DNA of 64,000 bases from an uncultured Alphaproteobacteria bacterium. Its GTDB lineage: Bacteria > Pseudomonadota > Alphaproteobacteria > Rs-D84. The first letter of the stretch is position 1; each line of letters starts with the position of its first letter. Location: positions 207,809 through 271,808 of the forward strand of contig CAMWON010000001.1 in assembly GCA_947175875.1 (NCBI GenBank), in the 5' to 3' direction. The notes beneath the pieces were generated by a model, which ran no database searches, had not been told where the DNA came from, and saw only the letters and a program-made list of their open reading frames with translations. Of the stretch, positions 1 through 64,000 are shown piece after piece. The position numbers and the translations under genes were made by a program.

Positions 1-188
1 TGGATGCGAACGGCAATCCGATATTCATAGAAGAAATTGTCGTTGACCCCGTCACGGGCGCCCAGACCACGGTTCTTGTGCCGGAACTGGAAACGATACC
101 GGCCCATACCGAGCATATCAGCAATTCTTTGAAAGAAGCCACATGGCAGTCTTTCGGTCTGCACCTGGGTGTAAAATACGCGTTTTAG
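1..188 (+). CDS. C-terminal end of an outer-membrane beta-barrel protein (partial)
   Basis: An open frame enters from the left edge (first full codon at base 3) and ends at TAG 186-188, giving 61 residues. The last residues alternate polar and hydrophobic and end in phenylalanine (GVKYAF), the usual C-terminal signature of outer-membrane beta-barrels recognised by the BAM complex. Several other proteins in the window end the same way. The gene is transcribed toward the transglycosylase that follows 22 bp later, so the two may be co-transcribed. The N-terminus and true family are outside the window, so no specific function can be given. Confidence 0.7.
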   Translation, partial: DANGNPIFIEEIVVDPVTGAQTTVLVPELETIPAHTEHISNSLKEATWQSFGLHLGVKYAF

Positions 189-210
189 TTTTTAATCGGA
201 GGGATTTGGA

Positions 211-1263
211 ATGTTTTCCAAAAATATGTTGCGCATCGGCGCAGTGTTTCTAATGCTGTTTTCCGCCCCTGCGGCGCATGCCGACCGCGGTGCGTTCGAT
301 ATGGAGCGCTGGGATGAAATCATGGCGAATGTTCGCCGCCGCGCCGCGGCCCAGAATATATCGGACGCCACGATAAAGGCGACATTGCGCAATCCGGCGT
401 TTATCCCGTCCATCGTGCGCAGCGACAAGAATCAATCCGAATTTAAATTAACCCTGGACCAGTATCTGGCCCGCACGGTAAGCGCCGCGCGCATCGCGAA
501 TGGCAGGAAAATGCGCGCCAAATATCCGACAATGCTGTCGCGTGTGGAAAATCGCTTTGGCGTGCCGCCGCATGTTATTTTGGCGTTCTGGGGCCTGGAA
601 TCCAATTATGGCGAATACAAGGCCGCGCATAATTTAAGAGACGCGTTTTTAACGCTGATGTATGACGGGCGCCGTGAAACGTTCTTTGGGAACCAGTTGC
701 TGGCGCTGATGAAAATCGCCGATAACAACGGTCTGGACATAACCCAGATTCGCGGCAGCTGGGCCGGCGCCATGGGGCATTTTCAGTTTATTCCGACGAC
801 ATTGGCCGCATACGGTGTTGACGGCAACGGCGACGGTCATATCGATATAATCGGCAGTGTCGGCGACGCAATGTTCAGTGCCGGCAATTATTTAAGCAAG
901 CTGGGCTGGAACCAGAACGAACGGATTGTTCGCGCCGTTGTCGTCCCCGCGGATTTTGACGCATCGCTGTTAAAGGGCGATGTGAAAAAAGATTTGTCAC
1001 AGTGGTCGGCGATGGGCGTAATGCTGCCCGATGGCGGCGCATTGCCAAATTCTGCCATGGTTGCGGGGCTGGTTGCGGACACGGCGGAAATAGAGGCCGC
1101 AAATGCGCCCATTGAATCCGACATGGATACCGATGTTGCGCCGCGTCCGGTTATTCGTGCGTATTTAACTTATCCGAATTTTTACAGGATAAAAAAGTGG
1201 AACAACTCCAACTGGTATGCGATTGCCGTTGCGACGTTGGCCGATGAATTGAAACAGCCGTAA
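211..1263 (+). CDS. mltB: Lytic murein transglycosylase, MltB/SLT_2 family
   Basis: 350 residues, close to the size of MltB. An N-terminal hydrophobic stretch ending in APAAHA looks like a signal peptide, so the enzyme should act in the periplasm, cutting the MurNAc-GlcNAc bond of peptidoglycan to leave a 1,6-anhydro end. The family landmarks are present: FWGLESNYG around residue 130, with the presumed catalytic Glu130, followed by GSWAGAMGHFQF and the Asp/Asn-rich DGNGDGHID segment. A good ribosome-binding site (ggaggg) precedes ATG 211. Family membership is clear; the assignment to MltB rather than another SLT_2 paralogue is less certain. Confidence 0.9.
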   Translation: MFSKNMLRIGAVFLMLFSAPAAHADRGAFDMERWDEIMANVRRRAAAQNISDATIKATLRNPAFIPSIVRSDKNQSEFKLTLDQYLARTVSAARIANGRKMRAKYPTMLSRVENRFGVPPHVILAFWGLESNYGEYKAAHNLRDAFLTLMYDGRRETFFGNQLLALMKIADNNGLDITQIRGSWAGAMGHFQFIPTTLAAYGVDGNGDGHIDIIGSVGDAMFSAGNYLSKLGWNQNERIVRAVVVPADFDASLLKGDVKKDLSQWSAMGVMLPDGGALPNSAMVAGLVADTAEIEAANAPIESDMDTDVAPRPVIRAYLTYPNFYRIKKWNNSNWYAIAVATLADELKQP

Positions 1264-1344
1264 AATCGTTAAAAATAATAATAATTGCGAACAGTTTGAT
1301 TCTTTGATAATCTTCCCACATAGGAAATATATAAAGGATATATA

Positions 1345-2310
1345 ATGGCTATCAAGGTCCGTGACTATGAGGTTCGATTGGCGCGCAACAAAGAAGAGCG
1401 CCGCCAGGTTCGTGCCCTGCGATACGATGTTTTTATCGAGGAAGAGGGCGCCACCCCCAGCCCGGAGCAGCAGGCCCTGCGCGAGGAATGGGACGATTAC
1501 GACCGTTATGCGGATTATCTGATCGTATTGCATGCCGGCCGCGTTGTCGGTACGTACCGTATTATCAACCGCGCCGCGGCGGAAAAGATGGGCGGATTTT
1601 ACACGGAAACCGAATTTAATTTAACCAAGATAAAGCGTGCGCGCGGAAACATTGCGGAAATGTCGCGTGCATGCGTCGCCCGTGAATATCGTGAAAATGC
1701 GCTGGTTATGCGCATGCTGTGGGCGGGTCTGGGCGAATATATTGTAAAGCGCAAGATTGCGATTCTGTTCGGTGTGGCGTCATGGGTTGGAAAAAATCCG
1801 GTGGCGTCGGCCCAGGCGATATCATACCTGTACTATAATCATCTGGCGCCGTTGAACATGCGCCCGACGGTAATTACGGATAATTTTGCAGAGGGTGTAA
1901 ACCCAAAGCTGGCGCGTATGAATATTTTGCCTGAGGTGTTTGTTGACCGCGACATGGCGGTGCGTGAAATGACGCCGCTGATAAAGGGGTACCTGCGCTT
2001 GGGCGCGCGCTTTGGCCGCGGGGTGTTTATTGATGCGCCGTTTAACTCGTATGACGTGTTTGTGCTGTTAAAGACCAAGGATATCGAGCCTGCATATCAA
2101 AAGCATTTCCTGGGCAAGGAAAACGCCTTGGCCGGAATGGAAGACCCGGATGCCGGCGGCACAATGCGCACAATTGGCAAAATCGTTTCTTTCCCGGTAA
2201 CGGGCCCGTTAAAGGTAATGGGGGCGTTTATTGAATTCCTGTTGCGCGAAGATGCGGCCGACGCCGAATATCGTGACGATTCCAAAGACGAAACGGATAC
2301 GGAGAATTAA
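1345..2310 (+). CDS. olsB: GNAT-fold N-acyltransferase, ornithine-lipid OlsB-like
   Basis: 321 residues. The N-terminal half has the pattern of the OlsB family (L-ornithine N(alpha)-acyltransferase): an early VRALRYDVFIEE segment, then GTYRIINR and a block around AEMSRACV. OlsB moves a 3-hydroxyacyl chain from acyl-ACP to ornithine, giving lyso-ornithine lipid. A PlsC-type acyltransferase begins one base after this stop, which fits an olsB-olsA pair. The protein is longer than typical OlsB, with an acidic C-terminal tail. Related GNAT-like hemolysin proteins share the same fold, so the acceptor is inferred mainly from the neighbour. Confidence 0.72.
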   Translation: MAIKVRDYEVRLARNKEERRQVRALRYDVFIEEEGATPSPEQQALREEWDDYDRYADYLIVLHAGRVVGTYRIINRAAAEKMGGFYTETEFNLTKIKRARGNIAEMSRACVAREYRENALVMRMLWAGLGEYIVKRKIAILFGVASWVGKNPVASAQAISYLYYNHLAPLNMRPTVITDNFAEGVNPKLARMNILPEVFVDRDMAVREMTPLIKGYLRLGARFGRGVFIDAPFNSYDVFVLLKTKDIEPAYQKHFLGKENALAGMEDPDAGGTMRTIGKIVSFPVTGPLKVMGAFIEFLLREDAADAEYRDDSKDETDTEN

Positions 2311-2311
2311 C

Positions 2312-3142
2312 ATGGCCCGCGTGCGCAGACAAAACATATTCAACACAACGTTTGCTGCGATAAAGTTCGGCCTGTTCTGGATTTTGGTATTTTGCCAGCT
2401 GCCGATAATAATATTGTTGCCGCGCGGTCGCGCAAGCGTTGGGTACATGCGTGTGTTTATGTGGTTTTTGTTGAAAACCGCCGGCATTCGCATGCGGGTG
2501 CGTGGGCATCTGGTCGCTAGTCGTCCTTTGCTTGTTATTACCAACCATATTTCAATATTTGAAATCGCCACATTTCCCGTCGCATTCGGCGGCAGCTTTG
2601 TTGCCAAAAAAGAATTGGAATCATGGCCGGTTGTTGGATGGGTTGCAAAAAAGTTCGGCGTGATATTTGTCGACCGTCGTCCATCGCACGCGGCCGAGGC
2701 TTTGGCCGTGGTTCAGCGTACGGTGCAAAGCGTTCCGTATCCCATGTTTTTGTTCCCGGAGGGCACGACGACAAACGGCGCATATGTAAAGGCGTTTAAA
2801 AGCACCTTGTTTAATTTTGTTGAAAATTCCAACGTCGTGGTGCAACCCATGGTAACCGTGTATCGTCATCTGGACGGTACGCCGATATCGGACACGGATA
2901 TGGCGACGCATTATGCGTACTTTGATAATAAAAAGATGGACCAGGGCCCGCTGGCGCCGCGCGAACGCAGTGCATTCGCACAGCTGTTTCATATAATGGT
3001 TATCGGCGGTTTCCGCGTTGATATTACCATTTTGCCGCCGCCGCCTTTGGCGGGTATGGACAGAAAACAGATTGCGGCGACGCTGCAGAAACAAGTTTCA
3101 GATGAATATATGCAATTAAAAGATAAAGAGATAAAAAAATGA
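2312..3142 (+). CDS. 1-acyl-glycerol-phosphate / lyso-ornithine-lipid acyltransferase (PlsC/OlsA-like)
   Basis: 276 residues from ATG 2312, chosen because ggagaa lies just upstream; the frame stays open further 5', but that part lies inside olsB. A hydrophobic helix near residues 15-40 is followed by the PlsC catalytic HX4(D/E) motif (NHISIFE) and the FPEGTTT motif that binds the acyl acceptor. The protein should work at the inner membrane, adding a second acyl chain to lysophosphatidate or, given the OlsB-like gene immediately upstream, to lyso-ornithine lipid. Its stop overlaps the proS start by four bases (ATGA), which implies translational coupling. Confidence 0.82.
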   Translation: MARVRRQNIFNTTFAAIKFGLFWILVFCQLPIIILLPRGRASVGYMRVFMWFLLKTAGIRMRVRGHLVASRPLLVITNHISIFEIATFPVAFGGSFVAKKELESWPVVGWVAKKFGVIFVDRRPSHAAEALAVVQRTVQSVPYPMFLFPEGTTTNGAYVKAFKSTLFNFVENSNVVVQPMVTVYRHLDGTPISDTDMATHYAYFDNKKMDQGPLAPRERSAFAQLFHIMVIGGFRVDITILPPPPLAGMDRKQIAATLQKQVSDEYMQLKDKEIKK

Positions 3143-4575
3143 AAACTGCAATAACACCCACGCGCGCTGAGAATTTCAGCGAATGGTACCAGAATTTAAT
3201 AACTGCGGCCGATTTGGCGGAAAACGCCCCGGTTCGCGGTTGCATGACGGTAAAGCCGTACGGCTGGGCGATATGGGAATTGATGCGGGACGAAATGGAC
3301 CGTCGCATAAAGGCCCAGGGTGTTCTAAATGCGAATTTTCCGTTGTTAATACCGATTGATTTCTTTAACAAAGAGGCCGAGCATGTCGCCGGCTTTGCCA
3401 AAGAGGCGGCGGTTGTCACACACTATCGCTTAAAGATGATTGACGGCACGTTACAGCCCGACCCGGAATCAAAATTGACCGAGCCGTACATAATCCGCCC
3501 GACATCCGAAACAATTATCGGCGAGGCCATGTCCCGTTGGGTTCAGTCGTATCGCGACCTGCCGATGAAATTGAACCAGTGGGTAAACGTAATGCGCTGG
3601 GAAATGCGTCCGCGCATGTTCCTGCGTACGTCCGAATTTAACTGGCAGGAAGGCCACAACGTATTCGCCACGCACGAAGAGGCGAACGCCGACGCGCGAA
3701 AAATGCACAAATTATACGGCGACTATATGCGTGACGTTCTGGCGATTCCGGCCATCATGGGCGAAAAAACGCCAGAGGAAAGATTCGCCGGCGCCGACCA
3801 CACATACACGACCGAGCAGATTATGCAGGACGGCAAGGCGCTGCAGGCCGGCACATCCCATGATTTGGGCCAGCATTTCTCGAAATCGTTTGGTATAAAA
3901 TATCTGGGGACAGACGGCGCTCTGCATCATGCATGGACGACATCCTGGGGCACGTCCACACGTATGATGGGGGGGCTGTTCATGACGCACAGTGATGACG
4001 ACGGCTTGGTCCTGCCGCCGGCGGTCGCCCCGTACCAGGTTGTGATTATCCCGTTGGTTCGCGACGGCAATGACGACGAATTAAACGCGTATTCTGAAAA
4101 AATCGGCGCCGATTTGCGCGCCCGCGGCATCCGCGTTTTGGTCGATACGTCCGATATGCGCGGTCCGGACAAAATGTGGAAATGGATTAAGCGCGGCGTT
4201 CCGTTGCGCGTGGAAATAGGCGGCCGTGAAATGGCGGCTGGCCAGATAACGGTCACGCGACGTGACCTGGGCAAGGCGTCAAAGCAAACGATTGCGGCCG
4301 ATGAATTTGTGGGCGCCGCATCCGACATGCTGCGTGCGATGCATGACGACATGTATAACGCCGCCGCGGCGCGCAATGCAAAAATGATAAAGAATGTCGA
4401 TTCTTTGGACGCGTTGACGGCGGCGTTGGCGGCGGGCGAAATCGGCTTCTTCCGCTTGAAGTATGATTTGACACTGGATACAGCATTTGATGCGATTATG
4501 GAAACGTACAAGGTGTCGCGCCGTTGTCTGGACGATGCAGACCCGACGTATGTGTTTGTTGCAAAATCGTACTAA
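3139..4575 (+). CDS. proS: Prolyl-tRNA synthetase, archaeal/eukaryotic-type
   Basis: 478 residues. The class II aminoacyl-tRNA synthetase motifs are of the archaeal/eukaryote-like ProRS type: an early PVRGCMTVKPYGW block, motif 2 as RTSEFNWQEGH, and a protein that ends in tyrosine (AKSY), a hallmark of this subclass. There is no bacterial editing (INS) domain. Most alphaproteobacteria carry a bacterial-type ProRS, so this version suggests an old transfer or lineage-specific replacement. The start overlaps the acyltransferase stop (ATGA), and a bidirectional terminator follows. Charging tRNA-Pro is the secure function. Confidence 0.93.
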   Translation: MKTAITPTRAENFSEWYQNLITAADLAENAPVRGCMTVKPYGWAIWELMRDEMDRRIKAQGVLNANFPLLIPIDFFNKEAEHVAGFAKEAAVVTHYRLKMIDGTLQPDPESKLTEPYIIRPTSETIIGEAMSRWVQSYRDLPMKLNQWVNVMRWEMRPRMFLRTSEFNWQEGHNVFATHEEANADARKMHKLYGDYMRDVLAIPAIMGEKTPEERFAGADHTYTTEQIMQDGKALQAGTSHDLGQHFSKSFGIKYLGTDGALHHAWTTSWGTSTRMMGGLFMTHSDDDGLVLPPAVAPYQVVIIPLVRDGNDDELNAYSEKIGADLRARGIRVLVDTSDMRGPDKMWKWIKRGVPLRVEIGGREMAAGQITVTRRDLGKASKQTIAADEFVGAASDMLRAMHDDMYNAAAARNAKMIKNVDSLDALTAALAAGEIGFFRLKYDLTLDTAFDAIMETYKVSRRCLDDADPTYVFVAKSY

Positions 4576-4581
4576 AATAAA

Positions 4582-4605
4582 ATCGCCCGTTTGGGCGATT
4601 TTTTA
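4582..4605. terminator. Bidirectional intrinsic terminator between proS and the convergent gene
   Basis: ATCGCCC / GGGCGAT stem (7 bp) with a four-base loop, flanked by A-rich sequence on the left and a T-run on the right. It can stop transcription from both sides. Confidence 0.85.
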
Positions 4606-5985
4606 ATACCGGTCGTATATTACGGGCGTCTTGTTTATCGTGTAAATGCGGCCGTCATTCTCGCGGTTATAATATATGTATATGACGTTTGATATCTGGT
4701 CGTGAATCCACGGATTGGCGCTGCCGATAACCTGGCGCTGGGTGTTGTGGGGGAATATGCGGTGGAACGTATTGTCGAACACGCGCGTATATGCGTCGTC
4801 AAAAGACGCGCTGGTTACCATGTTCATTATGATGATTCCGTTCGGCGCCACGCGGGATTTTATGCGCGCCATGAATTCCGCCGTAATTAAATTTTCCGGA
4901 ATCTGATACGAATTTGAATACACGTCCAAAATGATTAAATCATATTCCGCATCCGTGTTTTTCAAATACTGGCTGGCGTCGCGAACAATAAAGCGTTTGT
5001 TCGGCGTTAACTCCTGCTTTAAAAATTCTTTTTCCGAAATGTCTTTCAGCGTCCCCTCGATATCGACAAAAGTGTAATAATTAAATGTATCTTTCAGTCC
5101 CGCCGTAAATCCGCCGGCCCCCAGAACCAGAATATTGCGGCGCCGATCGCGCGGCATGTTATAAATGAAATTGTCGTTGATATAGTTTATGTAATCCGCG
5201 CCCAGCTGCTGCTGCGGATAATACACCGACATCGGCAGGCCGTTCATATACAGAATTTTAACCGAACCTCCGTCCATCACGGAAATGGTGGAATTCGCAT
5301 TGTTGACCAGAATTCCGAAATGTTTGCGCTGTACCGCGTCGCTGTTTATCATCACGGCCGCGCCGAATATTGCCGCCGCCGCAACCCATATCCACCAGCG
5401 CCGCCGACATATCAGCGCGCCGCCCAGCCCCAGCGTCACCACCATCATAACCGTGTGATTCACACCGATAAACGGCATCAGCAGCAGTGTCGTCGCAATA
5501 GACGCCATGACGGAGCCGATTGTATCCCACGCCATGATATTCCCGGCATAGTTCGTATTATATTTATGCAGTATTCGCGACAGCAGGGTCGTGTTGTATC
5601 CGAACAGGAACGGCCCCACGGATAACATTGCGATTGAGAAGATGAATGTTTGAACAACACCCGCGCGAACACCCGCCGCATACATCCATTCAAAATATTT
5701 TGATACCAGCGGGAAAGAGCCTGCCAGTATCGCCATCAATGCAATCGCTAAAAAACTCAGCGCCAATATTCTGCGCGCCCGCGCCGCGCCGATGTTTCCG
5801 CGCGTGCCTAAAAAATATCCCAAAGACATGAACCCCATAAAGCAGCCCATGATAATACTGGTAATTACGGCGGCGCTGCCGACAAAGAAAGACAGTTGCC
5901 GCATCACGACCAGTTCCAACGACATGCTGACAAATCCGTTAAGAAATATTAAAAACACCAGCCACAGACGCAGTTTTTTTGTCAT
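4603..5985 (-). CDS. Membrane protein with spermidine-synthase-like C-terminal domain
   Basis: 460 residues from ATG 5985, chosen because agggagg lies upstream; the open frame extends further but without a ribosome-binding site. The N-terminal ~235 residues form several membrane helices. The C-terminal ~220 residues follow the spermidine-synthase Rossmann layout: a nucleotide-binding loop VLGAGGF, an acidic VDIEG strand, DA followed by YL, and a YDLIILDVYS segment. Proteins joining polytopic membrane helices to this domain are known but few have a proven substrate. Polyamine synthesis cannot be asserted because the usual DSSDP-like stretch is altered. The gene converges on proS. Confidence 0.7.
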   Translation of the reverse strand: MTKKLRLWLVFLIFLNGFVSMSLELVVMRQLSFFVGSAAVITSIIMGCFMGFMSLGYFLGTRGNIGAARARRILALSFLAIALMAILAGSFPLVSKYFEWMYAAGVRAGVVQTFIFSIAMLSVGPFLFGYNTTLLSRILHKYNTNYAGNIMAWDTIGSVMASIATTLLLMPFIGVNHTVMMVVTLGLGGALICRRRWWIWVAAAAIFGAAVMINSDAVQRKHFGILVNNANSTISVMDGGSVKILYMNGLPMSVYYPQQQLGADYINYINDNFIYNMPRDRRRNILVLGAGGFTAGLKDTFNYYTFVDIEGTLKDISEKEFLKQELTPNKRFIVRDASQYLKNTDAEYDLIILDVYSNSYQIPENLITAEFMARIKSRVAPNGIIIMNMVTSASFDDAYTRVFDNTFHRIFPHNTQRQVIGSANPWIHDQISNVIYIYYNRENDGRIYTINKTPVIYDRY

Positions 5986-6047
5986 TTGCGTTTCCTCCCT
6001 TGCGGGGAAAATCTTAGCTGAAAAAGTATGCCATCGCAATGCAAATT

Positions 6048-6347
6048 TTAGTGCGCGTTCAGCAGTCGTACGTCGGCGAATTCCGGGTGGCGACTGAACA
6101 TTGCGGCCGCAAACGGGCACAGTGCGATGACCTTGCGCTTTTGCGTTCGTGCCATATCAACCACCGCCGCGACCAGCCCCAGGCCGACGTGCGCGCCGCG
6201 GTATTCTGCGGCAACCTCCGTGTGATCTATTATCATTTTGTCGCCGCCGGTCGGCACAAAGGTGATTTCTCCGACGGCGTGCCCGTCACAGTGCGCATAA
6301 AAGCCCTGGCCGTCGTCAAACAAAATATATTTCACATCGTATGCCAT
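6048..6347 (-). CDS. Small GNAT N-acetyltransferase (YjdJ/NATD1-like)
   Basis: 99 residues. The short GNAT layout is visible: GEITFVP strand, the IIDHTEV strand, then AEYRGAHVGLGLVAAVVD matching the acetyl-CoA pyrophosphate-binding loop (R/Q-x-x-G-x-G/A) and a C-terminal IALCPFAAAMF strand-helix. Proteins of this size and order belong to the GCN5-related N-acetyltransferase-like family. The substrate is unknown. A gagg ribosome-binding site precedes ATG 6347. It lies between LDH and the membrane protein on the same strand, without overlap. Confidence 0.8.
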   Translation of the reverse strand: MAYDVKYILFDDGQGFYAHCDGHAVGEITFVPTGGDKMIIDHTEVAAEYRGAHVGLGLVAAVVDMARTQKRKVIALCPFAAAMFSRHPEFADVRLLNAH

Positions 6348-6428
6348 GTCGCCCTCGTTGGATATAAAAATTATAGCCGGACGATTGCCGCCCGGCCATA
6401 GGGTTGTTATCCCGTGAATATTGCGATA

Positions 6429-7358
6429 TTAAATCGCATCATAATTTGCGCGGATTATTTTTCCTGATTTGCGCAGGGCGGTCGCCTCTGTCGCCGACAG
6501 TTTCGGGTGCAGGCTGGCCACGACGCCGTCTGCGCCGACGATGCGCGGCAACGACATCGCCAGCTTTTCGCGGCCCGTTCCGTCAACCGTGCTGACTGTC
6601 AATATGCGTCTTTCGTCGTTTACGATACCGCGCAGCAAATCGGCCACCGCGGCGCCGATGCCGTCCCATGTCGCGCCGCGTCCGCGGATAATTTCATATG
6701 CCGCATTGTGTACGCGGTATTCGATTGTCTGGCGTGCGGCGGCGGTAATCGGATTTTTTGTCTGTCGGCAAAATTCTTCCAGCGGCAGTCCGCCAACACT
6801 GGCCGCGGCCCATGCGACAACGCTGCTGTCGCCGTGTTCGCCCAGAACGTATGCGTGAACGGCGCGCGTCGATACCCCCAGCGTCCGCCCCAGTATCGTG
6901 CGCAGGCGCGCCGTGTCCAGCATTGTTCCCGTTCCGATTACACGCGACGCCGGCAATTTGGATAATTTCTGGGCCAGCATCACCATCACGTCCAGCGGAT
7001 TTGTAACGATTATAAGTTTTACGCGTTTTGCGTCAACGTTCGCCATGACCCGCGGGATGATGTCGGATACAACCGCGACGTTTTTTTGCAACAGGTCCGT
7101 GCGCGTCTCGCCCGGTTTTTGATTTGCGCCCGCCGCGATTATGACAATGTCGGACCCGCGCATTGCGCGATAGTTGCTCGCGGCGCTGATTTTTATGTCG
7201 TATGAAAACGCCGCCGCATGCCCCAGGTCTTCGGCCGCCGCGCGTGCGCGCAGACCGTCGCGGTCAAATAGCACCATCTCGTGTGCCAGACCTGTTCCCG
7301 CCACCGCCGTGGCAACCGCTGCGCCGACGGCGCCGATTCCTATAATGGATATCTTCAT
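6429..7358 (-). CDS. ldh: L-lactate dehydrogenase
   Basis: 309 residues. The N-terminal Rossmann motif GIGAVG binds NAD. The substrate-specificity loop reads GANQKPGETR, with Gln at the position that is Gln in lactate and Arg in malate dehydrogenases. The catalytic pair is present: Asp in the LDTARLR segment and His in LGEHGDS. The enzyme should interconvert pyruvate and L-lactate in the cytoplasm and recycle NADH during fermentation. The start is well set, with aagagag just upstream of ATG 7358. A terminator separates it from sodB. Confidence 0.92.
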   Translation of the reverse strand: MKISIIGIGAVGAAVATAVAGTGLAHEMVLFDRDGLRARAAAEDLGHAAAFSYDIKISAASNYRAMRGSDIVIIAAGANQKPGETRTDLLQKNVAVVSDIIPRVMANVDAKRVKLIIVTNPLDVMVMLAQKLSKLPASRVIGTGTMLDTARLRTILGRTLGVSTRAVHAYVLGEHGDSSVVAWAAASVGGLPLEEFCRQTKNPITAAARQTIEYRVHNAAYEIIRGRGATWDGIGAAVADLLRGIVNDERRILTVSTVDGTGREKLAMSLPRIVGADGVVASLHPKLSATEATALRKSGKIIRANYDAI

Positions 7359-7400
7359 CTCTCTTCCTCTTTTTTATCTCATGGTATATTATAACAGAAA

Positions 7401-7425
7401 AAACGGGGCGCACCCCGTTTTTTTA
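7401..7425. terminator. Intrinsic terminator between sodB and ldh
   Basis: AAACGGGG / CCCCGTTT stem (8 bp) with a four-base loop, A-run on one side and T-run on the other. It ends sodB transcription (minus strand) and could also work on the plus strand. Confidence 0.8.
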
Positions 7426-8007
7426 TAATGTCATGTTTTCCGAAACAAAATCCCAGTTCGCCAGGTTATCCCAAATCGCGTCTATGAAATCCGCACGTCG
7501 GTTCTGGTAATCCAGATAGTACGCATGCTCCCATACGTCGATTGTGAACAGCGGGGTCAGGCCGTGCGCAATCGGGGTGTCTGCGTTTGCGGTCGTGATG
7601 ATTTTGTATTCCGTGCCGTCGCGTACAATCCATGCCCATCCGCTGCCGAACACCGACAGTGCGGCCGTACGGAACTTATCGCGCAGGGCGTCCGCGCCGC
7701 CGAATGCGTCGGCCAGTTTTTTGGGCACGCTCATCTTTACATCGGTCGGTTTCAGACAGTTGAAAAAGAAGTTGTGGTTATACACCTGGGCGGCGTTGTT
7801 AAATATTTTTTGGTCGTTGTTTACGGATGTGCGCACGATTCTGGTCAGCGGCATGTCCTCGTACGCGGTGCCGGCAATCAAATCGTTCAGGTTTTTTATG
7901 TACGTTGCTACATGCTTGCCGTGATGATACGCCAGTGTTTCCGCGCTGATATGCGGCGCCAGTGCGTCCGATGCATACGGCAGGGGGAACTGTGACAATG
8001 AAAACAT
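7423..8007 (-). CDS. sodB: Superoxide dismutase, Fe/Mn family (Fe-type-like)
   Basis: 194 residues, the usual size. Metal ligands are visible in order: His in the N-terminal region before the HHGKH segment, His in QVYNHNFFF, and the Asp and His of the DVWEHAYYLDYQNRR signature. The lack of a signal peptide places it in the cytoplasm, turning superoxide into hydrogen peroxide and oxygen. Fe rather than Mn is suggested by the overall pattern but cannot be proven from sequence. A ribosome-binding site (aaggag) precedes ATG 8007. Confidence 0.92.
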   Translation of the reverse strand: MFSLSQFPLPYASDALAPHISAETLAYHHGKHVATYIKNLNDLIAGTAYEDMPLTRIVRTSVNNDQKIFNNAAQVYNHNFFFNCLKPTDVKMSVPKKLADAFGGADALRDKFRTAALSVFGSGWAWIVRDGTEYKIITTANADTPIAHGLTPLFTIDVWEHAYYLDYQNRRADFIDAIWDNLANWDFVSENMTL

Positions 8008-8144
8008 ATTGGCTCTCCTTTTTTCTATATTTTGCGTCCACGGCCGTCATAACACAACAGGAATTTTTTAAGACTTTCGTAACAAAAAGGTCTTGCGCCG
8101 CATGTCGCCGGTTTTTATAATCAGAACATCGCAAAGGAGAAAAT

Positions 8145-8714
8145 ATGAAAAAATTATCTATTGTATCGGCCGCAATGGGCCTGGCATTCATCGGTTCTGC
8201 ATCGGCTGCGGATATCACGCTTTATTATTCGCCGACATGCCCGCATTGCCACCATGCACGTGATTTCATCAACAATACGTTGATTTATGAATATCCGACC
8301 ATCAAAGTGGTCGAGGTCAATGTTATGGACCAGGCAAATCTGGACAAGTTTCAGCAGACTTTGGAAAAGTGCAAATTTGAATCCGGCGGCGTTCCTGTAA
8401 TTGTCATCGGTGACAAGTGCGAACAGGGCTATGCCGACTTTATGCAGGACACATTGCGCCAGCATGTAGAGGCGGACATGTCGGACGCGGACAAGAAAAC
8501 CGCGGCTGAAAACAAAGCCGAAATGGAAAAAGACGCCGAGGGTTTTAAGGCCGCCAACGCGGACCGCGCGAATGCTGTATCTGAATATAATGCCGCCGAA
8601 GCTGCGGCCGCTGCGGAAAAGGGCGGTAATTCCACGATTTTGTTCTGGGGCTTGCTGGTTGTGTTGGTCGCGGGCTTGGGCTTTGTCTTGGTCAAAAAGG
8701 GCAAGCGCAATTAA
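8145..8714 (+). CDS. Membrane-anchored periplasmic thioredoxin/glutaredoxin-like protein with CPHC motif
   Basis: 189 residues. A signal peptide (cleavage near ASA-A, residue ~22) leads into a short glutaredoxin-like domain with YYSPTCPHCHHARDF; CPHC is the active-site dipeptide type also found in DsbA. A cis-proline-like GGVPVIV loop follows. An Ala/Glu-rich linker ends in a single transmembrane helix with a basic tail, so the redox domain should face the periplasm and be tethered to the inner membrane. Probably a thiol oxidoreductase. Good ribosome-binding site (aaggag). cvpA follows 22 bp later, probably in the same operon. Confidence 0.75.
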   Translation: MKKLSIVSAAMGLAFIGSASAADITLYYSPTCPHCHHARDFINNTLIYEYPTIKVVEVNVMDQANLDKFQQTLEKCKFESGGVPVIVIGDKCEQGYADFMQDTLRQHVEADMSDADKKTAAENKAEMEKDAEGFKAANADRANAVSEYNAAEAAAAAEKGGNSTILFWGLLVVLVAGLGFVLVKKGKRN

Positions 8715-8736
8715 GACCATAACGACGGTGTAGGAA

Positions 8737-9516
8737 ATGTTTGATTTAACCAGTCTTGATTACATATACATCGGCGTTATATTGGCGTCCACAATATGGG
8801 CAACGATTCGCGGCGGAATTTATGAAACGGTGGCGACCCTGTCGTGGGTTGTCGCCGCGGTAACCGCGCGATTTGTCTCGCCCATGCTGGACGGATTGCT
8901 GCAGCGCTGGTTCGGCCTGGCCGAATCGACGGTGGGGACGCTGGTGTCGTCATATTTCATCGTTTTCTTTGTGATATTGTTGGTTGTCGGTTTCTTTAAC
9001 CAGAAACTGCGCGACAAGATTCAGGAAAGCATGATGAACGTCACGGACCACACGCTGGGTGTGATATTCGGCATTGTGCGTGGAATTGTCGTGATGGGCG
9101 TGGTGTATTGGGTCGCGCTGTGGTACTATTCCGATGCGCCGATGCTGCCGCGCTGGATTGCGGATGCGCGCACGCGCCCGATTATGCAGTTGACGGCGGT
9201 AAAGCTGGATAAATGGTTCCTGCCGGGCGAGGAAAACAAATTGCTGCAGCGTGACGTCGCCGGCACCCAGGAAGCGATTGAAATCTATAACAACTTAATA
9301 AATCCGGCCGTTTCCGATAAACCGGCGGCACCGGCCGCCGAAAAGCCGGGCACACCGGCCCCGGCGCCGAAACCGGCGCCCGCGCCCGCACCGGTCGATG
9401 CCGACCCAGCGGACGAAACGGGATATAAATCGTCGGAACGCACGGCGCTGGAAAATCAGTTGCTGCAAATTGAATCCGCTGCACGTGCCGCCGAAGAGCG
9501 CGATGCAGAAGAATAA
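8737..9516 (+). CDS. cvpA: CvpA family membrane protein
   Basis: 259 residues. The first ~150 residues carry four hydrophobic helices in the CvpA arrangement, starting with the typical LDYIYIGVILASTIWATIRGG. The remainder is a Pro/Ala-rich, probably disordered tail from about residue 190. CvpA (colicin V production) proteins are inner-membrane proteins linked to envelope homeostasis; biochemical function is poorly defined. The gene lies just downstream of the CPHC protein and ends at a strong terminator. Confidence 0.85.
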   Translation: MFDLTSLDYIYIGVILASTIWATIRGGIYETVATLSWVVAAVTARFVSPMLDGLLQRWFGLAESTVGTLVSSYFIVFFVILLVVGFFNQKLRDKIQESMMNVTDHTLGVIFGIVRGIVVMGVVYWVALWYYSDAPMLPRWIADARTRPIMQLTAVKLDKWFLPGEENKLLQRDVAGTQEAIEIYNNLINPAVSDKPAAPAAEKPGTPAPAPKPAPAPAPVDADPADETGYKSSERTALENQLLQIESAARAAEERDAEE

Positions 9517-9517
9517 A

Positions 9518-9543
9518 AAATCGCCCAACGGGCGATTTTTTTA
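9518..9543. terminator. Bidirectional intrinsic terminator
   Basis: AAATCGCCC / GGGCGATTT stem (9 bp) around a three-base loop, flanked by A-run and T-run. It lies between the convergent cvpA and the U32-family gene. Confidence 0.85.
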
Positions 9544-10785
9544 TTTGTGTTTGTATGCCAATACGTATGGAACAAATTTCCCGCCCAATCCGTCCGGTAA
9601 CCATTCGCGCGGGATGATGATGCTGTTGTGTTGGCCGGCGGCCATTTTTTGCACCTCTGTTCTGTTGGACGCATTTATCAGCCGCCCCAGCTTTACTGTC
9701 ACATTGTCCATCGTGCCCGGCAGAATAAACGTTATTTCATCCCCGGCCTTTAACTCGTTTCGCAATTCCAGTGTGATTTCGTCGTCGGTTGCGTTTGTTA
9801 TGACGCCGGCGGCATGATATTCGGATGTACTGCGCGTGGTGTCGTAATCGTGCGCGTCCGGCCCGACGGGTCCGTCAAAGAATGCGGTCGTGTATCCGCG
9901 GGTTTCCAAAACGTTCAACGCATTCATAAACGGCGCCGGGTCAAATCCCGCCGGGTCGGCGGCGTATGCGTCCATGGCGCATCTGTATGCGTGCACGACG
10001 CTGCCGACGTAATATTCGCTGCGGTTGCGTCCCTCTATTTTTAATGAGTCCGGCGCGGCGGAAATAACATCGCCCAGTCGCGGCATCAGACACAGGTCTT
10101 TTGAGTTCATGATATATGCGCCGCGTTCGTCTTCTTCTATCGGCATTTCAATGCCGCTGTCATGCTCGCGCAAAATGACGTCGTATTTCCAACGGCACAG
10201 CTGGGCGCATGCTCCGCGATTGGCGGGCCGCCCCGTTATAAAGTTGGACAGCAGGCAACGCCCGGAATAGCTCATGCACATTGCGCCGTGCACAAATATT
10301 TCCAGCCCCACGTCCGGGCACGCCGCACGTATCGATTTGAATTCGTTATGCGTCACCTCGCGGGCCAGCACGCATAATTTTGCACCCGCCGCCTGCCAGA
10401 ATTTGACCGAGCGCGCAGAACATATGTTTGCCTGGGTTGATATGTGAATCGGAATATCAGGATGATTTTCCCGAACCCACATTACGATGCCGGGGTCGGA
10501 TACAATCAGCGCATCGGGACACAGATAATTTATAGTGTCGCTGACACGGCCCAGATTTTCATATTCAAAATCATGTGCGAATAAATTAAACGCCAGATAA
10601 ACCTTTTTGCCCGCCCGGTGCGCCAGCTCGATTCCGGCCTTTACCTCATCCGTTGTGATTTTTGCGCGTGCGCGCATTGAAAATCCCGGCAGGCCGGCAT
10701 AAATGGCGTCGGCCCCGTACAGGATTGCTGTTTTAAACGCGTCCAGCGTACCCGCCGGCGCCAATAATTCAGGTAATTTAATCAT
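9541..10785 (-). CDS. trhP: U32-family tRNA hydroxylation protein TrhP-like (YegQ)
   Basis: 414 residues. The N-terminus (PELLAPAGTLDAFKTAILYGADAIYAG) and the block around EIFVHGAMCMSYSGRCLLSN are the U32 signatures, followed by CAQLCRW, giving the conserved cysteines that bind an iron-sulfur cluster. The length and order match YegQ/TrhP, which adds the 5-hydroxyuridine step at U34 of several tRNAs using prephenate-derived chemistry, rather than the longer RlhA. Older annotations call these collagenase-like proteases. Function is inferred from family similarity. Confidence 0.85.
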   Translation of the reverse strand: MIKLPELLAPAGTLDAFKTAILYGADAIYAGLPGFSMRARAKITTDEVKAGIELAHRAGKKVYLAFNLFAHDFEYENLGRVSDTINYLCPDALIVSDPGIVMWVRENHPDIPIHISTQANICSARSVKFWQAAGAKLCVLAREVTHNEFKSIRAACPDVGLEIFVHGAMCMSYSGRCLLSNFITGRPANRGACAQLCRWKYDVILREHDSGIEMPIEEDERGAYIMNSKDLCLMPRLGDVISAAPDSLKIEGRNRSEYYVGSVVHAYRCAMDAYAADPAGFDPAPFMNALNVLETRGYTTAFFDGPVGPDAHDYDTTRSTSEYHAAGVITNATDDEITLELRNELKAGDEITFILPGTMDNVTVKLGRLINASNRTEVQKMAAGQHNSIIIPREWLPDGLGGKFVPYVLAYKHK

Positions 10786-10841
10786 GCCAATATGATTTAC
10801 CGGGCGGTGTCCAAATGCAAGTAATTTATGAATTTTTACAC

Positions 10842-10870
10842 TTGATATTTTATTTCAGGCAATGTATAGT
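10842..10870 (+). promoter_or_regulatory. Promoter for tRNA-Thr
   Basis: TTGATA and TATAGT separated by 17 bp, 10 bp upstream of the tRNA 5' end. Confidence 0.7.
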
Positions 10871-10880
10871 AAGGCACGTT

Positions 10881-10956
10881 GCCAGTTTAGCTCAGCTGGT
10901 AGAGCATCTGATTTGTAATCAGAGGGTCGTTGGTTCAAGTCCGACAACTGGCACCA
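10881..10956 (+). tRNA. tRNA-Thr (anticodon TGT)
   Basis: 76 nt with encoded CCA. The acceptor stem GCCAGTT pairs with AACTGGC, the D arm has AGCTCAGCTGGTAGAGC, the anticodon loop places TGT at 10914-10916, and the T arm has GGTTCAAGTCC. It reads ACA and, by wobble, other Thr codons. Confidence 0.97.
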
Positions 10957-10962
10957 GAATTT

Positions 10963-10987
10963 CCGCAGGGTTTACCTGCGGTTTTTT
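10963..10987 (+). terminator. Terminator after tRNA-Thr
   Basis: CCGCAGG / CCTGCGG stem with a five-base loop and a T6 run. The T-run abuts the -35 region of the next promoter. Confidence 0.8.
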
Positions 10988-10989
10988 GT

Positions 10990-11018
10990 TTGTAAAAAAG
11001 TTCAAAGTAAATTATAAT
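10990..11018 (+). promoter_or_regulatory. Promoter for the structured leader and Cys-rich gene at 11262
   Basis: TTGTAA at 10990-10995 and a perfect TATAAT at 11013-11018, spaced by 17 bp. Transcription should begin near 11025, about 235 nt before the start codon. Confidence 0.7.
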
Positions 11019-11024
11019 CCCACA

Positions 11025-11240
11025 TGAATGTGCAGTGATGCGCGTTCGGGGCTGTAGCAAGCCTTATCGTTGCGGTGCGGAAAGCATCGTTAATCTGATG
11101 TTTCGGTGCTTTTTCGCGCCGATATTATCCCTGACCTGGTCGGGGAGCCGTTTGTTATACATTGAAGACAACGGAATCTTTCAACGATAGATTTGCTAAC
11201 TCCCCGGCCGCCAAAATTTTGGTGGCCACGATTTTTTATA
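11025..11240 (+). ncRNA. Structured leader RNA, divergent member of the repeated RNA family (copy F)
   Basis: This leader sits between a strong promoter and the gene at 11262. It keeps the main landmarks of the family seen at 17.0, 46.1 and 59.4 kb, with different bases in the stems: a helix enclosing a tatacattgaa loop (CCGTTTGT with ACAACGG), a hairpin with TCCC(T)GACC pairing to GGTC(G)GGGA at 11128-11146, a downstream CTCCCC (11200-11205) that can instead pair with GGGGAG (11142-11147), and a final GGCCGCC / GGTGGCC hairpin followed by a T6 run. The order of the outer helices differs from the other copies, so membership is probable rather than certain. Function is unknown. Confidence 0.55.
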
Positions 11241-11261
11241 GCGAATAAAGGGGGAAAAGCT

Positions 11262-11948
11262 ATGAAATTCAAGAACTTAATCTTGTCTGCGTGTGTTGTT
11301 GCAGCAAACGCCGGGGGTGTGATGCCGGCACGGGCTGTAACGTATACGTGCAAAAATCCTACATTGTCATATTGTAGCGGCTCGGCGACGGAGGCAAAAA
11401 ATAATTGCGTCTCTGGAACAAAGGTGTGCTATCAGCAAGAAGACAGTGCCGGTTATCTTACCGTTCCTACAATATATACGTCATGTTCGACGTGCCCAAC
11501 GGGTTACACTCTAACGACGACGACCGTCGATGTATGTTCCAATGTGTCAAACCCGCCGACGATAAAAAAGTGTTGTGCGCCGTGCAGCAACTGCACCAGC
11601 GACACCACATGGACGTCTTATGACGCAAAAAGAGAGGTCAGGGTCACGCGCAGCTGCGATTGTGGCACGTGCAAGGAGACAAACAGTTATCGCTGCAAAT
11701 CCGGATATTACGGCAGTGGCTTTAGCAGTTCAAATTGCACCAAGTGTCCCGGAGATGGCCTGACCATTGGTCAAAGCGGTGCCGGCAGTATTATTATCTC
11801 AAAATGTTTTGTGAATAATGGCACGGATATTACTGGCAATTATGACTATACGGAACCGTGTTATTATAAGAATGATCCACTTGTTATCGATCCAATTGAT
11901 CCGGGTGGATTTGAACCAATAAAGCCTGGTGATTTGATTAATCCTTAA
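11262..11948 (+). CDS. Secreted cysteine-rich protein
   Basis: 228 residues from ATG 11262, chosen because aaaggggg lies just upstream and a signal peptide (ending ARA) starts here. The mature protein has many cysteines in short CxxC-type spacing, for example SCSTCPTGYT, CCAPCSNC, CDCGTC and CTKCPGDG, and ends in a proline/aspartate-rich tail. This resembles small disulfide-rich extracellular repeats; similar segments occur in the partial gene at the right edge of the window. No enzymatic motif is visible. It is probably exported and disulfide-bonded at the cell surface. It is preceded by a long structured leader RNA. Confidence 0.75.
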   Translation: MKFKNLILSACVVAANAGGVMPARAVTYTCKNPTLSYCSGSATEAKNNCVSGTKVCYQQEDSAGYLTVPTIYTSCSTCPTGYTLTTTTVDVCSNVSNPPTIKKCCAPCSNCTSDTTWTSYDAKREVRVTRSCDCGTCKETNSYRCKSGYYGSGFSSSNCTKCPGDGLTIGQSGAGSIIISKCFVNNGTDITGNYDYTEPCYYKNDPLVIDPIDPGGFEPIKPGDLINP

Positions 11949-11974
11949 AAAAAAGCGCCGTTTGGCGCTTTTTT
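11949..11974. terminator. Bidirectional intrinsic terminator
   Basis: AAGCGCC / GGCGCTT stem with a four-base loop, between A- and T-runs, separating two convergent genes. Confidence 0.85.
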
Positions 11975-12500
11975 ATGCCGCTTTCATCTTTTGCTGTGCG
12001 GCCATGAACATCAGTATCTTTTTCTGTATGTCAGCCGGATTTTGGGTGGTGGCCGATTTTGTCGCCGCGGCTTTTTGAGGCTTGCGTGCCAGTTCGGTGT
12101 TTATCACGCCCATGGCGCCGCCGATTTGTTTTGCGCATTCCTGCGACCATTTGGCGCGGTCTTCCGACGTCAGTTCTAATTTTTTCTCGCGATTGGGATT
12201 TGTCATCACAATCTGGGACCATTTGGCGTTATGTGCGGCAAAAATCTGGTTCAGATACATTGCGGCCGGGTTGGATTTGTCTTTGGCGGCAATCATCGAT
12301 TTTATTTGACTCAGTGCCTCGTACCATGCGGCGCCCAGGGTTTTCTCGCCACGGCCCCAGTTGGTCCCCGCCAGTCCAAAGAATAGGTCAAAGTATGCCT
12401 TGGACAGTTTCTGTTTGGCCTCAGCGCTAAGTTCTTGTGGCTTTTGCGCACCCGTGCCGCCCATCAATATTGACATGTTTTGTTGTAAATTTGCATTCAT
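11973..12500 (-). CDS. Hypothetical cytoplasmic protein
   Basis: 175 residues from ATG 12500, chosen because gaggcgg lies upstream; the open frame runs further 5' but has no ribosome-binding site there. The protein is Lys/Ala/Gln-rich, has no signal peptide or membrane helix, and has predicted helical stretches at both ends; two segments centred on AKWSQ resemble each other. No known family was recognised. It is convergent with the Cys-rich gene and divergent from the outer-membrane protein gene at 12731. Confidence 0.65.
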   Translation of the reverse strand: MNANLQQNMSILMGGTGAQKPQELSAEAKQKLSKAYFDLFFGLAGTNWGRGEKTLGAAWYEALSQIKSMIAAKDKSNPAAMYLNQIFAAHNAKWSQIVMTNPNREKKLELTSEDRAKWSQECAKQIGGAMGVINTELARKPQKAAATKSATTQNPADIQKKILMFMAAQQKMKAA

Positions 12501-12730
12501 TTTGCCGCCTCTGTGTCCGTTCAAAACAAATGTAGTGCGCGGCATACGCCTTTTCAAGGCCGTTGTCAAGGAAATCTTTCTTTTGACTTTATTCCCATCG
12601 GGTGTAAACATATTCATGTTCATGTCACAAAAACGCACCTGTTGCCAAGAATGGGCGGGTGTGGATATGGGCCCCGGTCTTGCCAATAATGGGGGCCGCG
12701 GATTTCATCAAAGAGCAAGGAGTTATACTG

Positions 12731-13930
12731 ATGAAAAAAACATTAAAGCTGGCGGCGGCCGCCACAATATTGGCTACGCCGGCAATTGCGGATACCGTTC
12801 CGGTTCCGTATAACACATTGAACACAAATATGGAAAACCCGTTGTATATGCCGGGCGCCCGTGTGTTCTATTCCAAACTGTCGAACGGACTGATGCTGAA
12901 AGTGGCCGACGATTCCGAAGCACACAAGGACAAGCATCATGACGGCTCTACCGAGTTTCCGATTATCCGTATTCAGGAAGATATGGGATACGGTATCACC
13001 GACCGCTTGGCGGCACACTTCTCGGTTCAGTACACGCACGACGATGATATTGGGCGCACCGGTCTGTCCGCAGGTCGTGTGGGGCTGACATATCGTTTGC
13101 TGAACCTGTATAACGGTTTTGTGTGGGATATTTATGGTGACCTGCATTTAGGCGGTGTTGGTGAAATGCGCGGCCAGTATAATATCGAAGGCGCAGACGT
13201 GAATAATCCGGAAACACAGGCCGCATTGGCCCAGGTGGTGACTGCACAAATGATCGCAAATGGCATTACGCCAACACCCCAGCTGGTAAAGGCTCAGGTA
13301 ATGGAATTGGCTCCGGCTTATTCTTTGCTGAATGCGCATGGCGTAATCGATTATGACAACTATTCCAACGGTATGTGGGGATTCCATGTCGGTACCAAGG
13401 TTGGTAAGGTTTGGGATAAGTTGACGACCAGCGCGTTTGTTGAAGTCTTGCGTACATTTGGCGACGACAACAGCCGTATCCGTATCGTGGGTAGCAATAC
13501 ACCGGTTGCAGGCGAATATTCAACTGCGCTGATGTTGGCCAAGTTGGGTGCGCCGTCCGAAGTTGCGGCGGAATTTAAATCCACGACCGAGGTTAACGCC
13601 GGCCTGAACGCGTTCTATCAGTGGACGTCGAAATGGTCGACCGGCGCATGGTTCCGTTATGAACACCATGCCGACCAGGGGGTCGAGAAAATCACAACCA
13701 GCGTTGCGCCGGCATTGGAACCTGTAAAGAAGGCACTGGAAGACAAGCTGTCTGATATGAACGACGGTTTTGACGCGTATATCATCGGTCTGTCCGCCGC
13801 GCACCAGTTCACAGACCATGCCCAGGTTGCGGTATATGGTGAATACACCTTTGACAACGCGCACGAACGTTCCCAGAACGGTACGGACGCCAAGGTTGAA
13901 GCGGGTGTTCGCGTGAACTTTAAGTTCTAA
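12731..13930 (+). CDS. Putative outer-membrane beta-barrel protein
   Basis: 399 residues from ATG 12731, with aaggag eight bases upstream. A signal peptide ends at AIA-D. The mature part alternates short amphipathic strands with Gly/Asn/Asp turns (for example GYGITDRLAAHFSVQYTHD) and closes with EAGVRVNFKF, whose terminal Phe is typical of outer-membrane barrels. There is an insert around residues 145-210 rich in Ala/Gln/Thr. No specific porin family was recognised. It is probably an abundant surface protein, since codon choice is regular and a strong terminator follows. Confidence 0.75.
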   Translation: MKKTLKLAAAATILATPAIADTVPVPYNTLNTNMENPLYMPGARVFYSKLSNGLMLKVADDSEAHKDKHHDGSTEFPIIRIQEDMGYGITDRLAAHFSVQYTHDDDIGRTGLSAGRVGLTYRLLNLYNGFVWDIYGDLHLGGVGEMRGQYNIEGADVNNPETQAALAQVVTAQMIANGITPTPQLVKAQVMELAPAYSLLNAHGVIDYDNYSNGMWGFHVGTKVGKVWDKLTTSAFVEVLRTFGDDNSRIRIVGSNTPVAGEYSTALMLAKLGAPSEVAAEFKSTTEVNAGLNAFYQWTSKWSTGAWFRYEHHADQGVEKITTSVAPALEPVKKALEDKLSDMNDGFDAYIIGLSAAHQFTDHAQVAVYGEYTFDNAHERSQNGTDAKVEAGVRVNFKF

Positions 13931-13963
13931 ATCAAAAGATAATAAACAAATATTGGACACATT

Positions 13964-13987
13964 GGGCCCCCGCCAGGGGCCCTTTTT
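13964..13987 (+). terminator. Intrinsic terminator
   Basis: GGGCCCC / GGGGCCC stem with a five-base loop followed by T5. Confidence 0.85.
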
Positions 13988-14047
13988 AATATTTTGCTAT
14001 CGGCTGTTTTTATGGTATAATATGCTATAAAGGAATAGAGACATATT

Positions 14048-15142
14048 ATGAAAAATTTCGGCTTTTCCGCCGCATTGTTCGGCTTTTTGTTGGGAACGCA
14101 CGGTGCCGCCGTGGCCGCATATCCCGCGCACCAGGCGTACCAGGCAACCAATGCCCAGGGTGGAATCGTATATTTGCCGGGTAATACCGTACAGATGCCG
14201 ACCAACACCCAGGTTGTGGCGGTTCAGAGTAATTCCAACGCTGCGACGCCAACGCGCATAACCGGCGCATTGCCGCGCGTCGGGTCCAGTGCCAGCACCG
14301 CCGGCCGTCAGTATTATCAGCCGGCCGATTATGACCGTCTGGCCGACAGTGGGCTGTATATTGGTGTTTCCGTCGCGTACTCTGCGTCAATTATGGGAAA
14401 TATTCATGCGGACTATACCGGTGAACAGAACGCTTTCTTTGTTCCCGGCGCGTTCAAAGACGCCGATTTTGACTCGGACACCGTAATTCCGTTACAGTTG
14501 TCGGTTGGTGCCGCAATTAACAATGATATCCGCATTGATTTTTCGTATCTGCGTTATTCGGGATTGGAATATCCGGGTCGTGTGGAATCTTCGAACGGTG
14601 CCGGCGGTTATGTTGAGGCGACGGTTGACGGTGGCGCGATTACCGCAAATGCAACCATGCTGAACGTTTATTACAACATCGACAGCTTTACCGGCTATAT
14701 CGCGGGCGGCATGCTGCGTCCGTATATCGGCGCCGGTGTCGGTATTTCTTTGAATACGATTGCGGACTATGTTGTGTATGACAACACATTTTATTCCGAA
14801 AAAGAACCGGCATATGCCGGTGCGGGCGAATTGACCGGTATTTCCGACATATACGCATATCACAATGGCGGGACCGAGGAACAGTTTGCATTCATGCTGG
14901 AAGGCGGTGTCACAACCGAACTGGACAACGGCCTAAAACTGGATTTCTTTGCGCGCTATGCCAATTTGGGCAAGGTAAAGACATCGGGCAGTATCATCGT
15001 ATCCCAGACGGAATGGCTGGGTGACGGTGCCGGTGACGAATATGTTGCCCCGTACGACAGTGTATTCCATTACACCAACTGGTATGAAAGTGGCCGCATC
15101 GGCATGGTTGACGTCGGCGCGCGTATAAGATTGCAGTTCTAA
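14048..15142 (+). CDS. Putative outer-membrane beta-barrel (surface-antigen-like) protein
   Basis: 364 residues. A signal peptide ends near AVA-A, followed by a ~70-residue Gln/Thr/Asn-rich stretch. From about residue 100 there is a barrel with the layout of small alphaproteobacterial surface antigens: LYIGVSVAYS, PLQLSVGAAI, PYIGAGVGIS, FAMLEGGVTTELDNGLKLDFFARY, ending VDVGARIRLQF. The PYIGAGVG block recurs in the proteins at 61.3-62.7 kb. Probably an eight-strand barrel in the outer membrane. The exact role (porin, adhesin or structural) cannot be read from sequence. Confidence 0.75.
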   Translation: MKNFGFSAALFGFLLGTHGAAVAAYPAHQAYQATNAQGGIVYLPGNTVQMPTNTQVVAVQSNSNAATPTRITGALPRVGSSASTAGRQYYQPADYDRLADSGLYIGVSVAYSASIMGNIHADYTGEQNAFFVPGAFKDADFDSDTVIPLQLSVGAAINNDIRIDFSYLRYSGLEYPGRVESSNGAGGYVEATVDGGAITANATMLNVYYNIDSFTGYIAGGMLRPYIGAGVGISLNTIADYVVYDNTFYSEKEPAYAGAGELTGISDIYAYHNGGTEEQFAFMLEGGVTTELDNGLKLDFFARYANLGKVKTSGSIIVSQTEWLGDGAGDEYVAPYDSVFHYTNWYESGRIGMVDVGARIRLQF

Positions 15143-15214
15143 ATCGCAAGATTATGGATGTGCCGGGCATAAGAGGGGTGCTCGGCTCATTTAAAATAAA
15201 ACCGGGCAGAGAGA

Positions 15215-16939
15215 ATGAAACATAAATCGATTTTTTCGTATTATCTATTGATATCCGCCATTGTTGCGGCGACACCGGCCACGGCGGGTGTTCGCGTCGG
15301 CAACCTGTCGCGCAGCTATGCCGACTCGTACAGCCAGGTAAACGGCCTGCGTATGGGTACGGCAAACGGCCAGAACGGTGCCAATCAAAATACGGAAACA
15401 TTTATGCCGACGACCGGACTGATGACGGATAATTCCGTCACGACCGCGGTTGACGGAACAGGGGCGGTCGTGAATCTGCCGGTTCGCGTGGCGAACGCGG
15501 ATTTGGCGAAAAGAATAGGGCTGGGCGAAACGGTCGGTCGTGTCAGCATGGGCACATTGGAATCATGTTCGCGCATTTATCCCGAGGGTGACTTTGCATG
15601 GGATACCCCCACAGCCGGCGTCGGCAGTGGCGGTGCCCAGACATGTATTGCGGTTGTTGAAATGCGCGCGATAAATGCCGACGGCCGCGGGGGCGAGGCG
15701 GTCCTTGCCCGTGCCAATATCGCCGCCGGCGACAATATCAAATGCAATATATCGGATTTCCCGGAATACTCGTACACCGAAGACGCGGGCAAGATTGAAT
15801 TCCCGGCGGACCGCGAGCCCACCATGGACGATGTTATCGCCCAGATGAACCAGGAACAGAAACAAAACGCCGGATTAAAAATCGCAGCCGGTGCCCTGAT
15901 TGGCGGCATCGGCGGCAATATCGCCGGCAAGGCGGAGCGGGGCTCCGACTCCATAATCGGCACGAACAAGGAAAAAATGACCAGTACCGCAATCGGCGCA
16001 TTGTCCGGTGCGGCCATAATGGCGGGCAATTCTTATGCCGGCAAGGTCGGCGGCGATGTCATCCTGTCAACCGGTGTCAACGCGGCGGCGGGCGGCGTAA
16101 TGGGTAATATCATGGCGTCCGGCAACAGTGTCCTGCGTGTCGAGGATTGCGAGGTCGGCGGCGTCAAGACCAGCTGTCTGTGGGGCAGTGTTGTTAAAAC
16201 CGTCGAATGGAAACAAGAAGAAAACGGCGCCACAAAGACCGCATATTACAATATGACGACGCATGACACGATTGAGTGCGATGAAAACGGTAAAAACTGT
16301 AAGCCCATAGGATTTGCGCTGGCCTCCGTCCGTCTTGAGGCGGCGCCGAACAAGACTCTGGACGAAATCCGTAAAGAGCAGGACCGTGCCGTTCTGCAAG
16401 ATGATAAGTTTCATTTTAAATACGACAAACAAAAGCAGGAAGTGGAACCCGGCACCAGTGACGAAATATGGGCAAAGATTTCCGAGGGGCGCTTAGAAGA
16501 TGGCATGGCCGTCCGCGCCATGGTGCCGAATGTCAACGACAAGGCGTTCGGTTTGACGTCCGACGACTGGGCCAAATGGCGCAGCAATAATCCCAAGGCA
16601 CGGGTTTGGGGGCGCAACATGGACGGCAATGCGTATGATTTGGGTGACGGATATACGATTGAAAACTTCCGCCCGATGCCAGTTAACGCCGAAGACGGCG
16701 GTATCGTTGACATCAGCAACAAGGCCAGATTAAAAAGCACGTTGACCGGTGCGGGCATTGGTGGCGCGATGGGCGGCTTTGTCGGATACCAGGGCGCACA
16801 AAGCGATATTGACGACCGCTGGGTCAGCGCCGTTCGTGAATACAAAGACTCTTTGACGCGTGTCTATTGCGCCACCGGCAAGCGTTATCTGGGCCAGTAT
16901 AACGACATGATAATAATTCCGTCTTTGAACCAGGAATAA
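15215..16939 (+). CDS. Exported protein with glycine-zipper segments
   Basis: 574 residues. The N-terminal hydrophobic helix ends in ATAG and looks like a signal peptide. Four Gly/Ala-rich stretches (GALIGGIGGNIAGKA near residue 230, IGALSGAAIMAG, AAGGVMGNIMASG and GAGIGGAMGGFVGYQ near residue 515) resemble glycine-zipper membrane segments, like those of SlyB/OsmB or YmgG proteins. Several cysteines suggest disulfides. Overall fold and function are not recognised. It follows the outer-membrane protein gene by 72 bp and may share its transcript; a terminator follows. Confidence 0.65.
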   Translation: MKHKSIFSYYLLISAIVAATPATAGVRVGNLSRSYADSYSQVNGLRMGTANGQNGANQNTETFMPTTGLMTDNSVTTAVDGTGAVVNLPVRVANADLAKRIGLGETVGRVSMGTLESCSRIYPEGDFAWDTPTAGVGSGGAQTCIAVVEMRAINADGRGGEAVLARANIAAGDNIKCNISDFPEYSYTEDAGKIEFPADREPTMDDVIAQMNQEQKQNAGLKIAAGALIGGIGGNIAGKAERGSDSIIGTNKEKMTSTAIGALSGAAIMAGNSYAGKVGGDVILSTGVNAAAGGVMGNIMASGNSVLRVEDCEVGGVKTSCLWGSVVKTVEWKQEENGATKTAYYNMTTHDTIECDENGKNCKPIGFALASVRLEAAPNKTLDEIRKEQDRAVLQDDKFHFKYDKQKQEVEPGTSDEIWAKISEGRLEDGMAVRAMVPNVNDKAFGLTSDDWAKWRSNNPKARVWGRNMDGNAYDLGDGYTIENFRPMPVNAEDGGIVDISNKARLKSTLTGAGIGGAMGGFVGYQGAQSDIDDRWVSAVREYKDSLTRVYCATGKRYLGQYNDMIIIPSLNQE

Positions 16940-16946
16940 AGCTTTT

Positions 16947-16971
16947 CCCCGCCATCGGCGGGGATTTTTTT
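16947..16971 (+). terminator. Intrinsic terminator
   Basis: CCCCGCC / GGCGGGG stem with a three-base loop followed by a T7 run. Confidence 0.9.
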
Positions 16972-17010
16972 ATGGATTTGTATTCGCAAATAGGTTAATG
17001 TACCGATTGT

Positions 17011-17196
17011 AATAGGGAACCTATTATGCGAGATTAGTACTCTCGCTCAACAACCGCCCTGCGCAGGCGTAAAATGCCAATCCCATTTCGGGGGTTGGAA
17101 GCGGTGAATATATTGAATAAGCCGATAGCATGTTGTTGTGCGAAGTACTAAGTCCAGCCCCCGCCCTGTATTACATGGCGGCTTTTATATTTTTTT
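17011..17196 (+). ncRNA. Structured RNA of the repeated family, copy A1
   Basis: No protein frame fits this interval. Pairings visible in order: a small hairpin (AATAGG/CCTATT); P1 GCGAGA/TCTCGC with loop TTAGTAC (17034-17040); P2 CAACAAC (17048-17054) with GTTGTTG (17132-17138); a hairpin ending in ggcg then taaaa; P4 CCAATCCC with GGGGTTGG (17091-17098); P5 enclosing gaatatattgaata. The P1 loop is complementary to GTACTAA at 17145-17151, a pseudoknot. TCCAGCCCCC (17153-17162) can pair with GGGGGTTGGA in competition with P4, and abuts a CCGCC/GGCGG hairpin with a T-rich run. Function unknown. Confidence 0.75.
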
Positions 17197-17255
17197 GTGG
17201 TGCATATTATTATGGAATTGGGGACCGCCGAAAAATATAATCAAGACGTGGCTGA

Positions 17256-17447
17256 GTAATGGTCCCCATTACAAGAACGAGGAGTAGAAACCTCTAATAC
17301 ACGATCGCCTGTGATATGTGGGCGTTAAACTTCCAACTTGTCGGTTGGAGGCGGGCTCTTATATATTGAAAAGGTCCGAACAATTCATCGTGTATTGTTT
17401 TTCTACCCTCCAACCACCATTATTTCTCTGGTGGCTTGATTTTTTTT
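17256..17447 (+). ncRNA. Structured RNA of the repeated family, copy A2 (leader of the small protein at 17473)
   Basis: This second tandem copy has the same helix order as A1 but different bases. P1 is GAGG/CCTC with loop AGTAGAAA, and the loop pairs with TTTCTAC at 17400-17406. P2 is AATACACGAT with ATCGTGTATT (10 bp). P4 is CCAAC with GTTGG. The loop reads atatattgaaaa. GGTTGGAGG (17343-17351) can alternatively pair with CCTCCAACC (17407-17415), whose end overlaps a CCACC/GGTGG terminator hairpin with T8 (17440-17447). A TATAAT at 17236-17241 lies at a suitable distance upstream. It ends 25 bp before the small gene at 17473. Confidence 0.75.
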
Positions 17448-17472
17448 GCAAAATGCCAACAAGGGGACGCAA

Positions 17473-17751
17473 ATGAAAAAAAATACCGCAGCAGCCTCGT
17501 TCGTGTCGAACGCCGAAAACAATTCCATTACACCCGACACAAGTATTCCGGAGGCCGAATTCCCGGCGCCGCTTATTTACAAGCTGTCGGAATTTTACCG
17601 CCACTATCCGAATTATCCGACGGGTATCGTTGAAATCGCCGTTTTGGCGCGTCTGCTGCATACGGAACTGGACAAGTTTTTGCATCGGCCTCATAAACAG
17701 GTAACGCAAATATACTTTGACAGCGATGTTGCGGATAATCACAGGGTCTAA
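17473..17751 (+). CDS. Small conserved protein following the structured-RNA array
   Basis: 92 residues from ATG 17473 (aagggg upstream). The C-terminal half, LIYKLSEFYRHYPNYPTG...LARLLHTELDKF..RPHKQVT, is clearly paralogous to the 78-residue protein at 46835, which also follows an array of the same RNA family; the N-terminal ~35 residues are low-complexity and not conserved. It looks like a compact, mainly helical, slightly basic cytoplasmic protein. No known domain was recognised. Binding to the adjacent RNA is possible but is only a guess based on position. Confidence 0.75.
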   Translation: MKKNTAAASFVSNAENNSITPDTSIPEAEFPAPLIYKLSEFYRHYPNYPTGIVEIAVLARLLHTELDKFLHRPHKQVTQIYFDSDVADNHRV

Positions 17752-17756
17752 AAAAA

Positions 17757-17783
17757 CTCCCCCAATCGGGGGAGCTTTTTTTT
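17757..17783. terminator. Bidirectional intrinsic terminator
   Basis: CTCCCCC / GGGGGAG stem with a four-base loop between A-run and T-run. Confidence 0.85.
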
Positions 17784-17964
17784 ACTGTACATCCGGGGCG
17801 ATTGCCGCAACCGGACACACTGCGGCGCATGTGCCGCACGATATGCATTTTGCCGGGTCAATCACGCACTTGCCGTCGGCGCCCACGGATATTGCCATAA
17901 CCGGACACGCGCCCATGCATGTGTGACATGCGATACATTTTGCCGGGTCAATTTTGTATGCCAT
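17782..17964 (-). CDS. 2[4Fe-4S] ferredoxin
   Basis: 60 residues. Two complete CxxCxxCxxxCP cluster-binding motifs (CIACHTCMGACP and CISCGTCAAVCP) arranged with internal symmetry, the classical clostridial-type ferredoxin with no extra domain. It is a cytoplasmic electron carrier, fitting the anaerobic enzymes elsewhere in the window; its partner is not evident. A ggga ribosome-binding site precedes ATG 17964. It lies 13 bp downstream of the BI-1 family gene on the same strand, possibly in the same transcript. Confidence 0.95.
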   Translation of the reverse strand: MAYKIDPAKCIACHTCMGACPVMAISVGADGKCVIDPAKCISCGTCAAVCPVAAIAPDVQ

Positions 17965-17977
17965 TTGTATTACTCCC

Positions 17978-18700
17978 TTAATTACGATTCAGCAAACTTA
18001 ACAAATATTGGAACATCGCGATAAACGAGATGTACATGTGCAGCGCGCCCAATACCGCCAGCTGGTTGCGCTGTGTCTCGTCCGGTGTCACGGCATATGC
18101 ACGCTTTAATGTCTGCATGTCGTATGCGGTGAACAACGCGAATACCAAAACGCCAATCAGGCATACGATTGTTGCAAACGTGCTGCCCAACGGCCAAATG
18201 AAAGAAGCCAAACCGACCAGAATCAAGCCTATCATTCCCATCATTAAAAATACGCCCAGGAAAGACAGGTCTTTGACGGTTTTATATCCGAACAGCGCCA
18301 TCGCACCGAACATCAGCGCGGCGATAATGAACGCATACAGTATGGATGCCGGATTCACGGCCAGTGCGCCCCAAATCAGCGGTGTCATGCCGAAGCCGAT
18401 TAAAACCGCATACAGCGCCAGTAACAGTGCGCCCGTTAACGGCTTTAATGAAAACGCCTTAACCTGGGCCCATATGGACAGCCCCAGTGCGCCGAATATT
18501 ACGATATAGAACAGCGCGCTCATTCCCCCCTCGTTTACCAACAGGCGAATGCCGCCGCCGTAAATAGTCAGCCATGATGTCAGTGCGGACAAACCCACCG
18601 CCCCGAACATTAAGGCAAAGATTCTTTTAAAATACAGCTCAATCCCACCGGGGCGTTGCGCCTGGGGACGTGTGGCTGTGGCCGTCTTTTTTGCAATCAT
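17978..18700 (-). CDS. Bax inhibitor-1 / YccA family membrane protein
   Basis: 240 residues from ATG 18700, chosen by aaggag just upstream; the longer frame has no ribosome-binding site. Seven hydrophobic helices with the BI-1 family end pattern (FTAYDMQTLKRAY..., then LGALHMYISFIAMFQYLLSLL). In bacteria these are inner-membrane proteins, some shown to act as pH-sensitive calcium leak channels or as FtsH modulators. The N-terminal 20 residues are basic and cytoplasmic. It is followed by ferredoxin on the same strand. Confidence 0.9.
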   Translation of the reverse strand: MIAKKTATATRPQAQRPGGIELYFKRIFALMFGAVGLSALTSWLTIYGGGIRLLVNEGGMSALFYIVIFGALGLSIWAQVKAFSLKPLTGALLLALYAVLIGFGMTPLIWGALAVNPASILYAFIIAALMFGAMALFGYKTVKDLSFLGVFLMMGMIGLILVGLASFIWPLGSTFATIVCLIGVLVFALFTAYDMQTLKRAYAVTPDETQRNQLAVLGALHMYISFIAMFQYLLSLLNRN

Positions 18701-18772
18701 TATTTTCTCCTTGTTATTTGAATTATATATAATACAATCGCCCTGTAAATTCAAGAATAAAAGGAGATTGTT

Positions 18773-18967
18773 ATGGCGGGAACAAGAAAGCCGTCCAAAC
18801 CCGGTTTTGAAAATATGAACAGGGACGAAACTCGCAAATATTATGCTGAGCAAATGGCGCGCGCACAGAAAAGACTTGAAGAAGACATGAAGCGTGGCGA
18901 CGAGAAAAGTGTAAAACGCATTCAGGAAATTATTCGTAATTTAGAGGGAATGATGAGTCGCCTTTAA
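18773..18967 (+). CDS. Small charged helical protein, hypothetical
   Basis: 64 residues with a strong ribosome-binding site (aaggag) nine bases upstream. Highly charged, with a continuous amphipathic helix from about residue 18 to the end (Glu, Lys, Arg, regularly spaced Met/Leu/Ile). No known family. It starts a three-gene run with the next small protein and lgt. Confidence 0.6.
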   Translation: MAGTRKPSKPGFENMNRDETRKYYAEQMARAQKRLEEDMKRGDEKSVKRIQEIIRNLEGMMSRL

Positions 18968-18986
18968 AAATAAAGGAAAAAAACAT

Positions 18987-19235
18987 ATGTATAATCCGGA
19001 TGTAAGAACGATAAAACCCACAGACCGTATCGGCTATCCGCCGGCCACAGAAATGGCAACCTTGGAAAGTCAGCGTCGTCGCAATCGTGTGCTGATTGAT
19101 TTAGAAAATAAAATTGAGCAGTTTAAGCGTGAATGCAAAGCGGAACAGGAAAAAGAAAATCCTAATATGAAGTATATCTCTGCACGCATGCAGAAGATAG
19201 CGCTGATGCAGAATACCTTGGAATCCTGTCGTTAA
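18987..19235 (+). CDS. Small helical protein, hypothetical
   Basis: 82 residues, preceded by aaagga. Mostly Glu/Lys/Arg with hydrophobic spacing suggesting a coiled coil after residue 30. It lies 19 bp after the previous small gene and 16 bp before lgt, so the three are likely co-transcribed. No homology was recognised, and similarity to the preceding small protein is only in composition. Confidence 0.6.
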   Translation: MYNPDVRTIKPTDRIGYPPATEMATLESQRRRNRVLIDLENKIEQFKRECKAEQEKENPNMKYISARMQKIALMQNTLESCR

Positions 19236-19251
19236 CGTTAGTATTGGCAAC

Positions 19252-20052
19252 ATGGCAATAATTGTAAATCCGATTTCTCCCGTCGCGTTTTCAGTGTTCG
19301 GCCTGGATATACGTTGGTATGCGCTGGCGTATATCGCCGGTTTCGTGCTGGGGTATTTTGTTTTCAAATATCTGGCCGGCCGCCGTGACAGCGGCGTGTC
19401 CATTTCCAAAAAGCAAATGGACGATTTGTTAACCGCCGTTATAATCGGGGTTATCTTGGGCGGCCGCCTGGGGTATGTGCTGTTTTATAATCTGCCGTTC
19501 TTTTTGGCGCACCCGCTGGAAATATTTGCCGTATGGCACGGCGGGATGAGCTTTCATGGCGGCCTTGTCGGCGTAATCGTCGCGACAATGTGGGCGGGGC
19601 GTCGCATGCGGTTGAATCCGTGGCGCTTGCTGGATTTAATGGCAGTTGTGGGGCCAATCGGCCTGTTCTTTGGCCGTATTGCCAATTTTATAAATATGGA
19701 GGTTATGGGCCGCCCCACCACCCGGCCATGGGGGGTTATGTTCGCCGGCACCGGTGACGTAATCCCGCGCCACCCCAGCCCATTGTACGAGGCTGCCACC
19801 GAAGGCGCACTGCTGTTCATCATAATGCTGTGCCTGTATCAGTTTACCGGACTGCGTCGGCGCCCGGGTGCGCTGGCGGGAATGCTGGGCATGCTGTATG
19901 CGGTGTTTCGCATATTTTGTGAACAGTTCCGTGCGCCCGATGTTCAGATTGGTTTTTTGACCAGCTGGGGGCTTACCATGGGCCAGTTGTTGTCGGGCGC
20001 AATGTTTGTTGCCGGCGCAATAATTTTTGCCTTTGCAATGAGAAAAAAATAA
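19252..20052 (+). CDS. lgt: Prolipoprotein diacylglyceryl transferase
   Basis: 266 residues, typical for Lgt. Seven membrane helices; the early YALAYIAGFVLGY and the signature GRIANFINMEVMGRPT (with the conserved Arg, Asn and Glu of the family) are present, as is HGGMSFHGGLVG. Lgt attaches diacylglycerol from phosphatidylglycerol to the lipobox cysteine of prelipoproteins; several such prelipoproteins occur in this window (37258, 47099, 47499, 59786). No clear ribosome-binding site precedes ATG 19252, so the start rests on alignment with the family. Confidence 0.95.
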   Translation: MAIIVNPISPVAFSVFGLDIRWYALAYIAGFVLGYFVFKYLAGRRDSGVSISKKQMDDLLTAVIIGVILGGRLGYVLFYNLPFFLAHPLEIFAVWHGGMSFHGGLVGVIVATMWAGRRMRLNPWRLLDLMAVVGPIGLFFGRIANFINMEVMGRPTTRPWGVMFAGTGDVIPRHPSPLYEAATEGALLFIIMLCLYQFTGLRRRPGALAGMLGMLYAVFRIFCEQFRAPDVQIGFLTSWGLTMGQLLSGAMFVAGAIIFAFAMRKK

Positions 20053-20075
20053 TATAATATACATAACGCAGTTTC

Positions 20076-20165
20076 GGATGGTTGGCAGAGCGGTCGAATG
20101 CGGCGGTCTTGAAAACCGTTGAGGGTGCAAGCCCTCCGGGGGTTCGAATCCCTCACCATCCGCCA
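20076..20165 (+). tRNA. tRNA-Ser (anticodon TGA)
   Basis: 90 nt with a long variable arm and encoded CCA. Acceptor stem GGATGGT pairs with ACCATCC; anticodon TGA at 20110-20112; T arm GGGTTCGAATCCC. Reads UCA and related Ser codons. The last bases of the gene are the first bases of the 135-bp repeat described next. Confidence 0.97.
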
Positions 20166-20196
20166 GGAATATGCCCGCCGCATGGCGGGTTTTATA

Positions 20197-20225
20197 TTGA
20201 TTTTTACGTGCGTTTATGATATAAT
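20197..20225 (+). promoter_or_regulatory. Promoter for the transpeptidase-like effector gene
   Basis: TTGATT (20197-20202) and perfect TATAAT (20220-20225), 17-bp spacing. Confidence 0.75.
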
Positions 20226-20241
20226 ATAAGCCAAGAATAAA

Positions 20242-20292
20242 GGCGGCATTTGTCGCCGTTTTTTATTGTCCCGCCGCGCGCGGGCTTTTTTT
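20242..20292 (+). terminator. Tandem terminator-like hairpins inside the effector leader
   Basis: Two consecutive hairpins with T-runs: GGCGGC/GTCGCC followed by T6 (20242-20265), and CCCGC/GCGGG followed by T7 (20270-20292). They lie after the promoter and before the ribosome-binding site, so full-length transcription of the gene requires read-through or antitermination. Confidence 0.65.
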
Positions 20293-20316
20293 ATTTACAT
20301 CAAAGGAAAAAATAAT

Positions 20317-21333
20317 ATGGCTGCAAATTGGGGTGATTTTACATGGAATGAATATGGGGAATTGGTATTGGATATCTATAAACAACCTCCGGAAACAAAA
20401 GATGATATAACTAATAAACCGAAACATACATATAAAGAAATAGATTGTGGTGGTGAATGTGGCGGGTGTGTTGCGTTGGTTGTTGATGGCGAGGTTGTGT
20501 CTGGGCCGCCGTTCCATCCAAACTGTAAATGTTCTTTGTCAGAAGAAGATATTGAGGGAGCGCCTGAACGTGAATCTAATTTAGGTAATCCGGTTGGACC
20601 CAACAGAAACTCTGAACCAAGAGATGTTAAATGGTTGAAAGATGCTCTAAATAAACTTGGGTTTTATGAGCCAGATAGCAGAGCCGGCGAAACACCAGAT
20701 GATTTAAATGAATATCCCAACCAGAATTTGTTTGATGGAATTAATAAATTTCAGCGCGAACACGGATTGTCTGAACGCGGAACCGTGAAACCCGGACATC
20801 AGACAGAAGCCAAAATAAACCGCGAATTGCAACACCAAACGAAAGAACCAAAAGCAGATTTTGAATACAATGGTTCAACATTTAAAGGACCAATCAATGC
20901 AAAAGATGAGCAATATGCAGTTTTTGATGGCAAAACGTTGGCAGTTTATGATGGGGGTGACAAAATTGCTGAATTTGCGGGGGTGTCTGGTAAGCCAGGT
21001 TATCAATCCCCAGAATATCAAAATAAAAAAGATACCGGACCGATTCCGCAAGGAACGTATGTTGCGCGTAAAAAAGATTTTCAAAATAGAGATGATTATG
21101 GTCCTGTCAAAAAATATACTTCGTGGCCTGGTGGTGAACATGGCTGGGGGAAGCATAGAGTATGGTTGGAACCGTCTAAGGAAACAAATACTTTTGGACG
21201 AGATGGTTTCAGTATTCATGGTGGTGAAGAGCCCGGTTCTGCAGGTTGCATTGATCTAACAAGTGAAATGCCAGGGTTTGCAGATTGGTTCGAAAAGAAT
21301 GGAAAAGATTTAATTATTAAAGTAGAGTATTAA
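20317..21333 (+). CDS. Putative cell-wall-targeting effector: HPNCKC module + PG-binding-like + L,D-transpeptidase-like (DUF2778) domain
   Basis: 338 residues from ATG 20317 (aaagga upstream). Residues ~40-75 carry CGGECGGC...PPFHPNCKCSL, the Cys/His pattern that ends phage Mu gpF / SPP1 gp7 (MuF) domains. Residues ~103-175 resemble a peptidoglycan-binding-domain-1 repeat (WLKDALNKLGFY...INKFQREHGL). The C-terminal ~110 residues match DUF2778/Tlde1-type L,D-transpeptidases: TGPIPQGTY, then SIHGG with presumed catalytic His301 and SAGCI with Cys311. No signal peptide is visible. Probably a toxin acting on peptidoglycan of competitors; the delivery route is unknown. A/T-rich compared with neighbours. 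Confidence 0.72.
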   Translation: MAANWGDFTWNEYGELVLDIYKQPPETKDDITNKPKHTYKEIDCGGECGGCVALVVDGEVVSGPPFHPNCKCSLSEEDIEGAPERESNLGNPVGPNRNSEPRDVKWLKDALNKLGFYEPDSRAGETPDDLNEYPNQNLFDGINKFQREHGLSERGTVKPGHQTEAKINRELQHQTKEPKADFEYNGSTFKGPINAKDEQYAVFDGKTLAVYDGGDKIAEFAGVSGKPGYQSPEYQNKKDTGPIPQGTYVARKKDFQNRDDYGPVKKYTSWPGGEHGWGKHRVWLEPSKETNTFGRDGFSIHGGEEPGSAGCIDLTSEMPGFADWFEKNGKDLIIKVEY

Positions 21334-21350
21334 AGAAATAAGGGCACAAA

Positions 21351-21677
21351 ATGAAAAAAATATTAAACATAATAAGTTATGTCATAACGGTATGTTTATT
21401 TTGTGCCCAGTATATTTTTTTATTTGATTTAATTTGTATCGGCAAAATTTCAAAATTTAATCATATTTGGACAAAGGTATGTCGGTTCGATGTTTTGGAA
21501 GAGTATCTGGCTTGCATGGTAAATTATGATATTGTCTGTATTGTGTTGATATTGCCTGTCTTGTCTTTGATGTTATTCCGGTTAATAAGAGTATATCGCA
21601 AACAGATATGGATGATTCCGATTTTTGGTTTTTTACTGTTTGTATTGTCTATTATAACATATTGGGGGCTTGTCTAA
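21351..21677 (+). CDS. Small membrane protein, candidate immunity protein
   Basis: 108 residues starting 17 bp after the effector gene (agggcac upstream). Three hydrophobic stretches, about residues 4-26, 60-82 and 88-107, predict a small inner-membrane protein. No family was recognised. The position right after a predicted peptidoglycan-targeting effector, and the small hydrophobic make-up, are typical of immunity genes, but sequence alone does not prove this role. Confidence 0.6.
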   Translation: MKKILNIISYVITVCLFCAQYIFLFDLICIGKISKFNHIWTKVCRFDVLEEYLACMVNYDIVCIVLILPVLSLMLFRLIRVYRKQIWMIPIFGFLLFVLSIITYWGLV

Positions 21678-22019
21678 AACGTTGGGTTTCTGCGGGGGGG
21701 GGCTTTTGTGTGGCACGAAATGGTAAAAATAGCCTGTTTCGTCCCTGATATGGCGGGACTCTTATAAAGCCGGCCATTCCAAAATATCACCGCCCCGCCA
21801 GTATTCTGGGGTTTGCAATGAAATCCACAAAAATCCCGCGGTTCTGCGGGATTTTTCATGCATTGACTTATGCTTGGGACGAAACACGGGGGGGCTTTTT
21901 GTCCTAAATATACGCCATTGTATACAATGTCTATTTTTGCTGAGTCAATTGTATAAGCAAACGCTCGGCCGATGTGTTTTACATTGATTGAAATAATATA
22001 TGTCTTTATAATAAGTTTC
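21678..22019. other. Intergenic stretch with a terminator and imperfect inverted repeats
   Basis: No convincing gene. It holds a strong bidirectional hairpin (AATCCCGC/GCGGGATT, 21832-21853) flanked by A- and T-runs, and a pair of inverted segments (gtttcgtccc near 21736 and gggacgaaac near 21888). A minus-strand open frame spans part of it, but its codon usage and composition do not support a protein. Confidence 0.5.
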
Positions 22020-22568
22020 ATGAAATACAATGATAGTATCATGAAGAATAAAAATGGATTTCGGGTATCCAGAATTGGCAATGAACGTACGCCGCGTCTG
22101 ATTATATTGCTTTGTAATCCGGGCGGCAATCCAAAATGGCCACGGCGATTCCCAGAATATGCGATGGATAAAGATGGTTGTTATAAACAAATCGGAATGA
22201 ATTTTAGTCAGGTTCGTGAATATTGCGAATGGTGGGATAATGTTTTGAATGTGACAGATAAATATGTAAAAGATTCAGATATTCTGGCGTTGGAATATTA
22301 TCCATATCATACACCAGGGATGTGTAAAGAGACAAACAATAAAGCTCTGTGGGATGATTTTGCAAAAAACAGCTTGGAACAAAATAAGAAATTATTACAA
22401 AAACATATGGGTAATGGGGTGCCCGTGTTTGGATATTATTGGGGAAATTGGTTAAAAGAAAATATCCCTGGGTTGACGAAATATTGTTACCAAAGCAAAA
22501 ATACTCGTGGACAGGCATCAAAACTGCACGATTTAAAAGATTTTTTGGAACATGAAAACTTTAAATAA
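22020..22568 (+). CDS. Hypothetical protein of the accessory island
   Basis: 182 residues if translation begins at ATG 22020; a start at 22041 is equally possible, as neither has a good ribosome-binding site. The block LIILLCNPGGNP near residue 28 and YYPYHTPGM near residue 90 vaguely recall the glycosylase fold of uracil-DNA glycosylases, but the match is too weak to assign. Rich in Tyr, Trp, Asn and Lys, and the gene is A/T-rich. It overlaps the next gene by 17 bp, so the two are probably co-expressed. Confidence 0.6.
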   Translation: MKYNDSIMKNKNGFRVSRIGNERTPRLIILLCNPGGNPKWPRRFPEYAMDKDGCYKQIGMNFSQVREYCEWWDNVLNVTDKYVKDSDILALEYYPYHTPGMCKETNNKALWDDFAKNSLEQNKKLLQKHMGNGVPVFGYYWGNWLKENIPGLTKYCYQSKNTRGQASKLHDLKDFLEHENFK

Positions 22569-23001
22569 CAAAATATTAAGCGTATTATTAGATGTGGCTA
22601 AAAATGCCGCGGATGGTAACAGTTCTTTGGATTGGAAACATGCGATTGTGCCGGTCTATCGTATGTTGGTTGAATCAGATGTTTTTGTGCCTGTTCGTAT
22701 ACAAGGCGTGGAAGCCGGTGACATTGCGGCAAATGTATTGTTTTTGCCTACAGAATATGGTGTTGCAATGCCTGTGTTTATGTCTATGGCATCGGTACAT
22801 GAAAAAACTTCTTTAATACCAATATCTTTTGTTGATGTGTGTAAGATTTTATTGGAAGCAGAAGAACCAGCGGGTGTGATTATAGAGCCTTTTAAAAATG
22901 GATTGTTTATATCAAAAGAAACGATTTTGTGTCTGATGGATAAATCGCTGGTATTACAAGACGATGGATGTTTTATAAAATTTGAATCGTGTATTATTTA
23001 A
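22552..23001 (+). CDS. SseB-like N-terminal domain protein (tentative)
   Basis: 149 residues. The order of elements (helical start, ML-ESDVFVPVRI strand, a loop, VAMPVFMSMASV strand, then EPAGVIIEPFKNG) resembles the SseB N-terminal domain, in which a 'PVFTS' strand and a 'NP' loop are typical. SseB-like proteins are often found next to secreted toxins, and some act as immunity or chaperone proteins. The start overlaps the preceding gene. Assignment is tentative; the cytoplasmic location is supported by the absence of a signal peptide. Confidence 0.5.
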   Translation: MKTLNNKILSVLLDVAKNAADGNSSLDWKHAIVPVYRMLVESDVFVPVRIQGVEAGDIAANVLFLPTEYGVAMPVFMSMASVHEKTSLIPISFVDVCKILLEAEEPAGVIIEPFKNGLFISKETILCLMDKSLVLQDDGCFIKFESCII

Positions 23002-23049
23002 ATTTATAAATTCTGGTATGGGAAATTGTGCAAATCGATACCTGGCCGG

Positions 23050-23184
23050 CAGGAATATGTCCGCCGCATGGCGGGTTTTATATTGATTTTTACGTGCGTT
23101 TATGATATAATATAAATCAAGAATAAAGGCGGCATTTGTCGCCGTTTTTTATTGCACCGCCGCGCGCGGGCTTTTTTTATTTAC
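23050..23184 (+). repeat. 135-bp direct repeat, copy 2 (promoter + tandem hairpins)
   Basis: Same unit as 20164-20298 with 5 substitutions, including the same TTGATT-17 bp-TATAAT promoter (23083-23111) and both terminator-like hairpins. It ends 15 bp before the lysozyme-domain gene start. Confidence 0.9.
23083..23111 (+). promoter_or_regulatory. Promoter for the lysozyme-domain effector gene
   Basis: TTGATT and TATAAT with 17-bp spacing, identical to the promoter at 20197-20225. Confidence 0.75.
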
Positions 23185-23199
23185 CAAAAGGAATCACAA

Positions 23200-24333
23200 A
23201 TGAAAACACCACAATTTTTGCGGCAAATAATGTCGTCGCCTGCATATATGGATAAAAATAGCAAGGCGTATGCAATGGCGGAAAGGTATCTGAATCTGCT
23301 GTATCCGGGTATGGCACAAACCGACGCCACAGGGCGCATGACCGAACCTGAATACGATATGACGTTGACGCAATTTAATAAGGCTCAGGATGCTTTAGAG
23401 GCCGCATTGGAAGCGGCTAAACAAGAGGCCGAAGCAGAATATGAAGAAGCCGGACAAGAGATAGATATTGAAGCCTATGTGGAATTAGAAGAGACCATAG
23501 ACGTACGTGTTCTGATGCCGTTGGGCACAATAGAAAATAAACAGCTAGAGGTTTATACTCTGGACATTCCCGAACCCGAAGATGACGCTCTGAAAAAAGT
23601 TTGGCGTTGGCACAGTGAGGATGGCGATAACACCTGTGATGAATGTGCATCGCGCGATGGCGAGATATATGACAGCGAGGATGATATTCCGGAAATACCG
23701 GTACATCCCAACTGCCGCTGCAGCCTAACAGAGGATATAATAGACCCGGATGGCCACACGCTCAGCAGTAAACCGTATTCGCCAAAAGCAAAAGAAGAAA
23801 AGAATGAAATTGAAAAGGATGTCAAAAATATGAAAATGAGTGACGATGGTATTGTTGCTCTTAAGCAACAAGAAGGCAGTGTCAAACAAGACGGAAAGCA
23901 TGTGGTATACAACGATCAAACGGGAAAGCCTGTTCCAGTAGATGCCCCCTTGCCACTTGGTGCAACGATTGGTTATGGGCATCTTATAAAACCTGGCGAA
24001 GATTTTCGTGGAGGTATAACAGAGGACACGGCAACTCAGCTGCTGCGTAATGATGTTGCCGCAGCAGAACGCGCAGTGCAGGATAATATTACAGCGCCGA
24101 TAACACAAAATCAGTATGACGCATTGGTGATGCTGGCATACAATATAGGCTCAGATGCATTTAAGAAGTCCACCGTTGTGCAATATATAAATAACCCAGA
24201 TTTTACAAGTTCCAAATATCCATCTTTGGAATCTGCATGGGGCGCATGGAATAAATCTGGCGGGCGAGTAATGCCGGGACTTATTAAACGACGCGATTAT
24301 GAGTTTGGAATATACAGCACCAGTGCCTACTAA
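23200..24333 (+). CDS. Putative effector: MuF-like HPNCRC module + T4-type lysozyme (GH24) domain
   Basis: 377 residues from ATG 23200 (aaaagga upstream). Residues ~135-175 show the end of a phage Mu gpF-like domain: WRWHSEDGD.TCDECASRDGEIY...IPVHPNCRCSL. After a charged linker, residues ~212-375 form a T4-lysozyme-like glycoside hydrolase 24: presumed catalytic Glu225 in LKQQEGS, ATIGYGHLI, then the helical core ITQNQYDALVMLAYNIG. This enzyme class cuts the glycan strands of peptidoglycan. There is no signal peptide. The HPNC(K/R)C module is shared with the protein at 20317, suggesting a common delivery or adaptor segment with swapped toxic domains. Confidence 0.78.
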   Translation: MKTPQFLRQIMSSPAYMDKNSKAYAMAERYLNLLYPGMAQTDATGRMTEPEYDMTLTQFNKAQDALEAALEAAKQEAEAEYEEAGQEIDIEAYVELEETIDVRVLMPLGTIENKQLEVYTLDIPEPEDDALKKVWRWHSEDGDNTCDECASRDGEIYDSEDDIPEIPVHPNCRCSLTEDIIDPDGHTLSSKPYSPKAKEEKNEIEKDVKNMKMSDDGIVALKQQEGSVKQDGKHVVYNDQTGKPVPVDAPLPLGATIGYGHLIKPGEDFRGGITEDTATQLLRNDVAAAERAVQDNITAPITQNQYDALVMLAYNIGSDAFKKSTVVQYINNPDFTSSKYPSLESAWGAWNKSGGRVMPGLIKRRDYEFGIYSTSAY

Positions 24334-24752
24334 TATGATGTGGATTCGGCGGCTTCTATAAGGGAGTTTATATAGCCCAGAACTATTTTCTGGTATAATT
24401 CCGCGGCTTGAGCCCCTGCAATTGTACCACATTGTGGTACGCAACTGTCCGGATACATAGTCGTGTAGGAAAGTCTTTGTGCCATATCACAAAAGTTATT
24501 AAATTCCAAAACCATGCTTTTTGCGTTTTTTGCATAGTTTTTCTGTATTATGTCCAAGGCAACAGACTTATAGCACTCTGTTTGTGTGTCCGTAATTTGA
24601 ACCATTCGCACATTAGAATAGTTTTCTGGATTATTTAAGTCTTGTTCTGCTGCATTATCGCACTTTTTAATATCTGTTTTATAGCTCAGAGCAGTTTCGG
24701 CATATGTGGATATCGGTAAGATTAATAAAAATATAGTTATTAATTGTTTCAT
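24330..24752 (-). CDS. Exported Cys-containing protein, candidate lysozyme-inhibitor-like immunity protein
   Basis: 140 residues from ATG 24752, where a signal peptide begins (cleavage near TYA-E). The mature part has cysteines at roughly KKCDN, TECYK, NFCDM and SCVPQC, a spacing reminiscent of LprI-type lysozyme inhibitors, though clear family membership cannot be shown. It is convergent with the GH24-domain gene, overlapping its end by 4 bp. A periplasmic inhibitor next to a muramidase effector is a natural immunity arrangement. No strong ribosome-binding site was seen. Confidence 0.55.
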   Translation of the reverse strand: MKQLITIFLLILPISTYAETALSYKTDIKKCDNAAEQDLNNPENYSNVRMVQITDTQTECYKSVALDIIQKNYAKNAKSMVLEFNNFCDMAQRLSYTTMYPDSCVPQCGTIAGAQAAELYQKIVLGYINSLIEAAESTSY

Positions 24753-24860
24753 TTGAAACAGTGTATGATAATTTGTCTTATATGTCAAACAATAGAGGTT
24801 GGGCAAACTGATTGGTAAAAGACTAAACTTAGCTTTTGTGCGACGTTAATCATGTGCCGA

Positions 24861-25850
24861 TTACAATTCTTTCTTTATTTTATACTCCACAAATTTTGGG
24901 CATGCGGCAAAGTATTTTGCAAATTCGGCGTCAACCCGGCTTAAGCGGGCTATCGTGCCGTCCGCGGCGATAAACGGCGGGTCAACACGTCGCAATTTTT
25001 GCGGCAGCATGACGCAGTCCGTCGCGGCATCGTCCGCGCGCCATAGGGCCGGATCGGAATACAGCAGGGAAAAGTCAACGCCGGCGGCATGCATTTTACG
25101 AATTACCTGCATGTCGTTCATGTGAAAGAAATCGTCGCGCGTCAATATGCCGCGGCCGATTGCGTCGCGGCAAATCCGTGCCAGCATTTCTTCATAAAAC
25201 ACGCCGGTAAAGCTGGAATATATTTCTTCGTCGGTTGTGTTGAATGCATGCGCAAACAGCCGTGCCGATTCCATGTCGCGCATTACAAATCCGTCGGGCG
25301 TGGCAACGATTGCCCGGCTAAGCTCTACCTCGTCGCATTCCAGCAATTTGCCGTACTGGTGCATATGCGGAATTGCGCGCAGGCTGTAATCCAGTCTGTC
25401 CGCGCACAGGTCCGGCAGCTCGTTCTCTTTCAGTTTGAACCGCGTGTCGTCCAGAATCGTGTCCAAATCAAATCCGGCCTTGGTTATTATTTCGGCCAGC
25501 TCGGAATTCTTTACAAATTTTTCATGAACGTCGTCTTGGTATTCTTGTGTCTTTGCGGCGTCCGTATCGCCAAACAGGCGGTCTGACAGATGGGAAAACG
25601 CCGTATGCGACACGTCGTGTATCAGTCCCGCGATTTGTTCCGGCACAGACGCGCCATGGATTCGCAACAGCATAAACACGCCGATTGAGTGATGATATCT
25701 GGATACGGGAATGGAATAGAACGGCATGTTTGGCCGCCACGGTCCCATGTTTATCCCCTGCAGGCGTTGAAACGTCGGGGCGGATATAATCTGTGAAAAG
25801 ACGGGTTCTGCCACGTCGATTACGCCGTAAATTCTATCGCATGATATCAT
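24861..25850 (-). CDS. HD-domain phosphohydrolase
   Basis: 329 residues. The HD-superfamily metal motif is present: His in SRYHHSIG, then GLIHDVSHTAFSH, with a later Asp in CADRLDYSLR, in the arrangement of dGTPase/YdhJ-like enzymes that begin 'I.D.I.G....P....I...P.FQRL'. It probably hydrolyses a nucleotide or phosphate ester in the cytoplasm; the substrate is not predictable. aaaggaaacc precedes ATG 25850. The C-terminal half lacks a known domain. Confidence 0.85.
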   Translation of the reverse strand: MISCDRIYGVIDVAEPVFSQIISAPTFQRLQGINMGPWRPNMPFYSIPVSRYHHSIGVFMLLRIHGASVPEQIAGLIHDVSHTAFSHLSDRLFGDTDAAKTQEYQDDVHEKFVKNSELAEIITKAGFDLDTILDDTRFKLKENELPDLCADRLDYSLRAIPHMHQYGKLLECDEVELSRAIVATPDGFVMRDMESARLFAHAFNTTDEEIYSSFTGVFYEEMLARICRDAIGRGILTRDDFFHMNDMQVIRKMHAAGVDFSLLYSDPALWRADDAATDCVMLPQKLRRVDPPFIAADGTIARLSRVDAEFAKYFAACPKFVEYKIKKEL

Positions 25851-25988
25851 ATGGTTTCCTTTGTTGTTGTGCGCGCCATTATATCATACTTGGCGTCCGT
25901 GGGCCATGTATTTGTTCCTGCTGATTTTATGGGGCAAATAATACAAAATTTATACAACCAACCCACAACCCAACAAGGAGATACAAAA

Positions 25989-26528
25989 ATGATGTTGAAA
26001 TTAAAAATATATTCCACTGTTTTCGTGTTGTACGAAATATTGGCGGTATTGCTGCTGCACTGCCCCTATACGTGCGATGCGATGTTTGGCGCCTCGTTCT
26101 GCAATGACAGCGTGTTTAAGTATTTTGTCGCGCTGTTGGCGGTTCCGGCCGTTGTCGGTCTGATAGTTATGTGGATAATGCATATAATTCATGCAATTCG
26201 TCGTCGTCACTCGTTCCTGTATCGTGCCCAAGAGGCGGTCGAGGATGTTGCCGGCTCTATCAAAAAGACTCTGAAAGAATCCGTGTCCAGCAAGGATATA
26301 GAGAAATATATCGTTGCGGCCCTGGCGGCGGGTGTAAAAAAATATTCTGACAAGAACCCGGAACTGAAGAAATCTTTTGGCCGCATTGTCGGTGCGATAA
26401 CCGGTGGCGTCGGAGCGGATTTAGGCTGGGATGATGCCGATGAAGAGGATGCGGAAGACGCGCGCCGCGCCCCGCGTCGCGCCACGACAGGCAAGGCTAA
26501 TTCGCGCACGCAAAAGCGTTCACGCTAA
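25989..26528 (+). CDS. Hypothetical membrane protein
   Basis: 179 residues from ATG 25989, chosen because aaggag lies nine bases upstream; the long frame before it is unlikely to be translated. Two membrane helices (about residues 8-26 and 44-66) are followed by a cytoplasmic helical region, an acidic run of Asp/Glu near residue 150 and a basic Arg/Lys tail. No family was recognised. A terminator follows the stop. Confidence 0.6.
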   Translation: MMLKLKIYSTVFVLYEILAVLLLHCPYTCDAMFGASFCNDSVFKYFVALLAVPAVVGLIVMWIMHIIHAIRRRHSFLYRAQEAVEDVAGSIKKTLKESVSSKDIEKYIVAALAAGVKKYSDKNPELKKSFGRIVGAITGGVGADLGWDDADEEDAEDARRAPRRATTGKANSRTQKRSR

Positions 26529-26550
26529 TTTTGCCAAAGCATAAAATAAA

Positions 26551-26576
26551 GCCGCCGTTTTGGCGGTTTTATTTTT
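26551..26576. terminator. Intrinsic terminator
   Basis: CCGCC / GGCGG stem with a five-base loop between A- and T-rich flanks, separating convergent genes. Confidence 0.8.
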
Positions 26577-26952
26577 ATCGGGACGGGGTCTTGGCGTCCA
26601 TTTGCTGCTTAAAAACGTCCTTTTTCTTTTCCATCCTGTCCATCAACAGGCCGCCGTACATGGCACCGGCCAGCATTGCCGGATATACGACCAGACCCGC
26701 CTCGGCATGCCCCTCTTTGTCAATCAGATTATACACAAGCATGCCCAGCATGGTCACCAGTTCCGCCAGCCATACCGCGCTAACCCGTACGCTTTGACGG
26801 CGCAGTTCCAGCAGGGTTTTCTTTGCGCGCTGCAACCGTTTGCCGTCGTCTGTGTCGGGACCGTGAACGGTTATCAGCACATCCATGCAGAATTCCATAC
26901 GGTCAAACAAGGTCCGTGTTTTATTCGGTAAAATTTTATCCTGTATTTTCAT
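26575..26952 (-). CDS. Hypothetical membrane protein
   Basis: 125 residues with two hydrophobic stretches (about residues 58-78 and 88-103) between charged ends rich in Lys/Asp/Arg. No ribosome-binding site is obvious before ATG 26952, so an internal start is possible. No family was recognised. Codon use matches the surrounding genes, and its stop abuts the terminator shared with the gene at 25989. Confidence 0.55.
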   Translation of the reverse strand: MKIQDKILPNKTRTLFDRMEFCMDVLITVHGPDTDDGKRLQRAKKTLLELRRQSVRVSAVWLAELVTMLGMLVYNLIDKEGHAEAGLVVYPAMLAGAMYGGLLMDRMEKKKDVFKQQMDAKTPSR

Positions 26953-27060
26953 ATTGCGGATTATATCGCCGATATGCTGTTTGTCAATATGTCCGTATTT
27001 ATTATTGCAAAACCGAATAAACGGTATAATATTATGGTTTGTAATATTTAGGGGTAATAA

Positions 27061-28422
27061 ATGCCAGCAAAAACAATCAGTGATATCGTCGCATTATGCA
27101 AGCGGCGCGGTTTTATCTTTACAGGCTCGGAAATATATGGTGGACTGGGCGGCGCCTATGATTATGGCCCGTATGGTGTCGAATTGATGCGCAACATTCG
27201 CGACGCATGGTGGAACGCGATGATATATTCGCGCAATGACATCGAAGGTCTGGACGCGGCGCAAATCAGCAATCGATTGATGTGGAAATATTCCGGGCAC
27301 GAGGCTGGATTTTCAGACCCGTTGGTCGAATGCAAAAAGTGCGGCGCCCGCATGCGCCAGGACAAGATGGCGGACCCGACCAAGTGCGACAACTGTGGCA
27401 GCACCGATATAACGGAACCGCGTGCATATCAGCTGATGATGGGACTGTCCATTGGCGCGATGGCCGATGGGGCGATAAACGCATACCTGCGCCCGGAAAC
27501 GGCGACCACGACATACGTTAATTTCAAGAATGTTTTGGATGCCCGCCCGCATAAATTGCCGTTTGGTATCGCCCAGATTGGCAAGGCGTTCCGTAACGAG
27601 ATATCTCCGCGCGGCTTTGTCTTCCGCATGCGTGAATTCGAGCAGGCGGAAATGCAGTATTTCGTGCACCCCGATACGGATGAAAAGTATTTTGAAATGT
27701 GGCGTGCGGCGCGTATGGCCTGGTGGACGGATGTTTTGGGTATTCCGGCTGAAAAGTTGCGCTTTACCCCGCATGACAAATTGGCGCATTATGCCAAGGC
27801 CGCATGTGACATTGAATATGAATTCCCCGACGGCTTTGACGAGGTTGAAGGTGTACACAATCGCCAGGATTTCGACCTGGGCAGCCATACCAAGGCGCAA
27901 AACGAATTCAAAATCAATGCGCACGTTATAGAGAACAAGGACAGCACGGTAAAACTGTCATACAGCGATCCGCAGACCAGCGAAAACTTTATCCCGTATG
28001 TTATTGAAACGGCGATGGGTGTTAACCGCGCAATGCTGGCCGTTATGCATAACGCATATACCGAAGAAGATTTGGGGGACGGCAAATCGCGCCTGGTTCT
28101 GAAACTGCGTCCGAAATTGGCGCCGGTTAAGGCTGCGGTTATTCCGCTGGCGCGTAATGTGCCGGAATTGCTGGATACGGCGATGAACATTGAAAATGAC
28201 TTGCGTCGCTTGGCGATTGGTCGTATAGAACTGGAAAATTCCGGCAACATCGGCAAGAACTATCGTCGCCATGATGAAATCGGAACGCCGGTTTGCATCA
28301 CGGTTGACCACCAGACATTGGAAGACGGCACGGTCACACTGCGGCTGCGTGACACGATGGAGCAGCGCCGCGTCAATATCGCGGATGTTCCGGCGGCCGT
28401 TCTGGAAATAATAAACGGTTAA
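27061..28422 (+). CDS. glyQS: Glycyl-tRNA synthetase, homodimeric (alpha2) type
   Basis: 453 residues with class II synthetase motifs of the alpha2 GlyRS: N-terminal RRGFIFTGSEIYGGLGGAYDYGP, a zinc-binding insertion CKKCGAR...CDNCGS, motif 2 with FRNEISPR, the catalytic block PYVIETAMGVNRAML, and a C-terminal anticodon-binding domain with 'LGRIELEN'-like end. This type occurs in archaea, eukaryotes and some bacteria; most alphaproteobacteria use the alpha2beta2 form. Together with the ProRS at 3139 this is a second synthetase of non-standard type. Start supported by ggggt upstream. Confidence 0.92.
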   Translation: MPAKTISDIVALCKRRGFIFTGSEIYGGLGGAYDYGPYGVELMRNIRDAWWNAMIYSRNDIEGLDAAQISNRLMWKYSGHEAGFSDPLVECKKCGARMRQDKMADPTKCDNCGSTDITEPRAYQLMMGLSIGAMADGAINAYLRPETATTTYVNFKNVLDARPHKLPFGIAQIGKAFRNEISPRGFVFRMREFEQAEMQYFVHPDTDEKYFEMWRAARMAWWTDVLGIPAEKLRFTPHDKLAHYAKAACDIEYEFPDGFDEVEGVHNRQDFDLGSHTKAQNEFKINAHVIENKDSTVKLSYSDPQTSENFIPYVIETAMGVNRAMLAVMHNAYTEEDLGDGKSRLVLKLRPKLAPVKAAVIPLARNVPELLDTAMNIENDLRRLAIGRIELENSGNIGKNYRRHDEIGTPVCITVDHQTLEDGTVTLRLRDTMEQRRVNIADVPAAVLEIING

Positions 28423-28430
28423 TAAAAAAA

Positions 28431-28459
28431 ATCCCCCGCCGGATGGCGGGGATTTTTTT
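28431..28459. terminator. Bidirectional intrinsic terminator
   Basis: CCCCGCC / GGCGGGG stem with a four-base loop, A-run before and T-run after. Confidence 0.85.
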
Positions 28460-29171
28460 ATTTCTGATTACCTTTGCCGAACCAGTTCTGCATTTTCTGC
28501 CACATGGCACGAAACCCCTTTTGTTCAACCTGGGCCTTTCCTTTGGCCAGCTTTTGTGTTTTTTGCTGCGCGGCCTGTTTCTTGGCCTCCACAATATTTT
28601 TAAACAGATATGGCATTGGATTTCTGCCGTTGTCATCCAGTGACATCACGATAACCGGCCGTCCATCCTTTGTCTGGGCCTGTGATGAATAAGCCGAATC
28701 CTTGTCAAAACGCCGGAACAGTTCCATTGCCGCGGCGGCTTCTTTTTCACCCTTTGGATAATACATTGCATACGGCGGTTTCAAAATCATATCCACACGC
28801 AATTTGTTAATTGTTTCATTAGACAGCGGGCTTAAATTTGATTCCTGCACGGATGCCTGCATTTCTGCCAATCTGGCGTATTCATGCTTGTTTATCGCTT
28901 CTATTATTTCATAGCTTTGCGATTCCGGTACGCGGATAACAGGGTGTGAATACAAAGACGACTTATGCATGTCCATCGGCAAATTGTATTTTTTTAATAT
29001 TGATGTAATCTTTTCAATATTCGCCCCATTGTTAGGTACAAAGTATTGCATAAAATAACGGCCGGCTATTTTTTTCTGCTCCACACCTTCAATTGGGGTT
29101 GGTGATTGCACCGCTTCTATTTGGCTTGTCAATTCCAGCAACAGCTTTATATCGCTTTCTTTTATTCCCAT
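28458..29171 (-). CDS. Hypothetical cytoplasmic protein
   Basis: 237 residues, with aaagga before ATG 29171. No signal peptide or membrane helix. The C-terminal 50 residues are Lys/Gln/Ala-rich and likely helical, ending in a basic segment (WQKMQNWFGKGNQK). A central YYPKGEKEAAAAMELFRRF suggests a helical domain. Not recognised. It is divergent from the HTH gene at 29372 across a 200-bp region that contains a perfect palindrome. Confidence 0.6.
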   Translation of the reverse strand: MGIKESDIKLLLELTSQIEAVQSPTPIEGVEQKKIAGRYFMQYFVPNNGANIEKITSILKKYNLPMDMHKSSLYSHPVIRVPESQSYEIIEAINKHEYARLAEMQASVQESNLSPLSNETINKLRVDMILKPPYAMYYPKGEKEAAAAMELFRRFDKDSAYSSQAQTKDGRPVIVMSLDDNGRNPMPYLFKNIVEAKKQAAQQKTQKLAKGKAQVEQKGFRAMWQKMQNWFGKGNQK

Positions 29172-29280
29172 ATCTCTATCCTTTTGTTATTTCATATATA
29201 TTATACCATATTTGTCGGGTATATACAAATTCGCGTTGGCGGATTGCGGGAGTGTTTTTATAGGAAAAATTCCGTTAAAA

Positions 29281-29314
29281 TTTTGGTTGAATTTGTGGTG
29301 CGATTCAACCAAAA
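29281..29314. promoter_or_regulatory. Perfect inverted repeat, candidate operator
   Basis: TTTTGGTTGAAT (29281-29292) and ATTCAACCAAAA (29303-29314) are exact inverted repeats 12 bp long with a 10-bp spacer, between two divergent genes and 57 bp upstream of a small HTH protein. It may be that protein's operator. Confidence 0.55.
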
Positions 29315-29371
29315 TAAGAAACGAGTCCTTGTAAATAGGCGTACAAATAACATTGGAGAAAGGAGGGAAAA

Positions 29372-29617
29372 ATGACACATGCAGACATGTGGAATGCAAT
29401 AGATGACTTTGCCCGCAGTCGCAATATGACTTGCTCTTGCATGGCGCGTCGCAGCGGTCTTGATTCTACGACTTTGAATCGAAGTAAGCGCTGGACGCGT
29501 GACGGAAAACCGCGATGGCCGTCAATGCAAAGTCTGGCAAAGGTATTGGATTCAAATAATGCGTATATGATAGATTTTGCGCGATTTTGTCCAATGCCAA
29601 AGGACGCGGAAAAATAA
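29372..29617 (+). CDS. Small helix-turn-helix protein resembling the N-terminus of S24/LexA-like repressors
   Basis: 81 residues with a very strong ribosome-binding site (aaaggaggg). The segment MWNAIDDFARSRNMTCSC, LARR-type helix, GLDSTTLNRSKR and PRWPSMQSLAKVLD matches the DNA-binding half of the alphaproteobacterial S24-family repressors. The usual peptidase/dimerisation half is absent: the frame ends shortly after the HTH. It may therefore be a stand-alone DNA-binding protein or the remnant of a longer repressor. The palindrome just upstream suggests autoregulation. Confidence 0.7.
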   Translation: MTHADMWNAIDDFARSRNMTCSCMARRSGLDSTTLNRSKRWTRDGKPRWPSMQSLAKVLDSNNAYMIDFARFCPMPKDAEK

Positions 29618-29636
29618 AATGTGTGGTCAAAAAAAT

Positions 29637-29659
29637 GCGGGATAATTCCCGCGTTTTTT
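29637..29659 (+). terminator. Terminator after the HTH gene
   Basis: GCGGG / CCCGC stem with a six-base loop followed by T6; it touches the 3' end of nrdG on the other strand. Confidence 0.7.
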
Positions 29660-30359
29660 ATTCCCGCCAAATGACGGATTCAAAACGCGAATTTATTTTG
29701 TCGCGCAGTGCGGCGTCGTTAAAGAACTGCTCGCGCGCATCGGCGGTCGTTTGTTCCTTTTCGTCTTCAAAGTGCGGAATGTATTTTTGTATCGCGATGT
29801 TTTTCACGCCGCGCGCCGCCAACAGCGTCGTAATATCGTCCACGTCCGCCTTGGATATAAAGCGCGGATCGCATGTTATCCGCACCTCCATCCCGCGTCC
29901 CGTCGCAATCCATGTATCCAGCGATTTTATCATGCGCTCGTACGCAATGTCGTTCCCGGTAAGGCGGCCATAGCTTTCACGTGTGGCCTTAAAATCCAGA
30001 CCAATCCAGTCCACAACCGATGCCGCGCGCTGCAACATCTCCGGATAAAATCCATTTGTATGCAGACCGATGGCAAATCCCATGTCGCGTACCCGGCGCA
30101 TATATTCAATCAGGGCATCGCCCTGCATCAATGCCTCGCCGCCGGAAAAAACGACCGCCTCCAGTTTTCCAATGCGGCCATGCAGCCACTCTAAAACCTT
30201 GTCCGTGTCGTATTCGCCGTCGCCGACATTTAACAGATGGCGGTTAGAGCAATATGCGCACCGCAACGGACATCCGCGCAGAAACAGCACCGCGGCCAGT
30301 TTCCCCGGATAGTCTATTGTGGTAAACGGCACAAAACCGCCAATCTGTATGTCGGACAT
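29658..30359 (-). CDS. nrdG: Anaerobic ribonucleotide reductase activating protein
   Basis: 233 residues. Radical-SAM motif CPLRCAYC (CxxxCxxC) at residues ~30-37 binds the [4Fe-4S] cluster, followed by FSGGEA (the GGE motif). NrdG cleaves SAM to generate the glycyl radical on NrdD. The gene is the last of a minus-strand run nrdD - small glycyl-radical protein - nrdG, with only 3 bp between it and the small gene, which strongly supports joint function. Confidence 0.93.
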   Translation of the reverse strand: MSDIQIGGFVPFTTIDYPGKLAAVLFLRGCPLRCAYCSNRHLLNVGDGEYDTDKVLEWLHGRIGKLEAVVFSGGEALMQGDALIEYMRRVRDMGFAIGLHTNGFYPEMLQRAASVVDWIGLDFKATRESYGRLTGNDIAYERMIKSLDTWIATGRGMEVRITCDPRFISKADVDDITTLLAARGVKNIAIQKYIPHFEDEKEQTTADAREQFFNDAALRDKINSRFESVIWRE

Positions 30360-30362
30360 TTC

Positions 30363-30560
30363 TTACGCCGCCTTTTTCATCAAGTCACTGTGGCGCTGGC
30401 CCGTTGTCAGACAGTTGGATTCTTTAAACGTTTTTCTTTCACAGAACTCCGAATACTTGCCGATATTGAAATTGGAAACCGGTCTGATAAATCCCATAGA
30501 ACGTGAAAAACGTTCACACGGTGTTCTTTTTACCAATGTTTCTGCTTCACCCATATTCAT
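30363..30560 (-). CDS. Stand-alone glycyl-radical (C-terminal) segment of class III NrdD
   Basis: 65 residues from ATG 30560, with its own ribosome-binding site (gggagg eight bases upstream). The segment CERFSRSMGFIRPVSNFN, then GKYSEFCERKTF, aligns with the extreme C-terminus of NrdD, where R-x-x-G-(Y/F) holds the radical glycine; here that is Gly23. It lies between nrdD, which stops just after the zinc-site cysteines, and nrdG. A separate radical-bearing subunit would have to dock into the large subunit. An alternative is a frameshifted nrdD, but the separate start and ribosome-binding site argue against decay. Confidence 0.75.
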   Translation of the reverse strand: MNMGEAETLVKRTPCERFSRSMGFIRPVSNFNIGKYSEFCERKTFKESNCLTTGQRHSDLMKKAA

Positions 30561-30591
30561 AGCTTTTTCCTCCCTTTTTTGTTTTCTTTTT

Positions 30592-32625
30592 TTATTGGTC
30601 ATTCGATGCCCGGGCCGCGGCGGCAATTTCCGCATCGCATTTCGGACAGAATTCATAGTTCCCGGCCAGGTACCCGTGTTTCGGGCAAATCGAGAAAGTC
30701 GGGGTCAGCGTCATGTACGGAATCTTGTAGTTTTCAAAGATTGTGCGCACTATCTTCTGGGCGGCGTCGCCGCTGGATACCGGTTCGCCCATATACAGGT
30801 GCAGCATGGTCCCGCCGGTATATTTGCGCTGTAATTCTTCCTGGTGCTCCAGTGCGACGAACGGGTCATCCGTAAAGTTCACCGGCAGCTGGGTTGAATT
30901 TGTGTAGTACGGGGCGTCTTTTGTTCCCGCCGTGATAATATCCGGAAAGTTTTTGGTATCCGTTTTGGCAAAGCGGTATGAACAGCCCTCGGCTGGTGTC
31001 GCCTCAAGATTATACAGATTGCCTGTCTGTTCCTGGAATGTCGCCAGATTTTCGCGGATAAAGTCCATCACGTCCAGAACCAGTTTCTTGCCGAATACCG
31101 TCGCAATATTTTCCGCACCATTCGTAAAGTTCAAAACCATTTCGTTCGCACCGTTGACGCCGATGGTCGAGAAATGATGATTCCAATCCCCCAGATACCG
31201 ACGTGTAAACGGATACAGGCCGCGTTCCATATTCTTGCTGATTATTCTGCGCTTGATTTCCAGCGCCTCGCGCCCCAAATCCATCAGGCGCTTTAATTCA
31301 CGGAACAGCCCCTCGCGGTCGCCCTTGTGCGTGTATCCCAGACGTGCCAGGTTGATTGTCACCACGCCGATGGAACCCGTCTTTTCCGCCGACCCGAACA
31401 GGCCGCCGCCGCGCTTTAACAGTTCGCGCACGTCCAGACGCAACCGACAACACATAGAGCGCACGTCCGTCGGTTCCAAATCGGAATTTAAAAAGTTCTG
31501 GAAATTCGGAATACCGTATTTCGCCGCCAGGTCAAACAGCGGTTTGACATTCGGGTGTTCCCACGGGAAATCGGGCGTAATATTGTATGTCGGAATCGGG
31601 AAAGTAAACGGGCGTCCCTGGGCGTCGCCTTCGGTCATAACCTCGATAAACGCCTTGTTTATCATATCCATTTCCGTCTGCAAATCGCCGTATGTGAAAT
31701 CGACCATCTTTTTGCCGATAAACGGACGCTGCTCGCGCAAATCCTTTGGACAGGTCCAATCGAATGTAAAATTGATAAACGGCGTCTGCGTCCCCCAGCG
31801 GCACGGCACCGCACAGTTAAAGACCAATGTCTGCATCGCGTTTTTCACGTCGGCATACGACATATTGTCGATTCTGACATACGGCGCCAGATATGTGTCC
31901 ACGGACGAAAATGCCTGGGCCCCTGCAAATTCGTTCTGCAGCGTCCCCAGGAAATTTACCATATGCGAAATCGCCGTCGCCATGTGTCGGGCCGGTTCGC
32001 ACTGCAGATAACCCGGAACGCCGTTAAATCCCTCGTAGAGCAGTTCACGCAATGACCATCCCGCGCAATAACCCGTCAGCCATCCCAAATCGTGAATATG
32101 AATCGCGGCCGTCTTGTGTGCCTCGGCCACGGCGCGCGGATACAGGTTTAACCAGTATTCTGCCGTCACGCGTTCCGATGTGCGCAGGATAAGGCCGCCG
32201 ATTGAATAACCGATGTTCGCATTTTCTTTGATGCGCCAGTTGGAACCGCCGACATACCCCTCGATAATATCAACCGCATCAACCGAAGAATTACGGATTT
32301 CACTGCGTTTCTGGCGATAAATAATATATGCCTCGGCCGTTTTGTATGCCTTTGCGTCCATCAAGGACTGAATGACAATATCCTGAATAACCTCTACCGA
32401 CGGAGTCTTGCCGGCAAACATGGCGTCAAGTCTATCCAGTGCGTTCTGTGTAATCTTTACTATATCGGCGTCTGATATTTCCTCTGTTGTGGAAACGGCT
32501 TTCTTTATTGCGTCGAATATTTTACGGCCGTCAAAAGGCACGGTTTCGCCGCTGCGCTTTTGAACGGCGACCAGCTTTGATGTTAGCGTTGGAATAACCT
32601 GAATTGTTGTTTCTGTGGCCGACAT
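30592..32625 (-). CDS. nrdD: Anaerobic ribonucleoside-triphosphate reductase, large part lacking the glycyl-radical tail
   Basis: 677 residues. An N-terminal ATP-cone (about residues 15-105: VQKRSGETVPFDGRKI...) is the allosteric site. The ten-stranded barrel shows the expected blocks such as SIGVVTINLARLGY, GANEMVLNF, and a TPTFSICPKHGYLAGNYEFCPKC zinc site near the C-terminus. It ends ~12 residues after that site without the radical-glycine segment, which is encoded by the next small gene. The enzyme reduces NTPs to dNTPs without oxygen. Two NrdR-like boxes lie upstream. Confidence 0.93.
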   Translation of the reverse strand: MSATETTIQVIPTLTSKLVAVQKRSGETVPFDGRKIFDAIKKAVSTTEEISDADIVKITQNALDRLDAMFAGKTPSVEVIQDIVIQSLMDAKAYKTAEAYIIYRQKRSEIRNSSVDAVDIIEGYVGGSNWRIKENANIGYSIGGLILRTSERVTAEYWLNLYPRAVAEAHKTAAIHIHDLGWLTGYCAGWSLRELLYEGFNGVPGYLQCEPARHMATAISHMVNFLGTLQNEFAGAQAFSSVDTYLAPYVRIDNMSYADVKNAMQTLVFNCAVPCRWGTQTPFINFTFDWTCPKDLREQRPFIGKKMVDFTYGDLQTEMDMINKAFIEVMTEGDAQGRPFTFPIPTYNITPDFPWEHPNVKPLFDLAAKYGIPNFQNFLNSDLEPTDVRSMCCRLRLDVRELLKRGGGLFGSAEKTGSIGVVTINLARLGYTHKGDREGLFRELKRLMDLGREALEIKRRIISKNMERGLYPFTRRYLGDWNHHFSTIGVNGANEMVLNFTNGAENIATVFGKKLVLDVMDFIRENLATFQEQTGNLYNLEATPAEGCSYRFAKTDTKNFPDIITAGTKDAPYYTNSTQLPVNFTDDPFVALEHQEELQRKYTGGTMLHLYMGEPVSSGDAAQKIVRTIFENYKIPYMTLTPTFSICPKHGYLAGNYEFCPKCDAEIAAAARASNDQ

Positions 32626-32651
32626 GTATAACCCCTGTTTTTTGTCAAAAT

Positions 32652-32667
32652 CACAATATGTAGTGGT
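32652..32667. promoter_or_regulatory. NrdR box, proximal
   Basis: CACAATATGTAGTGG resembles the NrdR palindrome (acaCwATATAwtGtgt type). Its centre is about 32 bp, three helical turns, from the second box, the normal NrdR arrangement. Confidence 0.65.
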
Positions 32668-32683
32668 GTATCGTTTAATTTAT

Positions 32684-32699
32684 AATCAATATATAGTGT
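32684..32699. promoter_or_regulatory. NrdR box, distal
   Basis: ATCAATATATAGTGTA is close to the NrdR consensus palindrome; it pairs with the box at 32652. Expected to repress nrdD when dATP/ATP-bound NrdR is active. Confidence 0.65.
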
Positions 32700-32984
32700 A
32701 TGTGATTCGTGCGCAATATATAAAAATGAAAAAAAATTTCATTTTTTGCTTTACTTTTAAAAAGGGCGCTGTTCTGCGCCTTGCAGAATGTAGTCATGTA
32801 CACAACCACAATACCAAAGGTATTTTTGTGTCAAAAAAACACAAAAAAGTGATTGGGAACAGAATCGGTAAAATTTACAAAAACACAAAATATAGGTGTA
32901 AAAATACGAATCGTGACATATATATTGACAAAATAAAGGGCGCCGATTCCGACGCCGCATATAAAATTTTGTACAGATTCGCAA
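32700..32984. other. AT-rich intergenic region upstream of nrdD
   Basis: Very A/T-rich with many homopolymer runs. Open frames on both strands are lysine/asparagine-rich with no ribosome-binding site or family resemblance, so none is called. Nothing else recognisable. Confidence 0.4.
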
Positions 32985-33152
32985 TCAGCGTACGCGTGAA
33001 TTGACTATTTTGGCGCGTGCCTCGTTCGCGTCGTCATTACACGATTTCAGCATTCCGCCCAGGCACATCAACATTGCGGAATAAAGTGTAATAATCAGCA
33101 GTGTTTTTCCGTTTAAGGGAATTTTTACAAATTGTTTTCTTGTTCTTGCCAT
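32985..33152 (-). CDS. Small single-pass membrane protein, hypothetical
   Basis: 55 residues. A basic N-terminus (ARTRKQFVKIP) is followed by one membrane helix (LLIITLYSAMLMCLGGML) and a short charged tail, suggesting a small inner-membrane protein with the N-terminus inside. Codon use is similar to the local genes. There is no clear ribosome-binding site before ATG 33152, so it is not certain that it is expressed. Confidence 0.4.
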   Translation of the reverse strand: MARTRKQFVKIPLNGKTLLIITLYSAMLMCLGGMLKSCNDDANEARAKIVNSRVR

Positions 33153-33308
33153 GTTTAATATAATGTTATGCGGTTAAAATTCTAATATGCGCCGCCACAC
33201 ATGTCAATATTTAAAATAGGTTGTTTTTCCCATCGCTTGTGGGCATAATGAATTGTCTGGGTAATGGTTATCCAGATTTTTAATAATAACAAAAAGAGCA
33301 TAATTATT

Positions 33309-34895
33309 ATGGTTAAAAACATATATGAAATGCTGCACGAGGTTTGTGTTCAGAACAAAGACCGTATTTTCTTTGTCAGACAAAATGAAACCTATGCAGA
33401 TTTGCTGAAAAAGGTAAAGCAGCGCGCGGTGCTGTTGGCAAAACGCTTTGGTGTTAAAAAGGGTGATACGGTCGCGATATTGTCCGGCAACACGCCAGAG
33501 TTTATCAAATCGTATTTTGCCATCACGTCCCAGGGGGCGCGGGTGCTGATGCTGGATACGGGCCTGTCACCGGCCGAGCATTTGAACATGATGCAGCGCA
33601 CCGGGTGCAAGCTGGCATTGGCCCAGCGTTCGCACTTTGTCGAAGGTGGTCCGGAAATGTTCGACATTGAAACACCTGACGATACCGATGAAAAAGACTT
33701 TGTTGCCTCGGACGTTTCGCGCTCCGATTTGGCGATGCTGTCGTTTACGTCGGGCTCCACGGGCAATCCAAAGGTTGTGGGATTGACTCACAATAATATA
33801 TTGTCGTTGGGGCAGGGGGCTTTGTTTTACCGGCCTGTTATCAAGCCTGGCTATACTTTCTATGGATTTTTGCCGCTGTACCATATTTACGGGGTTGTTA
33901 TAAATATCATAGCCCCGCTGGTGCTTCAGGGGAAACTGCTGTTGCAGCCGGTTTTGAATCCGCGTGAATTTATCGCCGATTTTAAAAAGTACCACCCAGA
34001 GGTTATTCCCGCCGTTCCCCGTATATGGGAGGCGTTCTATAAAAAGATAGTGCAAAGCGCCAAGGAAAAACATGTTTATACTTTGATGCGCACCGTCATG
34101 GCGACCCAGGGAATATTGCGCAGCGTCGGTTTGAAAAGTGTCGTGGACAAGGTCACAAAACCCATTCACGAACAGTTCGGCGGCAATACCAAGGTTCTGG
34201 TGTCGGCCGGCGCAACATTAAAACCGACGATACGCCGATTCTTTGAACGGCTGGGCTTTGCGGTCGGCGACTGCTATGGTTTGACCGAATGCACGGGGCC
34301 GGGTAATTTTAACTTTGCCTTTCGCATGGATAACGGGAAAATGTATTATGCGGGCCCCTTGCAGGGTAACGAGTTGCAGATACACAACCCCGACAAAGAC
34401 GGTGTCGGCGAAATCTGGCTGCGCGGAAATATGGTAATGCCGGGCTATATCGATAACCCCCAGGCTAATGCCGACGCATTCGAAGACGGCTGGTTCAAGA
34501 CGGGCGACCTGGGCCGACTGGACAAGAAAGGCCGCCTTATTGTAAAAGGGCGCAAGAAACAGGTCATCGTTCTGGACAGCGGTAAAAACGTATATCCGGA
34601 CGAGCTGGAAGACCTTTATCTCCAGAACGAGGAAATTCTGTCCGCGGCCGTATTTGAATACACCATCAAGGGCAAGATAGTTCCGTATGCGGTGTTCCAG
34701 GTCGCACCCGGCACCACGACGCAAAAGGTGGCGCTGTTGATAAAGGCGTCGAACTTAAAAATTGCGCCCTATAAATGGGTAAAGCATTTTGCGATTACCG
34801 AAGAGGAACTGCCCCAGACGTCGGCGAAAAAGATAAAGCATTTCGTGGTCAAAGAAATGCTGGACGCTGGCAAGTTCACGCGGGCCGAGCAGTAA
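33309..34895 (+). CDS. AMP-dependent acyl-CoA synthetase (acyl-adenylating enzyme)
   Basis: 528 residues. The P-loop-like SFTSGSTGNPKVV, the motif YGLTECTGPG and the hinge region DGWFKTGDLGRLDKKGRL, followed by a C-terminal Lys-containing LPQTSAKKIKH, define the ANL superfamily (AMP-binding). It most likely activates a fatty acid to acyl-AMP and acyl-CoA; chain length cannot be deduced. The start at ATG 33309 was chosen because the sequence before it is low-complexity; spacing from gag is long. Monocistronic: an inverted-repeat terminator follows. Confidence 0.88.
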   Translation: MVKNIYEMLHEVCVQNKDRIFFVRQNETYADLLKKVKQRAVLLAKRFGVKKGDTVAILSGNTPEFIKSYFAITSQGARVLMLDTGLSPAEHLNMMQRTGCKLALAQRSHFVEGGPEMFDIETPDDTDEKDFVASDVSRSDLAMLSFTSGSTGNPKVVGLTHNNILSLGQGALFYRPVIKPGYTFYGFLPLYHIYGVVINIIAPLVLQGKLLLQPVLNPREFIADFKKYHPEVIPAVPRIWEAFYKKIVQSAKEKHVYTLMRTVMATQGILRSVGLKSVVDKVTKPIHEQFGGNTKVLVSAGATLKPTIRRFFERLGFAVGDCYGLTECTGPGNFNFAFRMDNGKMYYAGPLQGNELQIHNPDKDGVGEIWLRGNMVMPGYIDNPQANADAFEDGWFKTGDLGRLDKKGRLIVKGRKKQVIVLDSGKNVYPDELEDLYLQNEEILSAAVFEYTIKGKIVPYAVFQVAPGTTTQKVALLIKASNLKIAPYKWVKHFAITEEELPQTSAKKIKHFVVKEMLDAGKFTRAEQ

Positions 34896-34904
34896 TAACG
34901 GCAT

Positions 34905-34933
34905 TATATACGGGGTGCGTCGCCCCGTATATA
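34905..34933 (+). terminator. Strong hairpin after the acyl-CoA synthetase gene
   Basis: TATATACGGGG / CCCCGTATATA, an 11-bp perfect stem with a seven-base loop, 8 bp after the stop. There is no long T-run, so it may act as an mRNA end-stabilising hairpin as well as a terminator. Confidence 0.6.
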
Positions 34934-34938
34934 ACATA

Positions 34939-34967
34939 TTGACAAAATCGTGACCGTGTACTATATT
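34939..34967 (+). promoter_or_regulatory. Near-consensus promoter for the gene at 34988
   Basis: TTGACA (34939-34944), 17-bp spacer, TATATT (34962-34967). Confidence 0.8.
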
Positions 34968-34987
34968 GAAAGAAAAGGGGTTGCGCG

Positions 34988-35932
34988 ATGCCACAGGCCT
35001 TGGATACAGTTTCTTTTATAAGAAATCGTCTGAAATATTCGGCGGCAAAGTGTTATGTCGCCTCGTTATCGGCCGTCGCAATCCACAATCTCTGGCGCAC
35101 ATTCAACGAAACCGAAAATAGCGGTTGTACTTATTCCATATATGTCGGCCGTATTACGACCGACATTTTGCGCGCCGCATTTTTGCGCGAGATGGCTTAT
35201 AATCCGTTGCGTTTTGGCGGCGTGTCTTTGGATAGTAAAAAAGACTGTTCACAAGAAGTGGGTGCGATTATAGACTCTATTCAGGGCATTTTATCGCAAT
35301 TCAATGATTTGTGGCCGGCCGGTATCGCAGACCGCGTTTCAATTGTCGATATCGCCGACCCACAGTACCATTTTCTGCGCGAACTGCGTGATTGCTTCAA
35401 AGATATTGCGCGTTTAAACTTGGCCGATTTTAAAAAGGCGGCATATCGCGATGAAATCATCGCACATTTTGCAAATGCGGTCGAAATACCAATGACGCCG
35501 GATATGCGTGCGGCACTGCGCGGTATGGCAAACGCATCGGCTGCGCGCCGCGAAAATATCCGTACAAGAAAAGAGTTGGCCCGCCGTTTGTCCGCAATAG
35601 AGACGGAAATGAAAATTCATCGCGGTCATGACCGTGAATTTTATACCGAGCTGTTGGCGGAACACGATTCCTTGCGGACCCAGCTGGACGGTTTGCGCGC
35701 AGTCTCGCGTGCACGGTCCAAGCCCAATATCCGCCATGCATCGCCGGCATCCGTGCCGCCCGCGCCGGTTGTTATGGAAGACGGTGGTGACGTCACGGAT
35801 GCGGCCGAACGTGAAATAGAATTGCTGAGCACCATGACGCCAGAGCACGCCACCGATGAAATTTTTCAGGATTATATGGAGCATATGCTGGGGCTGCGCG
35901 TCGGCAAATTTAACGGCGACCACCAGCGTTAG
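34988..35932 (+). CDS. Hypothetical protein with C-terminal coiled coil
   Basis: 314 residues, aaaggggt upstream, strong promoter 20 bp further. No signal peptide or membrane helix. Residues ~195-245 (ARRENIRTRKELARRLSAIE...) are charged and heptad-like, probably a coiled coil, followed by a Pro/Ala-rich linker. The N-terminal domain is not recognised. Its end is convergent with the gene at 35941. Confidence 0.6.
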   Translation: MPQALDTVSFIRNRLKYSAAKCYVASLSAVAIHNLWRTFNETENSGCTYSIYVGRITTDILRAAFLREMAYNPLRFGGVSLDSKKDCSQEVGAIIDSIQGILSQFNDLWPAGIADRVSIVDIADPQYHFLRELRDCFKDIARLNLADFKKAAYRDEIIAHFANAVEIPMTPDMRAALRGMANASAARRENIRTRKELARRLSAIETEMKIHRGHDREFYTELLAEHDSLRTQLDGLRAVSRARSKPNIRHASPASVPPAPVVMEDGGDVTDAAEREIELLSTMTPEHATDEIFQDYMEHMLGLRVGKFNGDHQR

Positions 35933-35940
35933 TTATGCGT

Positions 35941-37182
35941 TTAATTGCATACCGTTATATACGGCGGCAAAGACTTTTCCGCGTTCACCGTTCTGTCCCC
36001 GCAATCCATGCAGTTAAATCTTCTGTTTTGTGAGTGCGTGGCGTCAATCGGCACCGATTTTTTTGCAACCGCATCGACATTTGCGGCGTATCTCTGGCTG
36101 GGGAATCCGAAATAGAATCCGCGCGACGGGCCGCTGCATTCCGTCGCGCGCCCCGGATAGCATTGCGGGTCGTTTATCTTTGCCGGATTCGGCACACACA
36201 CGGATGTGCATGTTTCGATGTCCGTTATCATTTGTTCACAGTCCGTGCACGACGTCGTTTGGGGCACGCGCAGGGTCGCGCCCGGTTTGCCGTAAATTGC
36301 GCCGTCCGTAATGTGGGCGCATTTTTTTGTGTCGGCCGTTTTGTTCGGATCCGTCACGCATTCCCATTCCAGATTATTGTAATTCAGTCGTGCAATCATA
36401 TTGTCGGGGCATTGCTTTTCCGGAAACGGGTTTATGCATTCCCATACGCTGTCAACCAGTACGGCGGTCTGCTGGCTGGCGCACAGGGGGCGGCGCGATT
36501 CGTCCGCCACGCATTCCAACAGGTCGGAATCCCAAATCGTGTCCCCCGCGCAGTCCGTTTTTGTATTGTATCCGATGCACTGCCACCGGCCAAATCTGTA
36601 TGCCTTGACCGTGCCCGCCGGACATGTCACGTCCGATGTGGCGGCGGCTGTAAATTCCGTGTCTGCATCCGGTATTTCATACTGGGTCATATATACCAGC
36701 TGGCCGTCGGCCAGTTTCATGTCCGTTATTATGCCGGCCGGCACCGCGCGCTTGGTCGCGGTTCCGCCGGACATGATAAGTTTGTCCTGATATATCCCGA
36801 ATGTTCCGGCGTCGGCAAAGTGCTGCTCTAAAATTTCCATCATGTCGTTGTATTTTTCCGGTGGCACGGGCGCGGCGGTGGTAACGATAAAACTGTACGC
36901 AGGTTTCTTTTTGCGTACGACTTCGCATTTTGCGACGCTTAAATTTGTATTCAGGCATACAAACCGGCTTTCTATTTTATTTTGCTCCACACATATGTCG
37001 TCAAATTCGCCGCCGCGAATTGTCGCATTGTGGGCGGCGGCGGCGCATTCCGCCACACTGCGCAGGTCCGCGCGCTCTATCGCGTATGTTGTTTCCTGCT
37101 CTGTCATTCGCTGGGACGGGGCGTTTAACATATAGAAACCGGCCATGAATATTGCGACCAAAATCATGATAAAAATATTCAT
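35941..37182 (-). CDS. Membrane-anchored cysteine-rich protein, hypothetical
   Basis: 413 residues from ATG 37182; a start one codon earlier is also possible, but gggg is then too close. A single N-terminal helix (IFIMILVAIFMAGFYML), with no clear cleavage site, resembles a pilin-like or signal-anchor segment. The rest has more than twenty cysteines spread in short CxxxxxWxC and CxxC groups, such as RWQCIG, WECIN and WECVTDP, each with a Trp next to Cys, hinting at repeats of ~40 residues. Probably a disulfide-rich periplasmic or surface protein. No family was recognised. Confidence 0.65.
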   Translation of the reverse strand: MNIFIMILVAIFMAGFYMLNAPSQRMTEQETTYAIERADLRSVAECAAAAHNATIRGGEFDDICVEQNKIESRFVCLNTNLSVAKCEVVRKKKPAYSFIVTTAAPVPPEKYNDMMEILEQHFADAGTFGIYQDKLIMSGGTATKRAVPAGIITDMKLADGQLVYMTQYEIPDADTEFTAAATSDVTCPAGTVKAYRFGRWQCIGYNTKTDCAGDTIWDSDLLECVADESRRPLCASQQTAVLVDSVWECINPFPEKQCPDNMIARLNYNNLEWECVTDPNKTADTKKCAHITDGAIYGKPGATLRVPQTTSCTDCEQMITDIETCTSVCVPNPAKINDPQCYPGRATECSGPSRGFYFGFPSQRYAANVDAVAKKSVPIDATHSQNRRFNCMDCGDRTVNAEKSLPPYITVCN

Positions 37183-37257
37183 CATTCCCCCTTGCGATTT
37201 ATTAAAAGTCTAGCTAATATAAGAATAAACTGCAACTTTAAAAAATATGGTTGTCTT

Positions 37258-37728
37258 ATGAAGAAATGCCTTGTGTTTTTGCTTTTGGCCGGGTGCGGCT
37301 TTCGTCCGATGTTTTCGGGTTATGATGCCGATATTTACGTTGCGCCCATATCGGGGATTAACGGCATTGATTTGCGCAACAGCCTGAATGCGAAATTCGG
37401 TGGCCAGCATGATGCGTCGGCCCGCTATACATTGACTGTTAATTTGGGTGAGCCCACGACCCAGTACAAGGCCTTGGAACGCACGGGCGACGCCACATGG
37501 CAACAGGTGTCCATTGTCGCCAATTTTGAGCTGGCCCGTGACGGTGAAAAGATTGCCTCCGGACGCGAGGTTGCGGCGGAATCATATACATTTGTGCGAT
37601 ATCTGGTTGCGGCGAACGCATCGTATAATAATGCCGTAAAAAATATTATAACCGTTCTGGCCGACAAGATAAGCGTGCGCGTTATCACGGCCACCGCCGA
37701 TTATGAGAAAGGGCAGACCGACCGGTAA
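37258..37728 (+). CDS. lptE: LPS-assembly lipoprotein LptE
   Basis: 156 residues. The lipobox LLLAGC sits at residues ~10-15, and the mature N-terminus CGFRPM is the common start of alphaproteobacterial LptE. The domain alternates short strands and helices as expected. LptE plugs LptD in the outer membrane and helps insert lipopolysaccharide. It overlaps holA by one base (TAATG), an arrangement (lptE-holA) typical of alphaproteobacteria and other proteobacteria, which supports the call. Confidence 0.85.
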   Translation: MKKCLVFLLLAGCGFRPMFSGYDADIYVAPISGINGIDLRNSLNAKFGGQHDASARYTLTVNLGEPTTQYKALERTGDATWQQVSIVANFELARDGEKIASGREVAAESYTFVRYLVAANASYNNAVKNIITVLADKISVRVITATADYEKGQTDR

Positions 37729-38717
37729 TGAAATGGAAAGAAGCGGATTTTAACAACGGTATCGCGACAATTCGTGCGGTATTGATATACGGGCCCGACG
37801 CCGGCCAGGTTGATGAGCTGTGCGACCGCGCCATAGACCGCCTGGAAATTGAAAAAGACAATTTGTTTGCCCTTGATTCTGAAGAGCTGCGTGAAAAACA
37901 GGATGCGCTGTTCGCAGAAAGCTGCAGTCCGTCCATGTTCGGCGGCCGCAAGATGGTGATCATATCGCATGCCGGCGACGCGCACGCGAAACAGATTGCG
38001 GATTTGGTCGGCCACGGCGGCCTGTGTGCAACGGTAATTGTTACGGCGGGCGACCTGCGGGCGGGCGGCGGCCTGCGCGCATTGTTTGAAGGGGGCGACA
38101 AAATCGCCGCCCTGGCATGCTATACGGATGATGCGCGTTCACTGGCAAATCTAATACGCGGCGCGCTGTCCGCGGAAAACGGAATAAATCAAATCAGCCC
38201 CGACGCCATGGCGTACATGACGACGCATCTGGGGGGCGACCGCGGCATTACGCGCGGATTTTTGGCAAAAATCGCACTGTATGTGGCCGATAAAAAAATT
38301 GTGGAGCTCGAAGATGTTGAAAAATGTCTGCCGGATACTGGTGCGGCGGATATGGACGATTTTCTGTATTCTTTGACCGCCGGCCATATTCAGCAGACGA
38401 TGACGGCACTGGACCGTCTGTTATATGACAATGCTCAGCCGAATATGATAATCCGTCTGTTGGACGGCCACTTTAAAAAGTTGATGACCGCGGTTGTCGA
38501 CGGCCAGCTGCCACGCCTGTTTTGGAAGGTTGCGGATAAATTCAATCTGGCGATGAAGATTTGGCCGGCGTCTGAAATTGCGGTCGTGCTAAATCGTTTA
38601 AACGAGCTGGAGGCGCAGATGCGCACCACAGGCATGCCGGCCGAGATTTTGCTGCGTGATTTTGCATTAAAGTTATCGGTGCGTGCCGCGAAATTGGCAA
38701 TAAAAAGAAGGAATTAA
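37728..38717 (+). CDS. holA: DNA polymerase III subunit delta
   Basis: 329 residues. The N-terminal AAA+-like domain has VLIYGPDAGQVDELCDRA and the LRAGGGLRALFE block, and the C-terminal helical domain ends with the collar segment typical of HolA. It is part of the clamp-loader complex that loads the beta sliding clamp. Coupled to lptE by TAATG; map begins one base after the stop. The degenerate P-loop, as expected for delta, does not bind ATP. Confidence 0.88.
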   Translation: MKWKEADFNNGIATIRAVLIYGPDAGQVDELCDRAIDRLEIEKDNLFALDSEELREKQDALFAESCSPSMFGGRKMVIISHAGDAHAKQIADLVGHGGLCATVIVTAGDLRAGGGLRALFEGGDKIAALACYTDDARSLANLIRGALSAENGINQISPDAMAYMTTHLGGDRGITRGFLAKIALYVADKKIVELEDVEKCLPDTGAADMDDFLYSLTAGHIQQTMTALDRLLYDNAQPNMIIRLLDGHFKKLMTAVVDGQLPRLFWKVADKFNLAMKIWPASEIAVVLNRLNELEAQMRTTGMPAEILLRDFALKLSVRAAKLAIKRRN

Positions 38718-38718
38718 A

Positions 38719-39480
38719 ATGTTGGCATCTGTTTACGCCCCAAAGGATTTCAAGCGTTTGCGTGCATCCGGCGATTTGGTCGCGCGCTGTTTTGATTATA
38801 TTACGCCGCACATTCGCGCGGGAATATCGACCGGCGAAATCGATCGTATGGTTGCGGAATTTTTAAAGGCCAACGGTGCGCGCTCGTCCGATTTGGGATA
38901 CCAGGGATACCCGAAAAGCATCTGCACATCCGTAAACGATGTAATCGTGCACGGCATCCCCAGCGATGACGTGATATTAAAGGACGGCGATATTGTAAAT
39001 GTTGATTTGACCGCCGAATACAAGGGGTTTCACGGTGACGCGTCGCGCATGTTCATGATTGGCAATGTATCGCCAAAGGCGCGCGAATTGGTCCAGACGT
39101 GCCAGGATGCGTTGAACGCGGCGATATCCGTTTGTGCGCCGGGCGTGCCGCTGTCGGAAATAGGGCGCACGATAGAGGCGGTTGTAAAACCGCACGGATT
39201 TTCCATCTCGCGCGATTTTGTTGGCCACGGCATCGGCAAGGTAATGCATGACGAGCCTCAGATTTACCACTTTTATGACAAGCGCTGGGACAAGGTAAAG
39301 ATGGTGCCCGGCCTGGTATTCACCATAGAGCCGATGATAAACACCGGCCGCCCCGAATGCAAAATCGATGCAGATGGCTGGACCGCGCGCACGGTTGACG
39401 GCGGCCTGTCGGCCCAGTGGGAACATACGCTGGGGATTACCGAAGACGGCGTGATAATATTTACGGAAAAAATGGTATAG
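38719..39480 (+). CDS. map: Methionine aminopeptidase, type I
   Basis: 253 residues. Metal ligands are visible: Asp in NVDLTAEYKGFHGDAS (two Asp), His in VGHGIGKVMHDEPQI, Glu in FTIEPM and Glu in WEHT, the type I MAP set. It removes the start methionine co-translationally. Ribosome-binding site aaggaa upstream. The order lptE-holA-map-radC suggests one transcript. Confidence 0.95.
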   Translation: MLASVYAPKDFKRLRASGDLVARCFDYITPHIRAGISTGEIDRMVAEFLKANGARSSDLGYQGYPKSICTSVNDVIVHGIPSDDVILKDGDIVNVDLTAEYKGFHGDASRMFMIGNVSPKARELVQTCQDALNAAISVCAPGVPLSEIGRTIEAVVKPHGFSISRDFVGHGIGKVMHDEPQIYHFYDKRWDKVKMVPGLVFTIEPMINTGRPECKIDADGWTARTVDGGLSAQWEHTLGITEDGVIIFTEKMV

Positions 39481-39499
39481 CGCGATTATGGGGTGACCG

Positions 39500-40180
39500 G
39501 TGAAGCAAACAGACGCATCTTTTCACGCCGGTCATCGCGAACGCTTGCGTCAAAAATTTCTTGATGGCAAAATGACCGATTACGAGTTGCTGGAATTGGC
39601 GCTAAGTTTTGCCATACCGCGTCGTGATGTGCGGCCCGTGTCGCGTGCGCTTATTGGCGAGTTTGGCACCGTATATCAGGTTTTAACCGCATCGGTCGAA
39701 GATTTGTCGGCGGTGCCCGGAATGGGGCGCAACAGTGCGATATTTATCAAAACTATGCATCGAATGATGACGGTTGGATTTCGCGGATATTTTCTAAAAA
39801 CGCCGCTGTTTCATGATTATGCCCAGTTTGAAAATTACTGTCGTTTAAACGTCGGCGGCAAACCCGTCGAAGAGGTTCATGTTTTATACCTTGACAGTCG
39901 TCTGTGCCTGTTGGAGGACCAGTGTCACAGCGTCGGCACCGTAAATGAATCGGGTATTTATCCGCGTGAAATAGTTCAGCATGCCTTGAAATTGAACGCG
40001 CGCGGTGTTGCGCTGGTCCATAATCATCCGACGCCGTGCACGTCTTTTTCAGAACAGGACAAGGAAATGACGATAGAGTTAATGCTGTTGTTGCGTGCAA
40101 TGAACATCACGCTGTATGACCATTATGTCGTTTCCGGTGGAACCGTTTATTCCGCGCGCAACATGCATATGCTGGATTAG
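39500..40180 (+). CDS. radC: RadC family (JAB/MPN-domain) protein
   Basis: 226 residues, starting with GTG 39500; the nearby ATG at 39488 runs into a stop after two codons. An N-terminal helix-hairpin-helix-like region (VPGMGRNSAIFIK) precedes the JAMM metal motif, HNHPTPCTSFSEQD (HxH...S..D). RadC proteins have unclear roles in DNA repair or processing. Its end overlaps the convergent gene at 40177 by four bases. Confidence 0.9.
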   Translation: MKQTDASFHAGHRERLRQKFLDGKMTDYELLELALSFAIPRRDVRPVSRALIGEFGTVYQVLTASVEDLSAVPGMGRNSAIFIKTMHRMMTVGFRGYFLKTPLFHDYAQFENYCRLNVGGKPVEEVHVLYLDSRLCLLEDQCHSVGTVNESGIYPREIVQHALKLNARGVALVHNHPTPCTSFSEQDKEMTIELMLLLRAMNITLYDHYVVSGGTVYSARNMHMLD

Positions 40181-40818
40181 AACAATTCTTCAACGTCGCA
40201 TACGGATGTCAGCGTGCGGCTTTCTATTCTGTGAATGTTGTCTTTTATTATGCTAAAGGTATCGCGCGTGGCGACCGTCGGCGTAATCCATGTATCCTGC
40301 CATGGACGCGATATCTTTATCACGCCAAAGCCGGGGGTAAATACAAAGCGCAGTTTTTGCAGCGCGCATTGCGCCCCTTCAACGGTTGCAAATCCGGCCG
40401 GCGTAATGTCGGTGTATCCGTTGCCGGTATTCAGTTCAATTTTATATTCGTATGTAAAATGGTCCGTGCCGTTTTCGCGACGACTGCGCGTTATTCTGTC
40501 GGCCAGACCGTCGTTGTTTATATCGCGCGTGAACACGTCAACACGCGCCAGGCCCGCCCCAAAATCGTCCAGCGGATATTCCGTCGATGTTGTCGCGCGC
40601 CCCAGGCCGTCGTCAAATTCCCCATGCGCGGTCCGCCCCGGCGCCGGCATTTTTTTTGCGGGGGGCGGCGCGGTGTGTACCGGTGACACCGTGCCGATTG
40701 TACGGCCGTTGCGCGCGCCGCCATTATCCGCCAACAGATATATCAGCACCGCAATAACCGCCAGCAATAATACCAGCATAATGTTAATGGCAATACTTCC
40801 GCGCTGATTGTTGGGCAT
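40177..40818 (-). CDS. Hypothetical membrane-anchored exported protein
   Basis: 213 residues from ATG 40818, with aaagga eight bases upstream; a GTG eight codons earlier is an alternative. One helix near the N-terminus (IAINIMLVLLLAVIAVLIYLLA) anchors a ~185-residue periplasmic domain with a Pro-rich linker. The domain contains FTRDINNDGLADRITRSRR, similar to a short EF-hand-like or integrin-type (NNDGxAD) calcium-binding repeat. No family was recognised. It follows the 325-residue gene closely (16 bp). Confidence 0.6.
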   Translation of the reverse strand: MPNNQRGSIAINIMLVLLLAVIAVLIYLLADNGGARNGRTIGTVSPVHTAPPPAKKMPAPGRTAHGEFDDGLGRATTSTEYPLDDFGAGLARVDVFTRDINNDGLADRITRSRRENGTDHFTYEYKIELNTGNGYTDITPAGFATVEGAQCALQKLRFVFTPGFGVIKISRPWQDTWITPTVATRDTFSIIKDNIHRIESRTLTSVCDVEELF

Positions 40819-40834
40819 TTGTGCATTCCTTTGT

Positions 40835-41812
40835 CTATTCACGGGTTTCGCGACCCGGCTGCCATCCTTCGACGCGTCGTATCTCGCTTGCCACCCGGGC
40901 CAGTTGGGCGTCGCTTAAATTTCGCATCGGCGTATCCAATGAGGTGCCGACCGCCTGGGCGACGCGCTGTTGATATGCGGACGTGTTGTTCCCGTCGGAC
41001 GGTGGCGCCCATGCGCTGATTGCGCCGGCCAGTGTCTTGTTTTGATATGAATCCGTTTTCAGCAGTTTGATAATCGCGTCCATGCCGGTCTGTTCATCGG
41101 GGAAAACCGCAAAGTTCCCGGCCTGGCCAATGCCGCCCGCCCCCTGCGTAAATCGGCCCGGGCGAATGTTGCCAGGATTGTTGTTGCGCCATGCGCGCGT
41201 GCCGCGACTGCGCCGTTTTTGCGATTCATCGGTATATGTATAAACGACATCGTTCCCGGATGCGTGTGCCTTTACGGCGCGGTCGCCCGCATTCCCGGCC
41301 GGCGGCTGGGTGCTGTTGTCGGGCCCGCTTGGCGATTCCGGGGGCGTTGTTTCATTCTCGTTCGGTATTGTCGCGCCCGTGTCATAAATATCAAAATCTT
41401 CGTACAGGTCGTCCTGGTTCCATTTCGACAGTTTCGCATTTCTTGCCTCCAGCATCTGCTGCACATCTGCCATGGATACGTGGGCGGTCTTGCATCCGCG
41501 CGCAAACAGGTCGTCGCCGTATATCAGGTTAATAATTGGGCCGGCGGCCGACACGATTCCAAATATCAGCACCAGGTTTCGCATATTTGTGAATATGTCG
41601 TTTTTTGCGCCGCGAATCATGGATATCGCCCACCCGAACAGCAGCAACCCCGTCACGCACACCAATGCAATCCATGCGTATTCGGCGAACGTGGCAAAGC
41701 TGCGCAATACACAGGCCGGGTCTTCAAAAGAGATAATCTGGGCGCCGGGTGCATACTGGATATTCCGGAATCCGGCGTTTTCCAGCAGTCTAAGAATATG
41801 TTGCAGGTCCAT
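40835..41812 (-). CDS. Membrane protein with C-terminal 'NNPGN' lysozyme-like/virion-type domain
   Basis: 325 residues. Two membrane helices (about residues 40-62 and 76-100) are followed by a Pro/Ser-rich linker. The C-terminal ~125 residues contain GTRAWRNNNPGNIRPG and FAVFPDEQTGMDAIIKLL, the pattern of the PRD1 P5/phage structural-protein and transglycosylase-associated domain. A similar domain is in the protein at 43486. The N-terminal part resembles TrbC/VirB2-size membrane segments but is not diagnostic. Possibly a cell-wall-interacting component of a secretion or surface system. Confidence 0.6.
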   Translation of the reverse strand: MDLQHILRLLENAGFRNIQYAPGAQIISFEDPACVLRSFATFAEYAWIALVCVTGLLLFGWAISMIRGAKNDIFTNMRNLVLIFGIVSAAGPIINLIYGDDLFARGCKTAHVSMADVQQMLEARNAKLSKWNQDDLYEDFDIYDTGATIPNENETTPPESPSGPDNSTQPPAGNAGDRAVKAHASGNDVVYTYTDESQKRRSRGTRAWRNNNPGNIRPGRFTQGAGGIGQAGNFAVFPDEQTGMDAIIKLLKTDSYQNKTLAGAISAWAPPSDGNNTSAYQQRVAQAVGTSLDTPMRNLSDAQLARVASEIRRVEGWQPGRETRE

Positions 41813-41827
41813 TTATATTATTGGCGC

Positions 41828-42895
41828 CTATTTTTTTGCGGCCGTTGTGAAAAAGCCCGGGATAGTAAAATCTTCGTCGTTTGCCGCGACGCCGGCCCAT
41901 CCGAACAAGTCGCCCATCAAGCCCGTATCTTCGCGGCGCACCTTTTTAAACGGCAGAATGTTTTTCAGCTTGCCTATTTTTCCCTGTGACTGTGTCGGGG
42001 CGGGGGCGGCGATTTTATCTTCGGTATTTGCGAATTCCGCCGCCAGCTGTTCCAGCGTGGCATCCGCATCGCCCACATGCATTATTTCGTCGTTGGTCAT
42101 GTCCATCGCCGGGGCGATATCGTCGGCCGCGTCGGCAATCGTCGCCTCGCCATGATCCTCGCGCAGGGGCGTCATGCTTTCCAGTAATTGCTCCAGTGTT
42201 TTTTCAATCGGTTCCTCGGGCGCCTGGGCCGCAATCATATCGTCAATCGAAACGGATTCAATCACGGCATCGTCATCCGCCGAATCCGCGGACGGCTCGT
42301 CTGCGGCCGCCGCAATTTCTGCTGGTTCTTCCGTCACCGTCTCCGGTGTTGCATCGGATACAATGTCCGGGGCCGCCTCGGCCACCGGTGCGTTCGCCGC
42401 CAGAACGGATAAAATCGGAATTACCTTTTCGGATTGTGGCGCGGCCGGAATCTCATCCGCCGGAATTACTGCCGGGGCGTCGTCCGTCGCCTCTGCCTTT
42501 GGCGCTGCCTTGCGCGGACGGCCGCGTGATTTTTTTACCGGCGCCGGCGCTTCTTCGACAACAGGTGCTACGTCTGCAATCGGTTCTTCTATCACAATCT
42601 CTTGTTCGGGGATAATAATTTCTTCGGGTTCTGCGGGGGCGGGTTCCGATTCTGGTTTCGGTTCGGATATAATTTCTGTGGGCTCTTCTATGACAACCGG
42701 TGCGATTTCTTCAATTTCTGGCGCCTTTGCAGCGGGCTGTGCCGTTGTCAATGCATCATCGTTATCGACCGGCACGCCAAACAGTACGGTGTCACGCCCC
42801 AGGCCCAATGCATTGCGCACTTCGTCAAATGCGGCGCGTACATCGGACATTTCAAAGACTTCACTGCCGGAAATATAGATGATTTTAGTTTTCAT
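41828..42895 (-). CDS. Acidic, low-complexity protein, hypothetical
   Basis: 355 residues from ATG 42895. Apart from the first ~60 residues (KTKIIYISGSEVFEMSDVRAAFDE...), the protein is Pro/Glu/Ala-rich, acidic and probably disordered, with one AT-hook-like KKSRGRPRK and a C-terminal basic GKIGKLKNILPFKKVRRE before the end. It has no signal peptide. It may act as a scaffold; no family was recognised. It lies between the NNPGN protein and the divergent zapA operon. Confidence 0.55.
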   Translation of the reverse strand: MKTKIIYISGSEVFEMSDVRAAFDEVRNALGLGRDTVLFGVPVDNDDALTTAQPAAKAPEIEEIAPVVIEEPTEIISEPKPESEPAPAEPEEIIIPEQEIVIEEPIADVAPVVEEAPAPVKKSRGRPRKAAPKAEATDDAPAVIPADEIPAAPQSEKVIPILSVLAANAPVAEAAPDIVSDATPETVTEEPAEIAAAADEPSADSADDDAVIESVSIDDMIAAQAPEEPIEKTLEQLLESMTPLREDHGEATIADAADDIAPAMDMTNDEIMHVGDADATLEQLAAEFANTEDKIAAPAPTQSQGKIGKLKNILPFKKVRREDTGLMGDLFGWAGVAANDEDFTIPGFFTTAAKK

Positions 42896-42977
42896 GAAAA
42901 AAAGCCCCCCATAATTCTGGGTTATTATATCATATTTTAGTGTTGAACGCATATAAAAAATATCTTAAACTGACAGC

Positions 42978-43187
42978 ATGGCAGATATAAAGCATCAGAT
43001 TTTTCAAGAGCTGACCGCCCTGGAAGAGGCGGCCTCGAAATTGCGTGGTGCGGCGGTAATCGCCGGAAAGCAGACGGATTTAGAGGTTGCGATTTTAACC
43101 GAACAGGTAAAAACACTGCGTGACAAGAATGCGCGCGCGACCCAGCTGATTGATAAGTCGATGGATATATTAAAGAATTTGAAATGA
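42978..43187 (+). CDS. Small coiled-coil protein upstream of zapA
   Basis: 69 residues, almost entirely a charged amphipathic helix, resembling the short proteins commonly encoded just before zapA in alphaproteobacteria. Its stop overlaps the zapA start (ATGA, 4 bp), so expression is coupled. A role in cell division is suggested only by context. Confidence 0.7.
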   Translation: MADIKHQIFQELTALEEAASKLRGAAVIAGKQTDLEVAILTEQVKTLRDKNARATQLIDKSMDILKNLK

Positions 43188-43462
43188 GCGTCGTATCGAT
43201 ACCGATTGTGAATAAAAATTACCCCATGGGTTGTGAAGACGGGCAAGAGGCGCGCCTGATTGAGCTGGGGAAAATGGTGGACGGTCGTGCGCGCGAGATT
43301 TTGGATAAAATCGGTCCTTTGCCGGAAAACGCATTGCTGGCGACGCTGTGCATTGTCCTTGCGGACGAGGTCAGTAATCGTCCGGCGCCCAGCATATCGG
43401 ACGCCGACCTGCGGGAAATCCTTGCCCGCATACGCGAGATTAAGCATAAGATTGCGCAATAA
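43184..43462 (+). CDS. zapA: Cell division protein ZapA
   Basis: 92 residues. The ZapA layout is present: an N-terminal strand pair (VVSIPIVNKNYPMGCEDGQEARLIELG), then a helix that should pair into the ZapA dimer, and a C-terminal coiled coil. ZapA bundles FtsZ filaments at the septum. It overlaps the preceding small gene and ends at a strong terminator. No 6S RNA was recognised downstream, although it often follows zapA in other bacteria. Confidence 0.85.
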   Translation: MSVVSIPIVNKNYPMGCEDGQEARLIELGKMVDGRAREILDKIGPLPENALLATLCIVLADEVSNRPAPSISDADLREILARIREIKHKIAQ

Positions 43463-43463
43463 A

Positions 43464-43488
43464 AAAACGCCCGTTGGGCGTTTTTTTA
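43464..43488. terminator. Bidirectional intrinsic terminator
   Basis: ACGCCC / GGGCGT stem with a three-base loop between A- and T-runs. Confidence 0.85.
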
Positions 43489-44190
43489 CAGTGTGTTTTG
43501 TATACTGTCGTGCATCAGCTTTGTTTTGGTTGATGCCATCATGTTGTTGGCTGTGCTGTATTCAATTTTTCCTTCGCGCCAGCCTTCAATCGTGCAAATT
43601 GCATCAGCGACTTTGTTTACGCCCGCCGAATCCAAATCGCACAGTTTTTTGTTAAGCGTTAGACCGGTTAATTTGCTTAAACGCTTTTTATATGTAGCAA
43701 CATCGTTTTCGTGCGGTGGTGCATATTTTGTAATGGCGCGCTCTATGCTAAGATTTCTGTATTTGTCCGAACGCAGCAAATCCGCCAGTGCGTTTCGGCC
43801 TGTTTCATAGTCCGGAAATACCGCGAATTTGCCGCCTTTGCCGATTGCGCCTTTTTCGCGTGTGTATTTTCCGTATACCAGGCAACCCGGATTATTGTTG
43901 CGCCATGCGCGCGTGCCGCCACAGCGGCGAACTGTGTCGCCGGTGCTCATGACATACAGAACTTCCTTTTTATATTCCAGTGCCTCGACCGCATGCGGCA
44001 TCAGCTTGCTAAAATCTATCTCAATATCGGCCGTATCCTGCGGCAGCAAATAAGTACTGTCGATGCTGTACTTGGTGGAATCGTTGTCGTGTGAGTCATA
44101 TGGTTTTGCCGAAGTGTTGCTGGAATTCAGAAACATCCCCAGTGTCATCATGCCGCCCAACATGTATGGTAATGTAAATTTAGCTTTCAT
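43486..44190 (-). CDS. Exported protein with 'NNPG' lysozyme-like/virion-type domain
   Basis: 234 residues from ATG 44190. The N-terminal hydrophobic segment (residues 6-30) should be a signal peptide. Residues ~95-200 hold GTRAWRNNNPGCLVYGKY and FAVFPDYETGRNALADLL, paralogous to the domain at 40835. Probably periplasmic and cell-wall-related. It has a ~190-nt structured 5' leader that recurs in front of the gene at 44423, with the same CAAAGGGG ribosome-binding region. Confidence 0.65.
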   Translation of the reverse strand: MKAKFTLPYMLGGMMTLGMFLNSSNTSAKPYDSHDNDSTKYSIDSTYLLPQDTADIEIDFSKLMPHAVEALEYKKEVLYVMSTGDTVRRCGGTRAWRNNNPGCLVYGKYTREKGAIGKGGKFAVFPDYETGRNALADLLRSDKYRNLSIERAITKYAPPHENDVATYKKRLSKLTGLTLNKKLCDLDSAGVNKVADAICTIEGWREGKIEYSTANNMMASTKTKLMHDSIQNTL

Positions 44191-44378
44191 TTTTTTACCC
44201 CTTTGCAATCAAACAGGGCGCGCCAAAGCCCCGCGCGGTCACCTGTGTTATCGTTAATATTCTTTTTGATTGGTTCGGCGTGATGAAATGAATACTCTCG
44301 CCGTACATTCAAACATGGCGCGTCACGCCATGCCCCGACTTGCCCGTGTGGCAGCCCGCCCCGTTCCCGGGGAACCAA
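44191..44378 (-). ncRNA. Structured 5' leader, second RNA family, copy G
   Basis: Read on the minus strand it shares, in the same order, the blocks accttggttcccc, ggggcgggctgc, gcaagtcgggg, tgaatgtacg, cgaaccaatcaaaa and tttgattgcaaagggg with the leader at 45533-45741. Pairings: TTGGTTC with GAACCAA (P1), a CATGGCG/CGCCATG hairpin, GGCG with CGCC, and CAATCAAA with TTTGATTG next to the ribosome-binding site. The hairpins keep pairing between the two copies while their bases differ. It does not match any riboswitch I recognise. Confidence 0.65.
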
Positions 44379-44422
44379 GGTTTTTTGTGCGCGGCCGAAT
44401 ACGGCCGCGCTGGCCGCGCTTA

Positions 44423-45532
44423 TTAAGAGCGGCCGATTTGCAGCTGGTGCTGCATTGATATTTGCGGCGACATCTCCGGCGCGGCAAGCGCTTTTTGAAC
44501 GTCGTCGCCAAAGTATTTGGCGCGTACCAGGCGTATAAGGTCGCCGCGCGGCAACGCCAAAAGTTTTTCCACCGAAATCTGCGTTCCATCAGCGATGTAA
44601 TCAACCATCTGGTCGCGTGACATGGATTCCAGGCGTTTTAATTCTTTTGCATATTCTACCTGCAGAATTTGTTCAATGTCTGCACAGAATACGTTCGACA
44701 TGTCCCAGTTTTGAACAACGTCGCCGATACGTTCACGATTGTGTGCGGTGAACATGTATTTGCCGGTCGGGCCCGGAACAAATTCGCCGGCCTCGACGCG
44801 TCCCTCGCCCAGGAACATGATTGCGTGAAACTTGGTTTTAGAGCCGCGAAAACGCGGAACAATCATGATGGAACCCGGATTGACGTGCGCCAAAGAAAAG
44901 TTACGCTTGGCAAATTCGGCAATCGCCGCGTCGCGTTTGGCGGCCTCTGTGGAATCGGTAATTCCACGGCGTGCCAGGTGTCTTGCCAACTCTGCGCTGT
45001 ATGTGGAATCGGATTCAAATGCGCGACCCTCTTTGATGGCGTCGGTGTATTCCGGCTTGGTGTATTTGCGGCGCATCTGGTCCTTAAAGGCGATGCATGC
45101 GCTTTTGCCACCCTGTGGAATAACGGTCAACGTGTCGCCGTTTTCATTTAGCGCGCGCATTAACTGGGTGTACTGTCCATACATACAGTGCAGGCCCACC
45201 GGTGCCCCCGGCAGCTCTTTGCGCACCGCGGCGCGATATCCGCGTGTGCCGATTGTCGGGTTTAAGCGCTTCTGTGCGGCCAGCATGTTTTCGATATACA
45301 TGTCGCATGTGTTTTCCGCGCGTGCGGTCAAACGCGACTGTGTGATGGCGTACTGTCTGGCATAGTTAACCACCGACATGTTTTTTGCAAACAGCTCGTT
45401 CGGCACCTGCATTTCCAACTTTGGCTTTGGCAGGTTCGGTTCTTCTATTTTCTGGGCATTGGCAGAATTATTGCTAAACATGGTCGCAGACCCCATAATC
45501 AGGTAAGGAACCACTTTTTTATACAACTTCAT
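44423..45532 (-). CDS. Exported hypothetical protein
   Basis: 369 residues from ATG 45532 (caaagggg upstream). A signal peptide ends at NAQ/ANA. The mature protein has few cysteines and a C-terminal helical region after residue ~290. Patches such as VNPGSIMIVPRFRGSKTKFHAIMFLGEGR resemble beta-structured, possibly NlpC/P60-like (CHAP) substrate sites, with Cys in ENTCDMY and His in KFHAIMF, but the catalytic triad cannot be confirmed. Function not recognised. It has its own promoter and a long structured leader. Confidence 0.6.
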   Translation of the reverse strand: MKLYKKVVPYLIMGSATMFSNNSANAQKIEEPNLPKPKLEMQVPNELFAKNMSVVNYARQYAITQSRLTARAENTCDMYIENMLAAQKRLNPTIGTRGYRAAVRKELPGAPVGLHCMYGQYTQLMRALNENGDTLTVIPQGGKSACIAFKDQMRRKYTKPEYTDAIKEGRAFESDSTYSAELARHLARRGITDSTEAAKRDAAIAEFAKRNFSLAHVNPGSIMIVPRFRGSKTKFHAIMFLGEGRVEAGEFVPGPTGKYMFTAHNRERIGDVVQNWDMSNVFCADIEQILQVEYAKELKRLESMSRDQMVDYIADGTQISVEKLLALPRGDLIRLVRAKYFGDDVQKALAAPEMSPQISMQHQLQIGRS

Positions 45533-45741
45533 TTTATTCCCCTTTGCAATCAAACGGAATAATTGGCGCTGTGCCATTTAATCCATTTTTTATATTCGTT
45601 TTTTGTTTTGATTGGTTCGTCGCGATAAAAGAAGAAATTCGCAACGTACATTCAGATGTTTGTTTAACTCAAACACCCCGACTTGCTGTGCCGAAATTCG
45701 CGCACCCGCAGCCCGCCCCAAACGGGGAACCAAGGTTTTGT
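45533..45741 (-). ncRNA. Structured 5' leader, second RNA family, copy H
   Basis: Same block order as 44191-44378. Here the internal hairpins are TGTTTG/CAAACA and GTTGCGA/TCGCGAC (one G-U), against CATGGCG/CGCCATG and GGCG/CGCC in copy G, which is compensatory change. P1 (TTGGTTC with GAACCAA) and the CAATCAAA/TTTGATTG helix next to the ribosome-binding site are identical in the two copies. A promoter precedes it. Confidence 0.65.
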
Positions 45742-45747
45742 ATATAC

Positions 45748-45776
45748 AATATAGACAAAAAAGTTTTGTATTTCAA
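45748..45776 (-). promoter_or_regulatory. Promoter for leader H and the gene at 44423
   Basis: On the minus strand TTGAAA (45776-45771), 17-bp spacer, TATATT (45753-45748). Confidence 0.75.
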
Positions 45777-45831
45777 GTAAAAAATGACAGGAAAATAAAG
45801 AAAATTTGCAATTGGTAGGGGGCTTTGTTTG

Positions 45832-45914
45832 CTGGACCGCCACGCATACGCTCGCGGTGACAATGGAGCTGGGCTCGCTGTCATTGCGAGGGGCGGCAGC
45901 CCCGCGGCAATCCA
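45832..45914. repeat. MITE-like palindromic repeat, copy a
   Basis: An 83-bp unit with the core gtcattgcgag..cagccccgcggcaatcca. Nearly identical to 46296-46379 and sharing its right half with 45944-46026. No coding sequence. Such units built around gcaatcca/tggattgc occur in many bacterial genomes. Confidence 0.8.
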
Positions 45915-45943
45915 ACATGTAAAGCGGCGGTGGCATTTATCAA

Positions 45944-46026
45944 CTGGATTGCTTCACTTCGTTCGCAATGACAGTCGTGCTTGAATCGCTGTCATTGCGA
46001 GGGGCGGCAGCCCCGCGGCAATCCAG
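45944..46026. repeat. MITE-like palindromic repeat, copy b
   Basis: 83 bp with perfect 9-bp terminal inverted repeats (CTGGATTGC / GCAATCCAG) and an internal imperfect palindrome around ttcgcaatgaca and tgtcattgcgag. The left half differs from copies a and c. Confidence 0.85.
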
Positions 46027-46032
46027 TTTTAT

Positions 46033-46061
46033 TTGCTTTCCGAGATTTTTTAGGATATAGT
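46033..46061 (+). promoter_or_regulatory. Promoter of structured RNA copy B
   Basis: TTGCTT (46033-46038), 17-bp spacer, TATAGT (46056-46061). The same promoter stretch, right after a MITE copy, precedes copy C. Confidence 0.65.
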
Positions 46062-46066
46062 ACTTA

Positions 46067-46240
46067 CTGCAGCGTTGTGTTAGCGCTGCAAGGTTTAGCA
46101 ACCTTTTACACTCGGTCCGGAAGGACTTTAAACATTCACTCCACCCAAGGTTGGAGGGTCGCCAAATAAATTGAATAGGCGACACTATGAGTGTATAGAT
46201 TGCTAACCTCCAACCGCTTAAATTATTTAGTGGTTTATAA
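46067..46240 (+). ncRNA. Structured RNA of the repeated family, copy B
   Basis: Helix order as in copy A1. An initial GCAGCG/CGCTGC hairpin; P1 AAGG/CCTT with loop TTTAGCAA, pairing to TTGCTAA (46200-46206); P2 ACACTC with GAGTGT; a GTCC/GGAC hairpin then tttaaac; P4 CTCCACC with GGTTGGAG; P5 GTCGCC/GGCGAC closing aaataaattgaata. GGTTGGAGG (46149-46157) may instead pair with CCTCCAACC (46207-46215), which overlaps the AACCGCT/AGTGGTT terminal hairpin. No T-run follows, so termination here would be weaker. A CCCCGC/GCGGGG hairpin lies 30 bp further on. Confidence 0.75.
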
Positions 46241-46295
46241 CACCAATCACTATAAAAATGCATGTCTCCCCGCTTCGGCGGGGGTTGTCTTTTGG

Positions 46296-46379
46296 CTGGA
46301 CCGCCACGCATACGCTCGCGGTGACAATGGAGCTGGGCTCGCTGTCATTGCGAGGGGCGGCAGCCCCGCGGCAATCCAG
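46296..46379. repeat. MITE-like palindromic repeat, copy c
   Basis: Nearly identical to copy a at 45832. The ~40 bp to its right (ttttatttgctttc, then gattttttaggatatagtac) match those right of copy b, so the MITE and the adjacent promoter appear to have been duplicated together. Confidence 0.8.
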
Positions 46380-46385
46380 TTTTAT

Positions 46386-46414
46386 TTGCTTTCTGAGATT
46401 TTTTAGGATATAGT
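46386..46414 (+). promoter_or_regulatory. Promoter of structured RNA copy C
   Basis: TTGCTT, 17-bp spacer, TATAGT, identical to the promoter of copy B except for one base in the spacer. Confidence 0.65.
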
Positions 46415-46420
46415 ACTTAC

Positions 46421-46605
46421 TGCAACGGGGATTCCGTTGCCCGAGAATACAGACTCGGTCATTGGTTGCCTGCACAGGCGTAAAACTTTCAACCCTTATC
46501 GGGGTTGGGAGGTTGGCTGAATATATTGAATAGGCCAACACATACCAATGATGTGTCTGTAAGCTCCCGCCCCGGTCTTCTCAACAATGATTTTGGCGGT
46601 TGCAA
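46421..46605 (+). ncRNA. Structured RNA of the repeated family, copy C
   Basis: GCAACGG/CCGTTGC hairpin; P1 CCGAG/CTCGG with loop AATACAGA, pairing to TCTGTA (46556-46561); P2 CATTGGT/ACCAATG; GCCT/AGGC hairpin then taaaa; P4 CAACCC with GGGTTG; P5 TTGGC/GCCAA closing gaatatattgaata. GGGAG (46507-46511) can pair with CTCCC (46564-46568), which overlaps a CCGCC/GGCGG hairpin. The compensatory change from CTCCAACC to CTCCC with matching partner supports the long-range helix. The hairpin is followed by ttgcaatta, which is also the -35 region of copy D. Confidence 0.75.
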
Positions 46606-46627
46606 TTATAAATGTAGATGATACAAT
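46600..46627 (+). promoter_or_regulatory. Promoter of structured RNA copy D
   Basis: TTGCAA (46600-46605), 16-bp spacer, TACAAT (46622-46627). Confidence 0.65.
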
Positions 46628-46630
46628 ATA

Positions 46631-46817
46631 ATTGTAATGGGCATTGCCCCTGTTGCAAAAGTGCGAGCTAAAATCTCGCTTAGTAGAACCGCCTGTGCAG
46701 GCGTAAAATGCTCCACCACCCGCTGGTTGGAGTCGGCGAATATATTGAATAAGCCGGGATAAGTTCTACTATCATTTTAGCTCCAACCATCTTTCTTTAG
46801 ATGGTTTTTGTTTTTAT
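46631..46817 (+). ncRNA. Structured RNA of the repeated family, copy D (leader of the small protein at 46835)
   Basis: GGGC/GCCC hairpin; P1 GCGAG/CTCGC with loop CTAAAAT, pairing to ATTTTAG (46774-46780); P2 AGTAGAAC/GTTCTACT; CGCCT/AGGCG hairpin then taaaa; P4 CTCCACC with GGTTGGAG; P5 CGGC/GCCG closing gaatatattgaata. GGTTGGAG (46725-46732) can also pair with CTCCAACC (46781-46788), whose AACC is part of the terminator AACCATC/GATGGTT followed by a T-rich run. It ends 18 bp before the small gene. Confidence 0.78.
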
Positions 46818-46834
46818 CAAACCGGGGGCTTGCT

Positions 46835-47071
46835 ATGGCAAAAAACACTGATAACACCAATATGCTGGCGGAAAATGAATATCCGTCTGCGCTGATATAT
46901 AAACTCTGTGAATTTTATAACAAGTATCCCGATTATAAAACCGGGATTATGGATATTTCCATTCTGGCGCGGATTGTGCATACCGAACTGGAAAAATTTA
47001 CGCGTCGCCCGCACAAACAGGTGACCGAGGTGTTTTTCGACCGCGAGCCGCCAACCGCCCGCTTCGTTTAA
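46835..47071 (+). CDS. Small conserved protein following the structured-RNA array
   Basis: 78 residues from ATG 46835 (ggggg upstream). Paralogue of the 92-residue protein at 17473: LIYKLCEFYNKYPDYKTG, LARIVHTELEKF and RRPHKQVTEVFFD align without gaps. The N-terminal ~20 residues are not conserved. Probably a small helical cytoplasmic protein with a basic patch (RRPHKQ). Function unknown; it follows three tandem structured RNAs, just as the paralogue follows two. Confidence 0.75.
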   Translation: MAKNTDNTNMLAENEYPSALIYKLCEFYNKYPDYKTGIMDISILARIVHTELEKFTRRPHKQVTEVFFDREPPTARFV

Positions 47072-47075
47072 AAAA

Positions 47076-47100
47076 AATCCCCCAAACGGGGGATTTTTTT
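47076..47100. terminator. Bidirectional intrinsic terminator
   Basis: ATCCCCC / GGGGGAT stem with a four-base loop, A-run on the left and T-run on the right. Confidence 0.85.
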
Positions 47101-47428
47101 ATTCCTTGATAATGTCCTGGACGGTGACCTTGAACACAACGTCTTTCCCGGCCAGTTCCGGAACGTATTCCGTCGGGAATGTAATGTTGATGTCGCGAGT
47201 TTCGCCCTTGTTCATTCCAACCAGCTGTTCTTCAAAGCCCGGAACGAACTGGCCGCTGCCCAATTTCAAGGGGAAACCGGTCGCGGTGCCGCCTTCGAAC
47301 TGAACGTCGCCCAGGAACCCTGCGAAATCAATGATAACCGTGTCGCCGTTCTGTGCGCCGGCATTGCTGTCGCATGCGCCCAGTGTAAGTGCACCGCACA
47401 GTGCGGCCGCTGTCATAAACTTTTTCAT
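47099..47428 (-). CDS. FKBP-type peptidyl-prolyl cis-trans isomerase lipoprotein
   Basis: 109 residues. Lipobox LTLGAC at residues ~15-20, so it should be lipidated. The remainder is a minimal FKBP domain: DTVIIDFAGFLGD, FPLKLGSGQFVPGFEEQLVGMNKGE, INITFPTEYVPELAGKDVVFKVTV. It should assist protein folding in the periplasm. It has its own ribosome-binding site and ends at a strong terminator. Confidence 0.85.
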   Translation of the reverse strand: MKKFMTAAALCGALTLGACDSNAGAQNGDTVIIDFAGFLGDVQFEGGTATGFPLKLGSGQFVPGFEEQLVGMNKGETRDINITFPTEYVPELAGKDVVFKVTVQDIIKE

Positions 47429-47498
47429 GTTTTCCCCTTTTTGTTAAAATAATAAAGCGCTATTTAACATAGCGCTTTGTTTGTTTCACGTCCAGTGC

Positions 47499-48062
47499 TT
47501 AATTTGCATAAACGCAGCGGAATCCGTATTCGCGCATGGTGGCCCCCTCGGCCTCTATGCGATAATCGTAAAACGGGCTGGGGCGCATGGCGTCAAACGA
47601 CGGGCGGTCGTACACCATCACAATGCTGTCTGCATTGCGGCCGCATACGCGCTTCATTTCATAGTCTGCAACCTTTGCCAATATTGTGCGTGCGTCGCCG
47701 TCAATGTCCATGCCGTCGGCATTCTGCATCAAGCGCAGGCGCATTTCACGCATGTCCGTGTTCCCCAGCAGGATTTGCACGCGAACCATCGCGCCCTTGT
47801 ACTCCTGCCAGCGGGTTTCCATCCGCGCCGTGGTCCAGCGGTTGCTGGTCTGCTCTTTCTCTTCGGCGGTTTTGGGCTTGTATGAATCAATGTTTGCATA
47901 TTGGTTGTCAGACTGCATAAATTCGCTGGTTCGTTCGTTATACAGCGGCGCGTCCGGTCCACCCTCTGCAAAATCGGTGGTGTTGTACGGCGTGTCGCCG
48001 CCGTTGTTGCACCCGGCCAACAGCGCCCCGGACATAATTGCAAAAATCATGAATTTTTTCAT
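47499..48062 (-). CDS. Putative lipoprotein, hypothetical
   Basis: 187 residues from ATG 48062, preceded by gagaga. The lipobox ALLAGC gives Cys at about residue 18, so it is probably a lipoprotein in the inner or outer membrane. The mature sequence is acidic at first, then mixed; two cysteines (CGRN and RCVYAN at the end) could form a disulfide. No family was recognised. It is divergent from virB11. Confidence 0.65.
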   Translation of the reverse strand: MKKFMIFAIMSGALLAGCNNGGDTPYNTTDFAEGGPDAPLYNERTSEFMQSDNQYANIDSYKPKTAEEKEQTSNRWTTARMETRWQEYKGAMVRVQILLGNTDMREMRLRLMQNADGMDIDGDARTILAKVADYEMKRVCGRNADSIVMVYDRPSFDAMRPSPFYDYRIEAEGATMREYGFRCVYAN

Positions 48063-48137
48063 ATCAGTCTCTCTTTTTTTTGATTTTATCAAATAAAGCT
48101 TTTTGATTCAAGCGAGGATTTATGATAAAATCAAAGC

Positions 48138-49097
48138 ATGGCTAATGTTGTGCTGGATTCTTTACTGCGCCCGCTGGAGGAGTTTTATAAACCCTCGTTC
48201 GTGGAAGAAATCGCAATCAATCACGCGGGCGAGGTCTGGATGCGCCTGCACGGCGCGCGCGTTCCGTGGGTTGCATACCAGGCCGAGAATTTAAGCAAAC
48301 AATACCTTATCGACTTAATCCATACCGTCGCCAATATTTACGAGCGGCCCTTTGACCCGACGCACGGCGTGCCGGTCGTATATGCGACGTTGCCCGGCAA
48401 TCATCGTTTTTCAGCCATTGCGGGCCCGAATGTTCAATATGATGAAAATGATGTCACGGGTGGTGTCGCGATGAATATCCGCGGTGGAAACGCCCCGGAC
48501 ACCAGTTTTGAGAATTATCATCTGAAACGTGGCGAGGATTTGTTAAAGGTAAAGCCCCGCGATAACGTCCGTCCCGACGACCCGTACGACAGATTGATGC
48601 AGGCCATAAACGACGGCAGTCCCATTTTAATCAGTGGCGCGACCGCAACCGGAAAAACGACGTTCTTGAACCATATGTTAAAGTTAATCGACCAAAACAG
48701 CCGTGTCATTACCGTCGAAGATGCCCGCGAAATCCGCGTGCCCCAGGCGAACCGGGTGCACTTCGTTTTGTCGCGTACGGAACAGAATAATGATTTTAAT
48801 TATGCGCGCCTGTTGGATTTGGTGGTGCGTATGACGCCCGACGTCATTATCGGCGGGGAAATATCAACCGATAATGCATCCGTCCTGTGGGAAATGCTGG
48901 GGACGGGTCACGACCACTTTTATACGACCATTCACGCCGAAAGTGCCGAGGCTGCATACGCCGCGTTCGCGGACCGTATCCTGCATACTCAGCCGGCGTA
49001 TAACCGCACTGAACTGATTACGGAAATGAGAAAGAAAATCCGCGTCGTGCAATTATCGCGTGACGGCGCCCTGCGCGCCGTGACCGAGGTTGTATAG
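48138..49097 (+). CDS. virB11: VirB11/TrbB-type traffic ATPase
   Basis: 319 residues. C-terminal RecA-like ATPase domain: Walker A GATATGKTT, Asp-box VEDAREI, Walker B region PDVIIGGEI, and His-box TTIHAES, in the order of VirB11 family enzymes. The N-terminal domain of ~135 residues is consistent in size. It would power a type IV secretion or DNA-transfer system at the inner membrane. No other unmistakable T4SS genes are adjacent, so it is an orphan here. Confidence 0.85.
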   Translation: MANVVLDSLLRPLEEFYKPSFVEEIAINHAGEVWMRLHGARVPWVAYQAENLSKQYLIDLIHTVANIYERPFDPTHGVPVVYATLPGNHRFSAIAGPNVQYDENDVTGGVAMNIRGGNAPDTSFENYHLKRGEDLLKVKPRDNVRPDDPYDRLMQAINDGSPILISGATATGKTTFLNHMLKLIDQNSRVITVEDAREIRVPQANRVHFVLSRTEQNNDFNYARLLDLVVRMTPDVIIGGEISTDNASVLWEMLGTGHDHFYTTIHAESAEAAYAAFADRILHTQPAYNRTELITEMRKKIRVVQLSRDGALRAVTEVV

Positions 49098-49163
49098 TGC
49101 CTTTGCTTGTTTTCTGAAATTTTCGTGTTATAATATACATATATTTAAAATAAGGATGCAAAT

Positions 49164-49415
49164 ATGGCAGAACGAAAAATTGTATGGTTGGAAGACATGT
49201 TGGCAAACGCCAAAGATGACAAGGAACGCGAACAGATTTTAAAAGAGTGGGAGGCGGAAAAGGTTGCGCGTGCCGCCCGCAAGGAAGAAGAACGCATTAA
49301 CGCCCCGTCCATGATTGATAAATTCATAGAGGGTATCGCGGCGCTGAAAAAGAAAATGTTCAAAGACAAGACAAAAGATAAAAAACTGTCGCAGACGCAG
49401 CAGCGTACGCGTTAA
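49164..49415 (+). CDS. Small charged helical protein, hypothetical
   Basis: 83 residues, with aagga upstream of ATG 49164. Rich in Lys/Glu/Arg with a predicted long helix, basic at the C-terminus. No family was recognised. It is 66 bp after virB11 and ends at a terminator. Confidence 0.55.
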   Translation: MAERKIVWLEDMLANAKDDKEREQILKEWEAEKVARAARKEEERINAPSMIDKFIEGIAALKKKMFKDKTKDKKLSQTQQRTR

Positions 49416-49420
49416 TAAAA

Positions 49421-49444
49421 AAGCCCCGTGCGGGGGCTTTATTT
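49421..49444. terminator. Intrinsic terminator
   Basis: AAGCCCC / GGGGCTT stem with a short loop between A- and T-runs. Confidence 0.8.
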
Positions 49445-49782
49445 TATTTGTCGTTCAGCAGTTTTGCCTTCATCTTGTCGTATTCTGATTTGGAAATGAC
49501 CTTGGATTTATGCAGCTTTGCCAGCTTTTCCAATTCGTCCAGTCTGCTGCCGCATGCATAGCAGTTCTGCCCCTCGCCATGCCACGCCAGTGACAGTATC
49601 AGCGCCGCAAACCACGTTAATCCAAAAAATATCCCCAGCCATGACAGCACCAGAATAATTGTCTTTTGCGTGCCGCATATACCGCGCACATTTGCAATCA
49701 TTACCGGTATGCATATTACCGCGCATACAAATGCGCACAACAGCATAAACATAAAAAACAATGCCAGATATTCAACGAACAT
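49444..49782 (-). CDS. Membrane protein with superinfection-immunity-like and SHOCT segments
   Basis: 112 residues. Two hydrophobic helices with the spacing and composition of the Imm_superinfect family (IPVMIANVRGICGTQKTIILVLSWLGI and then WFAALIL), followed by a short C-terminal region LDELEKLAKLHKSKVISKSEYDKMKAKLL that fits the SHOCT (short C-terminal domain) pattern. SHOCT domains are often found at the end of membrane proteins and may be oligomerisation modules. Function uncertain; the name comes from a phage T4-like immunity protein and need not mean phage defence here. Confidence 0.6.
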   Translation of the reverse strand: MFVEYLALFFMFMLLCAFVCAVICIPVMIANVRGICGTQKTIILVLSWLGIFFGLTWFAALILSLAWHGEGQNCYACGSRLDELEKLAKLHKSKVISKSEYDKMKAKLLNDK

Positions 49783-49839
49783 TTTTTCTCCTTTGTTCTG
49801 ATAAATATATTATATCGTAAAAAATCCTAACTTCAATCC

Positions 49840-52053
49840 CTACATAAAGTTTTGCGGGCCGACATCAATTTTTACGCGGATGTTTGTCGGCACACGCACC
49901 TTTGCCACCCATCGCGCCACCACCGGTTGCAGATTGGCGCGCGCGTCGCCCGATATTAAAAATCGCATGCGGTACCAGTTGCGTATCTGATAAATCTGGG
50001 CGGGCACCGGGCCCATTATGCGCCCGCCCGACAACGCGGGCGCGGCCGCCGCCAATTCCGCACAGAAACGTTGCAGCACGGATTCCCTCTGCCCCTCTAT
50101 TATCAGCGCAATCAGCTGGCCGAACGGGGGCATTTTCGCCATCCGCCGCGCCGCCATGTCCGTCGCCATAAACGCGTCGCGGTCGCATTCGCAAATCGCG
50201 CGCAGTACGGGATGGTCCGGCTGGTATGTCTGCATCAGAACGCGGCCCGGCGCATCCCCGCGCCCGGCGCGCCCGGCCACCTGGAACAGTTGCTGGAATG
50301 TATGCTCGCCCGCGCGGAAATCCGTCCCGAACAGTCCCATGTCCGCGTCAACAACGCCCACCAGTGTCAGGTTCGGAAAATGGTGCCCCTTTGCCAGAAT
50401 CTGGGTGCCGATTACAATGTCTATCTCGCCCGATTCCATTTTTTCAACCAATCGCTGCAGCGCCGCGCGCGACATGATTGTGTCGCTGGATACACATGCG
50501 GTGCGCGCGCCGGGGAATTTGGCGGCAACCTCGGCCTCTATCTTTTCCATTCCCGCCCCGCGGGTGGATATTACGCCACCGCAATCGGGGCATGTGGCCG
50601 GCATCTGCGCCGTCCGCCCGCACATATGGCACAGCAGCTTTCCCAGACGTTTGTGATATGTCATCGACACACTGCAGTCCGGACATTGCGCAACAAATCC
50701 GCATTTCTTGCATTGTACAATCGGGGCAAATCCGCGGCGGTTGATAAACAGCAACGCCTGGCGTCCGGCGCCGAGTGTTTCGCCGATGGCGTCGCACAGG
50801 GTGGGTGTCAAACAGCCCGGTGTTTCATCCGCCCCGTCTTCGGCGTCCGGCGCGCGGTACGGGGTGGGGCGCTCGGCACGCAAATCGATTGTGGAAATCG
50901 CAGGCAATTGCGCGCCGCCAAAACGCGATGTTAGGCGCAGATGCGAATACCGCCCCGTCGCCGCATTGTTTAATGTTTCGGCCGACGGCGTTGCGCTGGC
51001 CAATATTACGGGGAATCCGGCAATCTTGGCACGCAGTACGGCCATGTCGCGCGCGTGATAGTTGCCCATGTCTTCCTGTTTGTACGACGTGTCGTGCTCT
51101 TCATCCACGACAATCAGCCCCAGATTCTGCCACGGCAGAAACAATGCGCTGCGCGTGCCGACAACCATTCGAATATCGCCGCGCGCAACGCCGCGCCATA
51201 TTTCGCGCCGGGCCGCGGCGGTTAAATTGCTGTGCCATACGACGGGCGGTGCGCCAAACCGACGCGAGAAGCGGTCCATAAACTGTGCCGTTAATGCGAT
51301 TTCAGGCATCATCAATAAAACAGAGTGCCCGTTGTTATACGCGCGCCATGCCGCGTCAAAGTAAACCTGGGTCTTGCCGCTGCCGGTGATGCCGTCCAAT
51401 AAATGAACCGAAAATCCCCCGTGTGAAATCGAAGCGGCGATTGTGTCGGCCGCCGCCTGTTGTTCGGCGTTTAGCGTGACGGCGCCCGTGTCATGATATT
51501 GATGTACAAATGCATCGGCGGCAATCGGCCGCGCGTCAGTCGGTACCAGGGCGCCGCTTTTTATCATTGCGCCAACGACGGCGCGGCTGGCGCGGGAAAT
51601 GTTTTGAATATCAGACGCCGACATCGGGGCAAAGTCATTGGCCTCGAACGCGTCGGCCACCGCCTGGCGCGCGTCGGTCATGCGAATTTTGGAATCGGTG
51701 TTATATGAGTACAGTGCCTCCACCCGCGGCGGCGCAAACGCGTCCGGCACGTTTATAATCAGGCGCAGCACGCCCCCCGGCGGCATCAGTGTCCATTCGG
51801 ACATTTTCTGAATCCATTGCAGGTCGGCGACCGGCATCTTTATTGGAAAAACGGTCCCCGTACTTTTAATTTTTTCAGGCGCCACCCGCCCATCCGGCAT
51901 GCCGTACACGACACCGACATACGGGCGGCCCATAATTGTCACCGCAACATAGGAACCCAGTTCCGCCGCCGCCGACAATCGATAGTCGTATCCGGTGTTA
52001 ACCGCGTTCGGCACTAAAATTTTAACGATATCGCCCGCATTGAACATAAGCAT
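49840..52053 (-). CDS. priA: Primosomal protein N' (replication restart helicase)
   Basis: 737 residues from ATG 52053; the open frame extends much further upstream but that part overlaps the divergent kinase-like gene. Motifs of superfamily 2 helicases are visible: Walker A GITGSGKTQVY, DEEH (motif II), and ATPSAETL, QVAGRAGRGDAPGRV in motif VI. Two zinc-binding sets appear as CKKCGFVAQCPDC and CHMCG...CPDCG. PriA restarts stalled forks. No strong ribosome-binding site; Met at 52047 is an alternative start. Confidence 0.92.
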   Translation of the reverse strand: MLMFNAGDIVKILVPNAVNTGYDYRLSAAAELGSYVAVTIMGRPYVGVVYGMPDGRVAPEKIKSTGTVFPIKMPVADLQWIQKMSEWTLMPPGGVLRLIINVPDAFAPPRVEALYSYNTDSKIRMTDARQAVADAFEANDFAPMSASDIQNISRASRAVVGAMIKSGALVPTDARPIAADAFVHQYHDTGAVTLNAEQQAAADTIAASISHGGFSVHLLDGITGSGKTQVYFDAAWRAYNNGHSVLLMMPEIALTAQFMDRFSRRFGAPPVVWHSNLTAAARREIWRGVARGDIRMVVGTRSALFLPWQNLGLIVVDEEHDTSYKQEDMGNYHARDMAVLRAKIAGFPVILASATPSAETLNNAATGRYSHLRLTSRFGGAQLPAISTIDLRAERPTPYRAPDAEDGADETPGCLTPTLCDAIGETLGAGRQALLFINRRGFAPIVQCKKCGFVAQCPDCSVSMTYHKRLGKLLCHMCGRTAQMPATCPDCGGVISTRGAGMEKIEAEVAAKFPGARTACVSSDTIMSRAALQRLVEKMESGEIDIVIGTQILAKGHHFPNLTLVGVVDADMGLFGTDFRAGEHTFQQLFQVAGRAGRGDAPGRVLMQTYQPDHPVLRAICECDRDAFMATDMAARRMAKMPPFGQLIALIIEGQRESVLQRFCAELAAAAPALSGGRIMGPVPAQIYQIRNWYRMRFLISGDARANLQPVVARWVAKVRVPTNIRVKIDVGPQNFM

Positions 52054-52095
52054 AAAATACTTGTTTTTTTTCTTTTTTTCAATACCATTCATGCC

Positions 52096-52824
52096 ATGTG
52101 GAAACAGTTTTTTGAAGTCAGTGATTTTCTGTGTAATTTTATTCCCGGACGTTCCCGTCGTGCGGCAATCCGTCGCGAGAAACTCTACGATTGGCGTAAA
52201 AAGTATCGTGCATTGCGCCGCGCATATCCGGAATTGAATTTTCGCCGCACGCGTATGATAAAGGGCGGCTGGAACATCGGATTTATCGTTGACCGCAAAT
52301 ATGTGTTTAAAATCAGAAAGTTTTACGATAAAAACACGCCGACCGCAAAAATCATGCGGGAACAGCGGATAACGGGTGCCTTGGCGGACGTGGCGTCCGT
52401 TCGCATCCCCCGGATAGAGGTTGTACGCACCGGCGGATATACGTTTTATAAATATGACTTTATCCCGGGGCGGAACATGAATACTTTTTCCCCGGCACAA
52501 ATTGCGCGCAATGCGACCGCGTGGGGCGCCCAGATTGGCGAATTTATTCATTCGATACATACGGCCCGGCCTGATGATTTGGACGATTTGCGCGATCGGC
52601 CCGGCGATGGTTGGAATCATAACGATATATGCAATAATGTAATCATAGACCCAAAAACAATGCGCGTTGCGGGGGTGATAGACTGGGAGTATTCGGGCTG
52701 GGGGTTGCTCTCGACGGAATTTGATAATTGCGTTCGCTTTTCTAAAAAAATCAAAGAATCCGGTATCTTGTCGCATATCCAAAAAAAATATTACGATTTG
52801 GATAAAAGAAGATTGACAAAATAA
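52096..52824 (+). CDS. Aminoglycoside phosphotransferase/choline-kinase-like protein
   Basis: 242 residues. The kinase catalytic loop WNHNDICNNVIID (HxDxxxxN) and the IDWEYSGWG that replaces the DFG metal-binding Asp define the APH/ChoK-like fold; an upstream YKYDFIPGRNM contributes the nucleotide-binding lobe. Substrate unknown: choline/ethanolamine, an LPS sugar or other small molecule are all possible. It begins only 43 bp from divergent priA, so the two share a regulatory region. Confidence 0.75.
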   Translation: MWKQFFEVSDFLCNFIPGRSRRAAIRREKLYDWRKKYRALRRAYPELNFRRTRMIKGGWNIGFIVDRKYVFKIRKFYDKNTPTAKIMREQRITGALADVASVRIPRIEVVRTGGYTFYKYDFIPGRNMNTFSPAQIARNATAWGAQIGEFIHSIHTARPDDLDDLRDRPGDGWNHNDICNNVIIDPKTMRVAGVIDWEYSGWGLLSTEFDNCVRFSKKIKESGILSHIQKKYYDLDKRRLTK

Positions 52825-52869
52825 TATTTTTGTATTAAATATAGATTGGCCTAATCAAAAGGATATAAA

Positions 52870-53430
52870 ATGGCATCTATTCGCGACAATCGTAAGCAGC
52901 CCAGTGTGGTTCAGCAATTGTTTGGCAAGGTGTATGTTCCGCACATTGCTGATATGATACTAAAGAATCATGGCGGTTCTTATGCCTGTTACGAGAATGA
53001 GCGTAACACATGGCGTTCATATATTCCTTATTCTGCAAAAATAGAGGATGAATTTGTCATGGAGACCAAGATGTTCATTGTATTCTTGGACCATCATGTA
53101 AAGAAATTGGCAGAAAATCCTGAATTTGTAATGGCGTTTGTAAAGCTGGTTGTGGATTATCTGTCGGCATATACGATGAAGAATCCGAAATTCCCAAAGC
53201 GCACCCGTAAAAAGGCCAAAGAGGCGCTGATGCAAACGCTGTGGGATGATTTTGCACATATTCAGAAAATGCTGTCGCGTCAAGAGTTTCAGCGTGCCGC
53301 CCGCCGCGAACGCAATGTCAGATGCCAGACCGCCGGCAAGAAAAAGCCCAACGACCCGCAAGATGCTTACGAAAAAATGAAAGCGACGCAGCGCCGCTTT
53401 GCTTCGGGGCGGGACCCGAAGCAGAAATAA
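52870..53430 (+). CDS. Hypothetical cytoplasmic protein
   Basis: 186 residues with aaaagga upstream. No signal peptide or membrane helix. Basic, Lys/Arg-rich in the second half (KRTRKKAKEALMQ and QRAARRERNVRC), which may point to nucleic-acid or membrane-surface binding. No known family. Confidence 0.6.
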   Translation: MASIRDNRKQPSVVQQLFGKVYVPHIADMILKNHGGSYACYENERNTWRSYIPYSAKIEDEFVMETKMFIVFLDHHVKKLAENPEFVMAFVKLVVDYLSAYTMKNPKFPKRTRKKAKEALMQTLWDDFAHIQKMLSRQEFQRAARRERNVRCQTAGKKKPNDPQDAYEKMKATQRRFASGRDPKQK

Positions 53431-53445
53431 CCCTGCAAAGAAATA

Positions 53446-54321
53446 TTATATCACGGCGTCGATATCTTCGGCGCCGTTTAAAATTACGTCGGCGTCAAAT
53501 TGTGTGCGGAACCAGGTGCGCTGGCGCTTGGCATACTGGTTGGTTTTTGTAATCCATGTGTCAATGCATTCGGACATTGAAATCTCGCCGCGAACGTATG
53601 CGCACATCTGGGGCGCGCCGATTGCGCGCCGCGGGTCCCATCCGGACGTGATTATTCGGCGGGCCTCCATCTCGGCACCGCCGGATATCATTTCCGGCAC
53701 ACGCGTGGCAATGCGGTGGCGTAACACGTCGCCCGGCGGATTGATAAGTATGCGCCGCGCCGTCGGTACAACCGCGCCGACGCGCGGCATCGATTGAAAT
53801 TCTGTTATATGGCGGCCGGTTTGTAAAAATACCTCTATCGCGCGGGCGATCCGCTGGGGGTCGGTGAATTTAAAATCGGTGGGCAGTAATTTGCGCGCCG
53901 CATTCGGGTCCGCCGCCACCATTTCCCGCGCGCGCCGCCGTGCGTCGTCCGAAATATCGGGCATTGGCGAAATGCCGGACCGCAGTGCGGAAATGTAATA
54001 TCCCGTCCCGCCGACGAATATTGCGGGGCGTCCTGCGCGGTGGGCCGTTTCATATTCCTGACGCGCCATTTCCATATAATCCGCCACGGAAATCTGTTGC
54101 GTTAAATCCAGCACGGAAAACAGCCTGTACGGCACGCCGTCGATATCGGGTGTGATGTCACGCCCGGCAAATGGGCTGGCCGCGATATTTTCAATGCCGT
54201 TATAAATCTGAACACTGTCACAGTTTATAATGACGCCGCCAATCCTCGCCGCCAGTTTGTGTGCGAATGCGGATTTTCCGGATGCGGTTGGGCCTGTAAT
54301 AATGTATGCATCATAAGTCAT
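53446..54321 (-). CDS. miaA: tRNA dimethylallyltransferase
   Basis: 291 residues. Walker A-like GPTASGKSAFAHKLA, then DSVQIYNGIENIAA, VGGTGYYISAL and the DPQRIARAIEV segment match MiaA. It transfers a dimethylallyl group to A37 of tRNAs reading codons with U first. Single start at ATG 54321, convergent with the 52870 gene and divergent from GAPDH. Confidence 0.92.
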   Translation of the reverse strand: MTYDAYIITGPTASGKSAFAHKLAARIGGVIINCDSVQIYNGIENIAASPFAGRDITPDIDGVPYRLFSVLDLTQQISVADYMEMARQEYETAHRAGRPAIFVGGTGYYISALRSGISPMPDISDDARRRAREMVAADPNAARKLLPTDFKFTDPQRIARAIEVFLQTGRHITEFQSMPRVGAVVPTARRILINPPGDVLRHRIATRVPEMISGGAEMEARRIITSGWDPRRAIGAPQMCAYVRGEISMSECIDTWITKTNQYAKRQRTWFRTQFDADVILNGAEDIDAVI

Positions 54322-54358
54322 TGTAAAAAAGTATAAATGTCGAAAATGTAAAATTCAA

Positions 54359-54388
54359 TTGTAAATTCTAAAATTATGGTGCTAGAAT
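54359..54388 (+). promoter_or_regulatory. Promoter for gap
   Basis: TTGTAA (54359-54364), 18-bp spacer, TAGAAT (54383-54388), 36 bp before the start codon. Confidence 0.6.
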
Positions 54389-54423
54389 AGGGTTGTCCAA
54401 TAAAAAAACGAAAGGAAAAAATT

Positions 54424-55422
54424 ATGTCAAAAGTAAGAGTTGCTATCAACGGTTTCGGCCGTATCGGACGCTTGGTTTTGCGTGCGGCACTGGAATCGGG
54501 ACGTGATGATATCGAATTTGTTGCGGTAAACGACTTGGCGCCGGCCGAACAGAACGCATACCTGTTGGAATATGATTCTGTTCATGGCAAGCTGCCGATG
54601 GATGTAAAGCTGGAAGGCGACACCATCATCGTCGGCAATCAAAAGATTAAGTGCATTGCGGAAAAAGACCCGACAAAGCTGCCGTGGGGCGAATTGAACA
54701 TCGACGTTGTGATGGAATGCACGGGTATCTTTACCGCCGCTGAAAAGGCGCGCGTTCATCTGGAGGCGGGTGCAAAGCGCGTATTGGTATCGGCCCCGTC
54801 GGCCGGTGCGGACGCGACAATCGTGTACGGCGTGAACCAGGATACATTGAAATCCACAGACTTGATTGTGTCGAACGCATCCTGCACGACAAACTGCCTG
54901 GCACCCGTGGCCAAGGTTTTGGACGACACATTCGGCATCATTTCCGGCTGGATGACGACTGTTCATGCATACACCGGCGACCAGCAGTTGCTGGATAAAA
55001 ACCACAAAGATTTCCGTCGTGCACGTGCGGCGGCCCTGTCCATGATTCCGACCAGCACCGGCGCGGCCAAGGCAATCGGACTGGTTCTGCCGAAATTGGC
55101 GGGCAAACTGGACGGTATGGCAATCCGCGTACCGACACCGGACGTATCGGTTGTTGAATTGGTTGTGAATCTGGAAAAAGACGCGACCGTTGACGCGGTA
55201 AACGCCGCGATGAAGGCGGCCGAGTCCCGCACATTCGGCTATAATGACAAGCCGTTGGTATCCATCGACTTTACCGGCGACGCGCACAGTTCCATCTTTG
55301 ACGCATCCCAGACCAAGGTCTTGGGCGACCGTCTGGTTCATGTGACCGCATGGTATGACAATGAATGGGGCTTCTCGAACCGTATGGGCGACACCGCGGT
55401 TGCGATGGGCAAATTGATATAA
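54424..55422 (+). CDS. gap: Glyceraldehyde-3-phosphate dehydrogenase
   Basis: 332 residues. NAD-binding NGFGRIGR at the N-terminus, catalytic Cys in SNASCTTNCLAP, His in the TTVHAYTGDQ region, and the C-terminal WYDNEWGFSNR block. Central enzyme of glycolysis/gluconeogenesis in the cytoplasm. Good ribosome-binding site (aaagga) and promoter. Highly regular codon use suggests high expression. Confidence 0.96.
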   Translation: MSKVRVAINGFGRIGRLVLRAALESGRDDIEFVAVNDLAPAEQNAYLLEYDSVHGKLPMDVKLEGDTIIVGNQKIKCIAEKDPTKLPWGELNIDVVMECTGIFTAAEKARVHLEAGAKRVLVSAPSAGADATIVYGVNQDTLKSTDLIVSNASCTTNCLAPVAKVLDDTFGIISGWMTTVHAYTGDQQLLDKNHKDFRRARAAALSMIPTSTGAAKAIGLVLPKLAGKLDGMAIRVPTPDVSVVELVVNLEKDATVDAVNAAMKAAESRTFGYNDKPLVSIDFTGDAHSSIFDASQTKVLGDRLVHVTAWYDNEWGFSNRMGDTAVAMGKLI

Positions 55423-55441
55423 TTGTTTATATCGAAAAAAA

Positions 55442-55470
55442 GAATCCGGCGTTTTGCCGGATTTTTTTAT
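55442..55470. terminator. Intrinsic terminator between gap and the DGR reverse transcriptase
   Basis: ATCCGGC / GCCGGAT stem with a five-base loop and a T7 run; the RT gene ends inside the T-run. Confidence 0.85.
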
Positions 55471-56492
55471 ATCAGGTATTTATTGTAAAAACCTATAAAT
55501 GCACTGTCGCCGGTCTGGCGGACATCCGCCCGAAATTTCCGTCGCAGATTATTGCATCGCGCCCATTTCATCCAACCGCTGAACGCGGCCAGCTGGCTGC
55601 GCGTATGCGGGGAAATCTCTCTGAACCGTATCAGTGCGCGCATTTTACGTTTCATCTTTTTTGCGCCAGCCTTGGTTAAAACGACATAGTCCTTAAAGTG
55701 GCGGTATCCGATAAAATTTATCCCCGCATCGGTCGGCTTTATAAACGATTTGGAAAACACCAGGTCCAGTTCCGTCCCCAGATATTCGCGCAATGTCGTC
55801 CGCCACCCGCGCAGCGTTTCCATATCGTCCCCAAACAGACAGAAATCGTCACAGTATCGTATATAGTCGCGCACATGCATTTTATGCTTAACAAACATGT
55901 CCAAATCGTTCAGATACAGGTTGCCCATCCATTGACTGGTTAAGTTTCCGATTGGCATCCCGCGCTCTGTATCGACCGAGCGCACAATATCCTCCAGCAC
56001 TTTCAGCAATCGTCGGTCCGTGATTTTGCGCCGCAGGATTTTCATCATGATTTCGTGATTGATGCTGGGATAGAATTTTCGTATATCGCACTGCAGCACG
56101 TATTTGTTCCGGCGCAGCATCTGCATGCATCTGTGTGACGCCACGTGCAGGCCGCGTCCCGGAATACACGCGTATGAATCGCTGATAAACATTTTCTGCC
56201 AAATTGGCGCCAATATGTTCATCAGCGCATGGTGCACGATATGGTCCGGATACAGCGGCAGCATGAATACGTTTCGTTTCTTTGGCTCGTATACGGTAAA
56301 GACGCGATATCGGCCCGTCTTATACGTGCCGTTTTCCAGCATTTCGCGCAGCCGCGCCAGTTTTCGCGGCCGGCGCCGCATAAAGTTTTTTGCAGACAGT
56401 TTGGATTTTTTCCCGCGCAGGGCATGGTCGGCGGCAATTTCGAAATTTTCCGCGGATATAAATTCGTCCCACAAATGCTTGTGTGTTTTCAT
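55467..56492 (-). CDS. Diversity-generating retroelement reverse transcriptase
   Basis: 341 residues from ATG 56492, which overlaps the stop of the accessory gene by four bases (ATGA). RT fingers/palm motifs are visible: motif 2-like VYEPKKRNVFMLPLYPDHIVHHALM, CDIRKFYPSI (residues 135-144) with the first catalytic Asp, IGNLTSQWMGNLYLNDLD, and YCDDF (213-217) for the catalytic pair. The SQ within IGxxxSQ marks DGR enzymes rather than group II intron RTs, and no maturase or endonuclease domain follows. It should copy the adjacent template-repeat RNA with errors at adenines. Confidence 0.92.
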   Translation of the reverse strand: MKTHKHLWDEFISAENFEIAADHALRGKKSKLSAKNFMRRRPRKLARLREMLENGTYKTGRYRVFTVYEPKKRNVFMLPLYPDHIVHHALMNILAPIWQKMFISDSYACIPGRGLHVASHRCMQMLRRNKYVLQCDIRKFYPSINHEIMMKILRRKITDRRLLKVLEDIVRSVDTERGMPIGNLTSQWMGNLYLNDLDMFVKHKMHVRDYIRYCDDFCLFGDDMETLRGWRTTLREYLGTELDLVFSKSFIKPTDAGINFIGYRHFKDYVVLTKAGAKKMKRKMRALIRFREISPHTRSQLAAFSGWMKWARCNNLRRKFRADVRQTGDSAFIGFYNKYLI

Positions 56493-56815
56493 GAAAAGGA
56501 ATAATACTTGTCGATTTTTACAATCGTCGCACAAAAGGGTATGTTTTCTTTTGCGGATTGAATCTGGTCGATTAAGACGCTGCTGCCGGTAAACACGACG
56601 CAGACCTTGTCGTCCAAAAGAAATTGTATCTGCAGACAGTCGGTTCCGTTTCGTTTTTTACTGCCCGATATTCTGAAATCGGTAATTGTAATTTCGCGGT
56701 TCAACAGGTCGTTCATAAATTTTTTATCCCCCGGCATGGGCAGTTTATCGCGTGCAAATACGGAAAATTTCGGGCACTGTGACCGGTCAAGTTTTTTTAT
56801 ATCGTCGATTGTCAT
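56489..56815 (-). CDS. Small protein translationally coupled to the DGR reverse transcriptase
   Basis: 108 residues. It occupies the position of the DGR accessory gene, between TR and RT, and overlaps the RT start (ATGA). Unlike the four-helix Avd protein it appears mainly beta-structured (ITITDFRISGSKKRNGTDCLQIQFLLDDKVCVVFTG) with a C-terminal FCATIVKIDKYYSF, reminiscent of small phage nucleic-acid-binding proteins, though not proven. HRDC and Avd motifs are absent. It may replace Avd in binding the RNA or the RT. ggaaac lies upstream of ATG 56815. Confidence 0.7.
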   Translation of the reverse strand: MTIDDIKKLDRSQCPKFSVFARDKLPMPGDKKFMNDLLNREITITDFRISGSKKRNGTDCLQIQFLLDDKVCVVFTGSSVLIDQIQSAKENIPFCATIVKIDKYYSFS

Positions 56816-57073
56816 ATTTGTTTCCTTTTGTTAAAGACAATCAAACATTCGGACGTTCGCCGGGTAAAGTGGCAGCTACTGGCCCGAATGTTTCCTGCGT
56901 TATTTGTTCGGAGAATGTGTCGCCACATTCTGCCGGGATATGCCGCCCCGCCTTTGATAAGGAAGGCATACAAACAGACGTTTTTTTGCGTCTGAAAAGT
57001 GTCGTTCGCACTTTGTCCTGCAGGTTAGCCAAACTTTATTTCCTTGCGTAATAAAGTTACCATTCCCCAAGGA
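56816..57073 (-). ncRNA. Structured spacer between template repeat and accessory gene (DGR RNA, 3' part)
   Basis: No protein frame is convincing here. Four exact inverted repeats are visible: AACTTTATT/AATAAAGTT (57032-57058), CAGACG/CGTCTG (56975-56994), AGAATGTG/CACATTCT with a four-base loop (56912-56931), and AAACATTCGG/CCGAATGTTT (56843-56893, 10 bp, enclosing 31 nt). In the Bordetella-phage DGR, the RNA downstream of TR (Sp) is essential for cDNA priming; by position this is the equivalent. Confidence 0.65.
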
Positions 57074-57199
57074 GCCGACCGACCCGAACACGCCCGCGCG
57101 GAAGCCGGAGTTGTTCCGAACGTTGTTACCGCAGTTGTTCGCGCAGTTCGACCTGCAATCGGCAACCGAGCCGTTGGCGTTCTGGAACACCCAACGCGA
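57074..57199 (-). repeat. DGR template repeat (TR)
   Basis: 126 bp matching the variable repeat at 57390-57515 with 8 mismatches. Read on the coding (minus) strand, all 8 mismatched positions are adenines in TR: one in a CAG codon and seven in AAC codons. TR is rich in AAC/CAG codons at these sites, typical of templates designed for adenine mutagenesis (AAC can become 15 other residues' codons but not a stop). It lies between the VP gene and the accessory/RT genes and is not in a gene. Confidence 0.95.
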
Positions 57200-57248
57200 A
57201 ATCCGCCATAACGGACCTGAACTGTCATCGTAACGGCGACACACCCCA

Positions 57249-57363
57249 TTCCCGGATTCGCCCGGGAATTTTCAAAAAATTTCGGCCTGCGGCGCTTACC
57301 CCCGGGGGCGGGGTCGCCGCCCCCGAACCCCCACCCAGGCAACGGCCTATGCTGACGCATAGG
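57249..57363. other. Hairpins between VR and TR (candidate IMH-associated structures)
   Basis: Three perfect inverted repeats: CCTATGC/GCATAGG with a four-base loop (57346-57363), 26 bp beyond the VR end; CGGGGGCGG/CCGCCCCCG (57303-57325), 9-bp stem; TTCCCGG/CCGGGAA (57249-57268). In other DGRs a short hairpin/cruciform just downstream of VR assists target recognition; the first matches this position and geometry. Confidence 0.55.
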
Positions 57364-57383
57364 CAACGCCGCATACCGATTTA

Positions 57384-57836
57384 TCAATTGCCGACCGACC
57401 CGAACACGCCCGCGCGGAAGCCGGAGTTGTTCCGAACGTTGCTACCGCAGTAGCGCGCGCAGTTCGACCTGCAATCGGCAACCGAGCCGGCGGCGCTCAG
57501 GAACACCCAACGCGAGTTTGCAGGGTGGGTCATCTGGCACCAGCAATATCTGCCGGTTCTTTCACCGCCGGTGGCAATTTCGCCGTTTGAATCACGCAAT
57601 TCTTCAACCGCGGTGTTTGATGAACCGCTGGTATCGACGCATGTGGCAATTCCCCAAACTGTTCCGTATGGAAATGTTGCCGACCATTCAAACAAATCCG
57701 TATTATAAGAGTGGTTCGTGCCCCCGATTATCGGGTCCAGCACGATGGCCAGTGTATCGTCCGTGGCACACATTGTGGTGGCCCCGGCCGACGCACAGAA
57801 CATTGCAATTAAAACACTCAGTATTACTTTCTTCAT
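57384..57836 (-). CDS. DGR variable protein (secreted, Cys-rich)
   Basis: 150 residues from ATG 57836 (ggggg upstream). Signal peptide to about ASAGA (residue 19). The mature protein has Cys23, 66, 98, 100, 122, 126 and 130, including CWC. The VR encodes residues 108-149, which is the C-terminus. Compared with the TR-encoded version, residues 113, 114, 116, 128, 129 and 132 are changed (Q/N to L, S, A, R, Y, S), all through A-to-other changes. It should be exported, with the variable surface at its C-terminal end. Its fold is not obviously the C-type lectin seen in classical DGR proteins. Confidence 0.9.
   Translation of the reverse strand: MKKVILSVLIAMFCASAGATTMCATDDTLAIVLDPIIGGTNHSYNTDLFEWSATFPYGTVWGIATCVDTSGSSNTAVEELRDSNGEIATGGERTGRYCWCQMTHPANSRWVFLSAAGSVADCRSNCARYCGSNVRNNSGFRAGVFGSVGN
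57390..57515 (-). repeat. DGR variable repeat (VR)
   Basis: 126 bp at the 3' end of the variable-protein gene, ending 3 bp before the stop codon. 118 of 126 positions match TR (57074-57199); the 8 differences all lie opposite TR adenines on the coding strand. Outside the 126 bp the two sequences diverge at once at both ends, so the boundaries are sharp. Confidence 0.95.
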
Positions 57837-57857
57837 ATCCCATACCCCCATTTTAAA

Positions 57858-58343
57858 TTACCAAATCGCCAGATATATGCCGTTCGTGCGAAAGTTGTTG
57901 GTGTTGTCGCGTATCGCCGCCGCGCACGCGCTGGTGCATCCCGCGTCACATGCATCCTCGCTGTCGAATGCGCCGTAATATACCCACCACGACGTCACCG
58001 GGCCGCTTAAACTGCACCAGCACTGCGTCCCCACGTCCGCGCTGCTGGCGCGCAGATATACGTTTGCGTCGCCGGATTTGGCGGCGGTGTCGGCCGTGTT
58101 GGTCGTTATCTCGTTGCATGTGGCCGTCCCGGTCAGCGTTCTTTGCGACGCGTCATTCGGCACCAGGTCATAACCAAAGCGCAACGTAAAAGTCTTTTCC
58201 GCCGTGTCGTATGACGAAGATGTCGGATTCTCGCTTTTCTTTATCGTGAACACCGCCGTGCGACTGTGAATGCATGTTGATGCCGCATACGACCCGGCGC
58301 AAAACAATGTTAATAATACGGATAATGATATTGCTTTTTTCAT
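57858..58343 (-). CDS. Paralogue of the DGR variable protein, no detectable VR
   Basis: 161 residues from ATG 58343 (gggggaa upstream). Signal peptide to about SYA-A. It shares the whole layout of the variable protein: an early single Cys, ATC, CWC near residue 112, then WWVY, three spaced cysteines (ACDAGCTSAC), and FRTNGIY near the end. DNA similarity to TR is too low to be a VR, so it is either never diversified or diversified by a template elsewhere. It lies 21 bp before the variable-protein gene on the same strand, in the same operon. Confidence 0.8.
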   Translation of the reverse strand: MKKAISLSVLLTLFCAGSYAASTCIHSRTAVFTIKKSENPTSSSYDTAEKTFTLRFGYDLVPNDASQRTLTGTATCNEITTNTADTAAKSGDANVYLRASSADVGTQCWCSLSGPVTSWWVYYGAFDSEDACDAGCTSACAAAIRDNTNNFRTNGIYLAIW

Positions 58344-58361
58344 ATGTTCCCCCATTCCCCT

Positions 58362-59321
58362 TTAATCAGATATGTGATACGTGCCTGCGGCGGACTTTAT
58401 GTTCATAACGCCGCGCGCCGCACCTGGTAAAAAGTTGATATAACACACACCGTCCGACGTCTTGATGTTCAGCGCCGGCGTCGTCAATTTTTCCGCCCAC
58501 AACGGCCATGTCTGGCCGCCGCTCGCGCGCAGCTCTGTCTTGCCGTGCGGGCACAGTTCCGCGCATGTCCCCAGCCCCGTGTATTTCAGGCCATCCTCGC
58601 ACAGAATTGCGCACATGTTATTCTTTGACTGGCCCGCCGTGCAATCCGCGTTCAGCCAATATGTCGCATATCCCGTGGCGCATACCGCGTTTTCCGGCGT
58701 GGTCAGCGTCGCCGCATCAACTGTTATGTCGTGAAAGTTTTCCGGACAGTCGCCGCGCGTTAGCGCCGTGCACTCGCCGTCGGACAGGTACTGGCCCGCC
58801 CCGCACAGTTTTGCGCCGTATGCGACCAAAACACCGTTGTATATGGGTGTTAAAAATTCCGGTAATTCATATGCGTTATAAGAGTTCATACATTCCTGCA
58901 ACGCGGCCGACGGCGATGAAAATGTCGATTGGCCGATTGGTGTCTTGTATGACCCCTCCGGACAGCGCCCGGGGGACTTTTTCTGGCATGTGCCGGCGGC
59001 AAATTGCTCGTCTGCGGCGCACAATGTCGCGCCGTATTTAACCAGAACGCCGCTGTAAATCGCATGAAACATATCCGGCAGCTGCTGCTTGTCATATGCG
59101 TTCATGCACTGGTTCTTTAATGTCATTGCCGAATAAGTTGCCGATGCGATGACCGTTTCATAATATCCGGACGGACATTCGTTTTGCACCTTGTCGATGC
59201 ATGTGCCATTGCTCATCTGTTGGCCGTCTTCGCACAACCGTGCGCCGAACCGCACCACGGTGGCGGCATTCGCCGTCCCCTGGATCACAGCAATCGCCAA
59301 TAAAAAAATTACGCCTCTCAT
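58362..59321 (-). CDS. Secreted protein with three Cys-rich repeats, first gene of the DGR operon
   Basis: 319 residues from ATG 59321 (aggga upstream), where a signal peptide begins (to NAA). About residues 23-225 are three units of ~70 residues, each with VxYGAxLC, then a short CxxxxxxxCP, then a stretch ending PExFLTPIYNGV-like. A Cys-rich tail follows. No enzymatic motif. Probably a surface or extracellular protein, perhaps displaying or anchoring the two small proteins encoded behind it. A structured leader RNA (59342-59515) precedes it. Confidence 0.75.
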   Translation of the reverse strand: MRGVIFLLAIAVIQGTANAATVVRFGARLCEDGQQMSNGTCIDKVQNECPSGYYETVIASATYSAMTLKNQCMNAYDKQQLPDMFHAIYSGVLVKYGATLCAADEQFAAGTCQKKSPGRCPEGSYKTPIGQSTFSSPSAALQECMNSYNAYELPEFLTPIYNGVLVAYGAKLCGAGQYLSDGECTALTRGDCPENFHDITVDAATLTTPENAVCATGYATYWLNADCTAGQSKNNMCAILCEDGLKYTGLGTCAELCPHGKTELRASGGQTWPLWAEKLTTPALNIKTSDGVCYINFLPGAARGVMNIKSAAGTYHISD

Positions 59322-59341
59322 ACTTTTCCCTACGTGACGAT

Positions 59342-59515
59342 AAAAGTAAACCACCGGATACATTGGGTGGTTGGAGGTTCGAAACTATATAAGAAGCAAT
59401 AGCGGGTTTATTCAATATATTCACCGCCCTCCAACCAACGGTTGGAGATGTTTATTGTCCACCACGGACACTTCTTATACAGGTTCCGACGCCTGGCCGG
59501 GCAACACGCCTCGGC
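59342..59515 (-). ncRNA. Structured RNA of the repeated family, copy E (leader of the DGR operon)
   Basis: On the minus strand: GCCG/CGGC hairpin; P1 CAGG/CCTG with loop cgtcggaa, pairing to TTTCG (one G-U); P2 TATAAGAAG with CTTCTTATA (9 bp); GTCC/GGAC hairpin then aataaac; P4 CTCCAACC/GGTTGGAG; P5 GCGG/CCGC-type helix around gaatatattgaata. GGTTGGAGG can also pair with the downstream CCTCCAACC, which overlaps the final AACCACC/GGTGGTT hairpin. This is the same order as copies A1-D. It ends 21 bp before the first operon gene. Confidence 0.78.
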
Positions 59516-59522
59516 TACGCAA

Positions 59523-59551
59523 ATCATACTTGAATTAGAAAAATGCCGCAA
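59523..59551 (-). promoter_or_regulatory. Promoter for structured RNA copy E and the DGR operon
   Basis: On the minus strand TTGCGG (59551-59546), 17-bp spacer, TATGAT (59528-59523). Confidence 0.7.
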
Positions 59552-59576
59552 GAGAATTTATTTATTAAAAAACTTC

Positions 59577-59603
59577 TTGCATTTATTCTTCTGGCAGTAT
59601 AAT
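59577..59603 (+). promoter_or_regulatory. Promoter for tRNA-Asp
   Basis: TTGCAT (59577-59582), 15-bp spacer, TATAAT (59598-59603), 15 bp before the tRNA. Confidence 0.55.
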
Positions 59604-59617
59604 ATACGTATCGCTCT

Positions 59618-59694
59618 GGGGTTGTAGCTCAGCTGGTTAGAGCGTCTGCCTGTCACGCAGAAGGTCGAGGGTTCGAGCCCCTTCAATCCCGCCA
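59618..59694 (+). tRNA. tRNA-Asp (anticodon GTC)
   Basis: 77 nt with encoded CCA. Acceptor GGGGTTG with CAATCCC (one G-U), D arm AGCTCAGCTGGTTAGAGC, anticodon GTC at 59652-59654, T arm GGGTTCGAGCCC. Confidence 0.97.
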
Positions 59695-59700
59695 GAGATT

Positions 59701-59728
59701 CACACCGTCGTTTGACGGTGTTTTTTTG
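59701..59728 (+). terminator. Terminator after tRNA-Asp
   Basis: ACACCGTC / GACGGTGT stem (8 bp) with a four-base loop and a T7 run. Confidence 0.85.
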
Positions 59729-59785
59729 TTTGCATATGGATTGCAATAAAGTCTATCATGTATCCGGAATGACAAGGAGAAAGAT

Positions 59786-60190
59786 ATGAATATAAAAACA
59801 TTTGCGATTGGTGCGTGCGCGTTGGCGCTGGCGGCGTGCGGGGATTCCACGCCGGATGCGGCGGCGTTGCGTGGGGCGAACTTTGTATCAGACCAGCCGG
59901 GCACGACAATAACACTGTCTTTTGCGCCGGACGAAATGAAGGTGAACGGTCGTGTTGTAAATCTGTATAACGGCGGATATTCTGTTGACGGCAACAAGAT
60001 GCAGTTCGGCCAGATGGCGTCAACCATGATGATGGGCCCGATGGACGCGATGCAGACCGAACAGGAGTATTTCCAGTTCTTGGATGCGGTCGAAACATAT
60101 GATTTGTCGAACGGCCGTCTGGTCCTGCGTGACGCGTCTGGCAAAGAAATGGTATTTAACCAGGTTGATGAATTGCCGGCGGACGAATAA
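59786..60190 (+). CDS. META-domain (HslJ-like) lipoprotein
   Basis: 134 residues, aaggag upstream. Lipobox LALAAC near residue 18. The mature part has the META/HslJ pattern: VNLYNGGYSVDGNKMQFGQMASTMMMGPMDAM, then YFQFLDAV and LRDASGKEMVF. HslJ-type proteins are periplasmic or outer-membrane lipoproteins of unclear function, some linked to novobiocin resistance. It lies between two tRNA genes. Confidence 0.8.
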   Translation: MNIKTFAIGACALALAACGDSTPDAAALRGANFVSDQPGTTITLSFAPDEMKVNGRVVNLYNGGYSVDGNKMQFGQMASTMMMGPMDAMQTEQEYFQFLDAVETYDLSNGRLVLRDASGKEMVFNQVDELPADE

Positions 60191-60194
60191 ACGC

Positions 60195-60223
60195 TTGACA
60201 ATAAACAAAATGCCGATTATAAT
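60195..60223 (+). promoter_or_regulatory. Consensus promoter for tRNA-Glu
   Basis: Perfect TTGACA and TATAAT, 17-bp spacer, 14 bp upstream of the tRNA. Confidence 0.85.
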
Positions 60224-60237
60224 CCGTCGGCAGTTTT

Positions 60238-60313
60238 GGTCCCATCGTCTAGAGGCCTAGGACACCGCCCTTTCAAGGCGAGAACACCGGTTCGACTCCG
60301 GTTGGGACTGCCA
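60238..60313 (+). tRNA. tRNA-Glu (anticodon TTC)
   Basis: 76 nt with encoded CCA. Acceptor GGTCCCA with TGGGACT (one G-U at the end), anticodon TTC at 60272-60274 in a CCGCC/GGCG-G stem, T arm CGGTTCGACTCCG. Confidence 0.95.
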
Positions 60314-60320
60314 AAAATTA

Positions 60321-60346
60321 AAACCGGCTTTTGCCGGTTTTTTTAT
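60321..60346. terminator. Intrinsic terminator
   Basis: AAACCGGC / GCCGGTTT stem with a four-base loop, between tRNA-Glu and the convergent methyltransferase gene. Confidence 0.8.
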
Positions 60347-61266
60347 TTCTCGAATACGCTGAATAATTCCCAGTGCGTGCTGCCGACGAATTGATCAACC
60401 GGAATTAAACCGGTTATTTTATATCCGCCGCGTTGCAGTGTTTTCGCATCGCGCGCGAATGTCGCCGGATTACAGGATACGTAAATAACACGCGGCACGT
60501 CCGATTTCGCCAGTATTTTGCATTGCGCGTCGGCGCCTGCGCGCGGCGGGTCCATCACGACACAGTCATAATTTTTCAGCATTCCCGGTGTCAGCGGATT
60601 TTTAAACAAATCACGTTGGCAGTGCGGGCCGCTTACATCAAATCCGTCCGCATTTAACGCATGTGTAAAATTCCCCAGGCCGCAAAATAAATCCGCAACG
60701 CGATGTGCGCCGGCCGCGGCCGCGACAACCATTTTGCGTATGGCGTCTTCGCCCGGTTTGCCGGGTTGCAAAAATGCGCCAACCGGGTATTCGACCGCCA
60801 CGTCGCCAAATTTTATAATGGGTGTGGCGGTCTGTTTTATTATTTTTCCGTTCCATGTAATCCGAATCACGGGCAGGGCGTCCGCCGCGCGTTTAAAATC
60901 CGCACTGCAGTACGGAACGTCCGACGTTACCGCAACGTCAATCCCGTTTTCGCACAGTGTTATCAGCGCACTGCCGGCACCAACCCACGGCATGGCGGCC
61001 AACGCGGGCAGCGCAGCGTTTATCTCTGCCGCGGCGTTCGGACAATTTCGTACGGGGATAATATCCTTGGAGCCGGCCGAATACAGCCCAAACTCGCCAC
61101 CGGCAAAGCAAAAGTCAACGCGCCGACGTGCGCCTGGCGCAACCCATACGGCATCGGCCGTCGGTGTGATGCCACGCAGCTGTGCATGTTTTTGCGAACG
61201 ATAATCGGCGGCCGCAAAATCAAATTTGCAACCGCCGCATTTGCCAAAAAACGGGCATGTATTCAT
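60343..61266 (-). CDS. RNA m5U methyltransferase (TrmA/RlmC/RlmD family)
   Basis: 307 residues. An N-terminal CPFFGKCGGC binds a [4Fe-4S] cluster. SAM-binding VADLFCGLGNFTHAL, then DPPRAGAD and the catalytic Cys in VSCNPATFARD. Short for the family, lacking the TRAM domain. It methylates uridine in rRNA or tRNA; which one is not resolvable. It starts within the stop of the preceding OMP gene (TGATG), so translation may be coupled. Confidence 0.85.
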   Translation of the reverse strand: MNTCPFFGKCGGCKFDFAAADYRSQKHAQLRGITPTADAVWVAPGARRRVDFCFAGGEFGLYSAGSKDIIPVRNCPNAAAEINAALPALAAMPWVGAGSALITLCENGIDVAVTSDVPYCSADFKRAADALPVIRITWNGKIIKQTATPIIKFGDVAVEYPVGAFLQPGKPGEDAIRKMVVAAAAGAHRVADLFCGLGNFTHALNADGFDVSGPHCQRDLFKNPLTPGMLKNYDCVVMDPPRAGADAQCKILAKSDVPRVIYVSCNPATFARDAKTLQRGGYKITGLIPVDQFVGSTHWELFSVFEK

Positions 61267-61919
61267 CAGAAATTCACTCGTGCGCCAATACGGAACTGGT
61301 GCGCGATTGGCGCCAGGTCTTTTATCGCGTCAAACTTTGGCGTGAACATGTACATATAGCGATACCCCGCATCAATCGTGAAATATTCGCCCAGTTCAAT
61401 GCCCAAGCCCGCCATTGCGGCAACCGCCGGCGTAATCTTATTGTCGATATGAATATCGTTTGCCGAATTCCATGACAGACCGGCACCCGCCCCGATATAC
61501 GGCACCAGGCGCTGATTATAAAACAGACGATACAGGTTATCGATTCGCGCATCGATTATCGCATTGATAAATCCGGCGTTCCCGTCCAGCGAGAAATTGT
61601 TCCACTTTGCACGCGTGCGGATATAGTTCGCCTCTAAACGGAACGTATCGTAAATACGGATACCAGCCACCGCCTCAAACGAGGATGTGTTTTTCCCGCC
61701 GGCATGAACGTCTTTGTCATCGGTATAGGAATTCCACATGGAAAAATCATACATTCCGCCAACGTAAAAGCGGTGGTTGCGGGCAAACGCCTCCACATCG
61801 CGGCCATTGGGGGCGCTTGGCGCCGGCATGCGGTTCTGTTGGGCGCGATATGGAATCGCCGCATTTGCAACGCATGGCATTAAACATACGGCGGTCGCTA
61901 ATAAATATTTTGTCTTCAT
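61266..61919 (-). CDS. Outer-membrane beta-barrel surface protein
   Basis: 217 residues. Signal peptide to about NAA-I. From residue ~50: FYVGGMYDFSMW, FEAVAGIRIYDTFRLEANYIRT, PYIGAGAGLSW, EYFTIDAGYRYMYMF and a final FRIGARVNF with C-terminal Phe, an eight-strand barrel of the OmpA/surface-antigen type. It sits 18 bp after a paralogous gene (61938), suggesting a tandem duplication. It ends in a 1-bp overlap with the methyltransferase. Confidence 0.8.
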   Translation of the reverse strand: MKTKYLLATAVCLMPCVANAAIPYRAQQNRMPAPSAPNGRDVEAFARNHRFYVGGMYDFSMWNSYTDDKDVHAGGKNTSSFEAVAGIRIYDTFRLEANYIRTRAKWNNFSLDGNAGFINAIIDARIDNLYRLFYNQRLVPYIGAGAGLSWNSANDIHIDNKITPAVAAMAGLGIELGEYFTIDAGYRYMYMFTPKFDAIKDLAPIAHQFRIGARVNF

Positions 61920-61937
61920 CGTTTAAATTCTCCCACG

Positions 61938-62708
61938 TCAAAAGTTCACACGGAACGAGGCCATAACATTGCTGATGTTATCAACGCCGCCGGCGCGCAC
62001 GTCCCAACCGAAACCGTTGCCAATCATCATCTGATATTGATATGCGATATCGATGCCAATCAAATCGGTCAGGGCGATATTAAATCCAACCTGCGCACGC
62101 GGTGCCGCGATAACAAATCCGTCGGCGCCGCCGGTCCCCTCAAATTCATAGCGGCCGAATCCCGCGCCCACGCCGATAAACGGCACAAATACGCGGCGGC
62201 GTGTAATATCGCCGGTTTGGACATAGCGGCGTGCCAAATCAAAATAAAGCATTCCGCCGATTGTCTGATACGTCGCCTGATGGTCGTCTAAATCGGAAAA
62301 TTTAAGTGTCGATTCCTGGAAATCAATTTCCGTGCGCACATACGACGACAGGTTCCATCCCAGACCGATTTGTGTGGTCCAGCTGCCGCTGCTTTCATAC
62401 TCTTTGCCGGCAAATTTCGCCTTGTCTGTTGCAAAGCCCAGATTCAGGCCCGCACCACCGCGTACATACATTGTCGTCGGAATAAACAGTTTTACATCAC
62501 GCGTATCAACCGCATCAACGGTCTGATACACCTCCAGCCCCAGCTCCCCCGGCGCATCGTCTTTTACAACCTCAACATTTGTGCGTGCGCTGATGATATC
62601 CAGGCCACGTGAAACCTCTGACCGGAATTGACGGTCAGTGTATGCGGCATTCGCAGACGTGGCAACCATTGCGCCACATAGTGCAATTAAAAATGGTGTA
62701 TTTTTCAT
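61938..62708 (-). CDS. Outer-membrane beta-barrel surface protein
   Basis: 256 residues from ATG 62708. Signal peptide to ANA-A. Repeated strand-turn elements: YVRGGAGLNLGFATD, TTQIGLGWNLSSYVRTEIDFQE, PFIGVGAGFGRYEFEG, DLIGIDIAYQYQMMIG, ending FRVNF. Same barrel class as the next gene and similar to 14048. Probably an abundant outer-membrane protein; ligand unknown. Confidence 0.8.
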   Translation of the reverse strand: MKNTPFLIALCGAMVATSANAAYTDRQFRSEVSRGLDIISARTNVEVVKDDAPGELGLEVYQTVDAVDTRDVKLFIPTTMYVRGGAGLNLGFATDKAKFAGKEYESSGSWTTQIGLGWNLSSYVRTEIDFQESTLKFSDLDDHQATYQTIGGMLYFDLARRYVQTGDITRRRVFVPFIGVGAGFGRYEFEGTGGADGFVIAAPRAQVGFNIALTDLIGIDIAYQYQMMIGNGFGWDVRAGGVDNISNVMASFRVNF

Positions 62709-62797
62709 CACTTTTTCTTCTTTCCGTTTTATTTTAATAAAACTTTAACAAAATTTGAAACTTGATTCCAGCCCTATTTATGCGTAGTATTAAAGGC

Positions 62798-63628
62798 ATG
62801 AAGAAAAAATCAAATTCATCGGATAAAAAGATAGCGCTGGTGGCGGGGGCATTGGATCTGCCGTTCTTTACGCGCGATGCGTTGCGCGCCGCCGGGTGGG
62901 ATGTTTTTGTCGTGGGATTGAAAAATTTTTACGACCCGCGGCTGATGCCCGACATGGTTGTGCGCCTGGGCGGGGGCGGGGCGGCCATACGGGAATTTCG
63001 CCGTCGCGGCATACGGAAATTAACATTTGTCGGCGCAATCGGTCACCCAAAGTTGTCGGATATTCGGCCCGACTGGTGGACGATTGGTGCACTGATAAGT
63101 ATAAAAAGACATCAAAAGGGGTATGATTCAATGGCGGTTGCATTAAACAAGGTATTGGAAAAGCGTGGCTTTGAAATTGTCGCGGCCCAGGATTTGGCCC
63201 CGGAATTGACATTTGACACACCGGGTGTTCAGACGCGCGCAAAACCGGCCGCGCGTGACGCCGCGGATATAGAGCGTGCAATCGCCGTATCGCACACCAT
63301 CGGGGCCGAGGATATCGGCGCATCCGTCGTTGTGGACAAGCAGGTTATCGCCGTAGAGGCGGCCGAGGGCACGGCCAACATGCTGCGCCGTGTGGTGGAC
63401 ATGCGCCGCGACATGACGAAAAGCAGCGGTGTGTTTGCAAAAATGACAAAACCCGGCCAGGATTTGCGTATTGATATCCCGGCAATCGGCGTCGATACGG
63501 TGCGTGCGGTTGCGGCGGCGCACCTGCGCGGAATTGTGGTGAACGCGAAAACGTGCTTTGTCGTGGACAAACCGGCCGTGATAAAGGCCGCCAACGACGC
63601 CAAAATATTTATCGTCGCAATGGAGTAA
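62798..63628 (+). CDS. lpxI: UDP-2,3-diacylglucosamine pyrophosphatase LpxI
   Basis: 276 residues. The LpxI (DUF1009) pattern is present: KIALVAGALDLP at the start, GAIGHPKLSDIRPDWWTIG, the highly conserved DIGASVVVDKQVIAVEAAEGT, and IPAIGVDTVRAVAAAHLRGIVV. LpxI replaces LpxH in alphaproteobacteria, making lipid X in the lipid A pathway. The start is uncertain: ATG 62798 is followed by a typical N-terminus, but ATG 62780 is also possible; neither has an ideal ribosome-binding site. Confidence 0.92.
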   Translation: MKKKSNSSDKKIALVAGALDLPFFTRDALRAAGWDVFVVGLKNFYDPRLMPDMVVRLGGGGAAIREFRRRGIRKLTFVGAIGHPKLSDIRPDWWTIGALISIKRHQKGYDSMAVALNKVLEKRGFEIVAAQDLAPELTFDTPGVQTRAKPAARDAADIERAIAVSHTIGAEDIGASVVVDKQVIAVEAAEGTANMLRRVVDMRRDMTKSSGVFAKMTKPGQDLRIDIPAIGVDTVRAVAAAHLRGIVVNAKTCFVVDKPAVIKAANDAKIFIVAME

Positions 63629-63630
63629 AA

Positions 63631-63656
63631 AAAACGCCCATGCGGGCGTTTTTTTA
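63631..63656. terminator. Bidirectional intrinsic terminator
   Basis: AACGCCC / GGGCGTT stem with a four-base loop between A- and T-runs. Confidence 0.85.
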
Positions 63657-64000
63657 TGGCGTGTATTCGCAACCGTCAACCGAATTGTTATCAATGGTAA
63701 AGGTTCCCGTTGCGTCACGTAATGTTGTTCCCGGCGCAATCGCGCACCAGCTTAGTTCATCGCCACCTACGGCGGCAACACCCTTGCCGTTGGCGTCCCA
63801 GCCCAGCCCCCCTGTTTTGCTGTCGGGACATATTGTGCATGCATTGCCGTTGCGATAATAACCGTTGTCGCAATAAAAAGAGGTACCACCATTGCATGTT
63901 GCGTTTGCAGGGCATACTTTGCACCCGTTCGGATCGTTGTTTGGACCGTAATATCCCTTGTCGCATTTATATTTGTTGGTTGCGACATTTGTAATCTGGC
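63654..64000 (-). CDS. Cys-rich secreted protein, C-terminal part (partial)
   Basis: The frame is open from the right edge to TAA at 63656-63654, giving 115 residues. It holds CxxC-type units with GYY: KCDKGYYGPNNDPNGCKVCP, CNGGTSFYCDNGYYRNG and CTICPDS, then an ordinary domain ending DNNSVDGCEYTP. The units resemble CKSGYYGSG...CTKCPGDG in the gene at 11262, so both belong to the same family of disulfide-rich surface proteins. The N-terminus lies beyond the window. Confidence 0.7.
   Translation of the reverse strand, partial: QITNVATNKYKCDKGYYGPNNDPNGCKVCPANATCNGGTSFYCDNGYYRNGNACTICPDSKTGGLGWDANGKGVAAVGGDELSWCAIAPGTTLRDATGTFTIDNNSVDGCEYTP

Follow-up and report, generated by a model that had tools for sequence, protein, structure and literature searches.

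A bacterial chromosomal diversity-generating retroelement with a non-Avd accessory protein of predicted OB fold

The DNA analyzed here, hereafter the window, is a 64,000-nucleotide stretch of contig CAMWON010000001.1 (assembly GCA_947175875.1) from an uncultured alphaproteobacterium, the genome of which comprises 953 kb in 9 contigs and is 95% complete. The minus strand of the window carries a diversity-generating retroelement (DGR), the parts of which are listed in Table 1. Read 5' to 3' on that strand, the order is an exported cysteine-rich protein, a paralogue of the target, the target gene ending in the variable repeat (VR), a hairpin, a GC-rich hairpin, the template repeat (TR), a structured spacer RNA (R1), an accessory gene (ACC), and the reverse transcriptase (RT). 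The first-pass annotation, made from the letters of the sequence, had described a complete DGR, and an RT of the DGR type, an exported target with a C-terminal VR, and a hairpin after the VR are indeed all present. It had recognized TR, VR, RT, and target but had overlooked ACC, the spacer RNA, the hairpin 3' of VR, and the paralogue; the non-Avd accessory gene and the spacer RNA are the least ordinary parts of the cassette. TR and VR are the sole two copies of the repeat in the whole 953-kb genome, which also holds R1 in one copy. The third exported cysteine-rich protein is a possible partner of the target.

Table 1 Features of the DGR cassette and its neighbors, in positions of the window
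Feature	Position	Strand	Remarks
Template repeat (TR)	57074-57199	minus	126 nt; from repeat finder
Variable repeat (VR)	57390-57515	minus	From repeat finder; ~42 C-terminal codons of the target gene
Target gene, 150 aa	57384-57836	minus	Predicted signal peptide and six-cysteine domain
Hairpin/cruciform 3' of VR	57345-57364	minus	8-bp stem, loop GTCA
Second GC-rich hairpin, VR-TR interval	57303-57325	minus	Near-identical in sibling species
Structured spacer RNA (model R1, 44 base pairs)	56838-57030	minus	Interval between TR and accessory gene; covariation
Accessory gene (ACC), 108 aa	56489-56815	minus	Predicted OB fold; 13-bp overlap with RT start
DGR-type reverse transcriptase (RT)	55467-56501	minus	IGNLTSQ, YCDD
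Target paralogue without detectable VR	57858-58355	minus	31% identity to target, same cysteines; kept in siblings
Third exported cysteine-rich protein	58362-59363	minus	Adjoins target in many relatives

The repeat finder returned the TR/VR pair exactly as first described, with 94% identity over its length. On the coding (minus) strand, eight of the 126 positions differ between the two repeats, with adenine as the TR base at all eight. As had been claimed, every one of these mismatches alters a codon, the residues affected being 113, 114, 116, 128, 129, and 132 when counted from the ATG at 57836 (the same residues span 118-137 when numbered from the upstream ATG). Nine of the 12 adenine-bearing TR codons are AAC, a motif prevalent among natural DGR templates (PMC12875486). 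The 3'-most ~36 nt of TR contain no adenine and provide the GC-rich, IMH-like 3' end expected of a DGR, and VR, as expected, occupies the 3'-terminal part of a protein-coding gene, the target.

The RT was found where the first-pass annotation had placed it, and its IGNLTSQ and YCDD sequences conform to the IGNxxSQ-like and YxDD motifs of DGR-type RTs. It matched the PHROG reverse-transcriptase family with an E value of 4e-104, and its top match in the Protein Data Bank (PDB) and closest solved structure was BPP-1 bRT (8ub7, E 3e-48), the best group II intron RT having an E value of 2e-19. Among the 183 genomes of the family, the RT occurs in 56 and the accessory gene in 51. At one locus (L073, G012:C28) the RT is read in two frames, through a frameshift or an assembly error, in a cassette that is otherwise complete. 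The hairpin 25 nt past the VR end has the stem GCCTATGC / GCATAGGC, and its counterparts in sibling species, spaced similarly from VR, have the stems GCCATACGCC/GGCGTATGGC (G014) and GCCATGTGCC/GGCACATGGC (G153); the stem letters thus vary among siblings, with complementarity kept. BPP-1 requires such a hairpin, with a GRNA loop (PMC3240598), a consensus from which the loop GTCA deviates. The second GC-rich hairpin (CGGGGGCGGCGACCCCGCCCCCG) is possibly a 5' boundary or a terminator ahead of the TR RNA.

VR differences between relatives at non-adenine positions, named in the first-pass annotation as the observation that would speak against a DGR, were looked for in six sibling species, and the element withstood the comparison. 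At columns with adenine in both TRs, the VRs differed at 11/21, 11/18, 8/14, 14/21, 13/20, and 9/15 columns in the six comparisons, and at non-adenine columns identical between the TRs they differed at 1/97, 0/97, 0/97, 2/96, 0/89, and 0/86. Where the TRs had themselves acquired non-adenine substitutions, these were mirrored in the VR of the same genome in 8/8, 8/8, 6/6, 9/9, 14/14, and 15/16 cases (60/61 in total), and few of the VR differences fell at non-adenine columns (e.g., 2 of 15 for G153). Since each VR follows its own TR at these substitutions, the VRs show concerted evolution through TR-to-VR copying after the species split. Such copying also leads to low synonymous divergence in VR, for which pS was 0.11-0.35 versus 0.53-0.83 in the rest of the target gene, and the non-synonymous divergence of VR was high. 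In two near-identical relatives (G015 and G041, with RTs 99.7% identical), TR was the same over 148 nt and VR differed at 20 sites, 19 of them at TR adenines. A constant TR with a VR varying at adenines was therefore seen both between species and in one near-identical pair of relatives. The pN/pS values were 0.07-0.12 for the accessory gene and 0.10-0.35 for the RT, and both genes are under purifying selection.

The description of the DGR as active or recently active thus holds, given that sibling VRs diverge at TR adenines and copy their own TRs and that the G015/G041 pair varies as it does. The DGR is real and most likely functional, and it is presumably active in this strain at present. That it has instead decayed, leaving the TR/VR differences as the relic of an element that no longer moves, is very unlikely: the sequence is known from metagenome-assembled genome (MAG) data alone and some relatives carry broken RTs (frameshifted in G012, a fragment in G003), but the RT in the window is intact and under purifying selection, and copying from TR to VR has taken place since the divergence from every sibling tested.

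R1 is formed by 44 pairs, and 90.8% of the cells in these pairs were paired, compared with 25-48% when the structure was slid. Compensatory changes were found in 19 pairs altered on both sides, and none of 500 shuffles was as good. The covariance model detected R1 in 45 of the 66 family loci and, in a shorter form, at the RT start in about 12 viral accessory-bearing DGRs (E < 1e-3); it gave no match in BPP-1, BalMu-1, or two crAss-like DGRs, and the R1 region had no match in Rfam. The BPP-1 spacer serves both to recruit RT-Avd and to prime cDNA synthesis (PMC12875486). R1 corresponds to this spacer in position, and by this analogy it is likely the region for RT binding and priming. One locus (L105, G106:C3) has kept the accessory gene and R1 but lacks an RT in the surrounding 8 kb.

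No Pfam or NCBIfam family was found for the 108-aa ACC, including no Pfam match for an HRDC or MutS-like (MSL) domain. PHROG 19665, the function of which is not assigned, was matched by 27 of the 56 members of the ACC family (best E 6e-7) and is thus the nearest existing family, with no function or DGR link attached to it. A first structure model, built from nine close sequences, reached a pLDDT of 47 and was discarded. The AlphaFold2 model built from 56 sequences had a pLDDT of 89 and a strand-strand-strand-helix-strand-strand (bbb-a-bb) arrangement, which is the topology of an OB fold, and ACC is accordingly predicted to be an OB-fold protein. Searches with this model gave weak matches to RPA/SSB-type OB proteins in the PDB (best E 0.055) and, with Foldseek against BFVD, matches to phage ssDNA-binding proteins and to RT-annotated viral proteins, the latter counting as a lead only. 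The OB model and the ssDNA-binding matches together make it likely that ACC binds nucleic acid. A fused accessory domain in the crAss-like LMMB RT was considered and dropped at an hhalign probability of 0.2%. ACC has evolved far more slowly than its RT, with 87-91% versus 62-66% identity to G136, G153, and G014 (loci L051, L052, and L053).

The linkage of ACC to DGRs extends to viruses. Of the 61 IMG/VR contigs encoding an ACC homologue, 55 carry an adjoining DGR-type RT in the same orientation, and adenine-only TR/VR pairs were found in 17 of 62 viral loci; homologues also lie next to the RT in two annotated viruses, the archaeal ANMV-1 and vir525 of Methanosarcinales. In 398 genomes spread over the phylum, the ACC profile found a match only in the window's own genome, and a plasmid search found nothing. 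ACC may already be among the genes listed by Wu et al. 2018, and one DGR-linked protein proposed in reference 12 of PMC10053308, without Pfam or CDD attribution, could be the ACC family.

No Avd, the mark of an Avd-type DGR, was detected in the window. An ordinary Avd-type DGR, in which ACC would be a diverged Avd and thus a four-helix bundle, is suggested by the position of ACC near the RT, by its Avd-like size, and by the naming of an ANMV-1 ORF as Avd and of other archaeal ORFs as Avd-like by pI and mass (Paul et al. 2015, PMC4372165). However, true Avds match Pfam bAvd strongly (7e-36 for BPP-1 and 6e-42 for BalMu-1, run as positive controls in the same scan), whereas ACC, the viral homologues scanned, and the 56-member family had no bAvd match at the thresholds used. 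In addition, the predicted fold is rich in β-strands rather than composed of four helices, queries with the BPP-1 and BalMu-1 Avds gave no match in the window, and the ACC profile gave none in the BPP-1 and BalMu-1 loci. Together, these observations leave a diverged Avd with little probability, and an OB-fold protein distinct from Avd is the preferred reading of ACC.

The cassette had also been taken to be chromosomal rather than phage-borne, which agrees with its position between gap and the tRNA-Asp/META-lipoprotein genes in a neighborhood kept in sibling species. There, the flanks consist of miaA and gap on one side and of META lipoprotein, tRNA/rRNA methyltransferase, OMPs, and lpxI on the other. 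In one sibling (L053, G014:C1:28000-45000), the entire cassette is inverted in place between conserved flanks (gap/miaA; META lipoprotein to lpxI). This inversion and the occurrence of ACC and RNA relatives on IMG/VR contigs might suggest that the DGR belongs to, and acts for, a prophage or other mobile element. We regard this as highly improbable because the chromosomal neighbors are unchanged in siblings, no phage gene was recognized among the neighbors checked, and the target, which carries a signal peptide, does not resemble a tail protein.

The target had been described as secreted and cysteine-rich, which fits its signal peptide and six invariant cysteines; its domain layout matches that of the neighboring paralogue, and it is presumably located at the surface with its cysteines in disulfides. 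No relative of the target domain was found in Pfam, NCBIfam, the PDB, or viral contigs or by hhalign; annotated VR regions have been reported to be systematically C-type-lectin folds (Roux et al. 2021, PMC8144416). Target-like six-cysteine domains occur in 144 of the 183 family genomes, including genomes without the RT. In some of the family genomes, each of ~0.9 Mb, the domain is strongly amplified, with a copy number of ~20 or above (e.g., G067, G006, G024, and G082), and ORFs of ~4100 aa with several six-cysteine domains were seen in G079:C2 and G051:C11. In G067, the local TR is matched by at least four domain copies located on other contigs, the differences being biased toward adenines (P 3e-6 to 1e-10), which indicates that multi-target use occurs; the window genome has one VR only. 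A 677-aa exported protein of G089 (L062) carries two VRs, both served by one TR.

Adenine specificity was also evident when the TR/VR pairs of relatives were pooled, with 285 of 298 mismatches at TR adenines over 24 pairs that had been prefiltered for bias. Because of this prefiltering, long repeats close to the RTs of relatives were also surveyed without a filter. One template base prevailed in 18 of the 28 pairs, and in each case it was A (or T when read from the opposite strand) and never C or G. Any repeat pair shows some similarity, but a simple tandem duplication or gene conversion whose adenine bias arose by chance is already refuted by these two surveys and by the probability of all eight mismatches of the window pair falling on adenine (P = 1.6e-7, with 21 A in the 126 nt of TR).

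The reading that we prefer, with a probability of roughly 0.87, is a vertically kept chromosomal DGR with an OB-fold protein in Avd's place, working as follows. TR would be transcribed together with its 3' structured spacer RNA, and the RT would bind this RNA and synthesize cDNA with errors, inserting random bases wherever the template has an adenine. With help from the hairpin that follows VR, this cDNA would then take the place of VR at the target gene's 3' end. In this way, ~12 C-terminal residues of the target would be re-randomized and its scaffold restored from TR. The co-encoded OB-fold protein would occupy the place of Avd, most likely binding either the spacer RNA or the cDNA in single-stranded form and supporting cDNA synthesis or retrohoming, and the target probably sits at the cell surface, where it would bind ligands as a variable protein.

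Avd is essential in the only well-studied DGR system, and, to our knowledge, the way in which mutagenized cDNA enters VR is unsolved. A protein predicted to bind single strands through an OB fold in Avd's place, accompanied by a conserved RNA, would be a natural comparison for the role required of the accessory, and the family of DGRs with an OB accessory would offer a second system to reconstitute. Furthermore, the retention of a costly diversification machine by a lineage with ~1-Mb genomes implies that variability of an exported protein is strongly selected.

Compared with BPP-1 (mtd-avd-TR-brt), the cassette shares the adenine-specific transfer from TR to VR, an RT with 35% identity, a VR at the target 3' end, a hairpin 3' of VR, and a structured spacer downstream of TR. 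It differs in having a predicted OB-fold protein rather than Avd and a spacer model, R1, that was not detected in BPP-1, and its target is a bacterial chromosomal exported protein with an unrecognized fold, whereas that of BPP-1 is a tail fiber. ANMV-1 (Paul et al. 2015) and Caudoviricetes sp. vir525 resemble it in the accessory region: an ACC homologue adjoins the RT (39% and 37% identity, respectively), and an R1-like RNA lies directly upstream of the RT, with an E value of 9e-5 in vir525 but only 0.07 in ANMV-1. However, the order in these viruses is RT-accessory instead of accessory-RT, their targets are in the viral tail region, and their accessory gene was deposited as hypothetical. The chromosomal DGRs of Treponema denticola and Legionella are likewise cellular and have exported or lipoprotein targets, and the several remote VRs per genome of Treponema have a parallel in relatives of the window genome; the Treponema accessory is, by contrast, HRDC (PMC4891356) and not a predicted OB-fold protein. 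The DGR itself is of a known kind, and what is new is the combination of the OB-fold accessory, the covarying spacer RNA, and the unrecognized target domain. It is fairly probable that DGRs with an OB-fold accessory and their own spacer RNA instead of Avd form a separate lineage, distributed over viruses (including archaeal ones) and the chromosomes of reduced-genome alphaproteobacteria. In the latter, it would diversify a secreted, lineage-specific domain with six cysteines, of which a 0.9-Mb genome can hold up to 20 copies or more, several of these being remote VRs in at least one relative.
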